Shown here: positions 1 to 38,547 of the stretch, piece after piece
Numbering within the stretch: the first letter of the stretch is position 1
How the letters are laid out: every line of letters starts with the position of its first letter
Assembly: GCA_001773955.1 (NCBI GenBank)
Contig: MEYH01000090.1
Span: 22,428 to 60,974, forward strand
From: Candidatus Sediminicultor quintus
Lineage (GTDB): Bacteria > Atribacterota > Phoenicimicrobiia > Phoenicimicrobiales > Phoenicimicrobiaceae
Length of the DNA stretch: 38,547 bases
Direction of reading: 5' to 3'
The notes under the pieces: generated by a model
What the model was told of the DNA's origin: nothing
What the model saw: only the letters and a program-made list of their open reading frames with translations
Databases searched by the model: none
Made by a program: the position numbers and the translations under genes

Positions 1-46
1 ACAGGTTACTTATCACTTGTTACACATTACATCACTTATTGGTGAA
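1..46. repeat. Heptad-repeat spacer downstream of hslU
   Basis: Read on the minus strand, the first 35 bases split into five consecutive 7-base units that all end in GT, for example AATGTGT and AACAAGT. The same GTAA-rich words occur at 8423-8452 and 32808-32835. The array begins directly after the hslU stop codon and may continue beyond the window edge. No gene is visible here. Confidence 0.6.
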
Positions 47-1471
47 TTACAAAATATATCTGCTTAAATCTTCGTTTTTTACGATACTTTGTAATTTTTT
101 CTTTACATATCTTTTATCAATAATAATTTGCTTATTTTTAGAACTGGGAGCATTAAAAGAAATATCTTCCAATAATTTTTCTAAAACAGTATACAATCTT
201 CTTGCTCCAATATTTTCTGTCTGTTCGTTTACCAAAAAAGAAGTTTCAGCAATCTCGTCAATAGCATTATCTGTAATTTCTATTTTCAAATCTTCGGTAG
301 CAAGTAAGGCTATATATTGTTTTATCAGTGAATTACGGGGTTCAGTTAATATTCTTTTTAAATCTCCTTTATTTAAAATATTTAATTCAACCCTAATAGG
401 GAAACGCCCTTGTAATTCAGGTATTAAATCAGAAGGCTTTGAAGTGGTAAAAGCACCGGCAGCTATAAATAAAATATGGTCGGTCTTAATTGCTCCATAT
501 TTAGTCATAACTGTTGAACCTTCAATAATAGGCAATATATCTCTTTGAACTCCTCCTCTGGATACATCTGGTCCGTATGATTTTTCTTGCGTAGCAATTT
601 TATCGATTTCATCGATAAAAACAATCCCTAAATTTTCCACTTTATCAACAGCATCTCGAATTACTTCATCCATATCTATTAACTTTTGAGTTTCAGTATA
701 GAGTAATATTTTACGAGCCTCTGCGATTGTAACTTTTTGTTTTTTCCTTTTTTGGGGGAACATTCTGCCTAGAATGTCTTTAAAATTGATTCCCATTCCT
801 TCTATCCCTGAGTTAGAAAAAATTTCTACTGTAGGCTGAATGTTTTCCTCAACTTCGATTTCAATTAATCTATTTTCCAGCTCACCTTTTTCTAATTTAT
901 CTTTAAACTTTTTTCTAGTCCTTTCAAATCTTTCTTCTCTTTCATCTTTATTTTTTAAAATATCAAAAGATTCTTTCTTTTCTTCTTCTTCTTCAATTCC
1001 AGAAGAAAATGGACCATCTAAAAAATTTGTTTTTTGTTCTTTTCTTTTGGTTGATACAGGGAATAAATAATCTACTATTTTTTCATCGACTAACTGTTTT
1101 GCTTTATCTTCAACCTTACTGGCCCATTCTTTACGAACCAATTGAACACTTACTTCTGTTATATCTCTGATTATGGAATCTACATCTCTTCCTACATAAC
1201 CTACTTCGGTAAATTTTGTTGCTTCAACTTTTACAAAAGGGGCTTTAACTAATTTTGCTAATCTCCTTGCAATTTCTGTTTTTCCAACTCCGGTAGGCCC
1301 AATCATTATGATATTTTTTGGGGTCACTTCATCTATTAATTCCGGGGGTAATTTCTGTCTTCTGATTCTATTTCGTAAAGCAATAGCAACTGCTTTTTTG
1401 GCATTTTCTTGCCCAATTATATATTGATCAAGTTCGGAAACAATTTGTGAAGGGGTTAGATCGTTAATCAA
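47..1471 (-). CDS. hslU: ATP-dependent protease ATPase subunit HslU (ClpY)
   Basis: AAA+ unfoldase that feeds unfolded substrates to the HslV peptidase in the cytoplasm. The 474-residue protein has Walker A GPTGVGKT at residues 58-65, the GYVG pore loop at about 91-94, a charged insertion (I) domain of roughly 130 residues, a Walker B VFIDEID, a GRFPIR arginine-finger segment, and the family C-terminus LSRYIL that docks into HslV. Length is slightly above the usual 440-470. The start is TTG (bases 1469-1471), preceded by GGAGG at eight bases, and no better in-frame start is present. It lies 21 bp after hslV, so the two are almost certainly co-transcribed. Identification is firm. Confidence 0.97.
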
Positions 1472-1492
1472 TTATGGTTCCTCCATTCTTTT

Positions 1493-2023
1493 CTATTTTA
1501 ATTTTTCTACTGTTATTTTATCATTAGTATAGATACAAATTGAAGCTGCAATTTGTAATGATTCTAAAGCTATTTCGTAGGCAGAGAGATTTGAATATTT
1601 AACCAAAGCCTTTGCGGCCGCCAATGCATAAGGACCACCTGATCCGATAGCAGCGATATTATCATCCGGTTCTATTATATCACCAGTTCCGGAAACTATA
1701 AATATATGCTCTTTGTCCGCAACAATTAATATCGCCTCTAATTTTCTTAATATTTTATCAGTTCGCCACTCTTTAGCTAAAGAAATAACTGCTTTAGGTA
1801 AATTTCCATGAAGTTCTTCTATTTTATTTTCAAATTTTTCAAATAAAGTTATGGCATCTGCACTCGCTCCGGCAAATCCGGTAAGAACTTTATCATCATA
1901 AATTTTTCGAATCTTTTTAGTATTATTTTTCATAATAGTATTTCCCATACTTATCTGGCCATCACCAGAAATAGCGACTTCGCCTTTATGTTTTATCGCT
2001 AAAATTGTAGTTCCTTTAAACAT
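1493..2023 (-). CDS. hslV: ATP-dependent protease peptidase subunit HslV (ClpQ)
   Basis: Proteasome-like peptidase that forms double hexameric rings and works with HslU. The 176 residues begin with a short propeptide (MFKG) before the Thr-Thr pair at residues 5-6; removal of the propeptide would expose the N-terminal catalytic threonine, as in Thermotoga-type HslV rather than the Ser-type ClpQ of Bacillus. The SGDGQ motif near residue 19 and the [11 protein letters not shown] segment near residue 127 are typical. ATG start with a purine-rich GGAAAGGAAA upstream. It sits between xerC (32 bp) and hslU (21 bp) in the classical codV-clpQ-clpY order. Confidence 0.97.
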
Positions 2024-2055
2024 TTTTTATTTCCTTTCCTTTTAAATTTTTAACA

Positions 2056-2964
2056 TTAAGGCCTGGGATGAGATTTTTTATAAATTATTTTTAATCTTTC
2101 TTTGGTAATATGCGTGTATATTTGAGTAGTAGATAAACTCTCATGCCCTAAAAGTTCCTGAACAGAACGTAAGTCCGCCCCACCCCCTAAAAGATGTGTA
2201 GCGAATGAATGCCTTAAAACATGTGGACTGACCTTTTTATTTAAATCAGCTATTTTCATATATTTGATAATAATTCTACGTATACTTCTTGCTGACAGTC
2301 TTCCTCCAAAACGATTTAATAAAAAGGCATTTAGGTCAATTTTAATTATAGGTACATTTTTTATAAACAAACTTCTGCTGGTTATATATTCTTGTATTGC
2401 CCTTATACTCGGATTGCCTAAAGGAAGAATTCTTTCCTTTGAACCCTTTCCAAATACTCTAACAGTTTTTTCATACAGGTCTATATCGGGAACATCTAAA
2501 TTCACCAGTTCTCCAACCCTCATCCCGGTGCCATAAAGTATTTCAAGTATTGCCCTGTCTCTAATTCCAAGTATTGTATTCCCAGGCGGCGTTTCGATAA
2601 GTTTATTAATTTCTTGTAAGTATAAAAAACAGGGTAACTTCTTGTCTATCTTAGGTGTTATTAAATTGATAGTCGGATTAATTTTTACTATTCCTTCTCT
2701 TGATATAAATTTAAAGAAAGACCGGATTGTAGATATTTTTCGGCAAATACTTCTTGTTGAATAATCACGCTTCTTTAAATATACAATATATTTTCGCATA
2801 ATACTACGATCGATACATTGTATGTTATTTTTCTTTAATATTTTACGATCCTCTAAATAATTTAACAACTGTAATAAATCATTTTTATAGGATATAATAG
2901 TATTATTGGAGTAATTTTTTTCATTCTTTAGAAAAGAAATATAAGAATTTAGGTGTTCCTTCAA
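2056..2964 (-). CDS. xerC: Tyrosine recombinase XerC-like (chromosome dimer resolution)
   Basis: Site-specific recombinase of 302 residues. The N-terminal SAM-like DNA-binding domain covers about residues 1-100. The catalytic domain shows Arg149 in TGMRVGEL, a lysine in GKGSKER, the HVLRHSFATHLL box, the GHESLSTTQIY box and the nucleophile Tyr283. Family knowledge assigns dimer resolution at dif in partnership with a second Xer protein. The location between topA and hslV matches the codV/xerC position in Firmicutes, so XerC is preferred over XerD, although sequence alone does not separate them. The start is TTG, with GGAGGGG about a dozen bases upstream. trmFO, which often separates topA and xerC, is absent. 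Confidence 0.9.
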   Translation of the reverse strand: MKEHLNSYISFLKNEKNYSNNTIISYKNDLLQLLNYLEDRKILKKNNIQCIDRSIMRKYIVYLKKRDYSTRSICRKISTIRSFFKFISREGIVKINPTINLITPKIDKKLPCFLYLQEINKLIETPPGNTILGIRDRAILEILYGTGMRVGELVNLDVPDIDLYEKTVRVFGKGSKERILPLGNPSIRAIQEYITSRSLFIKNVPIIKIDLNAFLLNRFGGRLSARSIRRIIIKYMKIADLNKKVSPHVLRHSFATHLLGGGADLRSVQELLGHESLSTTQIYTHITKERLKIIYKKSHPRP

Positions 2965-2987
2965 ATTTAAAAAACCCCTCCTTCTTT

Positions 2988-5090
2988 TTATTTTTTATCC
3001 TCTTTAATAACATCCTTATAGTTACAAGCGGAATTACTACATTTATGATAAAAACCGTTTTTTTTGTCTTTCATTATTACCAAGATATGATTACATTGGG
3101 GGCACTTTTTATCAACCGGCTTATTCCAGGTCACAAAAGAGCATTTCGGATAATTGCTACACCCGTAGAATGTCCTTCCTTTTTTAGTTTTTTTTCTAAT
3201 AATCTCTCCCGAACATCCTTCTACCGGACAAGATACGCCAATTTTATCCAAAAAAGGCTTGGTGATTTTACAATCGGGAAACTTTGAACAAGCTAAAAAT
3301 TTACCAAAACGCCCATTTTTTATCAACATCTTACTGCCACATTTAGCACATATTTCATCGCTAAATACTATTGGCATTTCAATTTTTTGCGCCTGACTCC
3401 CTTTTACCAAATCATTGGAAAATGCCTTGTAAAATTCATCTAAAACATTTTCCCATTTTTTTTTATCAGATTCGATTTCATCGAGCTGTTTTTCCATTTT
3501 TGCAGTGAAAGCAATATTTATAATATCGGAAAAATATTGAATTAAAAAAGAGTTCACGGTTATTCCCAATTCTGTAGGTCTAAAATTTTTATTTACTTTT
3601 TCCACATATGTCCGATATTGTAAGGTGCTTATAGTCGGTACATATGTACTGGGTCGTCCTATCCCTTCTTTTTCTAATCTTTTTACCAAGCTGGCTTCTG
3701 TGTATCTGGGAGGGGGTTTGGTAAAAGATTGATTTGCCTTAATTTTTAACAACTTAAGTTGATCTTTTTCTTTAAGATCAGGAATTTTATCTACATCCTG
3801 ATTGTTTTGGCCATATAGAATCATATATCCTTTAAATAATATCCGATAGCCGGAAGTTCTAAAGATATAACTTCCTGATTCTATATCTATAGTAGTTTTT
3901 TCCAGATAGGCAGCTTTCATCCTGCTCGCTATAAATCTTTGCCAGATTATATTATATAATTTATATTGATCATTAGTTAGATATTTTTTAATCGATTCCG
4001 GGTGATTTAATACATATGTAGGCCTGATGGATTCATGAGCATCCTGAATCTTTATATTTTTTATTTTATTTTTTACTTCTTTCAAATTTTGAGATAATTT
4101 AGCAAAATCTTTGCCATAATGTTCTTCAATATATTTTTTCGCTTCACATTTTGCTTCATCAGATACTCTTATCGAGTCAGTACGCATATAGGTAATCATA
4201 CCAATATTTCCTTTATTGCCCAAGGTAATACCCTCGTACAATTGTTGAGCTATGAACATAGTTTTTTTAATGGGAAAATTCAATTTATTATACGCTTCTT
4301 GCTGCAAAGTACTTGTAGTAAATGGTGGCTGCGGATTTTTCGATTCCTTCTTTTTGTTTATACTTTTAATATAGATATCCTGATTTTTTACTTCTTCACA
4401 AATTTCCGTTGCTTCTTTTTTAGTTTTAATAGTTGGTTTTTCAGAATTTATCGAGAAAAGTTTTGCCTCGAAAGGCTCCGCTTTTTCATCTTCAATTTTT
4501 TTAAACAAGGCATCTATCGTCCAATATTCTTCTATTTTAAATTTAGCTATTTCCTCTTCTCTTTCGCATATTAAATATAATGTTACAGATTGTACCCTTC
4601 CTGCACTTAATTTTTTGCCAATCTTTTTCCACAATAATGGACTAATCTTATAACCTACCAGTCTATCCAATAATCTCCTGGCCTTTTGAGAGTTTACCAT
4701 ATTAAGATCAATCTCTCTTGGTTTTTTAAAGGCCTGGGACACAGCTCTTTCGGTTATTTCATTAAAGATAACCCTGTTCTTCCCCTCTATAACCTTCAAT
4801 TTTTGAGCAATATGCCAGGCAATGGCTTCACCTTCCCTGTCCGGATCAGTAGCTAAAAATACTTTCTCTTTACCTTTAGCGCTTTCTTCTAATTCTTTCA
4901 ATACCCTTCTTTGTTTAGGAATAACCACATATTCTGGCTGAAAGTTATTTTCAATAGCTATCCCTAATTTTGTTTTGGGCAGATCAATTAAATGCCCCTT
5001 GCTCGATTTAATAATATAATCCTCACCTAATATTTTTTTTAAGGTTTTTTCTTTAGTTGGTGATTCAACTATCACTAAAAATTTAGACAT
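2988..5090 (-). CDS. topA: DNA topoisomerase I (type IA)
   Basis: Relaxes negative supercoils by single-strand passage. The 700-residue protein starts with the TOPRIM domain (VIVESPTK near residue 7, DPDREGEAIAWH at about 82-93), continues with the toroidal core, and carries the catalytic tyrosine Tyr301 in GMITYMRTDS. The C-terminus holds three four-cysteine zinc-ribbon modules at roughly residues 581-607, 621-650 and 663-689, all with cysteines intact. Length and architecture are ordinary for a bacterial TopA. ATG start. It lies 32 bp after the DUF362 gene and 23 bp before xerC, consistent with one transcription unit ending in hslU. Confidence 0.98.
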   Translation of the reverse strand: MSKFLVIVESPTKEKTLKKILGEDYIIKSSKGHLIDLPKTKLGIAIENNFQPEYVVIPKQRRVLKELEESAKGKEKVFLATDPDREGEAIAWHIAQKLKVIEGKNRVIFNEITERAVSQAFKKPREIDLNMVNSQKARRLLDRLVGYKISPLLWKKIGKKLSAGRVQSVTLYLICEREEEIAKFKIEEYWTIDALFKKIEDEKAEPFEAKLFSINSEKPTIKTKKEATEICEEVKNQDIYIKSINKKKESKNPQPPFTTSTLQQEAYNKLNFPIKKTMFIAQQLYEGITLGNKGNIGMITYMRTDSIRVSDEAKCEAKKYIEEHYGKDFAKLSQNLKEVKNKIKNIKIQDAHESIRPTYVLNHPESIKKYLTNDQYKLYNIIWQRFIASRMKAAYLEKTTIDIESGSYIFRTSGYRILFKGYMILYGQNNQDVDKIPDLKEKDQLKLLKIKANQSFTKPPPRYTEASLVKRLEKEGIGRPSTYVPTISTLQYRTYVEKVNKNFRPTELGITVNSFLIQYFSDIINIAFTAKMEKQLDEIESDKKKWENVLDEFYKAFSNDLVKGSQAQKIEMPIVFSDEICAKCGSKMLIKNGRFGKFLACSKFPDCKITKPFLDKIGVSCPVEGCSGEIIRKKTKKGRTFYGCSNYPKCSFVTWNKPVDKKCPQCNHILVIMKDKKNGFYHKCSNSACNYKDVIKEDKK

Positions 5091-5122
5091 TTTTTATTCC
5101 TTGTAAATTTTTTCTTATTTTT

Positions 5123-6229
5123 CTACTTTCCTTTTAACCGATAATATAAATCCTGTGGCCAGGAAGGTAATATTATTGCACCATAAGGACAATGTTCATC
5201 ACAACAAAAGCAAGAAATACATTTCTTTCTATCCACTTCAGGAAATTTATTGGTTAAATTCATTGCCGAAACAGGACAAACTTCAATACATTTTTTACAT
5301 ATTTTACATTTATTATGATTTACTATCGGCTTAACCGAAGCAAAATTAAATACATGAGGGCCCGCTGTTCTTCTTATTCTTTGCAAAATACTATTATTTG
5401 GTGTTTTAAACCCAGAAATTACTTCTAATTCTCCATCAATAATTATATTGGAGATATCTGTCTCCCCTAAATTTCTTTCTTTGGCAACTTGTAATAACTC
5501 AATTGTATCAGGCTTAAGTCCCATCATGGCAGCCATAATTGAATCAAGAGAAATACCATTATCACTACTTATTATTTTATTTATTGCTCGTATCTTCCCA
5601 TTGGTAGGCCCAGCACCTTCCATACCGATTATAGCATCCATAATATTTAAATCCGGAATTCTTATTTGATAAATATCTAATAAAATTTCAGCAAATTTTT
5701 TAACCGACCGAGCAAAAGTGTGTAGTTTTGCTTTTTTCCCTCCCGGAATAATACCGAACATGTTTTTTATGGCACCAGTAATAGTAGTTAAACTGTGGGT
5801 TTTGAATTTTGGAACATTAATGACATAATCTGCTTCTTTAACTATCTTGGAAATAAATAATTTTTCAATAAATTCTGACTCTATCTTTACTTCTACTATT
5901 TCCCTGGCAATATTGCCATAGCAACCGTCAGAAGCATCTAATATCCCAGTAATTTTTGCTATTTTTAAGGGGTCAAAGTGAATACTCCCAGAATTATCTC
6001 CTACGATTATTTCTTTAGATTTACATTTTTTTAATTCTTGAACAATTGCCGATATTATTCTCGGATCGGTAGTCACCCCTCTCTCCGGAGGAAATGGTCC
6101 CAGGAGATTTGGTTTTACTAAAACTTTTTTATCTTTTACTTTTTCTTTTACCCCAAATATCTCAAAAACATTTTTTATTATTTCGGATATTTCATCATTT
6201 CGTACATCACTGATTATAACTCTGGACAT
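5123..6229 (-). CDS. DUF362 protein with C-terminal 2x[4Fe-4S] ferredoxin domain
   Basis: The 368-residue protein has an N-terminal DUF362 domain, recognisable from the KPNLLGP segment near residue 39, the GDNSGS segment near 77, and VPKFKTHSLTTITGAIKNMFG near 139. The C-terminus is a bacterial ferredoxin fold with two CxxCxxCxxxCP clusters: Cys308, 311, 314, 318 and Cys337, 340, 343, 347. An internal lysine-rich GGKKAK loop follows the hallmark helix. No signal peptide or membrane segment is visible, so a cytoplasmic iron-sulfur protein is likely. The function of the family is not established and I do not assign one. ATG start with GAGGGG upstream. It heads the run into topA, xerC, hslV and hslU, and is preceded by a repeat-filled spacer. 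Confidence 0.88.
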   Translation of the reverse strand: MSRVIISDVRNDEISEIIKNVFEIFGVKEKVKDKKVLVKPNLLGPFPPERGVTTDPRIISAIVQELKKCKSKEIIVGDNSGSIHFDPLKIAKITGILDASDGCYGNIAREIVEVKIESEFIEKLFISKIVKEADYVINVPKFKTHSLTTITGAIKNMFGIIPGGKKAKLHTFARSVKKFAEILLDIYQIRIPDLNIMDAIIGMEGAGPTNGKIRAINKIISSDNGISLDSIMAAMMGLKPDTIELLQVAKERNLGETDISNIIIDGELEVISGFKTPNNSILQRIRRTAGPHVFNFASVKPIVNHNKCKICKKCIEVCPVSAMNLTNKFPEVDRKKCISCFCCDEHCPYGAIILPSWPQDLYYRLKGK

Positions 6230-6251
6230 ATCCCCTCTGTTGACTTAGATT

Positions 6252-6329
6252 CGTATCGAGTATCTCGTGAATCGTATCTCGTAAAGAGAATAGAAACCGA
6301 GAATCAGAATAAATTCGTATCGAGTATTT
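6252..6329. repeat. Heptad-repeat array upstream of DUF362 gene
   Basis: The spacer between the DUF362 gene and plsY opens with units related to CGTATCG, AGTATCT and CGTAAAG in a 7-base register. The CGTATCG, AGTATTT pair returns at 6316-6329 after one 8-base step. The same word family occurs at 10767-10787, 26083-26103, 32698-32740 and 35547-35566. Confidence 0.65.
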
Positions 6330-6330
6330 A

Positions 6331-6383
6331 GTAGGGGTTCGATTCATCGAACCCGTTTCGGGTCGGATAAATCCGACCCCTAC
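6331..6383. repeat. Double palindrome of the GTAGGGG/CCCCTAC family
   Basis: Two perfect hairpins lie back to back. The first has 9-bp arms GGGTTCGAT and ATCGAACCC at 6335-6354 with a 2-base loop. The second has arms GGGTCGGAT and ATCCGACCC at 6360-6379 with a 2-base loop. The outermost bases GTAGGGG (6331-6337) and CCCCTAC (6377-6383) pair across both. Related palindromes are at 14491-14524, 21252-21289 and 30937-30960. It may act as a transcription terminator for der-plsY, although no T-tract follows; a dispersed repeat is the safer call. Confidence 0.75.
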
Positions 6384-6400
6384 ATTAAAAACAAAACTTT

Positions 6401-6458
6401 AAACTGAAAACTGAAAACGTGTATTTAATACTAACGACTATTCACTATCGACTATTTT
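6401..6458. repeat. Composite heptad element (AAACTGA part plus CTAACGA part)
   Basis: Three A-rich heptads of the AAACTGA type (6401-6421) are followed by a 9-base joint and then four heptads of the CTAACGA/CTATTCA type (6431-6458). The array runs up to the plsY stop codon. A 35-base stretch, 6413-6447, is identical to the reverse complement of 33451-33485, and related copies are at 13825-13905 and 26537-26578. The order of the two word types and the joint between them is conserved among copies. Confidence 0.7.
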
Positions 6459-7063
6459 TATTTTTCAATCTTGATCTTTTCTCCAATTTTTCTTTCTTTT
6501 TTTGATTTTAGTCTTTCAATATTTTCTTTATGTTTAAAAATACCTAAAACTAAGATTATCGCACCAAACACAATGTATTCATAAGGTTGTTTAAACAATA
6601 TTGTAAAAACAAAAATAGAAATTAGAGCGAAAATAGATGATAAAGAGGTGTATCTTGTTATTATTATAACAATCACCCAGACTGTTACTGCTAAAAGTGC
6701 TATTATCGGATTAAAAGCAAATACAACTCCAATTGTAGTAGCTATCCCTTTTCCGCCTTTAAACCCGAGGAATAAAGACCAGTCATGACCACAAATTACT
6801 GCTAACCCTGTAATAGTTAATATTAATAAATTATCAATATTGAAATGTTGTGCTAAATAGATAGAAAAAATACCTTTGCCAATATCGCCAATTACTACAA
6901 AAGAAGCTAATGAAGGTCCCAATATCCTAAGAGCATTGCTTGCACCTATATTTCCGCTTCCGTATTCTCTTATATCTACTTTCTTAAATAGTTTACCAAC
7001 AATATATCCAAAAGGTATGGAACCTAAAAGATAACAGCTTATAATTATTAGAGCAATCTTCAT
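6458..7063 (-). CDS. plsY: Acyl-phosphate:glycerol-3-phosphate acyltransferase PlsY
   Basis: Inner-membrane enzyme that moves the acyl group from acyl-phosphate (made by PlsX) to glycerol-3-phosphate, the first step of phospholipid synthesis. The 201 residues form about five membrane spans. The three family motifs are present: YGSGNIGASNALR near residue 35, GHDWSLFLGFKGGKGIAT near 92, and HKENI near 178. The C-terminal tail is highly basic. The ATG overlaps the der stop by four bases (ATGA), implying translational coupling. Its partner plsX is in the fab cluster of this window rather than adjacent. Confidence 0.96.
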   Translation of the reverse strand: MKIALIIISCYLLGSIPFGYIVGKLFKKVDIREYGSGNIGASNALRILGPSLASFVVIGDIGKGIFSIYLAQHFNIDNLLILTITGLAVICGHDWSLFLGFKGGKGIATTIGVVFAFNPIIALLAVTVWVIVIIITRYTSLSSIFALISIFVFTILFKQPYEYIVFGAIILVLGIFKHKENIERLKSKKERKIGEKIKIEK

Positions 7064-8391
7064 ACTGTTTCCCTTTCCTCACTTTTTCTCGCTAAATCGA
7101 TAACTACAGGTGAGCCTTCAAAACCAAAGGTTTCATAAAATTTATTTTCTAAATATTTATGATAAGAAGTATACATTAATTTAGGATTGTTTACAAATAA
7201 TAGAAATGTAGGTGGTTTTATCCCTGTTTGAGTAGCGTATTTAATTTTTAGGGTATTCCCCACTACATATTTTGGAGGATTTTTAGAAATAACTTCTCTT
7301 ATAAAAACATTTATTGCCGAAGTGGGAATTTTTTTACTATATTGTAAGGCAACTTCTTTAATTTTTGAAATAATTTTATCCATATTATAACCTGTTATGG
7401 CAGAAGTCATTATAATGGGAGATTTTTTTAAAAAAGACAATTCATATCTTATCTCATCAATAAATAATTTTCTATCTATATTATCTTTAATTAAATCAAA
7501 TTTATTCAATATTATGATGCAGGCTTTTCTTTCTTTTTGAACATAATTTGCTATTTTTTTATCTTGCATACTAACTCCCTGTGTAGAGTCCAATATCAAT
7601 AACACTATATCTGAATTATGTACCGCTGTAAAAGTTCTTAATGTACTATAATATTCAACATCTTCTTTCGGTTTCGCTTTGCCTCTCAGGCCTGCGGTAT
7701 CGATAAACATTAATTTTAATGAATTATGTTTAAAAATTATTTCAATAGCATCTCTGGTAGTGCCGGGATGTTCGCTGACTATTATTCTATCTTCTCCTAA
7801 AATGCGATTTAATAAACTTGATTTTCCTACATTGGGTCTTCCAATAATTGATACTTTTATAAGGTTTTCTTCTTCTTCCGATTCTATTTTTATTTCTGAA
7901 ATATAAGATATTATTCTATCTAATAAATCATCAATATTTAAGCCGTGTTCTGCTGAAATAATATAGGGGTCTCCGAATCCTAATTCGTAAAACTCATATA
8001 ATTTTAATTCACTTCCCTTTACATCTCCCTTGTTGGCTACCAGGATACTTGATTTATTTTTTTCTCTAATCGCTTTAGCTACTTTAAAATCATCCGGATT
8101 TATTCCCTCTTTGACATCAACCAATAATATAATTAAGTCTGCCTCTTCAATAGCTAATTCAATCTGAACAGTTATTTTTTTTTGCAGTTCTTCCCTTTTT
8201 ATAAAATCCACACCTCCGGTATCTACCAGAGTAAATTGCTTTCCTTTCCATTCACATTCTGCATATATCCTATCTCTGGTAATCCCAGGTTCGTTTTCCA
8301 CAATAGCGGTTCTTTTCTTAGTGATTCTATTAAATAAGGTCGATTTCCCTACATTTATTCTTCCGATAATAGCAACAATAGGTTTTCTCAA
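7060..8391 (-). CDS. der: Ribosome biogenesis GTPase Der (EngA)
   Basis: Double-GTPase required for 50S subunit maturation. With the start chosen here the protein has 443 residues: first G domain with GRINVGKS at 10-17, DTGG at 57-60 and NKGD at 120-123; second G domain with GRPNVGKS at 184-191, DTAG and NKFD; and a C-terminal KH-like domain. The first P-loop has Ile where Der normally has Pro. The open frame extends to 8430, but those extra 13 codons read into the heptad repeat. The TTG at 8389-8391 has GGGAG eight bases upstream (8400-8404) and gives MRKPIVAIIGR, the expected Der N-terminus. Overlaps plsY by four bases. Confidence 0.95.
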   Translation of the reverse strand: MRKPIVAIIGRINVGKSTLFNRITKKRTAIVENEPGITRDRIYAECEWKGKQFTLVDTGGVDFIKREELQKKITVQIELAIEEADLIILLVDVKEGINPDDFKVAKAIREKNKSSILVANKGDVKGSELKLYEFYELGFGDPYIISAEHGLNIDDLLDRIISYISEIKIESEEEENLIKVSIIGRPNVGKSSLLNRILGEDRIIVSEHPGTTRDAIEIIFKHNSLKLMFIDTAGLRGKAKPKEDVEYYSTLRTFTAVHNSDIVLLILDSTQGVSMQDKKIANYVQKERKACIIILNKFDLIKDNIDRKLFIDEIRYELSFLKKSPIIMTSAITGYNMDKIISKIKEVALQYSKKIPTSAINVFIREVISKNPPKYVVGNTLKIKYATQTGIKPPTFLLFVNNPKLMYTSYHKYLENKFYETFGFEGSPVVIDLARKSEERETV

Positions 8392-8422
8392 GGTAAGCAC
8401 TCCCATCTTGTATAAAATACAC

Positions 8423-8452
8423 AGTAACAAGTAATAAGTAATGAGTAATGAG
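8423..8452. repeat. Heptad array (AGTAATG type) between rpe and der
   Basis: Four perfect consecutive 7-base units, AGTAACA, then AGTAATA, then AGTAATG twice, fill the short spacer upstream of der. The reverse complement of the same family is at 32808-32835 and in the first 35 bases of the window. Confidence 0.8.
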
Positions 8453-8479
8453 CTTAAATTTCCTGAATCGTAAAAACAG

Positions 8480-9139
8480 TTACTTATTCATAATGTTTTT
8501 TATTTTCTTTATGGTCATTTCAGGGTTTGCGCTTTTAGATATAATTTGACCAAGCACAATTATTTCTGCTCCGGCTTTAATCACCTCAGAAATATTATCT
8601 AAATTTATCCCGCCATCGACTGCTAAGCTTATTGATTTTTTTTGATTATCTATTATTTTTCTCGCCTTTTCTATTTTAGTAGTCATCTCCGGGATAAATT
8701 TCTGCCCGCCAAAACCCGGATTAACTGTCATTAATAATAACATGTCTATTTTATTAATTAAATACTCAATAACACTTAGAGTAGTTGCCGGGTTTAGAGC
8801 AATGCCGGATTTTACATCAGACTCATTAATAGTTTGGATAAGTCGGTCAAGGTGTTTAGAAGTTTCGTAATGTACAATTATAATATCTCCACCCGCATCA
8901 ACAAATGATTTAATGTGATTCTCCGGTTTTTCTACCATCAGATGAACTTCTAAGGGAAGAGAGGTTATGCTTTTAATTGATTCTACTATCCTGGGGCCAA
9001 AGGAAATATTCGGTACAAAATTTCCATCCATAATGTCTAAGTGAATTAAATCTGCTCCTCCGCTTTCTATCTTTCTTAATTCTCTTTCCAAACAGGTAAA
9101 ATCTACATCTAAGATTGAGACAGCCAATTTTTTTATCAT
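8480..9139 (-). CDS. rpe: Ribulose-phosphate 3-epimerase
   Basis: Interconverts ribulose-5-phosphate and xylulose-5-phosphate in the pentose phosphate pathway. The 219-residue TIM barrel has the metal-binding and substrate motifs HLDIMDGNFVPNISFGP near residue 34, EVHLMVEKPENHI near 64, MTVNPGFGGQKF near 136, and DGGI near 174, all intact. ATG start. It follows comM by 58 bp and precedes der by 88 bp of repeat. In many Firmicutes rpe sits near rsgA and prkC; that context is not found here. Confidence 0.97.
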   Translation of the reverse strand: MIKKLAVSILDVDFTCLERELRKIESGGADLIHLDIMDGNFVPNISFGPRIVESIKSITSLPLEVHLMVEKPENHIKSFVDAGGDIIIVHYETSKHLDRLIQTINESDVKSGIALNPATTLSVIEYLINKIDMLLLMTVNPGFGGQKFIPEMTTKIEKARKIIDNQKKSISLAVDGGINLDNISEVIKAGAEIIVLGQIISKSANPEMTIKKIKNIMNK

Positions 9140-9197
9140 AATTATAACACCGCCTATTTATATAAATAATTGTGTATTTTAAAAACTTTGGTAATAA

Positions 9198-10733
9198 TTA
9201 ATATAGCCATAATTTACGATCAAGGCTTCTATATTGAATAGATTCAGATAAATGAGAAACTTCAATCTTCTTTGATTGTTCTAAATCAGCTATGGTTCGG
9301 GCTACTTTTAATATACGGTCATAAGCTCGAGTACTTAAATTTAACTTTTCCATAGCCTTGTAAAGTAAATTTTTAGCATTGTCATCAATATTACAATATT
9401 CTTTAATCTGTTTTTTGGTCATTTGAGCATTACAAAAAATACTGTCTTCACAATATCTTTCTCTTTGTATTTTTCTTGCTTTTTCCACTCTTTCTCTTAT
9501 GGTAAAAGAGTTTTCTTCAAAATCTTTCTCCATGACTTCTCGACAATTTATCCGGGGGACTTCAATATGAATGTCAATTCGATCTAATAACGGGCCCGAT
9601 ATTTTTGAACGATATTTAACTATTTGAGACGAACTACAAGTGCAAACCTTAACCGGATCACCGTAAAAACCGCAAGGACAGGGATTCAGGGAAGATATCA
9701 ACATAAAAGAAGAAGTATAACTAACAGAGCTAAGAGAGCGTGAAATGGTGACTATCCCGTCTTCCAGGGGTTGACGTAGAGATTCTAAAGCACTTCGGGA
9801 AAATTCCGGTAGTTCATCTAAAAATAGTACACCATTATGGGCCAGGCTAATTTCTCCTGGTTTGGGTGTCTTGCCTCCTCCGATTAATCCAACATTACTT
9901 ATAGTATGATGCGGAGACCTAAACGGTCTCTCTGTAACCAAAGGGGTATCCGGTGGAAGTAAATTGGCAATACTATATAATTTAGTAATTTCTATAGATT
10001 CCTCCAGTGTTAAAGAAGGAAGGATGGTTGGAAGCCTGCGTGCCAGCATGGTTTTTCCGGAACCTGGCGGACCAATCATTATAACATTATGACTTCCAGC
10101 TGCTGCTACTTCCAAGGCTCTTTTAGCGTGTTCCTGTCCTTTGACATCAGAAAAATCTATTAGACTGTTTTCTCTTAGTCGAAAAATATCTTCTAAATCT
10201 ATGGATACCGGTTCAATGGATATTTTTTTATTTAAAAATTCAATTACTTCGTAAAGTGAATTAACCGGAAATACTTTTAATTCTTTAATTATCCCTGCTT
10301 CTTTTGCGTTTGCTTGAGGAATAAGCAATTTTATTTTACCCATTTTTTTTGCCATCAAAGCAATGGGAAGCACACCATTTACAGGTTTTATACTTCCATC
10401 TAAAGATAATTCACCCATAATTAGATATTCATTTAATAGATTTGGCTTAACTTGTTTACTGGCAGCTAAAATTGCCAGAGCAATAGATAGGTCAAAAATA
10501 GGACCTTCTTTTTTGATATCCGCTGGAGCAAGATTTACCGTAATTCTCTGCATAGGAAATTCGAATTCAGTATTTTTTATGGCGGCTCTAACTCTTTCTC
10601 GTGATTCCTGAACAGCCGTATCGGGCAATCCTACGATATTGAATGAAGGCAATCCCGGATGAATATCAACTTCGATCTCTACCATAAAAGCTTCTACTCC
10701 GAATATAGCCGCACTATATAATTTGGATAACAA
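9198..10733 (-). CDS. comM: ComM/YifB family magnesium-chelatase-like AAA+ ATPase
   Basis: The 511-residue protein has the N-terminal ChlI-type fold (residues about 20-145, with [22 protein letters not shown]), a central AAA+ ATPase with Walker A GPPGSGKT and Walker [11 protein letters not shown], and the C-terminal Mg-chelatase domain with a CxCGFYGD...CTC cysteine cluster. ComM homologues act as branch-migration helicases in natural transformation; in organisms lacking competence genes the role is less clear. The start is TTG with AGGTG upstream, and the protein begins [15 protein letters not shown] as the family does. It follows yraN, as in many Firmicutes and Proteobacteria. Confidence 0.94.
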
Positions 10734-10745
10734 AAAAACACCTAC

Positions 10746-10879
10746 TTTTTAGTGAATAGTTATTAGTATCGCGTATCGAGTATCGCGTTAAGAAAATCAG
10801 AATTCAGAAATTCTGTTTTTGCTTCTTTATCTTTTCGTTTTTCGCTATACGTTTTTTCTTTACTATATACTCGATACTG
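10746..10879. repeat. Spacer built almost wholly of heptads (comM/yraN)
   Basis: The 134 bases upstream of comM keep one 7-base register with a single 8-base step at 10851-10858. Word families change along the array: TGAATAG, then TATCGCG/TATCGAG, then AATCAGA/ATTCAGA, then TCTTTTC/GTTTTTC, then TATACTC/GATACTG. The segment 10811-10835 matches 26678-26702 at all but one base. No gene or clear promoter is visible. Confidence 0.65.
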
Positions 10880-10881
10880 AC

Positions 10882-11256
10882 TTAAAAGGCTGGATTATTA
10901 TCCAGACAAAAAGCATTCTTGATATGTTTTAAACTTTTTACATCTTTATGGTTAGAGATGCTGACCAATATTATATCGAAACAATAATTTTTCTCCCAAA
11001 GATGGTATTTAGCTAAATAACATAAAGCATTTTTAATTATTTTTCGTTGTTTATTAAAGTTTATTGCTTCTTCAGGATATCCAAACCTATTAGAACTCCT
11101 GGTTTTTACTTCCACAAAGATGATATTTCCCTTATATTCACTGATAATATCTATTTCTCCCAAGAAGGTACGATAATTTCTCTCTTTAATTTTGTAGCCC
11201 TTTTCTTCTAAATATTTAGAAGCTATATCTTCTCCAATTTTCCCTATATTATCCAT
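10882..11256 (-). CDS. yraN: UPF0102 family endonuclease-like protein YraN
   Basis: Small protein of 124 residues with a restriction-endonuclease-like fold. Visible motifs are GEDIASKYLEEKGY near the N-terminus, GEIDIISEYKGNIIFVEVKTRSS at mid-length (the D...ExK pattern of PD-(D/E)xK nucleases), and a conserved YPEEAI. The cellular role of YraN is not established, but it is commonly encoded beside rnhB and comM, as here. A TTG two codons upstream (11260-11262) is an alternative start; neither has a strong ribosome site. Lies 48 bp after rnhB. Confidence 0.9.
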   Translation of the reverse strand: MDNIGKIGEDIASKYLEEKGYKIKERNYRTFLGEIDIISEYKGNIIFVEVKTRSSNRFGYPEEAINFNKQRKIIKNALCYLAKYHLWEKNYCFDIILVSISNHKDVKSLKHIKNAFCLDNNPAF

Positions 11257-11304
11257 CTTCAATTATCATCTATTTTCGTATTATTATAATTGGTTATTTT
11301 CAAC

Positions 11305-12006
11305 CTATATCACCATTACTCCTTTATAGCTTTTTCTATGTATTTCTGATGGGCCGTACTTAAGTAGTGCTTCAAGATGCTCTTTTGTTCCATAACCTTT
11401 GTTTTTTTTGAAAAGGTACTGTGGATATTTTTGGTCATATTGAATCATAATATTATCTCTATAGACTTTAGCAACTATAGAGGCAGCAGCAATCGATATA
11501 CTTCTATCTTCACCTTTAATTAATGGTATCTGGAAAATATTTAGGTGAGGAATTTTAAAACCGTCCACTAATAAATAATCAGGTACTTCTTTTAAATCTA
11601 AAATAGCTTTTTTCATTGCCAAAAAAGAAGCCTGAGCGATATTTATTCTATCAATAATTTTAGCTTCTATAACACCAATTCCTACGTCTTTTGCCTTGCT
11701 TAAGATAGAATAATACAATTCTGTTCTTTTTTGTGAACTTAACTTTTTAGAATCTTTAATATAGGGAATAAACAATCGGCAGGGCAAAATTACTGCGGCA
11801 GCCACTACTGGCCCGGACAGTGAACCCCTGCCTGCTTCATCTATCCCGGCAACCAAAGAGTACCCTTCAAGTTTTAGTTGATTTTCATAGTTATAGAGAT
11901 TATAAATTCTTAATCTTTCTGCATATAATCTTTCAATTTTTCTCCGATAACTACAAATTATTGTTTTTGTTATTTTTGTTTTCCTATCTTTTGCCTCGGG
12001 CACCAT
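11305..12006 (-). CDS. rnhB: Ribonuclease HII
   Basis: Endonuclease that removes ribonucleotides from RNA-DNA hybrids, including single misincorporated ribonucleotides. The 233-residue protein carries GIDEAGRGSLSGPVVAAAV with catalytic Asp56 and Glu57, LVDG with Asp148, and the SIAAASIVAKVYRD helix. About 50 residues precede the catalytic core, a basic N-terminal arm like that of the longer Bacillus-type RNase HII. ATG start only four bases after rplS, so translation is probably coupled. rbgA, which usually separates rplS and rnhB in Firmicutes, is missing. Confidence 0.96.
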   Translation of the reverse strand: MVPEAKDRKTKITKTIICSYRRKIERLYAERLRIYNLYNYENQLKLEGYSLVAGIDEAGRGSLSGPVVAAAVILPCRLFIPYIKDSKKLSSQKRTELYYSILSKAKDVGIGVIEAKIIDRINIAQASFLAMKKAILDLKEVPDYLLVDGFKIPHLNIFQIPLIKGEDRSISIAAASIVAKVYRDNIMIQYDQKYPQYLFKKNKGYGTKEHLEALLKYGPSEIHRKSYKGVMVI

Positions 12007-12010
12007 TTAA

Positions 12011-12355
12011 TTATCTTTTTTCTTTAACTTTACTGGTTTTTCCAACCCTATCTCTTAAGTAATATAATTTTGCTCTTCTCGTTTTCCCTTTGGTTATAGT
12101 TAATATTTTTACAATATTCGGTGAATGCAATTGAAATACTTTTTCTATCCCAACACCTTTGGAAATTTTTCTTACTGTAAATGTTTCCTTACTTCCACCA
12201 TGTTTTTTAGCGATAACTACTCCCTTAAAAACTTGTACCCGCTCTCTGGTACCTTCAATAATTTTTTGATGTACTTCCACTGTATCACCAGGTGCAAATT
12301 CGCTGTTCTCTTTTTTAGACTGTTCTTCTTCTAATTGTTTTATGTAATCTACCAT
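12011..12355 (-). CDS. rplS: 50S ribosomal protein L19
   Basis: Large-subunit protein at the 30S-50S interface. The 114 residues include the family segments [51 protein letters not shown] and [21 protein letters not shown]. An in-frame ATG three codons upstream (12362-12364) abuts the GGAAGG ribosome site; the ATG used here sits nine bases after that site and gives the usual [12 protein letters not shown] start. It follows trmD by 14 bases in the conserved rpsP-khpA-rimM-trmD-rplS order. Confidence 0.97.
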
Positions 12356-12369
12356 AAAAATCATCCTTC

Positions 12370-13131
12370 CTAAATATTTTTTAAACTGTTTTCTAATGCT
12401 TTAAGTAAAGTTAACTCTCTTTTAAACAACCTTTTATTTACAAAAATTTCAGGCCTTCTAATCAAAGTTCTTAATAGAGACTGTTTCCTTCTCCATTCTT
12501 CGATTTCTTTATGATTACCCGAAAGCAATATATCCGGAACTTTAAGACCTTTAAAATCATCCGGTCTGGTATAATGAGGAAAATCAAGATATCCGTTATA
12601 AAATGAATCATTGACCATAGATTCTTCTTTTCCTAAAACTCCGGGAATCATTCTCGAAATTGCATCTACCATTAACATGGCTGGTAATTCTCCTCCGCTA
12701 ACTACAAAGTTACCGATTGATACTTCCTCTGCATCGAGAAGCTGAGGTATCCGTTCATCTATGCCCTCATATCGACCGCAAATGATTAATAATCTATTTT
12801 CTTTCGACAAATCTTTAGCCATCCCCTGGTTAAAAATCTTCCCCTGTGCCGAAGTGATTATAATTTTTAAAGGTAATGGAGATTTGTTTTTTTTTATCAC
12901 CTCTACCGCATCCCAAATTGGTTGAGGTTTTAAAACCATACCAGGCCCTCCGCCATAAGAATAATCATCTACAGTCTTATGTTTGTCCAGAGTAAAATCT
13001 CTAAGGTCAATTAGATTTATTTTGATCAGTCCTTTTTCTTGAGCCTTATTCAATATGCTTTCGGAAAAAGGGCTTTTAAACATATTGGTAAAAATAGTTA
13101 ATATATTAATTTCTAAACAATCATTTATCAT
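12370..13131 (-). CDS. trmD: tRNA (guanine-N1)-methyltransferase TrmD
   Basis: SPOUT-family methyltransferase making m1G37 in tRNA, which prevents frameshifting at proline and some other codons. The 253-residue protein shows [17 protein letters not shown] near residue 55, the trefoil-knot SAM site [34 protein letters not shown] near 118-150, and [12 protein letters not shown]. The start ATG overlaps the rimM stop by four bases, so translation is probably coupled. Confidence 0.97.
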
Positions 13132-13637
13132 ATTAATCCATCTACCATGTTTATGGTAATTCGTTTTTTTTCTAAATTAACATTCTTTACAACTTCACGA
13201 ATAGCCGGGATAAACAATTCTTTTATATTTTTTCCTTTAACTATATATACATCATTGCTTCCCGTACTTATCACATTTTCTACTTTTCCCAGAAAAACAT
13301 TATTTTCGGTATACACTTCAAGTCCAATTATCTCAAAGATAAAATAAGTGTTTTTGGGTAGTTTCACAGCATTTTTTCTTTCAACTTCAAGAAAAGACCC
13401 TACTATTGTTTTGGCTTCTTTGATATTTTCTATATCCTTTAATTTTAAAATAACCATATCTTTTTTTATTCTTATCTTCTCTATATTTAATATTGTTTGG
13501 CAATTGTTATTTCTTAAAAAAACGGAAACTATGTTTTTAAATCTGTCGATTGAATCGGTAAGGGGCAAAACTTTAACTTCACCTTTATTGCCCTGGGTAG
13601 AAACTACTTTACCAATTATAATAAATTCTTGATTCAA
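13128..13637 (-). CDS. rimM: 16S rRNA processing protein RimM
   Basis: Assists maturation of the 30S head with ribosomal protein S19. The 169 residues comprise the N-terminal RimM domain (IIGKVVSTQGNKGEVKVLPLTD) and a C-terminal PRC-barrel domain (YFIFEIIGLEVYTENNVFLGKVENVISTGSNDVYIV, then LFIPAIREVV). The start is TTG (13635-13637) with AGGAGA about seven bases before it. Overlaps trmD by four bases. It is separated from khpA by 268 bp of repeats, which breaks an otherwise conserved gene string. Confidence 0.95.
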   Translation of the reverse strand: MNQEFIIIGKVVSTQGNKGEVKVLPLTDSIDRFKNIVSVFLRNNNCQTILNIEKIRIKKDMVILKLKDIENIKEAKTIVGSFLEVERKNAVKLPKNTYFIFEIIGLEVYTENNVFLGKVENVISTGSNDVYIVKGKNIKELFIPAIREVVKNVNLEKKRITINMVDGLI

Positions 13638-13658
13638 TAAAATTTCTCCTTAATGCTA

Positions 13659-13700
13659 ATTAGTATATAGTATATCGTATATAGTATATAGTAAAGAGAT
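13659..13700. repeat. Heptad array (TATAGTA type) upstream of rimM
   Basis: Six consecutive heptads: ATTAGTA, then copies of TATAGTA interrupted by one TATCGTA, then AAGAGAT. It starts just 21 bases upstream of the rimM start codon, so the rimM ribosome-binding site abuts the array. Confidence 0.8.
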
Positions 13701-13780
13701 AAAAAGATAGAAATAAGAAGATATAAATTAATATATCACCTATCGCATTTCGCGTGAAAATAAATATAAATTATTAAATA

Positions 13781-13822
13781 TCATTGCGGGGCGAAGTCGT
13801 AGTAATCTAATTAAGATTGCTT
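13781..13822. repeat. TCATTGCG-type dispersed repeat
   Basis: A short sequence starting TCATTGCGGGGCGAAG and followed by AATC and GATTGC resembles a repeat motif common in many bacterial genomes in which TCATTGCG is followed by GAAG and ends GCAATC. A decayed copy in the opposite orientation is at 35617-35647. It lies between two heptad arrays. Confidence 0.45.
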
Positions 13823-13824
13823 CT

Positions 13825-13905
13825 AAAAACCGAGAACTGAAAACGTTTATTTCATACTAACGACTATTCACTATTCACTAACGACTAATACACTAACGAC
13901 TAATT
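13825..13905. repeat. Composite heptad element downstream of khpA
   Basis: AAAAACC, GAGAACT and GAAAACG heptads are followed by a joint (TTTATTTCAT) and then ACTAACG/ACTATTC heptads to 13905, with one 8-base step. This is the same arrangement as the reverse complement of 33436-33515 and as 6401-6458. The array stops at the khpA stop codon. Confidence 0.75.
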
Positions 13906-14136
13906 TTAATCGACAATTTCGATAACCGCTCGCTTATCATCCTTCTGCGCAGCAGCATTTACTATAGTTCTTATTGACTTTATATTTCTGCCTTGCTTTC
14001 CTATTACTTTACCTATGTCATTAGGATCAACCTTTATTTCAAATATCGATGCTTTTTCACCGATAATTTCATTTATCTCTACCTGGTTTGGATTGTCTAC
14101 TATCCCTTTTATAATTAATTCAATAAGTTCTCTCAA
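13906..14136 (-). CDS. khpA: KH-domain RNA-binding protein KhpA (YlqC family)
   Basis: A 76-residue protein that is essentially one KH domain, with the helix-loop-helix GKVIGKQGRNIKSIRTIVNAAA carrying the GxxG loop (GKQG). KhpA homologues bind RNA, often with KhpB/Jag, and affect cell elongation and division in Gram-positive bacteria. The start is TTG (14134-14136) preceded by GGAGAT. It lies 21 bp after rpsP, its invariant partner in Firmicutes. Confidence 0.94.
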   Translation of the reverse strand: MRELIELIIKGIVDNPNQVEINEIIGEKASIFEIKVDPNDIGKVIGKQGRNIKSIRTIVNAAAQKDDKRAVIEIVD

Positions 14137-14157
14137 AATAATCTCCTTGGGTCTTAT

Positions 14158-14406
14158 CTATTTTTTCAATATTCCTTCTTTCTTAAATAAATCTTTTATT
14201 GTTACTGAAAGTTGAGCACCCTTTTCGATCCATTTTAAACTTGCCTCCTGGTCAATCTTAAGAACATAAGGATCAGAAAGTGGTTGATAATATCCTAATT
14301 GTTCTATAAATTTAGCATTACAAGCTCTCCTCGAATCGATTACCACTACTTTGTAAAAAGGTTTTTTCTTGCCACCTTCTCTTCTAAGTTTAATTTTCAC
14401 TGACAT
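14158..14406 (-). CDS. rpsP: 30S ribosomal protein S16
   Basis: Small-subunit protein of 82 residues with the family start MSVKIKLRREGGKKKPFYKVVV followed by DSRRACNAKFIEQLGYYQP. The open frame extends five codons further to an upstream ATG, but the GGAGG ribosome site lies inside that extension and is eight bases before the ATG chosen here, so the shorter protein is correct. It is preceded by a 145-bp spacer after ffh that holds a perfect palindrome. Confidence 0.97.
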   Translation of the reverse strand: MSVKIKLRREGGKKKPFYKVVVIDSRRACNAKFIEQLGYYQPLSDPYVLKIDQEASLKWIEKGAQLSVTIKDLFKKEGILKK

Positions 14407-14490
14407 TAATTTTGCCTCCATTCTGTTATTTATATTTTTTATTTTTCTGTATCTTTATATATATCTTTTATTTTCTTTTATTCTTTGGCT

Positions 14491-14524
14491 TTTGTAGGGG
14501 CACGATGCATCGTGCCCCTACAAA
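14491..14524. repeat. Perfect 34-bp palindrome, GTAGGGG family
   Basis: The 17 bases TTTGTAGGGGCACGATG are followed directly by their exact reverse complement, giving a loopless palindrome between ffh and rpsP. Its GTAGGGG/CCCCTAC ends match those of 6331-6383, and its GGGCACRAT core matches 30937-30956. As RNA it would form a cruciform-like hairpin between ffh and rpsP that could attenuate or stabilise the transcript. Confidence 0.85.
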
Positions 14525-14551
14525 TTAACCGTTGCATTTTTAATGACTAAT

Positions 14552-15874
14552 TTAATTAAAAGAAAAGTTTTTTAGTTTTGGTCCCTTTTTAAACATTTCT
14601 TTTATCTGGTAAAATTGTTTGAGCAATCTGTTTATATCAGAAAGCTGTGTTCCACTGCCCCTGGATATTCTTTTCCTTCTGCTGCCATTTATTATAGAAG
14701 GATTTTCTTTTTCTTCAACAGTCATAGAACTTATAATAGCTTCAATTTTCTTTAGTTCACCCTCTCTATCTCCTAATTTTGCAACATCTATTCTATTTTT
14801 TAAATTATTAAATCCTGGAACCATATCCATAATCTGATCTACTGAACCAATATTTTTCATTTTTTTTAGCTGCAAATAAAAATCATTTAAATCAAAATTG
14901 TGGCCTTTCATCTTTTTGTCTAATTTTTCTAATTCATCCTTACTGTAAGCAGTTTCAACTTTTTCTATTAGTGTTAAGACATCACCCATACCCAATATCC
15001 GGGAAGCCATTCTTTCTGGATAAAAAGGTTCAAAGTTATCAACCTTTTCGCCTATACCTATAAACTTAATAGGTATTCCTAAAACCTTTTTCAAGGAGAA
15101 AGCTACTCCCCCCCGAGTGTCACCATCCAATTTGGTCAGAATAATTCCGCTTACTTTTATTTTATCACAAAACACTTTGGCGGAATTTACCGCATCCTGT
15201 CCGGCCATAGCATCTACTATCAATAATTTTTCCTGAAGAGGAATATTTTCATTAATCTCTTGTAATTCATTCATTAGTTTATCATCAATATGTAATCTTC
15301 CGGCAGTGTCGATAATTAAGATATCGTTATTTTTTTTAGATGAATATTTTATGGCAGCTTTAACAATATTTACTACACTTTCGTTTTTACCCATGGAAAA
15401 AACCGGTAAATTTGATTTTTCACCTAATACCTGAAGTTGTTCGATGGCTGCCGGTCTGTATGTATCTGTTGCTATTAAAAGCGGTAGATGCCCTTTTTTT
15501 CTAAAGTAATTAGCTAATTTTACGGCTGTTGTTGTTTTACCGGTTCCCTGCAATCCCACTAACATTATAATAGTAGGAGGGGCAGGGCTGATGCTAAGGT
15601 CATTTTGTTTGCACCCCAATACCAAAGTTATCTCTCCATTTACAATCTTTATAATTTGTTGAGTGGGTGACAGGCTTTCGGAAATCTTTTCCTGTTGTAT
15701 TTTATCATGCAAACTATCAATAAATTCTTTTACCACTTTGTAATTTACATCTGCTTCTAAAAGGGCTATGCGAATTTCATGAAGACAATTTTTTATATCA
15801 TATTCATTTAATTTTCCCTTGTTTTTTATTTTTTTAAATATTGTCTGAAATTTATCAGTAAGGCTGGCAAACAT
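14552..15874 (-). CDS. ffh: Signal recognition particle protein Ffh (SRP54)
   Basis: GTPase of the signal recognition particle that delivers nascent membrane proteins to FtsY. The 440-residue protein has the N domain (residues 1 to about 95), the G domain with GLQGTGKTTTAVKLA at about 107, DTYRPAAIEQL, DTAGRLHIDD, TKLDGDTRGG, and the methionine-rich M domain near the end with SRRKRISRGSGTQLSDINRLLKQF, which binds 4.5S/6S RNA. ATG start with GAGGAG upstream. Ninety-one bases after ftsY; ylxM, normally between them in Firmicutes, is absent. Confidence 0.98.
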   Translation of the reverse strand: MFASLTDKFQTIFKKIKNKGKLNEYDIKNCLHEIRIALLEADVNYKVVKEFIDSLHDKIQQEKISESLSPTQQIIKIVNGEITLVLGCKQNDLSISPAPPTIIMLVGLQGTGKTTTAVKLANYFRKKGHLPLLIATDTYRPAAIEQLQVLGEKSNLPVFSMGKNESVVNIVKAAIKYSSKKNNDILIIDTAGRLHIDDKLMNELQEINENIPLQEKLLIVDAMAGQDAVNSAKVFCDKIKVSGIILTKLDGDTRGGVAFSLKKVLGIPIKFIGIGEKVDNFEPFYPERMASRILGMGDVLTLIEKVETAYSKDELEKLDKKMKGHNFDLNDFYLQLKKMKNIGSVDQIMDMVPGFNNLKNRIDVAKLGDREGELKKIEAIISSMTVEEKENPSIINGSRRKRISRGSGTQLSDINRLLKQFYQIKEMFKKGPKLKNFSFN

Positions 15875-15965
15875 AAAAAAATAACTCCTCTTAACTTCAG
15901 TTTATCTATTAACTTTCAATTCCGAAAAAATACCTTTATAAGTATATAGAAAATTATCTTTAGTG

Positions 15966-16886
15966 TCAATCAAGAAGAGCTTCAACAAATTTATCAGCTT
16001 TAAAATCATACAAATTATTTAATTTTTCTCCACAGCTAATTAATTTAACCGGGATACTTAACTCTTTTTTTATGGCAATTACTATTCCTCCCTTGGCTGT
16101 TCCGTCCATTTTAGTAAGGGCAATTCCGGTAACTCCTAAAGATTTGTTAAAAAATTCTGCTTGAGCTATAGCATTCTGTCCCATGGTAGCATCAATAGTT
16201 TGTAATACCTCTAATGAGCAATCATTAGCCTCTTTTTGGATTACCCTTTTTATCTTTTCCAATTCATTCATTAAATTTCTCTTAGTATGAAGTCTTCCGG
16301 CAGTATCGATAATAACAATATTCTTTTTTCGGGCACGAGCTGCACTGATCCCATCATATACGACCGAAGCCGGGTCAGCACCTTCTTTGGTATTTATCAC
16401 CTCTGCTCCTACTTTACAGGCTAAAATCTTAAGCTGCTGTATTGCTGCTGCTCTAAAGGTATCGGCAGGAACCATGATTATATCATTATTTATATTTATT
16501 AAACGATAAGCAATCTTACCCGCTATTGAAGTTTTTCCTGAACCATTTACTCCTACCAGCATGATTATATTTAATCTATTTTCATTAATCTTAATATCAG
16601 TTGCAGTTGAATTTAAGATACCTATCAGGATAACCTTTAATTTCTCTTTAAAAAATATAAAGTTATTTTCCTTATATTCTCTAAAATTAATCTGCTGAAA
16701 TTCATTCATTATCTCTGCAGTGGCGGAGATTCCTAAGTCAGATAATATTAATAACTCTTCTAATTTTTCTAAAAAATCTATTTTATCTTTAGAATTACTA
16801 AATAAAAATCCTAAATTATTAGCAAACTCTTCCCTCGTTTTATATAGCCCTTCTTTAAATTGGGAAAATATATTTTTTATATTCAT
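15966..16886 (-). CDS. ftsY: SRP receptor GTPase FtsY
   Basis: Membrane-associated receptor for the signal recognition particle. From the ATG used here the protein has 306 residues: N domain starting MNIKNIFSQFKEGLYKTREEF, then the G domain with GVNGSGKTSIAGKIA, PADTFRAAAIQQLKIL, DTAGRLHTKRNLMNEL, TKMDGTAKGG. No acidic A domain is present, as is common outside Proteobacteria. An upstream in-frame TTG at 16917-16919 would add 11 residues and overlap smc; neither start has a strong ribosome site, and the shorter one matches family N-termini. It follows smc closely. Confidence 0.95.
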   Translation of the reverse strand: MNIKNIFSQFKEGLYKTREEFANNLGFLFSNSKDKIDFLEKLEELLILSDLGISATAEIMNEFQQINFREYKENNFIFFKEKLKVILIGILNSTATDIKINENRLNIIMLVGVNGSGKTSIAGKIAYRLININNDIIMVPADTFRAAAIQQLKILACKVGAEVINTKEGADPASVVYDGISAARARKKNIVIIDTAGRLHTKRNLMNELEKIKRVIQKEANDCSLEVLQTIDATMGQNAIAQAEFFNKSLGVTGIALTKMDGTAKGGIVIAIKKELSIPVKLISCGEKLNNLYDFKADKFVEALLD

Positions 16887-16908
16887 GATTTTTATTATCC
16901 ATTTTGAC

Positions 16909-19900
16909 TTATTTTTCAAATTTTACCGAAACTAATTTTGAGATACCTGATTCTTCCATGGTTATACCATATAATGTATCTGCTGCTTCCATCGTTGTTT
17001 TTTGATGGGTAATAAGAACCAATTGCGTGTGATTTAAATCTTCCCCCTTTAATATATGGGTAAGTTTTTCAGCATTTACTTCATCTAAAGATGTATCTAT
17101 TTCATCAAAAAGACAAAAAGGGCTGGGATTTGCTTTCCACAAAGCCATTAAAAGTGCTATAGCAGTTAAGGCTTTTTCACCGGAGGATAACAATTCGATG
17201 TTTTGCGTTTTTTTCCCGGGAGGACGGGCAATTATATCTATTCCGGAGTTTAATATATCTTCTTCAGATTCGATAATTAATCTCCCTTCTCCACCGGAAA
17301 AAATTTTTTTAAATATATCATTAAAGTAGGTTTTTACCTGATTAAAGGTTTTTTTAAATCTTTCTGTAGCAATTTGATCAATTTCTAAAATCGTTATTTC
17401 CATAATTTTTTTTGCCTTACATATCTCGTCGTATTTTTCGCTAAGAGAATTATAACGCTGCAACTGATTGTGGTATCTATTTTCTGCCTCAAAGTTTATC
17501 TGTCCCACTTTTATGATGTTGTCTCTTAAAATGTCTATCTTTTGGTTAGCTTCTTTTTGTGAACCAGATATGTTTTTGTATAATTCTAATTTTTCCAGCG
17601 ATAAGTTATAATTTTTATTTACTTCCTCCCCAATGTTAACGTGTTTTTCCCGATATTGAACCTCTAATATTTCTTCTCTATGTTGGTTGTCTTTGATTGA
17701 TTCGTACGTTTTTTGTTGGTTTATCTTATCCTGTTGTAGATTTTTTAATAGATTGGATTTTCTTTGCAGAATCTCTCCTATCTCCTCTGCTTTCTTGAAA
17801 ACAGAAGGATTTTCTTTGTTCAACCTGTTTATTTGAATTTTATATTCATTTATATTTTTTGATATATCAGCGAGTTTTTCATTATATTCTTTTAAAGTAC
17901 TTCTTTTTCCTTTTAAATCGACTGAATGCTCATCTTTGTATTGAGAAATATTATCAGCCTTCTCTTTTATACTAATTAGTTTTTCTTTATTTATTATAAT
18001 AATATTTTTTAAGTTATTTATGTCTCGGGAAAGATTGTTTATACGGTTGTTCCCTCTGGTAACAATTTGATTAATTATTTTTACAGAATGACTAATATTT
18101 TTGTTATATTCAGAAAGAGTGTTGTAATATTTTTCCAAGATACGCAATTTCCCAGAAATTTTTTTTCTTTCCTCCAAAATGTTATTTTCTTCGATTAAAA
18201 GATTTTTTAAGCCATCTTTTTGTTCATTTAGCGAAACAGTTGCCTTGTTCAAATTATTTATACTGTCCGTTACCTTTTTTTCATTCTCTCGTAATAGTCT
18301 TTTTATATCCTGGTTTTCTTTCCATAGGGAATTATAAATATTGTTATTTTTTTCTATAAAATTATTATTTCTTTCAATTTTAATTTTTAGAGTTTTTATC
18401 TCTTCTTCATATTTTTCAATCTCTTTTTCTACATAATAAAAACTCTCTTGAGAATTCTCTGAATTTGTTGAGGTTGAATAAATATCTACGGAGCCATCCA
18501 TATTTATTACCATCCCATTTAGTGAAATAATTTTATATTTCCCTAAGTACTTATTAGAAATATCAAGGGCAGTCTTTATATCTTCAACTATTAATACATT
18601 GCCCAACAAAACTTTAAATAAATTCTGGTATTTTTGGGAGTAATCAATCAATTCGTGGGCAAACCCACAAATATTATTGTTTTTAATTTCACCCTGGTTA
18701 CCAGGAAGTGTTTTTATATTTTTGATTAAATCCAGGGGGATTATCTTTAGTTTTTCTAATTCGTTTTCCGATAAGAAATTAATTATATTCAAAGCATATG
18801 AAATATCGCTCACTACAATTGAGTTAAAACTTTCTCTTAAAGCAATCTTCATAATTTTCTCATATTTTGAAGGAATATTATCAATGAATTTTATGATTTT
18901 TTCACAAGGGTCATCTGGATATTTTTGGCAGTATTTGGAGTAAAATACCTCTACCTTTTGTTCGTTCTTCTTCCTGTTAGTCTCAATTGATTTTCTTAAA
19001 ATATTTTTCCTTTCTTCTTTTAAGATAATTACATGCCTATCTTTTTCCACTTCTGCCTGTAATTCTTTTAAGATATTTTCAATCTCTTTTATTTTCTCTT
19101 CGTTTGATTTGAGATTTGTCTCATCTTCGATTTTTCTGCTTTCTCTTGCGATTTTTTGATAATCACTCTCTTTTGTCACCATATTTTCTAATTGATTTTC
19201 AAGTAATACCCTTTTTTTTCTAATTTTGTCTAAATTTATATTTATGATATTGAAGGTAGTGCTATATCTTATTTTTGCTTCCTTTAAAAACAATTCCTTT
19301 TCCGAAATTATTTTTAATACCTTTCTCGAATTAATCTCTAAAACATTAAGCGACCCAGCAAGTTTAGAAATAGTATTAGTATCTTTAATTGAATAAATAA
19401 GTTTTTTATTAAAGCTTTCTATTTTTTTGTCTATCTCCAGAATATTCAAACTTACTGCTTTTTTATTTTGCTCACCAATAACTATTTTTTGAGTAATATT
19501 ATCAGCATCTTTATTTAAGTCATACAGCCTTTTTTCAACATCACTTTTCTTTTGTAACATTAAATTCAATTCGCTCTGAATTATTTTTTTTCTATTATCT
19601 AGTTCGTAATTATCATATTTATATTTCTCTTGTTCTTTGCTTAAATTATCTAACTCTATACTTAATGAGTTAATTGCTGTTTCTTCTTCTTTAATTTTTT
19701 TTATAATCTTATTTTTTTCTTTTTCGTATTCTTCTAAATTTATTTTTATTTTAGATAAATTTGTTCTGCATAAATTATATTTTTGATAGATTAAAAATAA
19801 TTCCAAATTTTTAATCTCTTCTTGACTTATTTTATAACTATTTAAATGTTCTGCTTCTTCTTCCAAAATTAGTAATTGATTTTTTATTTCAGAAATTATA

Positions 19901-20478
19901 TTTTCAATCTTATCTAAATTATTATTGGTTTCCCCTATTTTATCCAAAGTTTTTTTCTTTTCATGTCTATATTTAGAAATAGAAGCAGCTTCTTCAAATA
20001 AATAACGTCTTTCAGGTGGTTTTGCACTTAAAATAAGATCTACTTCGCCCTGAGCAATGATGGAATAGGTATTTTTACTCAATCCTGTATTCATAAATAA
20101 TTCTTGAATCTCTTTCAATTTACAAGGAATTCCATTAATAAAACTTTCGGTCTCTCCGGAACGATAAATTCTTCTTTTAATATTTATTTCTTCCCAATCT
20201 AACGGGAGAAGCTTTTCATAATTATTGACAGTTAACGAAACTTCCGCTAAGTTTAAAGGTTTTTCTTGGTGATTCCCTGAAAAAATAATATCGGTTAGCT
20301 GTTTTCCCCGTAATGACCTGATATTCTGTTCACCCAATACCCATCTGACTGCATCGGTAATATTACTCTTGCCGCAGCCATTTGGACCGACTATTGCGGT
20401 TATGCCAGAATTAAATGACAGTTTAATTTTTTTTCCAAATGATTTAAATCCATAAATTTCAAGTTCTTTTAAAAACAC
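16909..20478 (-). CDS. smc: Chromosome segregation ATPase Smc
   Basis: Condensin core subunit of 1189 residues that works with ScpA and ScpB, both encoded near the right end of this window. The N-terminal ATPase half has FKSF and Walker A GPNGCGKSN at 31-39. Two long coiled coils flank a hinge at very roughly residues 510-660. The C-terminal half has the signature LLSSGEKALTA at 1096-1106 and Walker B CLFDEIDTSLDE at about 1122-1133. The signature usually reads LSGGEKAL, so one Gly has become Ser. Start is GTG with GAGGCG upstream. Ten bases after rnc; the rnc-smc-ftsY order is classical. Confidence 0.97.
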   Translation of the reverse strand: MFLKELEIYGFKSFGKKIKLSFNSGITAIVGPNGCGKSNITDAVRWVLGEQNIRSLRGKQLTDIIFSGNHQEKPLNLAEVSLTVNNYEKLLPLDWEEINIKRRIYRSGETESFINGIPCKLKEIQELFMNTGLSKNTYSIIAQGEVDLILSAKPPERRYLFEEAASISKYRHEKKKTLDKIGETNNNLDKIENIISEIKNQLLILEEEAEHLNSYKISQEEIKNLELFLIYQKYNLCRTNLSKIKINLEEYEKEKNKIIKKIKEEETAINSLSIELDNLSKEQEKYKYDNYELDNRKKIIQSELNLMLQKKSDVEKRLYDLNKDADNITQKIVIGEQNKKAVSLNILEIDKKIESFNKKLIYSIKDTNTISKLAGSLNVLEINSRKVLKIISEKELFLKEAKIRYSTTFNIININLDKIRKKRVLLENQLENMVTKESDYQKIARESRKIEDETNLKSNEEKIKEIENILKELQAEVEKDRHVIILKEERKNILRKSIETNRKKNEQKVEVFYSKYCQKYPDDPCEKIIKFIDNIPSKYEKIMKIALRESFNSIVVSDISYALNIINFLSENELEKLKIIPLDLIKNIKTLPGNQGEIKNNNICGFAHELIDYSQKYQNLFKVLLGNVLIVEDIKTALDISNKYLGKYKIISLNGMVINMDGSVDIYSTSTNSENSQESFYYVEKEIEKYEEEIKTLKIKIERNNNFIEKNNNIYNSLWKENQDIKRLLRENEKKVTDSINNLNKATVSLNEQKDGLKNLLIEENNILEERKKISGKLRILEKYYNTLSEYNKNISHSVKIINQIVTRGNNRINNLSRDINNLKNIIIINKEKLISIKEKADNISQYKDEHSVDLKGKRSTLKEYNEKLADISKNINEYKIQINRLNKENPSVFKKAEEIGEILQRKSNLLKNLQQDKINQQKTYESIKDNQHREEILEVQYREKHVNIGEEVNKNYNLSLEKLELYKNISGSQKEANQKIDILRDNIIKVGQINFEAENRYHNQLQRYNSLSEKYDEICKAKKIMEITILEIDQIATERFKKTFNQVKTYFNDIFKKIFSGGEGRLIIESEEDILNSGIDIIARPPGKKTQNIELLSSGEKALTAIALLMALWKANPSPFCLFDEIDTSLDEVNAEKLTHILKGEDLNHTQLVLITHQKTTMEAADTLYGITMEESGISKLVSVKFEK

Positions 20479-20487
20479 TCTTTCGCC

Positions 20488-21222
20488 TCATTTTGTTATT
20501 TTTAACTTTTTTAAAGCATTCTGTGCGGCATTCTGTTCTGCCTCTTTTTTATTCTCACCAGTTCCGCTTCCATAGATGATTTTCTTTAGTCTTACCTCAA
20601 TACAAAATATTTTTTTATGATCCGGACCTTTTTCTTTAATTAGACAATATTCCGGTAAACATTTCATCTTTTTTTGAGAAATTTCCTGTAGTAAAGTTTT
20701 ATAATCTTCCCCATACTTTCCCTTCATAATTAGTTCCGTTTCTTTATTTATAAATGATGAGATAATTTTTTTAGCTTTTTGGAGGCCGCTATCCAAATAT
20801 ATTGCTCCTAATAAAGCCTCAAAACAATCTGCAAGAATAGATAATTTATTTCTCCCTCCGGTTGAATCTTCCCCTTTTCCCAAAATAATATACTTTCCCA
20901 AAGAAAGGCGATCAGCCCATTTCGCCAAAATATCCTTGCTAACCATAACAGATTTAATTTTTGTAAGCTTACCTTCCGAAAATGAGGTTAATTTACGATA
21001 AAGATGTTCAGTAACAATTAAATTTAAAACAGAATCACCTAAAAATTCTAATCTTTGATTGTTGGTTGTCTTGTCTTTTAAACTTTTTTTTTGGAAAGAA
21101 GGATGGGTTAAAGCTTCATTGAGAAGGGTTTTATTTTTAAATTTATAATCTAATTTTTTTTCTAAATAGTTTAACATTAAATACTTTTCTTTTTTCAAAA
21201 TTATCCTATTATTCACCGTCAT
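20488..21222 (-). CDS. rnc: Ribonuclease III
   Basis: Double-strand-specific endoribonuclease that processes rRNA precursors and structured mRNAs. The 244-residue protein has the catalytic signature NQRLEFLGDSVLNLIVTEHLY near residue 54, a second acidic cluster DCFEALLGAIYLDSG near 130, and a C-terminal dsRNA-binding domain ending GENKKEAEQNAAQNALKKLK. About 15 residues precede the point where most family members start (MLNYLEKKLDY); a later start at residue 9 (TTG) or 16 (ATG) is possible because the first ATG lacks a good ribosome site. It is separated from acpP by a 163-bp spacer with a strong hairpin. Confidence 0.95.
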   Translation of the reverse strand: MTVNNRIILKKEKYLMLNYLEKKLDYKFKNKTLLNEALTHPSFQKKSLKDKTTNNQRLEFLGDSVLNLIVTEHLYRKLTSFSEGKLTKIKSVMVSKDILAKWADRLSLGKYIILGKGEDSTGGRNKLSILADCFEALLGAIYLDSGLQKAKKIISSFINKETELIMKGKYGEDYKTLLQEISQKKMKCLPEYCLIKEKGPDHKKIFCIEVRLKKIIYGSGTGENKKEAEQNAAQNALKKLKITK

Positions 21223-21251
21223 TAAATAATTATTTTTATTGAATTTGCATT

Positions 21252-21289
21252 TTAATTAAGGGTCGGATAAATCTCCGACCCTTAATTAA
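21252..21289. repeat. Strong hairpin between acpP and rnc
   Basis: Perfect 16-bp arms, TTAATTAAGGGTCGGA and its reverse complement, surround a 6-base loop. The inner GGGTCGGAT part matches the second hairpin of 6331-6383, so this is probably a member of the same dispersed family. On the minus strand it falls in the acpP-rnc transcript, and the outer TTAATTAA gives A/T-rich ends on both sides. It could act as a partial terminator, an RNA-stability element or an RNase III target; none of these is shown. Confidence 0.75.
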
Positions 21290-21385
21290 TTAGACATTAA
21301 TCTTAATTCCCTGCCATTATTCTTAATACATATTTTTTAAAAAATAAATATAAAAAATACTTATGCATATTTTATATTTATATTC

Positions 21386-21610
21386 TTATTTGCTTAAGTA
21401 TTTAATCGCATCTCCAACAGTCTTAATTTTTTCTGCATCTTCATCTGGGATTTCCATATCAAATTCTTCCTCGAAAGCCATGATCAGTTCAACTATATCT
21501 AAAGAATCTGCACCCAAATCATCTACAAAAGAAGAATCTTCCGAAATTTTACTTTCATCAACTCCTAATTGATCTACGATTATCTTTTTTATTTTATCCA
21601 TTGCTTCCAT
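21386..21610 (-). CDS. acpP: Acyl carrier protein
   Basis: Carrier of growing fatty acyl chains. The 74-residue acidic protein has the phosphopantetheine attachment site Ser36 in the motif [12 protein letters not shown]. Length and charge pattern are standard. The ATG has an almost ideal ribosome site, AAAGGAGGTGA, consistent with very high expression. Nineteen bases after fabG at the end of the fatty-acid block. Confidence 0.98.
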
Positions 21611-21629
21611 TCTATACTTTCACCTCCTT

Positions 21630-22376
21630 TCACATTACCATACCGCCATCGACATTTATAACTTGCCCGGTAATATAATTTGCTGCATCAGAAACTAAAA
21701 AATACACCACTTTAGCAACATCTTCTACAGTACCCAATCTTTTTAAAGGGATATGTTGTTGGAGATCTTGTCTAACTTTTTCCGGTAATTTCTTAGTCAT
21801 ATCTGTCTCGATAAATCCAGGCGCAATAGCATTTACATTTATATTTCTTAAGGCAAGTTCTTTTGCCATTGATTTAGTTAATCCTATTATCCCCGCTTTT
21901 GATGCGGCATAATTAACCTGTCCGATATTTCCTATCAATCCGATAACTGAGGATACATTTACAATTTTATCAGTGCTCTTTTGCCTCATCATATATTTTG
22001 CCACAGCTTTAGAACAATTAAAAGTGCCTTTTAGATTTATTCTTATCACTGCATCCCAATCCTCTTCTTTCATCCTGATCAAAAGAGAATCTCGGGTTAT
22101 TCCAGCATTATTTACTAATATATCTATTTTCCCAAATTTATCTATAATCTCCTTCATCATTCTATTCACTTCATCAAATACAGTGATATCCGCTTTTATC
22201 CCAATTGGTATATTGCCACTTTTTTTAATTTCTTCCAAAGTTTTATCAATTTCATTTTTTGGTAAAATATCATTGACCACTATATTTGCTCCATGATTGG
22301 CCAATTCCTGGGCAATAGCTTTACCTATTCCACGAGCTGATCCGGTAATTAAAGCAACCTTCCCAGATAGTCCCAT
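21630..22376 (-). CDS. fabG: 3-oxoacyl-ACP reductase FabG
   Basis: NADPH-dependent reductase of the fatty-acid elongation cycle, a short-chain dehydrogenase. From the ATG used here it has 248 residues with the cofactor motif TGSARGIGKA at 11-20, NNAG at 89-92, and the catalytic Ser143, Tyr156 and Lys160 (YAASK). The C-terminus ends GQVINVDGGMVM as in the family. The open frame continues nine codons upstream, but GGAGGAGG lies in that extension at the right distance before this ATG. Its ATG is one base after the fabD stop. Confidence 0.97.
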   Translation of the reverse strand: MGLSGKVALITGSARGIGKAIAQELANHGANIVVNDILPKNEIDKTLEEIKKSGNIPIGIKADITVFDEVNRMMKEIIDKFGKIDILVNNAGITRDSLLIRMKEEDWDAVIRINLKGTFNCSKAVAKYMMRQKSTDKIVNVSSVIGLIGNIGQVNYAASKAGIIGLTKSMAKELALRNINVNAIAPGFIETDMTKKLPEKVRQDLQQHIPLKRLGTVEDVAKVVYFLVSDAANYITGQVINVDGGMVM

Positions 22377-22377
22377 T

Positions 22378-23328
22378 TTATAAGACCTCCTCCATTTTTT
22401 CAACTACATTTTGAAGAGAATTTGAATCAAATACATTAAAGACATTAGACTCGGGAATAATTTGCTTAATTAATCCTTTCAGCACTTTCCCGGGGCCTAC
22501 TTCTATAAAATAATTAATACCTTCGGAATATATTTTGGTTATAGAATCAACCCACTCTACAGGATGAGTCATTTGTTTGATTAGTGCTGATCTAACCTCT
22601 TCTTTATTGCACATATAATCAGCACTAACATTGCAACGTATAGGTATTTTAGGATTATCTATTTTTACTTTTTCCAAATATCTTGCTAAATTCTCTTTGG
22701 CTGTCTCCATAAAGGATGAGTGAAAAGGAGCACTTACTTTTAAAGGTATTACCATACTCGCTCCTTTCTCTTTGGCCATTATTGATAACTTTTCCAATGC
22801 TTTATTTTCACCGGAAACTACAATTTGAGTAGGAGAATTATGATTAGCAATTTTCACCAACCCAATATCCTTAATCTTTTCACACATTTTACTTATCTCA
22901 TCTTTTTCTAAGCCGATAATTGCTAACATTGAACCAGTTCCTGCTGGAGCTGCACTCTGCATGTATTCTCCTCTTTTCCTTACTAACATCACTGCATCTT
23001 CAAATTTAATAGCAGAACTAGCTACCAGTGCTGAATATTCTCCCAAACTATGTCCAGCAACTATAGAAGGTTTAATTTTATTTTTTCTTAACAATTTGTA
23101 CAAAATTGTACTGATAGTTAAAATTGCAGGTTGAGCGTTAACCGTATTTTTTAATTCTTCTTCTGGTCCTTCGAAACAGATTTTACCAATATCTACTCCT
23201 TCTTTTTTTAGAACTTTATTGGCTATGTTAAATAAAATATTTGCTTCCGGGTAATTCTCTATTAAATCTTTTCCCATTCCTATTTTTTGAGAACCTTGTC
23301 CAGGAAATACAAAAGCTATTTTGTTCAT
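22378..23328 (-). CDS. fabD: Malonyl-CoA:ACP transacylase FabD
   Basis: Loads malonyl groups onto ACP. The 316-residue protein begins with IAFVFPGQGSQ, carries the nucleophile Ser94 in GHSLGEYSAL and the catalytic His203 in SAPFHSSFM, and has the family arginine in RKRGEYMQ. An AAAGGAG site lies about 14 bases upstream of the ATG, a longer spacing than usual. It is between fabH and fabG in a compact fatty-acid operon. Confidence 0.97.
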   Translation of the reverse strand: MNKIAFVFPGQGSQKIGMGKDLIENYPEANILFNIANKVLKKEGVDIGKICFEGPEEELKNTVNAQPAILTISTILYKLLRKNKIKPSIVAGHSLGEYSALVASSAIKFEDAVMLVRKRGEYMQSAAPAGTGSMLAIIGLEKDEISKMCEKIKDIGLVKIANHNSPTQIVVSGENKALEKLSIMAKEKGASMVIPLKVSAPFHSSFMETAKENLARYLEKVKIDNPKIPIRCNVSADYMCNKEEVRSALIKQMTHPVEWVDSITKIYSEGINYFIEVGPGKVLKGLIKQIIPESNVFNVFDSNSLQNVVEKMEEVL

Positions 23329-23369
23329 TATCTATTGTGTAACTCCTTTTCAAATATATATTATCGAGA

Positions 23370-24362
23370 TTATTTAATCCATTTTAAGACGATGGCTCCG
23401 CTAGTTAGACCAGCACCAAATGCGGCCAGTGCTACGATATCACCATTTTTAATCTTACCTTCTTTTACTGCTTCATCAAGAGCAATCATAACAGAAGCAG
23501 CTGAGGTATTTCCATATTTATTTAAATTTACAAAAACTTTATCTTTTTTTATTTTCAAAACTCTTGTCAGAGCAGAAATGATTCGGATGTTTGCTTGATG
23601 CGGAATAAAACAATCTACATCTTCTACCGAAAGATTACATTTACCCAAAGTTTTTACAGTTGTCCTTTTCATGTTCTTAACCGCAAGCTTAAATACTTCA
23701 TTTCCTTTCATCTTAACATAATGCATTTTCTTATCTACAGTTTCATGAGAAGCAGGGTTTTTGGAAAGCCCGGCTGGTATCATAATCAAATCATCGTACG
23801 ACCCGTCTCCTGCTAAACAACCAGAAAAGATTCCTTTCTCCTGGTCGGCTTTTAAAATAGCTGCCCCTGCTCCATCGCCAAAAAGAATACAAGTATTCCT
23901 GTCAGTCCAGTCAACGAATTTTGAGAGAGCATCTGCCCCAATTACTAAAATATTATCATAAAAACCGGCAGCAATATACTGCCAAGCAGTAATTAAGGCA
24001 TAAACCGCACCAGTACAGCCTGCTTGCAGATCAAAGGTTGCGGCATTTACAGCCTTAATTTTCTTTTGAACCAGGCAAGCGGTAGCTGGAAAAATCATAT
24101 CCGGAGAATTGGTAGCAACAATGATTAAATCAATCTCCTCAGGTTTAATATTCGAATCTTTTAGCGCTTTCAAAGCTGCCTTTGCAGCTATATCTGAGGT
24201 TGTTTCATTATCTTCAGCTATACGGCGTTCAGCAATACCGGTTCTGGTGATAATCCATTCGTGATTTGTTTCCACCATTTTTTCCAAATCTTCATTGGTT
24301 AGAACTTTTGCGGGAACATAAGAACCCGTTCCAATTATTTTAACATTTTTTATATTTTTCAC
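23370..24362 (-). CDS. fabH: 3-oxoacyl-ACP synthase III FabH
   Basis: Starts fatty-acid synthesis by condensing acetyl- or branched acyl-CoA with malonyl-ACP. The 330 residues include the catalytic triad Cys116 (LQAGCTGAVYAL), His255 (IPHQANIRI) and Asn285 (NKYGNTSAAS), plus the dimer-interface TRTGIAERR. The start is GTG with AAGGGGAG upstream. Lies between plsX and fabD, the standard position in Firmicutes-type fab clusters. Whether it prefers acetyl-CoA or branched primers cannot be judged here. Confidence 0.97.
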   Translation of the reverse strand: MKNIKNVKIIGTGSYVPAKVLTNEDLEKMVETNHEWIITRTGIAERRIAEDNETTSDIAAKAALKALKDSNIKPEEIDLIIVATNSPDMIFPATACLVQKKIKAVNAATFDLQAGCTGAVYALITAWQYIAAGFYDNILVIGADALSKFVDWTDRNTCILFGDGAGAAILKADQEKGIFSGCLAGDGSYDDLIMIPAGLSKNPASHETVDKKMHYVKMKGNEVFKLAVKNMKRTTVKTLGKCNLSVEDVDCFIPHQANIRIISALTRVLKIKKDKVFVNLNKYGNTSAASVMIALDEAVKEGKIKNGDIVALAAFGAGLTSGAIVLKWIK

Positions 24363-24408
24363 AAATTAGTATTCTCCCCTTCTTGCTAGTGAACTATTTT
24401 CTTTGTAT

Positions 24409-25386
24409 TTATATCTCTTTAAAGTGCTCAACTATGTGAGTATCAATAAATTTAGCGGTATTGAGTATAGCATTTTTAAAAGTTTTTGCTTTAGACCGTC
24501 CATGACATATAAAGCATAATCCGTTTACACCCAATAGGGGAGATCCGCCATATTCTGTATAATCGGTCATTTTTACCAAATTCATAAATTTTTCCTTTAA
24601 TTTATCCATTTCTTGATTTTGGGGAAGTTGGCTGATTACCCTACTATTAACCTCTGTTAAAAGGAATTTTGCTAAACCTTCAGAAGATTTCAATAATATG
24701 TTGCCAGTAAATCCATCACATACTAATACATCTGCTTTTCCCTTAAAAATATCCTTACCTTCGATATTACCCACGAAATTAATATTGGTATTTTTTAAAC
24801 TTTTATAAGCATTTTGAGCGAATTTATTTCCTTTATTTTCTTCCTCGCCAATATTTAGCAATCCTATTTTTGGATTTTCTATTCCTAAAATATATTTGGC
24901 GTATTTGCTCCCTATAAAGGCAAACTGGGGTAGATGTTCCGGTTTGCAATCAACATTTGCCCCCACATCCAATACCAATACTTTCCCTTTTGCCGAGGGC
25001 AATATGGCAGCAATGGCTGGGCGGTGTATTTGAGGAATACACCCTAACTCCAATAATGCCGCAGCCATAACCGCCCCACTATTTCCGGCAGAAATAAAAG
25101 CATCAGCTTGATTATTTTTTATTAATTTCGTGCCTATCACAATAGAAGAATCCCTTTTATTCCGTATGGCATCTAAAGGAAAATCACCTGTTTCAATATA
25201 TTCTTTACAATTTATAACCGATAATTTATCTTTTTTATATTTATATTTTATTAACTCTTCTTTAACTTTCTCCATATCACCTAATAAAATGATCTCTAAG
25301 TCACTTTCTTCTAAGGCCAAAATTGTGCCTTTCACAACTTCTTCGGGGGCATAATCCCCTCCCATGGCATCAAGGGCTATTATCAT
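24409..25386 (-). CDS. plsX: Phosphate acyltransferase PlsX
   Basis: Makes acyl-phosphate from acyl-ACP, the substrate of PlsY encoded at 6458-7063. The 325-residue protein shows IIALDAMGGDYAPEEVVKG at the N-terminus, FISAGNSGAVMAAALLELG near residue 97, LDVGANVDCKPEHLPQFA near 138, VCDGFTGNILLKSSEG near 223 and YGGSPLLGVNG near 278. ATG start. It directly abuts fapR with no gap, which is the operon head in Bacillus. Confidence 0.97.
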   Translation of the reverse strand: MIIALDAMGGDYAPEEVVKGTILALEESDLEIILLGDMEKVKEELIKYKYKKDKLSVINCKEYIETGDFPLDAIRNKRDSSIVIGTKLIKNNQADAFISAGNSGAVMAAALLELGCIPQIHRPAIAAILPSAKGKVLVLDVGANVDCKPEHLPQFAFIGSKYAKYILGIENPKIGLLNIGEEENKGNKFAQNAYKSLKNTNINFVGNIEGKDIFKGKADVLVCDGFTGNILLKSSEGLAKFLLTEVNSRVISQLPQNQEMDKLKEKFMNLVKMTDYTEYGGSPLLGVNGLCFICHGRSKAKTFKNAILNTAKFIDTHIVEHFKEI

Positions 25387-25974
25387 TTAAGCTTTCTCCT
25401 TTTTTACTTTATCGTTAACCGAAAAAATTACTAATTTTCCCGTAAATACTTCTTTTTGATCAGACTTTACGTGTACTGATACTAAATATTTATTACCTCT
25501 ACTACGAGCAACTCTTGCCTTGGCAACCAAAGTCTCTCCGGCATATACAGGTTTTTTATAACTTAAACGGGCAATACCGGTTAAGGCAACTTCTGTGTCA
25601 ATGATGGAAATTGCCAATGAATCAGCTAAAGAAAAGATATAGTGACTTCGAATTATTCCAGTTCTTCCAAAAGCCATATCTTTTGTAGTCTTCAAGATAG
25701 CAATTCCGTTTTTTCCTAACTCTATATCTATTAATTCTCCGATTATCTCTTCTTTTTTTAGAGATTTTACCTTATCCTTGGAAGAAGTGTTTTTGGCAAC
25801 CTGCACTATTCGTTTTCTCATTTCAGGAATCCCCATTTCCAGTCGATCTAATCGAATGGTTTGCACACTAATGCTAAATAATTCAGAAAGTTTTTTATCA
25901 GATAAAAATGGGTCCTTCAAAATATATTCCTTTATTCTTTTTTGCCTTTCTAATTTACTTAAATCTCGAATCAT
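25387..25974 (-). CDS. fapR: Fatty acid and phospholipid biosynthesis repressor FapR
   Basis: Transcription repressor that senses malonyl-CoA and controls fatty-acid and phospholipid genes. The 195-residue protein has an N-terminal helix-turn-helix (SDKKLSELFSISVQTIRLDRLEMGIPEMRKRI, residues about 24-55), a linker, and a C-terminal hot-dog thioesterase-like effector domain (IGELIDIELGKNGIAILKTTKDMAFGRTGIIRSHYIFSLADSLA...). ATG start with AGGTGG at nine bases. It is first in fapR-plsX-fabH-fabD-fabG-acpP and is preceded by a strong promoter with a candidate operator, so autoregulation is likely. FapR is best known from Firmicutes. Confidence 0.94.
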   Translation of the reverse strand: MIRDLSKLERQKRIKEYILKDPFLSDKKLSELFSISVQTIRLDRLEMGIPEMRKRIVQVAKNTSSKDKVKSLKKEEIIGELIDIELGKNGIAILKTTKDMAFGRTGIIRSHYIFSLADSLAISIIDTEVALTGIARLSYKKPVYAGETLVAKARVARSRGNKYLVSVHVKSDQKEVFTGKLVIFSVNDKVKKEKA

Positions 25975-26016
25975 TTTCTGGAGCCACCTATTTTATATTT
26001 ATTAATAGCACCTATT

Positions 26017-26032
26017 ATTAGCAACTACTAAT
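26017..26032. promoter_or_regulatory. Candidate FapR operator
   Basis: A 16-base imperfect palindrome with ATTAG and CTAAT arms around six bases (ATTAGCAACTACTAAT). It begins eight bases downstream of the predicted -10 box, so it covers the predicted transcription start of fapR. FapR operators in Firmicutes are palindromes with TTAG/CTAA ends placed over or just after the promoter. A second imperfect palindrome, TAATA...TATTA, partly overlaps it at 26003-26020. Confidence 0.5.
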
Positions 26033-26039
26033 TGTAAGT

Positions 26040-26068
26040 ATTATACATTAAGCGTATTTAAAAATCAA
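26040..26068 (-). promoter_or_regulatory. Sigma-70-type promoter of the fapR-fab operon
   Basis: On the minus strand TTGATT (26063-26068) and TATAAT (26040-26045) are separated by exactly 17 bases. The predicted start point is near 26033, about 60 bases upstream of the fapR start codon. This is one of the two best promoter matches seen in the window. Confidence 0.75.
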
Positions 26069-26082
26069 ACATTTTTATATAA

Positions 26083-26103
26083 TCGAGTATATAGTATCGA
26101 GTT
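26083..26103. repeat. Short heptad array (TCGAGTA type)
   Basis: TCGAGTA, TATAGTA and TCGAGTT follow each other in a 7-base register and run into purine-rich sequence. The array lies between the rpmF terminator and the fapR promoter. The rest of the 295-base spacer holds only those two elements. Confidence 0.6.
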
Positions 26104-26192
26104 AAGAAAGAGAAGAAAAGATACAAAAAAGTAATATTCTTCCTTTTATCTAACTACCCATCTAAAATTTTCGCAAACTTTTATTTGATCCA

Positions 26193-26247
26193 GAAATAAA
26201 AAAAGTGCCATATTTTAATAAATTAACTGTGGCACTTTTTTTATTTC
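26193..26247 (-). terminator. rpmF: Intrinsic terminator of rpmF
   Basis: Perfect 18-bp arms (GAAATAAAAAAAGTGCCA and its reverse complement) around a 19-base loop, starting 23 bases after the rpmF stop. On the minus strand the stem ends in seven T residues followed by ATTTC, so the A-tract/T-tract design could stop transcription in either direction. It insulates fapR from rpmF. Confidence 0.85.
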
Positions 26248-26269
26248 TAATAATAACGATATTTATAAT

Positions 26270-26467
26270 CTATTTCTTTTTATCTTTTTTTTCAGAAGAT
26301 GAAATAATTTCTTTTCCATTATAATAACCACATTCAAGACATGCTCTGTGAGGCAATTTCATCTCATGACATCTAGGACATTCCTCTAAGTTTACTTCAT
26401 TCAAATTCCAATGCGTGCGTCTCTTATCTCTTCTTGATTTGGATGTTTTTCTTTTTGGCACCGGCAT
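26270..26467 (-). CDS. rpmF: 50S ribosomal protein L32
   Basis: A 65-residue protein starting MPVPKRKTSKSRRDKRRTHW, as L32 does, with a zinc ribbon CPRC...CLEC (zinc-binding type). ATG with AGGAGG eight bases upstream. In most bacteria yceD/ylbN lies immediately upstream and is co-transcribed; here the upstream region holds only repeats. It ends at a strong terminator before fapR. Confidence 0.97.
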   Translation of the reverse strand: MPVPKRKTSKSRRDKRRTHWNLNEVNLEECPRCHEMKLPHRACLECGYYNGKEIISSSEKKDKKK

Positions 26468-26901
26468 AACGCATACCTCCTTATTCTATAATGTAATTTA
26501 ATTTTATCGGGATTTCCTTTCTCCCGTAAAGCCTAATTAGTCGTTAGTGAATAGTCGTTAGTCGTTAGCTTCAAATACAAGTTTACAGTTATCATTATAC
26601 AGCTAAAAATTTAAAACGAAAAGCGAAAAACCATAATTCAAAATTCAAAACTTTTTCTCTCAATATTGTATTTTAGGTTCTGTTTTTACTTCTTTATCTT
26701 TTTATTTTTGCTATATAGCATGCAAGATAAGAAAGATGAAATTCAATGAGCAAAACAATATATTTAATTTTAAATTTTGAGCTATGGCTTTACGTTTTGC
26801 GCTTTTAGTTTTTCGCTTTCTTGCTAAATACTATTCACTAACGACTAATACAATATCTTAATAACTTTAAGAGTATATAATTTCTTATTGAAAAAAGCAA
26901 A
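26468..26901. repeat. 434-bp gene-free spacer of mixed heptad arrays (ackA/rpmF)
   Basis: No gene is visible. After the rpmF ribosome site come the units TTAGTCG and TTAGTGA with relatives (26537-26571), then a CAAATAC joint, AAAACGA/AAAGCGA and AAATTCA units (26613-26654), a segment near-identical to 10811-10835 (26678-26702), reverse-complement style TTTTGCG, CTTTTAG and TTTTTCG units (26795-26822), and ACTATTC/ACTAACG units (26830-26850). The outer TTAGTCG array and the inner ACTAACG array are reverse complements of each other, so the spacer has a loose inverted-repeat layout. Promoter for rpmF is presumably near 26485-26520, but no clear boxes were found. Confidence 0.7.
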
Positions 26902-28257
26902 TTATTTTTGATTTTTATTATTGTTTCTATTGGCCTTTATTTTAGATAAATCAGGCTTTTTTTTACATTCTTTTTCGAAGGATTTTTCTCTCATTAAATT
27001 TTTATAATCTTTATCTTGAAAAGTATATTTAAAGTTAGTATGAACATCATAAGTACCTTCCAGAAGGGCTGCCACATCTTCCACAAAGACTAATTCTTCG
27101 TCGGTGGGGATAATAAATATCTTTACTAAGGAATCATCGGCAGAGATATCAAGTTCAGCATTCCTGGTTCTGGCTATTTTATTCTTTTGGGGGTCATATT
27201 TAATTCCTAAAATATCCAGTCCTTCCAATACCTTAGCACGGATAATATCACTCATCTCCCCAACTCCTGCTGTAAAGACCAGTGCGTCTACTCTCCCTAA
27301 AGCGGCGGTATAGGCACCGATATATTTCTTCAATCGGTAGGCTTCCATTTCGATAGCTAACTGGGATCTTTTGTCCCCTTGTGAGGCGGCTGCTATAACA
27401 TCTCTTCTATCTACATATTTTCCAGTTATACCCAATATTCCACTCCTTTTATTTAAGATTTTATCCATCTTTTGGGGTGAATATCCTTCTTTTTGCATTA
27501 CATATAGGTCCAAGGCGGCATCATGATCTCCTGCTCTGGTTCCCATAATAGCTCCCTCCAGTGGAGTGAATCCCATACTGGTATCATAAGATAAACCATC
27601 TTTTACTGCATTCACACTTACTCCATTTCCGATATGGCAGCTAATTAGATTGCATTTAAAAGGGTCTTTTCCTAAAAGAACCGCTGCTCTTTTAGCTACA
27701 TATAATAATGAGGTTCCGTGAAAACCGTATCTTCTTATCCCGTATTTTTCGTACCATTGGTAAGATACTGCATAGGTGTAAACATAGTCAGGCATAGTCT
27801 GATGCCAGGCAGTATCCATAATAGCCATATGGGGAATATTGGGTAACAGTTCCATGGCCGCCTCAATACCCATGATATTGGGGGGATTGTGCAGGGGGGC
27901 GAGTCCGGCAAGTTCTTTAAATGTTTTTAGGACTTCCAGGTTAATGATTACCGATTTGGAAAATTTCTCACCCCCGTGAACTACCCTGTGGCCGATAGCA
28001 GAAATATCTGATAAATCCTTTATGGCACCATATTCTGAGTGAACAAGGCTATCTATAATTAATTTTATAGCTTCTTTATGGGTAGGACAATTATGCTCTA
28101 TGCTAACCTTTTCTTTATGATTGACCTCATGGACACAGAAAGAATCTCCTATGGTGACCCGCTCTACTATACCTTTGGCAATTATTTCCTGTTTTTCCCA
28201 ATTATATAGTTGATATTTTACAGAAGAACTGCCGCAATTAAAAGATAAGATGATCAT
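26902..28257 (-). CDS. ackA: Acetate kinase with C-terminal extension
   Basis: Converts acetyl-phosphate and ADP into acetate and ATP. The 451-residue protein has NCGSSSVKYQLY at the N-terminus, GHRVVHGGEKFS and LAGLAPLHNPPN near residue 85-120, DTAWHQTMP near 147, RRYGFHGTS near 174, ISCHIGNGVSVNAVKDGLSYDTSMGFTPLEGAIMGTRAGDHD, and FTAGVGEMS. Typical acetate kinases have about 400 residues; here about 50 extra residues follow the usual end, finishing with a lysine/asparagine-rich low-complexity tail. ATG start. Follows pta by 60 bp in the usual pta-ackA pair. Confidence 0.96.
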   Translation of the reverse strand: MIILSFNCGSSSVKYQLYNWEKQEIIAKGIVERVTIGDSFCVHEVNHKEKVSIEHNCPTHKEAIKLIIDSLVHSEYGAIKDLSDISAIGHRVVHGGEKFSKSVIINLEVLKTFKELAGLAPLHNPPNIMGIEAAMELLPNIPHMAIMDTAWHQTMPDYVYTYAVSYQWYEKYGIRRYGFHGTSLLYVAKRAAVLLGKDPFKCNLISCHIGNGVSVNAVKDGLSYDTSMGFTPLEGAIMGTRAGDHDAALDLYVMQKEGYSPQKMDKILNKRSGILGITGKYVDRRDVIAAASQGDKRSQLAIEMEAYRLKKYIGAYTAALGRVDALVFTAGVGEMSDIIRAKVLEGLDILGIKYDPQKNKIARTRNAELDISADDSLVKIFIIPTDEELVFVEDVAALLEGTYDVHTNFKYTFQDKDYKNLMREKSFEKECKKKPDLSKIKANRNNNKNQK

Positions 28258-28317
28258 AGTTTTTTCCTCCCAATCTTTTACCTATATTTAAACTTTATAA
28301 TTTATTTCTAAATATTT

Positions 28318-29319
28318 TTATACTTCTCCTGCTTGTAATACGGTAATTGCTACTACATTAACTATGTCTTCGGCAGTACAACCGCGAGAAAGGTCATTGA
28401 CCGGTTTTCTCATCCCCTGAGAGATGGGACCTATGGCCTCAGCTTTAGCTAATCTTTCTATTAATTTATAAGCAATGTTTCCAGAATTTAGATCGGGGAA
28501 TATCAGGACATTGGCTTTTCCGGCAATTTTACTGTTTGGAGCTTTTCGCTCTCCGATTGAGGGAATCAATGCAGCATCAGCCTGAAGTTCTCCATCAATA
28601 AGTAATTCCGGCTTCTTTTCTTTGGCAATTTTTACAGCCTCGATTACTTTATCAACTAAAGGATGTTTGGCACTTCCCTTAGTGGAAAAAGATAACATGG
28701 CTACTTTTGGTTCAAAGCCAACCAGTGCTTTTCCAGTTGCAGCGCTGGCGATAGCAACATCGGCAAGCTGTTCGGCATTTGGTTCCGGATTTAAAGCACA
28801 ATCAGCAAAAACGATGATTCCCTTTTCTCCATAAGGGCAATCAGGTACCACCATAATAAAAGAACTGGAAACAATATTTATACCAGGGGCAGTTTTTATA
28901 GTCTGTAGAGCTGGTCTAAAAACATCTCCTGTGGCATTAATAGAACCGGCAACTAAACCATCTGCATCATCATGATAGACCATTAATGCACCAAAATAAA
29001 GAGGATTTTCCAATAATTGATAAGCTTCGTCTAAGCTTACTCCTTTATTTTTACGAATTTGGTAATATGATTCAGCATATTCTTTTAATTTTTCCGAATC
29101 TTTGGGGTTTATTATTTTAATCTTATTCGGTAAATCAATTCCCAATTCCCGGGCTTTAGACTTAATATTTTCTTCTCTTCCTAAAAGTATCAAACTGGCA
29201 AAACCTTCATTAATAATAGTATTCGCCGCTTTAATCATCCGCGGCTCTTCACCCTCCGGAAGCACAATAATTTTAGGATTTTTTTTAGCTTTTTCTCGAA
29301 TAAGTTGTGATAATTTCAT
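28318..29319 (-). CDS. pta: Phosphate acetyltransferase (short form)
   Basis: Makes acetyl-phosphate from acetyl-CoA, feeding acetate kinase. The 333-residue protein is the catalytic PTA_PTB domain alone, lacking the DRTGG and AAA-like N-terminal regions of the long enterobacterial Pta. Motifs include [79 protein letters not shown] and [19 protein letters not shown] with AAAGGAGAA upstream. Together with ackA it points to substrate-level ATP formation from acetyl-CoA, as in fermenters. Confidence 0.96.
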
Positions 29320-29470
29320 TTATCTTCTCCTTTTAATTAATATTTATTAATGTAAACATTGGTGTGGTATTTGGAGAAAGAAAAGAATAGTTTTAATTAC
29401 TATCTATTCTATCTTCTTTTCCCTGGTACTTTTCTTTCTATTTCTTTACGCAATACGTAATATTATCTTA

Positions 29471-29533
29471 TATTCTAATTTTGAATTCTATTTTCATCTC
29501 GCAATAGGATATACGATATACGATATACGATTA
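29471..29533. repeat. Phase-locked heptad array between pta and tmcAL
   Basis: Nine consecutive 7-base units from TATTCTA through ATTCTAT, TCGCAAT and AGGATAT to repeated ACGATAT. The 284-bp spacer separates divergent genes. Downstream of the array a TGTATAAT (29561-29568) could be the -10 box of tmcAL, but no good -35 accompanies it. Sequence 29340-29470 is AT-rich with no feature recognised. Confidence 0.7.
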
Positions 29534-29603
29534 AATTACTATCAATTTTATTGCAAATTTTGTATAATTATAACATAAAATATTTTTTAAATCGAGAAAT
29601 CTT

Positions 29604-30926
29604 ATGAAAATATTAGGAATAATTACTGAATATAATCCTTTTCATAATGGCCATCTTTACCATCTTTTTAAAGCAAAAGAAATAACCCGAGCAGATTATG
29701 TAGTAGCAGTAATGAGCGGAAATTTCCTGCAGAGAGGAGAGCCGGCAATTATAAATAAATGGGCTCGAACAAAGATGGCATTAAATGCCGGTGTTGATCT
29801 GATAATTGAACTCCCTTTTGTTTTTTCTACTCAAGATGCAAACGGTTTTGCCTTTGGCGCAGTAAAATTACTTGATTCGCTTAAGATTATAGATTATTTA
29901 TGCTTTGGCTGTGAAACTGATAACCTTGATACCCTATACTCTATAAGCAATTTTTTAGATGCTGAACCACAAAAATATAAAGAATTGATAGTATACTATA
30001 GCAAAAAGGGGTACGAATTTCCCAAGGCAAGGAGTCAGGCCTTATGTGAATATCATAGAATATTAGGGTTAGAAGGTTTAGAAAAAATATCAACTTTAGA
30101 GTTAAGTAAATTATTAAAATACCCCAATAACATTTTAGCTTTAGAATATATAAAACATCTATTAAATTTAAAGAGCAAAATCAAGCCTATAGCCATAAAA
30201 AGAATAGGGGCAAGCTATCATCAAAAAAATATTAAAGGTAAAATTTCCAGTGCCACCTCTATCAGAAATGAAATACTGAATAACTTGAGCCCCCCTAAAA
30301 CCGACCTTTTTATACTAAATGATAAAATAAAATCAACCATTCCTCCATCAGGATTTTCTGTATTAGAGAGTGAATTAAGAGAAGGCAGAGGGCCTATTAC
30401 CCTCGACTCTTACCGGCAATCTATTTTTGCTATATTAAGAAGAATGTCATCGGATGATATTTTCCGTATTCAGGGAGTAACCGAAGGATTAGAAAATAGA
30501 ATAGAGAAAGCATCTTTAAAATCTTATACTACTGAACAACTAATTAATGCAATTAAAACCAGGAGATATACCCGTACTAAAATTCAGCGCATAATTTTAC
30601 ACATTATGATGAATCTATCCAAAGGAGATATATCCATATTCAATAAGTATGGGCCTTTGTATGCAAGGGTTTTGGGATTCTCTAAAAAAGGGAAAACTTT
30701 ATTAAGAGCTATTAAAAAAAATTCTTCTACACCTTTAATCAGTAAATTATCAAATTATTTAAGGCAAATAATTTACGAGGAAAATAATCGTGTTCAAAAT
30801 AGTTTAGTGAAGATGCTTGATTATGACATTCTCGCTACTGATATATATGTTCTTGGAAATAAAAAAGCAGAAGATAGGGTGGCTCGGCTTGATTTTACCC
30901 ACAAAATAGAGATGAAAGAAGACTAA
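29604..30926 (+). CDS. tmcAL: tRNA(Met) cytidine acetate ligase TmcAL (YlbM family)
   Basis: Uses ATP and acetate to form N4-acetylcytidine at the wobble base of elongator tRNA-Met. The 440-residue protein starts MKILGIITEYNPFHNGH with the nucleotidyltransferase HxGH motif at residues 14-17, continues with VMSGNFLQRGEPAIINKWARTKMAL and ELPFVFSTQDANGFAFGAVKLL, and has the family segments KRIGASYHQ and SSATSIRNE. One of only two plus-strand genes. It lies between ylbL and pta-ackA; in Bacillus ylbL and ylbM are neighbours, but here they converge. Ribosome site is weak. Earlier annotations call this family nucleotidyltransferase YlbM. Confidence 0.94.
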   Translation: MKILGIITEYNPFHNGHLYHLFKAKEITRADYVVAVMSGNFLQRGEPAIINKWARTKMALNAGVDLIIELPFVFSTQDANGFAFGAVKLLDSLKIIDYLCFGCETDNLDTLYSISNFLDAEPQKYKELIVYYSKKGYEFPKARSQALCEYHRILGLEGLEKISTLELSKLLKYPNNILALEYIKHLLNLKSKIKPIAIKRIGASYHQKNIKGKISSATSIRNEILNNLSPPKTDLFILNDKIKSTIPPSGFSVLESELREGRGPITLDSYRQSIFAILRRMSSDDIFRIQGVTEGLENRIEKASLKSYTTEQLINAIKTRRYTRTKIQRIILHIMMNLSKGDISIFNKYGPLYARVLGFSKKGKTLLRAIKKNSSTPLISKLSNYLRQIIYEENNRVQNSLVKMLDYDILATDIYVLGNKKAEDRVARLDFTHKIEMKED

Positions 30927-30936
30927 ATTATTAGAA

Positions 30937-30960
30937 GGGCACAATGAATTGTGCCCCTAC
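30937..30960. repeat. GTAGGGG-family palindrome at the tmcAL/ylbL convergence
   Basis: Arms GGGCACAAT and ATTGTGCCC with a 2-base loop (30937-30956), followed by CCTAC. It starts ten bases after the tmcAL stop and shares its ends and core with 14491-14524. Between two convergent genes it may terminate transcription, although the downstream sequence is A-rich on the plus strand rather than T-rich. Confidence 0.65.
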
Positions 30961-30973
30961 AAAAGATACGAAT

Positions 30974-31055
30974 TTATTCTAAATTCTATTTTCTGGCTCC
31001 TATCTTCTTTCTTTTATTTGTTATACAACCGCTAACCAGCTAACCAACTAACATA
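30974..31055. repeat. Heptad then octad array after tmcAL
   Basis: Units ending in TCT or CCT (TTATTCT, AAATTCT and relatives) keep a 7-base register from 30974 to 31008. At 31024-31055 four 8-base units of the CTAACCAG type follow. The same octad family occurs at 33608-33647. Confidence 0.6.
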
Positions 31056-31083
31056 TTTTATCATCTGTAATAATTTATCATTT

Positions 31084-32076
31084 TTATAATTTTATTAATT
31101 TCATTATTGCATCATCAAAATCATCAACCGGGATGATTCTAATACCATGACTGAATTTAAGAGCTTCTGGGTAATTTTTTTGAGGCACTAAAAATACATC
31201 GGCTTTATGTTTTTTTGCAGATATTATTTTTTGTTTAATTCCATCTACTTCGGTTATTCTCCCATCCATACTTAAATTACCGGTACCGGCGATCAACAAA
31301 CCACTGCTTAGATCGTTTTCGGTTAATTGATTCAACATTTCTAAGGCGATCATTAGACCAGCAGAAGGTCCTTTTATCTTTTCTAAATCTATTTCTATTT
31401 TTAAGGGGAATCTGCATTGAAGATCTTTAGTATCAGCATAGATACCTATCCCTATTCCTTCTGTTTCGTCATCAGTACCAGGAAGTTCAATGAGAGGAAT
31501 TGATGTTGAATAAGTACTATTATCTCTTAAAAAAGTAATTTTTACAATTTGACTTAAATTATAACTTCTGATAATTTCTGAAAATTCTTCCAGAATATAA
31601 ACCGGTTGCTCATCAATTTTTATAATCACATCACCCGGTAATAATTTATTTTTTGCCGGACTATTATCCAATATTCCGTTAATCAATATTCCCCGTCCTG
31701 ATATTTCAGTAGAATATCCTGCTTTCCTTATAGCTACAACCTGGGAAATCATCTGGCTTTCCTGCATTAATTTTTCCATTATATCAATATAATCTTTTTG
31801 TTTCATATTCAATAATATTTCATCATCCTTATTTTTTAAATCGATATTAGGGTCAAAAAACCCATAAATATATAATAATAAATTAGCTTTTATTATAGCG
31901 GTTGAAGTGAGGAGGAATTGGCCTTTAGCGTCTTTTTCGCCGTTTTCCACCGTAATATTTTTACTAAGATTGATGGCCTGCCCGGGAATTATCAGGAAAT
32001 AGGGAGTAGGCATTAGATTAAGTAAGAATAGAACTGTGATTATAATAATTAAAAAATATCTTTTAAAATAGTACAT
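31084..32076 (-). CDS. ylbL: YlbL/SepM family membrane-anchored PDZ-Lon serine protease
   Basis: The 330-residue protein has one N-terminal membrane segment (residues about 8-30), a PDZ domain (about 120-195, with GILINGILDNSPAKNKLLPGDVIIKIDEQPV) and a C-terminal Lon (S16) proteolytic domain with the catalytic Ser238 in GPSAGLMIALEML and Lys281 in ITEVDGIKQKI. The catalytic domain is predicted to lie outside the membrane. SepM processes a competence peptide in streptococci and Bacillus YlbL degrades a cell-division inhibitor; the substrate here is unknown. ATG start, 82 bp after coaD. Confidence 0.92.
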   Translation of the reverse strand: MYYFKRYFLIIIITVLFLLNLMPTPYFLIIPGQAINLSKNITVENGEKDAKGQFLLTSTAIIKANLLLYIYGFFDPNIDLKNKDDEILLNMKQKDYIDIMEKLMQESQMISQVVAIRKAGYSTEISGRGILINGILDNSPAKNKLLPGDVIIKIDEQPVYILEEFSEIIRSYNLSQIVKITFLRDNSTYSTSIPLIELPGTDDETEGIGIGIYADTKDLQCRFPLKIEIDLEKIKGPSAGLMIALEMLNQLTENDLSSGLLIAGTGNLSMDGRITEVDGIKQKIISAKKHKADVFLVPQKNYPEALKFSHGIRIIPVDDFDDAIMKLIKL

Positions 32077-32158
32077 TGTTTCTCTTTATTACCCAGATAG
32101 GTTTATATTCCGATTCAATAATAAATATTTTCACTAAAAAAATTGCTAAAGTTCTTTT

Positions 32159-32647
32159 TTAAGCTTTTCTATTAAAAAATAATGTCTTTAACTTTTTCTC
32201 TACAATTTCCGGGACCAACTGGGATATGTTACCATTTAAACTCGCTATTTCTTTAACTATACTGGAATTTAAATAAGAATACTTGGAACAAGTAACCAAA
32301 AAAATTGTTTCAATCTCCGGAGCAAGTCCTTTATTCATTAAAGCCAGTTGTGATTCATGTTCAAAATCAGAGATGGCTCTCATCCCCCTGATGATAATAT
32401 TTGCTTTATTTTTTCTCACAAAATCAGTTAATAAACCGGAAAATGACAGCACTTCAACATTCTCCAAATCCTTGATGGCCTCTTTTATCATATCTGCTCT
32501 TTCTTGGGCTGAAAACAAAGTTGATTTTTTAGAATCGACTGCCACTGCTACTATTAATTTATCAACAATTATTATAGTTCTTTTAATGATATTTAAATGG
32601 CCATTAGTAATTGGATCAAAACTACCTGGATAAACGGCAATTTTCAT
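32159..32647 (-). CDS. coaD: Phosphopantetheine adenylyltransferase
   Basis: Penultimate enzyme of coenzyme A synthesis. The 162-residue protein has AVYPGSFDPITNGHLNIIKR at the N-terminus with the nucleotidyl-transfer motif ending His17, the IIRGMRAISDFEHESQLALMN segment, and YSYLNSSIVKEIASLNGN near the end. Typical length. ATG with a GGAGGGA-type site upstream. The rsmD-coaD-ylbL order matches Firmicutes, but a 214-bp repeat spacer separates rsmD and coaD here. Confidence 0.98.
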   Translation of the reverse strand: MKIAVYPGSFDPITNGHLNIIKRTIIIVDKLIVAVAVDSKKSTLFSAQERADMIKEAIKDLENVEVLSFSGLLTDFVRKNKANIIIRGMRAISDFEHESQLALMNKGLAPEIETIFLVTCSKYSYLNSSIVKEIASLNGNISQLVPEIVEKKLKTLFFNRKA

Positions 32648-32662
32648 TTTTCCCTCCTTTAT

Positions 32663-32740
32663 TAGTGGATAGTGAATAGTCGTTAGTATATAGTATCGCG
32701 TATTGCGTATAGTGATTCAGTATCGAGTATCGAGTAAAGA
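32663..32740. repeat. Heptad array with in-register word switching (rsmD/coaD)
   Basis: From 32663 to 32711 seven consecutive units keep a strict 7-base register while the word drifts from TAGTGGA through TAGTCGT, TAGTATA and TAGTATC to GCGTATT and GCGTATA. After one 8-base step come GTATCGA twice and GTAAAGA. It joins in one array word families that elsewhere occur separately. Confidence 0.85.
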
Positions 32741-32807
32741 TTCAGACACTTTTATACTTTTATTTTTAATAAGTACTTATTTTTATAATTTCAGAAATTT
32801 AAGCTTA

Positions 32808-32860
32808 TTACTCATTACATATTACTTGTTACTGTATTTTATACGATATACGATATACGG
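32808..32860. repeat. Heptad arrays (TTACTTG and TATACGA types) downstream of rsmD
   Basis: Four units of the TTACTCA/TTACTTG type (32808-32835) are followed by TATACGA, TATACGA and TATACGG (32840-32860). The array ends one base before the rsmD stop codon. Confidence 0.85.
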
Positions 32861-32861
32861 A

Positions 32862-33419
32862 TTAGATATTAACATAATCGTAAAAAGATAGATAGCACTC
32901 TCCGTATCTTCTTTGATTAAACAGTCTCAAATTATTTATATTTTCCAAAACTTTTTCTTTTTTGTGATGTTGGGCAATCACCAAGCCATTATGTCTCAAT
33001 ATAGGTAATTTCGCTATTTCTAACAAAGAAATGTTTACCAGCCCTCTGCTGTAAGGAGGGTCAAGAAAGATGTAATCCAATAGATAATTTTTTTTAACTA
33101 ATAATTTTAAACCGGACAAAAAATCTATTTTGTAAACTACAACATTTTGGCTGTTTCCAGTTTTTTCTAAATTATCTTTTATAATTTTTACACATTTTGG
33201 TTCTCTCTCGATAAATATTACTTCTCTTGCTCCCCTGCTTAAGGCTTCAATTCCTACTGCACCGGTACCTGCAAATAGATCTAAAAAGCAGGTTTCCTTG
33301 ACAGATGTTCCCAAAATATCAAATAAAGCTTCCCTCACTTTTTCAGAAGTAGGACGAACAGATAAATCCTTGGGGGATTTTAATATATTACCTTTATTCT
33401 TACCAGCAACAATTCTCAT
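32862..33419 (-). CDS. rsmD: 16S rRNA (guanine966-N2)-methyltransferase RsmD
   Basis: Methylates G966 of 16S rRNA. From the ATG used here the protein has 185 residues, beginning MRIVAGKNKGNILKSP, with the invariant RPTSEKVREALFDIL, the SAM-binding LDLFAGTGAVGIEALSRGA and the catalytic DPPY. The open frame runs 20 codons further upstream into the heptad array (to 33479), but that stretch encodes nothing family-like, and an AAAGGT site precedes this ATG. Its downstream partner coaD is 214 bp away. Confidence 0.95.
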   Translation of the reverse strand: MRIVAGKNKGNILKSPKDLSVRPTSEKVREALFDILGTSVKETCFLDLFAGTGAVGIEALSRGAREVIFIEREPKCVKIIKDNLEKTGNSQNVVVYKIDFLSGLKLLVKKNYLLDYIFLDPPYSRGLVNISLLEIAKLPILRHNGLVIAQHHKKEKVLENINNLRLFNQRRYGECYLSFYDYVNI

Positions 33420-33435
33420 AATTTTACCTTTCGAA

Positions 33436-33515
33436 TTAGTCGTTAGTGAATAGTGAATAGTCGTTAGTATTAAATACACGTTTTCGGTTTTTGGTTCTCG
33501 GTTTTCAGTAAATAG
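33436..33515. repeat. Composite heptad element upstream of rsmD
   Basis: Five units of the TTAGTCG/TTAGTGA type (33436-33470), then TAAATAC and ACG as a joint, then four units of the TTTTCGG type (33481-33508) and TAAATAG. The first 31 bases are identical to 35504-35534, and 33451-33485 is the exact reverse complement of 6413-6447. The same layout, inverted, is at 13825-13905. Confidence 0.8.
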
Positions 33516-33535
33516 GGCTGTATTGCTTGTTTTAT

Positions 33536-33647
33536 TAACCGGTAAACCGGGTAACTGAGTAAACTATACATACGAGATACGAATTAGACTTCTTTCTTCT
33601 TCTTTTCTTAACTAACTAACCAGGTAATCACTTAACCAGCTAACTAA
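33536..33647. repeat. Octad array (TAACCAG type)
   Basis: At 33608-33647 five 8-base units follow in perfect register (TTAACTAA, CTAACCAG and relatives). A degenerate version with spacing of 7 to 9 bases is at 33536-33567 (TAACCGG, GTAAACC). In between is a pyrimidine-rich stretch. The same octad family is found at 31024-31055. Confidence 0.65.
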
Positions 33648-33680
33648 ATATTATAAACTTTAAATTATTTATATTATTAC

Positions 33681-33710
33681 TTGCCAAGACTTTATATAAT
33701 ATGATAAAAT
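33681..33710 (+). promoter_or_regulatory. rpmB: Promoter of rpmB
   Basis: TTGCCA (33681-33686) and TAAAAT (33705-33710) are 18 bases apart, with a TG one base before the -10 box (extended -10). The predicted start is near 33717, about 40 bases before the rpmB ATG. A weak TGTTAG/CTAACA inverted repeat (33717-33722 and 33736-33741) lies in the leader just before the AGGAGG site. Confidence 0.65.
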
Positions 33711-33755
33711 GTCTACTGTTAGATATTTTTTACAACTAACAGGAGGAAATATAAA

Positions 33756-33944
33756 ATGGCAAAATGTGATATTTGTGGTAAAGGTCCACAATTTGGCAAT
33801 AAAATAAGCCACTCTCATAGAGTTACTAAAAGAATGTGGCATCCCAATATACAAAAAATAAAAACAAATATTGATAATACCGTAAAAAGAATTAATATCT
33901 GTACTAAATGCTTAAAAGCTAGTAAGGTAAAGAAAAGTTCTTAA
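33756..33944 (+). CDS. rpmB: 50S ribosomal protein L28
   Basis: A 62-residue zinc-binding (C+) L28 with CDIC at residues 4-7 and CTKC near 49-52, and the family segment SHSHRVTKRMWHPNIQKI. ATG with AGGAGG nine bases upstream and its own promoter. The TAA stop overlaps the ispH stop on the other strand in the tetranucleotide TTAA, so the two genes are exactly convergent and no room exists for a terminator between them. Confidence 0.97.
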   Translation: MAKCDICGKGPQFGNKISHSHRVTKRMWHPNIQKIKTNIDNTVKRINICTKCLKASKVKKSS

Positions 33945-34783
33945 CCATACCATTCTTTAAGTTTATCAATAATTTCATTAGTTATCCAGTCAGGAGTAGA
34001 GGTACCACTAACAATTCCAACTTTACCTTCAGGATAAAACCATTTATATTTTAGTTGGTTTTTAGTTTCAATATGATAAGTCTTTACTCCCTGATTCTTA
34101 CCTATTTCTGCTAATCGAGTTGTATTGGCGCTTTCCTTTCCTCCAATCACCAACATCACATCTACTTCTTTTGCCAACTCAAGTACGCTCTTTTGTCTTT
34201 CCGTGGTAGATTTACATATTGTATTAAATATTCTTAATTCCTCAGCTCTGTTTAACAGGGCAGATGATAATTTAAAAAAATCATAAATATTTTTGGTGGT
34301 TTGAGATATAAAACCAATTTTTTTCTTTGTGGTTATCTTCTCTACATCGGGAATTGAATTTATTACTAAAGCATTGTTTTGAATCGTATCCAATAAACTT
34401 AGTACTTCGGGATGTTTTTTGTCTCCATAGACAACTATAAAATAGTTCTTCTCGTATAAATAACGCGCTATTTTTTGTACTTTTCTAACATATGGACAGG
34501 TAGTGTCAACTACCGATAATTTTTTTTGGTAAGCTTTTTTAAGCATTGTAGGAGAAATACCGTGCGCCCTGGTTATAACCGTGCCTTCTTCCGGAACTTC
34601 ATCTAAAGTATCTGCTATCTTTACTCCCTTTTTTATAAAATATTCTATAACCTGAGGATTATTTATTATTGAACCCAGCATATACAGGTTATTTTTTCTT
34701 GCTTTTAAGGCATTTTTGGCTAATTTTACGGATTTTTTGACTCCAAAACAAAATCCCATTCTTTTAGATAATATTATTTTCAA
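33941..34783 (-). CDS. ispH: 4-hydroxy-3-methylbut-2-enyl diphosphate reductase IspH
   Basis: Last enzyme of the non-mevalonate isoprenoid pathway, an iron-sulfur reductase. The 280-residue protein has the three cluster cysteines Cys12 (GFCFGVKKSV), Cys96 (DTTCPYV) and Cys190 (NTICKST), the substrate-binding His74 (TRAHG) and His124 (KKHPEV), and ends near VSGTSTPDW, where the family usually has AGASTP. The start is TTG with AGGGA upstream and overlaps the end of cmk by 20 bases. In many clostridia ispH is fused to or followed by rpsA; here no S1 domain follows. Confidence 0.95.
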   Translation of the reverse strand: MKIILSKRMGFCFGVKKSVKLAKNALKARKNNLYMLGSIINNPQVIEYFIKKGVKIADTLDEVPEEGTVITRAHGISPTMLKKAYQKKLSVVDTTCPYVRKVQKIARYLYEKNYFIVVYGDKKHPEVLSLLDTIQNNALVINSIPDVEKITTKKKIGFISQTTKNIYDFFKLSSALLNRAEELRIFNTICKSTTERQKSVLELAKEVDVMLVIGGKESANTTRLAEIGKNQGVKTYHIETKNQLKYKWFYPEGKVGIVSGTSTPDWITNEIIDKLKEWYG

Positions 34784-35489
34784 TTTGTTTTTCCCTGCAT
34801 TCTCTAATTTTTTTTATTATCTTTAAAATTTTATCTTTAACTTCTTCAATGTTTTTGTTTGTAGAATCTATAAGAATAGCATCTTTTGCCTTGATCAAAG
34901 GGGCATATTTTCTCTTACTATCAATTTTATCCCTCTGCATTATCTGTTTTTTAACTACTTCGTAATCTATATTATAACCTTTATTTATTAGTTCTCTATA
35001 CCTTCTTTTAGTTCTTTCCTCCTCAGAAGCAGTAAAATAGAGTTTTATATCAGCCTGCGGTAAAATTATCGAACCTATATCTCTACCTTCCATTATAATG
35101 TTCCCTTTTTCAGCTAATTTTCTCTGCAGATAAATTAATTGTTTTCTAATTTTGGGCAATCTGGCTACCTGAGAAACATTTTGATCAATCCTGGGATTGC
35201 GTATTTCCTCAGTTACATCTTCTCCGTCAACAAAGATGTGATAATAATCATTTGGACTCTTATTATTTGCTCTCTCTATAGTTATACAAATATCTGAAAC
35301 CAGGTTGGAAATCATTTCTTCATCATTTATACTAATACTATTTTTTAGAACCTTCCAGGTTATTGCCCTGTAAATTGCTCCTGTGTCAATATATAAAAAG
35401 CCTAATTCTTGTGCAATCAATTTACCCATAGTGCTTTTTCCCACAGCAGCTGGTCCATCTATAGCGATTACTAAACCATTATTTTTCAT
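34764..35489 (-). CDS. cmk: Cytidylate kinase
   Basis: Phosphorylates CMP and dCMP. The 241-residue protein has the P-loop GPAAVGKSTMGKLIAQELGFLYIDTGAIYRAITW, the NMP-binding insert with NPRIDQNVSQVARLPKIRKQLIYLQR, the EGRDIGSIILPQADIKLYFTAS segment and the lid RDKIDSKRKYAPLIKAKDAILIDST. Slightly longer than the usual 220-225, with a basic/polar C-terminal tail that overlaps ispH. ATG with GGGGTGA upstream. Preceded by a repeat-filled spacer after rluB. Confidence 0.96.
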   Translation of the reverse strand: MKNNGLVIAIDGPAAVGKSTMGKLIAQELGFLYIDTGAIYRAITWKVLKNSISINDEEMISNLVSDICITIERANNKSPNDYYHIFVDGEDVTEEIRNPRIDQNVSQVARLPKIRKQLIYLQRKLAEKGNIIMEGRDIGSIILPQADIKLYFTASEEERTKRRYRELINKGYNIDYEVVKKQIMQRDKIDSKRKYAPLIKAKDAILIDSTNKNIEEVKDKILKIIKKIRECREKQIENNII

Positions 35490-35776
35490 TAATTCACCCC
35501 AAATTAGTCGTTAGTGAATAGTGAATAGTCGTTAATTTATCCTATTGCGTATCGAGTATCGCTTAAAGAAAATTATTTTTTTCAATTATCGACTATCAGT
35601 ATATTAAATTTTCTGTTATCGCTTCGTCATTTCTTTTTGTAATGACATTTCTGTTTTTTTTATTCTTAATTCTGTCTTCTATCTTCTTAACGAGATACGA
35701 ATTTATCTCCTGAATTCTTCTCTCTTTAATTTTCTTTACGATATCCGATATACCATATACGATATACTATAAACTG
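35490..35776. repeat. Repeat-filled spacer between rluB and cmk
   Basis: TTAGTCG/TTAGTGA units at 35504-35531, then GCGTATC/GAGTATC units to 35566, a decayed TCATTGCG-type repeat in reverse orientation (35617-35647), and five heptads of the TACGATA/TCCGATA type at 35737-35771. Nothing gene-like is present. No promoter boxes for cmk were recognised with confidence. Confidence 0.7.
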
Positions 35777-36502
35777 CTATATTATTTTCTTCAGACTTTT
35801 AATTTCTTCTTTATTTAAATATCTATACTCTCCCGGTTTTACACCTTTTAAAAAAATTGGGCCTAACTGAATTCTTCTCAGTTTTAGAACAAAATGTCCA
35901 ATATATTCGCCCATTTTCCTGATCTGTCTTTTCTTTCCTTCTCTTATTTTTATTTTTAGTATGGCATTTCTATTGGAAATTTTTAGCAAATAAATACTGC
36001 AGGGTGATATCCTATAATTATTTTCTAAGATAACTCCTTTTGATAAGATTTTTAATTTTTCAGGAGTGGGAATTCCCTTCACTTCAACAATGTAAACCTT
36101 TTCTACTTCTTTTGCTGGATGAGTTAAAGCATAGGCTAATTCACCATCATTAGTAAGAATTAATATTCCTTCCGAATTAAAATCTAAACGGCCAACCGGG
36201 TATACTCTTTCTTTTACACCTTTTAATAAATCTAAAACAACCGGTCTGCCAAAAGGATCGGATAAAGAAGTTAAATATCCTTTGGGTTTATTTAATAATA
36301 CATAGGAATACTGTTTTTTTTCTTCATATTTTACTAATTTACCCTTTATTTCAACAATATCTTTTTGAGGGTCAACCTTGGTTCCCAATTTAGTAACAAC
36401 AGAATTATTTACCCTTACCTGCCCCTGAAGGATAAGTTCTTCACACTTTCTTCGGGAAGCAATCCCTGCTCCCGCCATATATTTTTGCAATCTTTCCATC
36501 AT
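35777..36502 (-). CDS. rluB: Ribosomal large subunit pseudouridine synthase (RluB/RsuA family)
   Basis: The 241-residue protein has an N-terminal S4 RNA-binding domain (ERLQKYMAGAGIASRRKCEELILQGQVRVN) and a pseudouridine synthase domain with the catalytic Asp107 in VGRLDFNSEGILILTNDGELAYALTHP, then the KKRQIRKM segment (IREGKKRQIRKMGEYIGH). Family knowledge points to U2605 of 23S rRNA for RluB, but paralogues with other targets cannot be excluded. ATG start, one base after scpB. The scpA-scpB-rluB order is typical of Firmicutes. Confidence 0.93.
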   Translation of the reverse strand: MMERLQKYMAGAGIASRRKCEELILQGQVRVNNSVVTKLGTKVDPQKDIVEIKGKLVKYEEKKQYSYVLLNKPKGYLTSLSDPFGRPVVLDLLKGVKERVYPVGRLDFNSEGILILTNDGELAYALTHPAKEVEKVYIVEVKGIPTPEKLKILSKGVILENNYRISPCSIYLLKISNRNAILKIKIREGKKRQIRKMGEYIGHFVLKLRRIQLGPIFLKGVKPGEYRYLNKEEIKSLKKII

Positions 36503-36503
36503 A

Positions 36504-36986
36504 TCATTTAATCCCGATTTCGCTTAGTTTAGGAAGATCGTTAATTTTTTTTAAGCCGAAATGTATTAAAAAAAAGTCTGTAACTTTGTAAAGTAAAGGA
36601 TTTCCAGGTACTTTTTTTCTACCGCTAATTTTTACAAATTTATGCTTGAGTAAATTAAATAAGACCCCTGAGCAACTTACTCCCCTTATCTTTTCAATTT
36701 CTAAACGAGTTACCGGTTGATTGTAGGCAATAATAGCCAGTGTTTCCAGGGATGCTTTGGAAATTTGATGCTTTCTTTTATTTTCTAAGATTTTTTTTAC
36801 CCAAATAGAATACTGGGGCTTGGTACCAAGTTTATACCCACCAGCAATTTCATATATTTTAAATGGTCTACTATCGTCGTCATATTTTGAGATTAATTCA
36901 TTAATAATCAATCTACTTTTTCTTTTCTCAAGATCGGTAATCTCTTTTATCTTATCAAGAGTTAATGGATTATTATATACCAGCAA
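36504..36986 (-). CDS. scpB: Segregation and condensation protein ScpB
   Basis: Winged-helix (kleisin-associated) subunit of the Smc-ScpAB condensin. The 160 residues from this TTG show ASLETLAIIAYNQPVTRLEIEKIRGVSCSGVLFNLLKHKFVKISGRKKVPGNPLLYKVTDFFLIHFGL, diagnostic of ScpB. The start is doubtful. Family members begin a few residues earlier with IIEALLF..., and the same frame upstream reads SNIIECLLLVYNNPLTL, but contains no ATG, GTG or other TTG before running far into scpA. A GGAG at 37008-37011 precedes two ATA codons that could serve as an unusual start. The scpA stop overlaps this upstream part. Confidence 0.9.
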   Translation of the reverse strand: MLVYNNPLTLDKIKEITDLEKRKSRLIINELISKYDDDSRPFKIYEIAGGYKLGTKPQYSIWVKKILENKRKHQISKASLETLAIIAYNQPVTRLEIEKIRGVSCSGVLFNLLKHKFVKISGRKKVPGNPLLYKVTDFFLIHFGLKKINDLPKLSEIGIK

Positions 36987-36997
36987 TAAGCATTCTA

Positions 36998-37792
36998 TTA
37001 TATTGCTCCATCTTGTATTGTTTCTTGATTCTTCTTTAACTTTAAAGCATCTCCTTTCAGATTGAATATTATCCTATCAAAATTTTTATTCTGATAGCAT
37101 CTTAGCTTTCTTAAACGTATAAGTTCTAACAAGGCAAGGAAAATAACAATAATTTCTAATTTACTCTGAGCTTTTTCCATAAAATAATCGAAAGACAATC
37201 CTTCTTTACTGCCCTTCAACAGGGTAATTATTTCTTTCATTTTGGAAGCGGCAGTAAAAGTTCTTTTTTTAAAGGGTATATAGTCTTCTTCCTTTTTATT
37301 CTGTAATACTTTTTCCAAAGAAGTTAAAAGGTCTGCTAAATCAACTTTCTGAATTTCTACACTACCTTCTTCATCATTGTTTTCTAGCGCCGAAAAATAG
37401 ATATTATTTTGGGTCCCTTCTTTTTTCTTTAAATATTCGACCACTTTTTGAAATTTTTCATATTCCTGAAGATATGCTTCTTTTTCTTTTGAAATCATAA
37501 AATCATTGTATTCATCATCTTCCTCTTCACTGCTTTTAACTTCCAATTTAGGAAGAAGATTTTCTGATTTTATTTTTAATATTATCGCTATCTCGGTTAT
37601 AGTTTTACCGGCAATGCTCAAGTCAATAGTACTCTTGTTTTGAATAACATATTTTAAATACTGATCTATTATTTCAGTAAGGGGTATCTGTTCAATATCT
37701 ACGATACCCTCTTTTATATTTCTCAGTAATTCATCTACGAAACTATCTAAATCATTAGTCTTTATTTTAAAGTCTATCTGGTTATTATTCAT
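36998..37792 (-). CDS. scpA: Segregation and condensation protein ScpA
   Basis: Kleisin subunit that bridges the Smc heads. The 264-residue acidic protein has the N-terminal IDFKIKTNDLDSFVDELLRNIKEGIVDIEQIPLTEIIDQYLKYV and the C-terminal winged helix EIIVIFLALLELIRLRKLRCYQNKNFDRIIF, both characteristic; a variable acidic linker lies between. ATG start overlapping the trpS stop by eight bases. Partners smc (16909-20478) and scpB are both in this window. Confidence 0.95.
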   Translation of the reverse strand: MNNNQIDFKIKTNDLDSFVDELLRNIKEGIVDIEQIPLTEIIDQYLKYVIQNKSTIDLSIAGKTITEIAIILKIKSENLLPKLEVKSSEEEDDEYNDFMISKEKEAYLQEYEKFQKVVEYLKKKEGTQNNIYFSALENNDEEGSVEIQKVDLADLLTSLEKVLQNKKEEDYIPFKKRTFTAASKMKEIITLLKGSKEGLSFDYFMEKAQSKLEIIVIFLALLELIRLRKLRCYQNKNFDRIIFNLKGDALKLKKNQETIQDGAI

Positions 37793-38547
37793 GATCCAAA
37801 TTCATGGCTTTCTTTGCTTCATCGAGGGTCTGTTTAGCTGTTTGCCTTGCCTTTTTGCTTCCCTCGGTTACAATTTCTCTAATTATTTTCGGATTTTTTT
37901 CATAATATTTTCTTTTTTCTCTGAAACCATCAAACTTATTTATCAAGGCCTGAGCCAATCTCTTTTTGCATTCTACACACCCTAATTTTCCTGATTTACA
38001 TCCGGCAGATATTTCTTCAGATTGATCCGAATTAAATATCTCTTGATAGGTAAACACAACACAAATATCCGGATGTCCCGAATCATTCAACCTTATTTTT
38101 TGGGTATCAGTTATCATTACCTTCGTTTTTTCTTCAATTTTTTCCGGCGAATCGGATATGGAAATAGTATTCCCCAAAGTTTTACTCATTCTCTTTCCGT
38201 CAGTTCCCGGTACACGAGGAATTTTAGTCAATTTTACCTGGGGCAAAGGAAAAATATTTTTATAAAGATTATTAAATCTCCGGGCTATTTCCCGAGTTAA
38301 TTCTACATGGTGTACCTGATCTTCTCCCACCGGTACAGCATTCGCTTTGTAGATTAATATATCTGAAGCCATTAGAACCGGGTATCCCAAAAGACCATAA
38401 CTAATATTGTCTTTCAATCCTAAATCTCTTACCTGTTCTTTTAATACCGGATTTCTCTCTAACCAGGGCAAAGGAGTAATCATGGATAAAAGTAGATGCA
38501 ATTCTGCATGTTCCGGGACATAAGATTGTATTAATACAGTACTTCTT
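37785..38547 (-). CDS. trpS: Tryptophanyl-tRNA synthetase, C-terminal part (truncated by window edge)
   Basis: Class I aminoacyl-tRNA synthetase that charges tRNA-Trp. About 253 residues are visible; the reading frame stays open to the right edge, where it reads STVLIQSYVPEHAELHLLLSMITPLPWLERNP, typical of the middle of the Rossmann domain, so the N-terminus and HIGH motif lie outside. Visible motifs are the GYPVLMASDILIYKANAVPVGEDQVHHVELTREIARRFN segment and GTDGKRMSKTLGN, the KMSKS loop in the form RMSKT. A GKLGCVECKKRLAQAL segment near the end is also family-like. First gene of the scpA-scpB-rluB run. Confidence 0.96.
   Translation of the reverse strand, partial: RSTVLIQSYVPEHAELHLLLSMITPLPWLERNPVLKEQVRDLGLKDNISYGLLGYPVLMASDILIYKANAVPVGEDQVHHVELTREIARRFNNLYKNIFPLPQVKLTKIPRVPGTDGKRMSKTLGNTISISDSPEKIEEKTKVMITDTQKIRLNDSGHPDICVVFTYQEIFNSDQSEEISAGCKSGKLGCVECKKRLAQALINKFDGFREKRKYYEKNPKIIREIVTEGSKKARQTAKQTLDEAKKAMNLDHE

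Follow-up and report, generated by a model that had tools for sequence, protein, structure and literature searches.

The spacer between the minus-strand genes coaD and rsmD holds a tandem array of 7-base words. It lies in the window, the whole stretch of 38,547 nucleotides analysed here (C90:22428-60974 of G000, a fragmented 1.95-Mb genome from an uncultured Atribacterota genus), and contains the following features:

32159..32647, minus strand: coaD, flanking gene (TIGR01510)
32663..32711, plus strand: focal heptad array, seven in-register units from TAGTGGA to GCGTATA (direct reading, lag-7 segments)
32712..32740, plus strand: continuation AGTATCG AGTATCG AGTAAAG, with the register shifted by one base (direct reading)
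32767..32854, plus strand: dispersed block of up to 88 bp, an array of TTACT words plus the start of a TACGATA array
32840..32859, plus strand: TATACGA array (reverse complement of TCGTATA words) at the right end of the spacer
32862..33419, minus strand: rsmD, flanking gene (TIGR00095), likely ATG start at 33419, placed by eye

The longest rsmD ORF used an upstream GTG start (to 33479) and translated through a heptad array at 33420-33479; this GTG extension of the RsmD query matched short stretches elsewhere. A gene for a SepM-like S16/PDZ protease (31084-32076) adjoins coaD, its score of 154.7 bits being below the cut-off of 200 of the named family.

Direct reading of 32663-32711 gave the word order TAGTGGA, TAGTGAA, TAGTCGT, TAGTATA, TAGTATC, GCGTATT, and GCGTATA, that is, seven different words in seven units instead of near-identical copies of one word. 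Neighbouring units differed by 1, 3, 3, 1, 3, and 1 bases, as the first-pass annotation had read (one to three changes per step), and the 7-base step was kept throughout. That annotation had extended the unbroken spacing to 32740, which held for the seven units only: after the seventh, the register slips by one base, with GT cores at 32707, 32712, 32720, 32727, and 32734 (steps of 5, 8, 7, and 7). Its claim that the array joins word families arrayed separately elsewhere was borne out at 13661-13693, 33437-33471, and 35505-35567. Lag-7 identity reached 0.68 over 32663-32740 vs. 0.296 over the whole window. The top lag-7 segment of the focal spacer scored 13.5, a value equalled at lag 7 in 1 of 2000 dinucleotide simulations and at any lag from 5 to 10 in none of 500, simulations being here and below first-order Markov draws, not exact shuffles. 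The focal array was missing from the Tandem Repeats Finder output at a minimum score of 40.

Other arrays and array-bearing segments of the window were as follows:

6247..6456, no strand assigned: 210-bp array-bearing insert, the same junction being empty in G006, G008, and G011
8423..8449, plus strand: AGTAATA/AGTAATG array, with one unit fewer in G006 and one more in G011
10750..10791, plus strand: in-register switching array, limits by eye, with 4 to 6 units or other content in orthologues
13661..13693, plus strand: TAGTATA array (Tandem Repeats Finder and lag segments)
29504..29531, plus strand: ATACGAT array (Tandem Repeats Finder and lag segments)
33437..33471, plus strand: array TAGTCGT TAGTGAA TAGTGAA TAGTCGT TAGTATT (partly by eye)
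35505..35567, plus strand: array with the same kind of in-register switch as the focal one (partly by eye)
35739..35775, plus strand: CGATATA array at the right end of the spacer that holds 35505-35567

The words of 35505-35567 were TAGTCGT, TAGTGAA, TAGTGAA, TAGTCGT, TAATTTA, TCCTATT, GCGTATC, GAGTATC, and GCTTAAA.

The window and 20 further stretches made up a sample of 375,904 bases of G000, about a fifth of the genome, in which ORFs of at least 100 aa were taken as genes and spacers of at least 50 bases were analysed (59.3 kb of spacer). Within this sample, the focal 14-mers TAGTGAATAGTCGT and TAGTCGTTAGTATA showed 52 and 8 further occurrences, and AGTATCGAGTATCG, from the shifted part, showed 10, the others being found 0 or 1 time. 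The in-phase 21-mer TAGTGAATAGTCGTTAGTATA occurred 6 further times, another 21-mer once, and the remainder never. In the right part of the in-register array, 14-mers from TAGTATATAGTATC onward were found 0 or 1 time elsewhere in the sample, which indicates that local mutation played a part. The left part of the focal array is, in consequence of these counts, a common composite, and the right part is largely local. The block at 32767-32854 showed about 80-96% identity over part or all of its length among the copies listed in the genus.

Once N was excluded, which removed a flat background from the whole lag spectrum, the spacers of G000 contained 59 segments at lag 7 and 8 at lag 8 with a segment score of 15. 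Multiples of these lags also appeared, lags 20 and 29 gave one segment each, and lags 2-6 and 9-13 were empty. Lowering the score to 12 brought lag 7 to 107 segments (0.6 in dinucleotide simulations) and lag 8 to 9, with a sum of 4 for lags 2-6 and of 2 for lags 9-13. Tandem 7-bp units thus exceed chance, and they are mainly intergenic. Their density per 10 kb of spacer was 18.0 in G000, 13.5 in G006, and 23.4 in G008, and 3.1 in a single stretch of G005, though this genome belongs to the same genus. Stretches from other genera and families showed 0 to 4.9, based on one stretch of 2 to 20 kb per genome and 1 to 4 genomes per family or genus. Lag-7 array density is concentrated in this genus. 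As for exact patterns, 13 of the family's 14 genomes carried TAGTGAATAGTGAATAGT, as did 1 of 36 other genomes of the phylum; TACGATATACGATATACGA was found in 9 genomes out of 50, and the nine-member genus accounted for 8 of these. Another genus of the family showed a strong but isolated array of AATCCCA/AATCCTA heptamers (L123 6267, G004).

The composition of the arrays was then considered word by word. TAGTNNN units in runs of two or more numbered 393, with CGT (115), GAA (111), ATA (38), and ATT (26) as variable triplets. TAGTCGT and TAGTGAA, which lie three changes apart, accounted for 226 of the 393, and the six triplets intermediate between them for a total of 12. In TAGT runs of three or more, equal neighbours were found in 46 of 194 cases vs. 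37.7 +/- 4.2 after permutation, a slight excess reached by 42 of 1000 permutations. GTAT runs gave 36 of 135 vs. 35.3 permuted, and the excess was absent from AGAA (2/36), ACGC (0/20), and TTAC (0/11) runs. With so few intermediates between CGT and GAA and a near-random order of triplets, the words appear to be discrete and almost freely mixed, not steps of drift, and the gradual drift proposed from the focal array alone was not supported. Adjacent units of arrays found at lag 7 were alike at 5.36 of 7 positions vs. 4.56 permuted (0/500), in the direction expected from drift, but this measure is biased, as arrays were detected by that very similarity, and a test on core words was used instead. 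In this test, the offset from a TAGT core to the next [CA]GTAT core within 35 bases was determined for 53 distinct segments; it was in register in 25 of them, where 1/7 would be expected, and the second commonest offset was found in 9. Register is therefore kept across word switches above chance, as the first reading had it, although as a tendency. Other pairs at one offset were small sets that could be copies of one block, which are not independent and inflate the counts: TTTTGAA to TTTTCG in 7 of 7, AAAGCG to AATTCA in 6 of 6, TAGT to GAAGTCA-type words in 6 of 12, and three more pairs with 3 to 5 cases each.

The orientation of the words was analysed in the left and right halves of 150 spacers. 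TAGTCGT was forward in 38 of 40 cases in left halves and reverse in 53 of 63 in right halves; the corresponding values were 41/43 and 51/55 for TAGTGAA, and 26/31 and 24/27 for TAGTATA. The inner word AAAGCGA followed the rule more weakly (7/9 forward, 12/20 reverse), and the inner word TTTTGAA did not follow it (14/30 forward in left halves, 8/14 reverse in right halves). TAGTCGT and TAGTGAA pointed inward alike in ++ spacers (64/68, 81/92) and in -- spacers (11/11, 11/11). Outer words point inward from both ends of the spacer whatever the gene strands, with TAGT outermost. Going inward, TAGT(CGT/GAA) came before TAGTATA/TCGTATA 25 times and after it 3 times, and the next word pair showed a weaker bias (31 vs. 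17). The first-pass annotation had asked whether transitions are directional; a direction was found along the geometry of the spacer, and not along transcription. TAGT words were often near the gene: those in the near half followed a plus-strand stop codon at a median distance of 4 bases (28 spacers) and preceded a plus-strand start at one of 23.5 bases (30 spacers).

The same word family was found at both spacer ends above chance for three of seven families in G000 (odds ratios 3.8, p 0.002; 8.4, p 2e-5; 8.9, p 0.02), for one of seven in G006 (p 0.02), and for none of seven in G008, so the association was not significant at 0.05 for four, six, and seven families, respectively; two G000 families were never found at both ends. 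Purine content along the spacer was a weak measure of mirrored arms and was set aside. Inspection by eye showed GTAGGGG..CCCCTAC palindromes at some spacer centres (14422-14551, 6230-6457, and others), and ATTGCGAG- and ATTCCC-type palindromes in other centres, which resemble the GTAG-/CGTC-tagged REPs of other phyla (PMC3733652); no GTAG-tagged palindrome was seen by eye in the focal spacer. Spacers with arrays folded better than shuffles (mean z -3.46, n=43), as did spacers without arrays (-2.06, n=51). The focal spacer showed no unusual folding (z -0.67), and an RNA hairpin was rejected as the reason for the focal array. A search of the window against Rfam gave nothing at the gathering score.

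Comparison with the nearest relatives, G006 and G008 (mean identity of 94.9% and 92.4% over aligned sampled DNA; best matches of 94-96% and 92-94%), revealed breaks of colinearity in 53 rows vs. G006, including three duplicates from overlapping loci, and in 24 vs. G008, most but not all of them in spacers. In 44 rows, a few of them duplicates, the spacer had 80 or more of its own bases replaced; here homology reached into the spacer for a median of 21 and 24.5 bases, and the median length of the replaced core was 207.5 bases for G000 and 172.5 for the relative. Spacer cores are replaced between genomes that are about 92-95% identical, and the spacers of this genus turn over far faster than the adjacent genes. 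For the focal spacer, homology with G006 ended at 32691, with other words beyond. The orthologues in G009, G011, and G012 had other contents, although G011 shares the TTACT block with G000, and the coaD-rsmD spacers of G009 and G011 hold 8-bp NTAACYAR arrays.

The insert at 6247-6456 was absent, with the same junction empty, from three of the six relatives recovered (G006, G008, G011), and the site had other contents in G010, G007, and G005; the sites of G009 and G012 were not recovered. It thus shows the presence and absence at orthologous sites that is typical of MITEs, and no target-site duplication was evident by eye at its AT-rich junctions. The switching array of 10734-10881 had 6 units in G000 and G012, 4 in G009, and about 5 in G010 (by eye), with the switch itself kept in these four genomes; G006 lacked the array, and G011, G007, and G005 differed more. 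A spacer without arrays (9140-9197), a single example, measured 57-58 bases in all seven relatives recovered.

Indels were counted across all pairs of sampled stretches from nine genomes, wherever the flanks were clean, with matches in at least 10 of 12 columns. Of the 32 array indels, a set that leans to unit-length events because arrays were called from either allele at lag 7 or 8, 16 were multiples of 7 and 5 of 8, a further 8 were single bases, and 3 had other lengths, these and the following counts not being per base. In other spacer, 78 of 109 indels were of 1 bp and one was a multiple of 7 (arrays vs. other spacer, Fisher p 2e-11), and none of the 43 coding indels was a multiple of 7. 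A count on three genome pairs (13/15 matches each side) gave 7 array events, with lengths of 7 (four times), 8, 21, and 57, and 41 events in other spacer, 30 of them of 1 bp, and also two of 7 and one of 21 that lay by eye in array words. Relatives therefore vary in copy number mostly by whole units, in 21 of the 32 clean array indels, and not by the indels of any length that had been named as evidence against a constraint on unit size, although 8 of the 32 concerned single bases.

Several candidates for a mover or a cause were considered. All genomes of the family but one (13 of 14) carried Y1_Tnp (RAYT-type) genes; the exception, G006, had arrays and no Y1_Tnp match, whereas G013 had 7 Y1_Tnp matches and no TAGTGAATAGTGAATAGT. 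The six Y1_Tnp loci of G000 had 0-2 TAGTGAA/TAGTCGT words each, and no heptad arrays were seen framing any of them, one having a nearby GTAGGGG palindrome. RAYT was rejected as mover of the heptad arms, because its presence does not track the arrays and its own six loci are unframed; a transposase partner of the arrays was not found among Y1_Tnp, the family searched. At L031 13938-14888 and L114 1818-1869, a Y1_Tnp gene was preceded by a GGTGCCAGGCACC palindrome, and a similar hairpin was inserted in G008 relative to G000; the GGTGCCAGGCACC palindrome and Y1_Tnp are a candidate RAYT/REP pair, separate from the heptads. MutL was above its curated cut-off in none of 50 Atribacterota (11 of 14 controls; weaker, short matches in 33 of 50), and MutS1 in none of 14 genomes of the family (weaker matches in 12), the matches of ~800 aa in the MutS search being probably MutS2. 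Canonical mismatch repair thus looks absent by these profile scores (MutL in the phylum, MutS1 in the family). Its loss was rejected as cause of the genus-specific arrays, as the lack of MutL is phylum-wide and the arrays are not; it is a permissive background that does not track them. A phage origin was also rejected, two exact patterns giving 0 matches in viral contigs.

We consider it probable, with moderate confidence, that the focal array is one arm of genus-specific, mosaic, inverted-repeat spacer elements of REP/MITE-like kind, built from a small lexicon of 7-bp words and kept in register by slippage and in-phase exchange. Strand slippage or unequal exchange would add and remove units in steps of 7 bp, and dispersed arrays may align on the heptad during copying or recombination, so that different words are joined in phase; the register would then be a by-product of copying and not a selected length. 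A simpler history, in which a single word expanded locally into the array and point mutation then degraded it, the polymerase preferring 7-nt slippage as proposed by Mrazek 2007 (as cited in PMC4679880 and PMC4692102), seems rather unlikely. Whole-unit indels at clean sites agree with it, as does the rarity of the 14-mers from the right part of the focal array; the values for MutL (0/50) and MutS1 (0/14) above cut-off would be permissive, and heptanucleotides, as the introduction of PMC4679880 states, outnumber the other classes of long simple repeats in most genomes of that survey. However, local growth does not account for the rarity of intermediates between the two dominant words, which differ by three changes, for the almost complete lack of order along TAGT or GTAT runs, for composite blocks common to many loci and species, or for the inward orientation of the words, and the lack of MutL extends over the phylum while the arrays do not.

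Selection on unit length, by a protein or RNA structure that reads words at a 7-bp pitch, as the first-pass annotation had also suggested, is improbable. The register kept across word switches is what it predicts, array spacers on average fold better than shuffles, and heptamer repeats have been proposed as translational regulators in Beggiatoaceae (PMC4679880); nevertheless, the orthologous coaD-rsmD spacers of G009 and G011 carry 8-bp arrays, 8 of 32 clean array indels are of 1 bp, orthologous spacers are empty or otherwise filled, and the focal array itself slips. Such selection is not needed: a 7-bp array that slips will do so by 7 bp, arrays of 8-bp units elsewhere change by 8 bp, and whole spacers are replaced. 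That a dedicated enzyme, a reverse transcriptase or RAYT-like transposase, wrote the heptads by templated or constrained copying is very improbable: the 7/8-bp unit, the discrete words, the mirrored arms, and the wide distribution of Y1_Tnp in the family would suit it, but not the arrays of G006 without Y1_Tnp, the seven Y1_Tnp matches of G013 without TAGTGAATAGTGAATAGT, or the word-poor, unframed Y1_Tnp loci of G000. An assembly artefact can hardly be believed, even though G000 and most relatives are fragmented assemblies and some spacers contain N runs, because the arrays are internal to contigs and are found again, with point differences, at the orthologous sites of other, separate assemblies.

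Beyond the preferred reading of the focal array as an arm of mosaic spacer elements, we propose only tentatively that these may be mobile intergenic elements of a class of their own, nested palindromes with arms from the heptad lexicon, which would spread by insertion into the middles of old palindromes and by heptad-aligned exchange and would have taken over, and still be rewriting, many spacers of one genus. This genus lends itself to the question why heptamers dominate the long simple repeats of bacteria: the sampled fifth of the genome has about a hundred heptad arrays, and the discrete words, close relatives, empty sites, and whole-unit polymorphism would allow slippage, exchange, and selection to be told apart. 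In the part of the open-access literature searched, no description of a nested inward lexicon with in-phase switching was found for heptamer repeats, nor any paper titled on such intergenic repeats of Atribacterota.

Heptanucleotide repeats of Calothrix are known as STRR. The three Calothrix heptanucleotides and the heptamers of Xanthomonas and Nostoc are likewise over-represented 7-bp intergenic arrays with extensive variation in length and sequence between close relatives, as here, but the passages on them in PMC4692102 present G-rich single words and describe no nested lexicon. The TAACTGA heptamers of marine Beggiatoaceae (PMC4679880) are also abundant, tandem, intergenic, and patchy across lineages; in the sections on these repeats, one word is favoured, its one-base relatives are rarely repeated, and most repeats lie within several bases upstream of a start codon, whereas the genus studied here uses many words that point inward from both spacer ends. 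In Geobacter metallireducens (PMC2700814), heptanucleotide multicopy elements are similarly dispersed, with four or five tandem heptads, one class being drawn as a strand looping back, and the consensus MTYCTGA resembles the TCTGACT words found here. Those elements are regarded by their authors as regulatory, have one consensus per class, and in one class also lie inside genes; the passages that describe them make no mention of the in-phase word switching and spacer turnover found here. Class I and Class II heptads of the Nostoc trnL intron P6b (PMC4476775) are likewise degenerate 7-nt motifs, with class shifts at one site and 14-nt insertions, although, in that description, they sit inside an intron stem and are not dispersed over spacers.

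As for palindromic elements, GTAG-/CGTC-tagged REPs are dispersed and intergenic, and the GTAGGGG...CCCCTAC palindromes found here fit the GTAG tag; the REPs are palindromes of 20-40 bp, and heptamers go unmentioned in PMC3733652 (0 occurrences). The BrickBuilt MITE of Porphyromonas gingivalis (PMC4596501) is likewise a tandem repeat inside an intergenic mobile element with inverted ends, but its description gives one 23-bp unit, in 19 copies in the strain named, unlike the lexicon of words found here. Heptamer repeats and REP/MITE-like elements are known kinds, and what is new in this genus is their combination.
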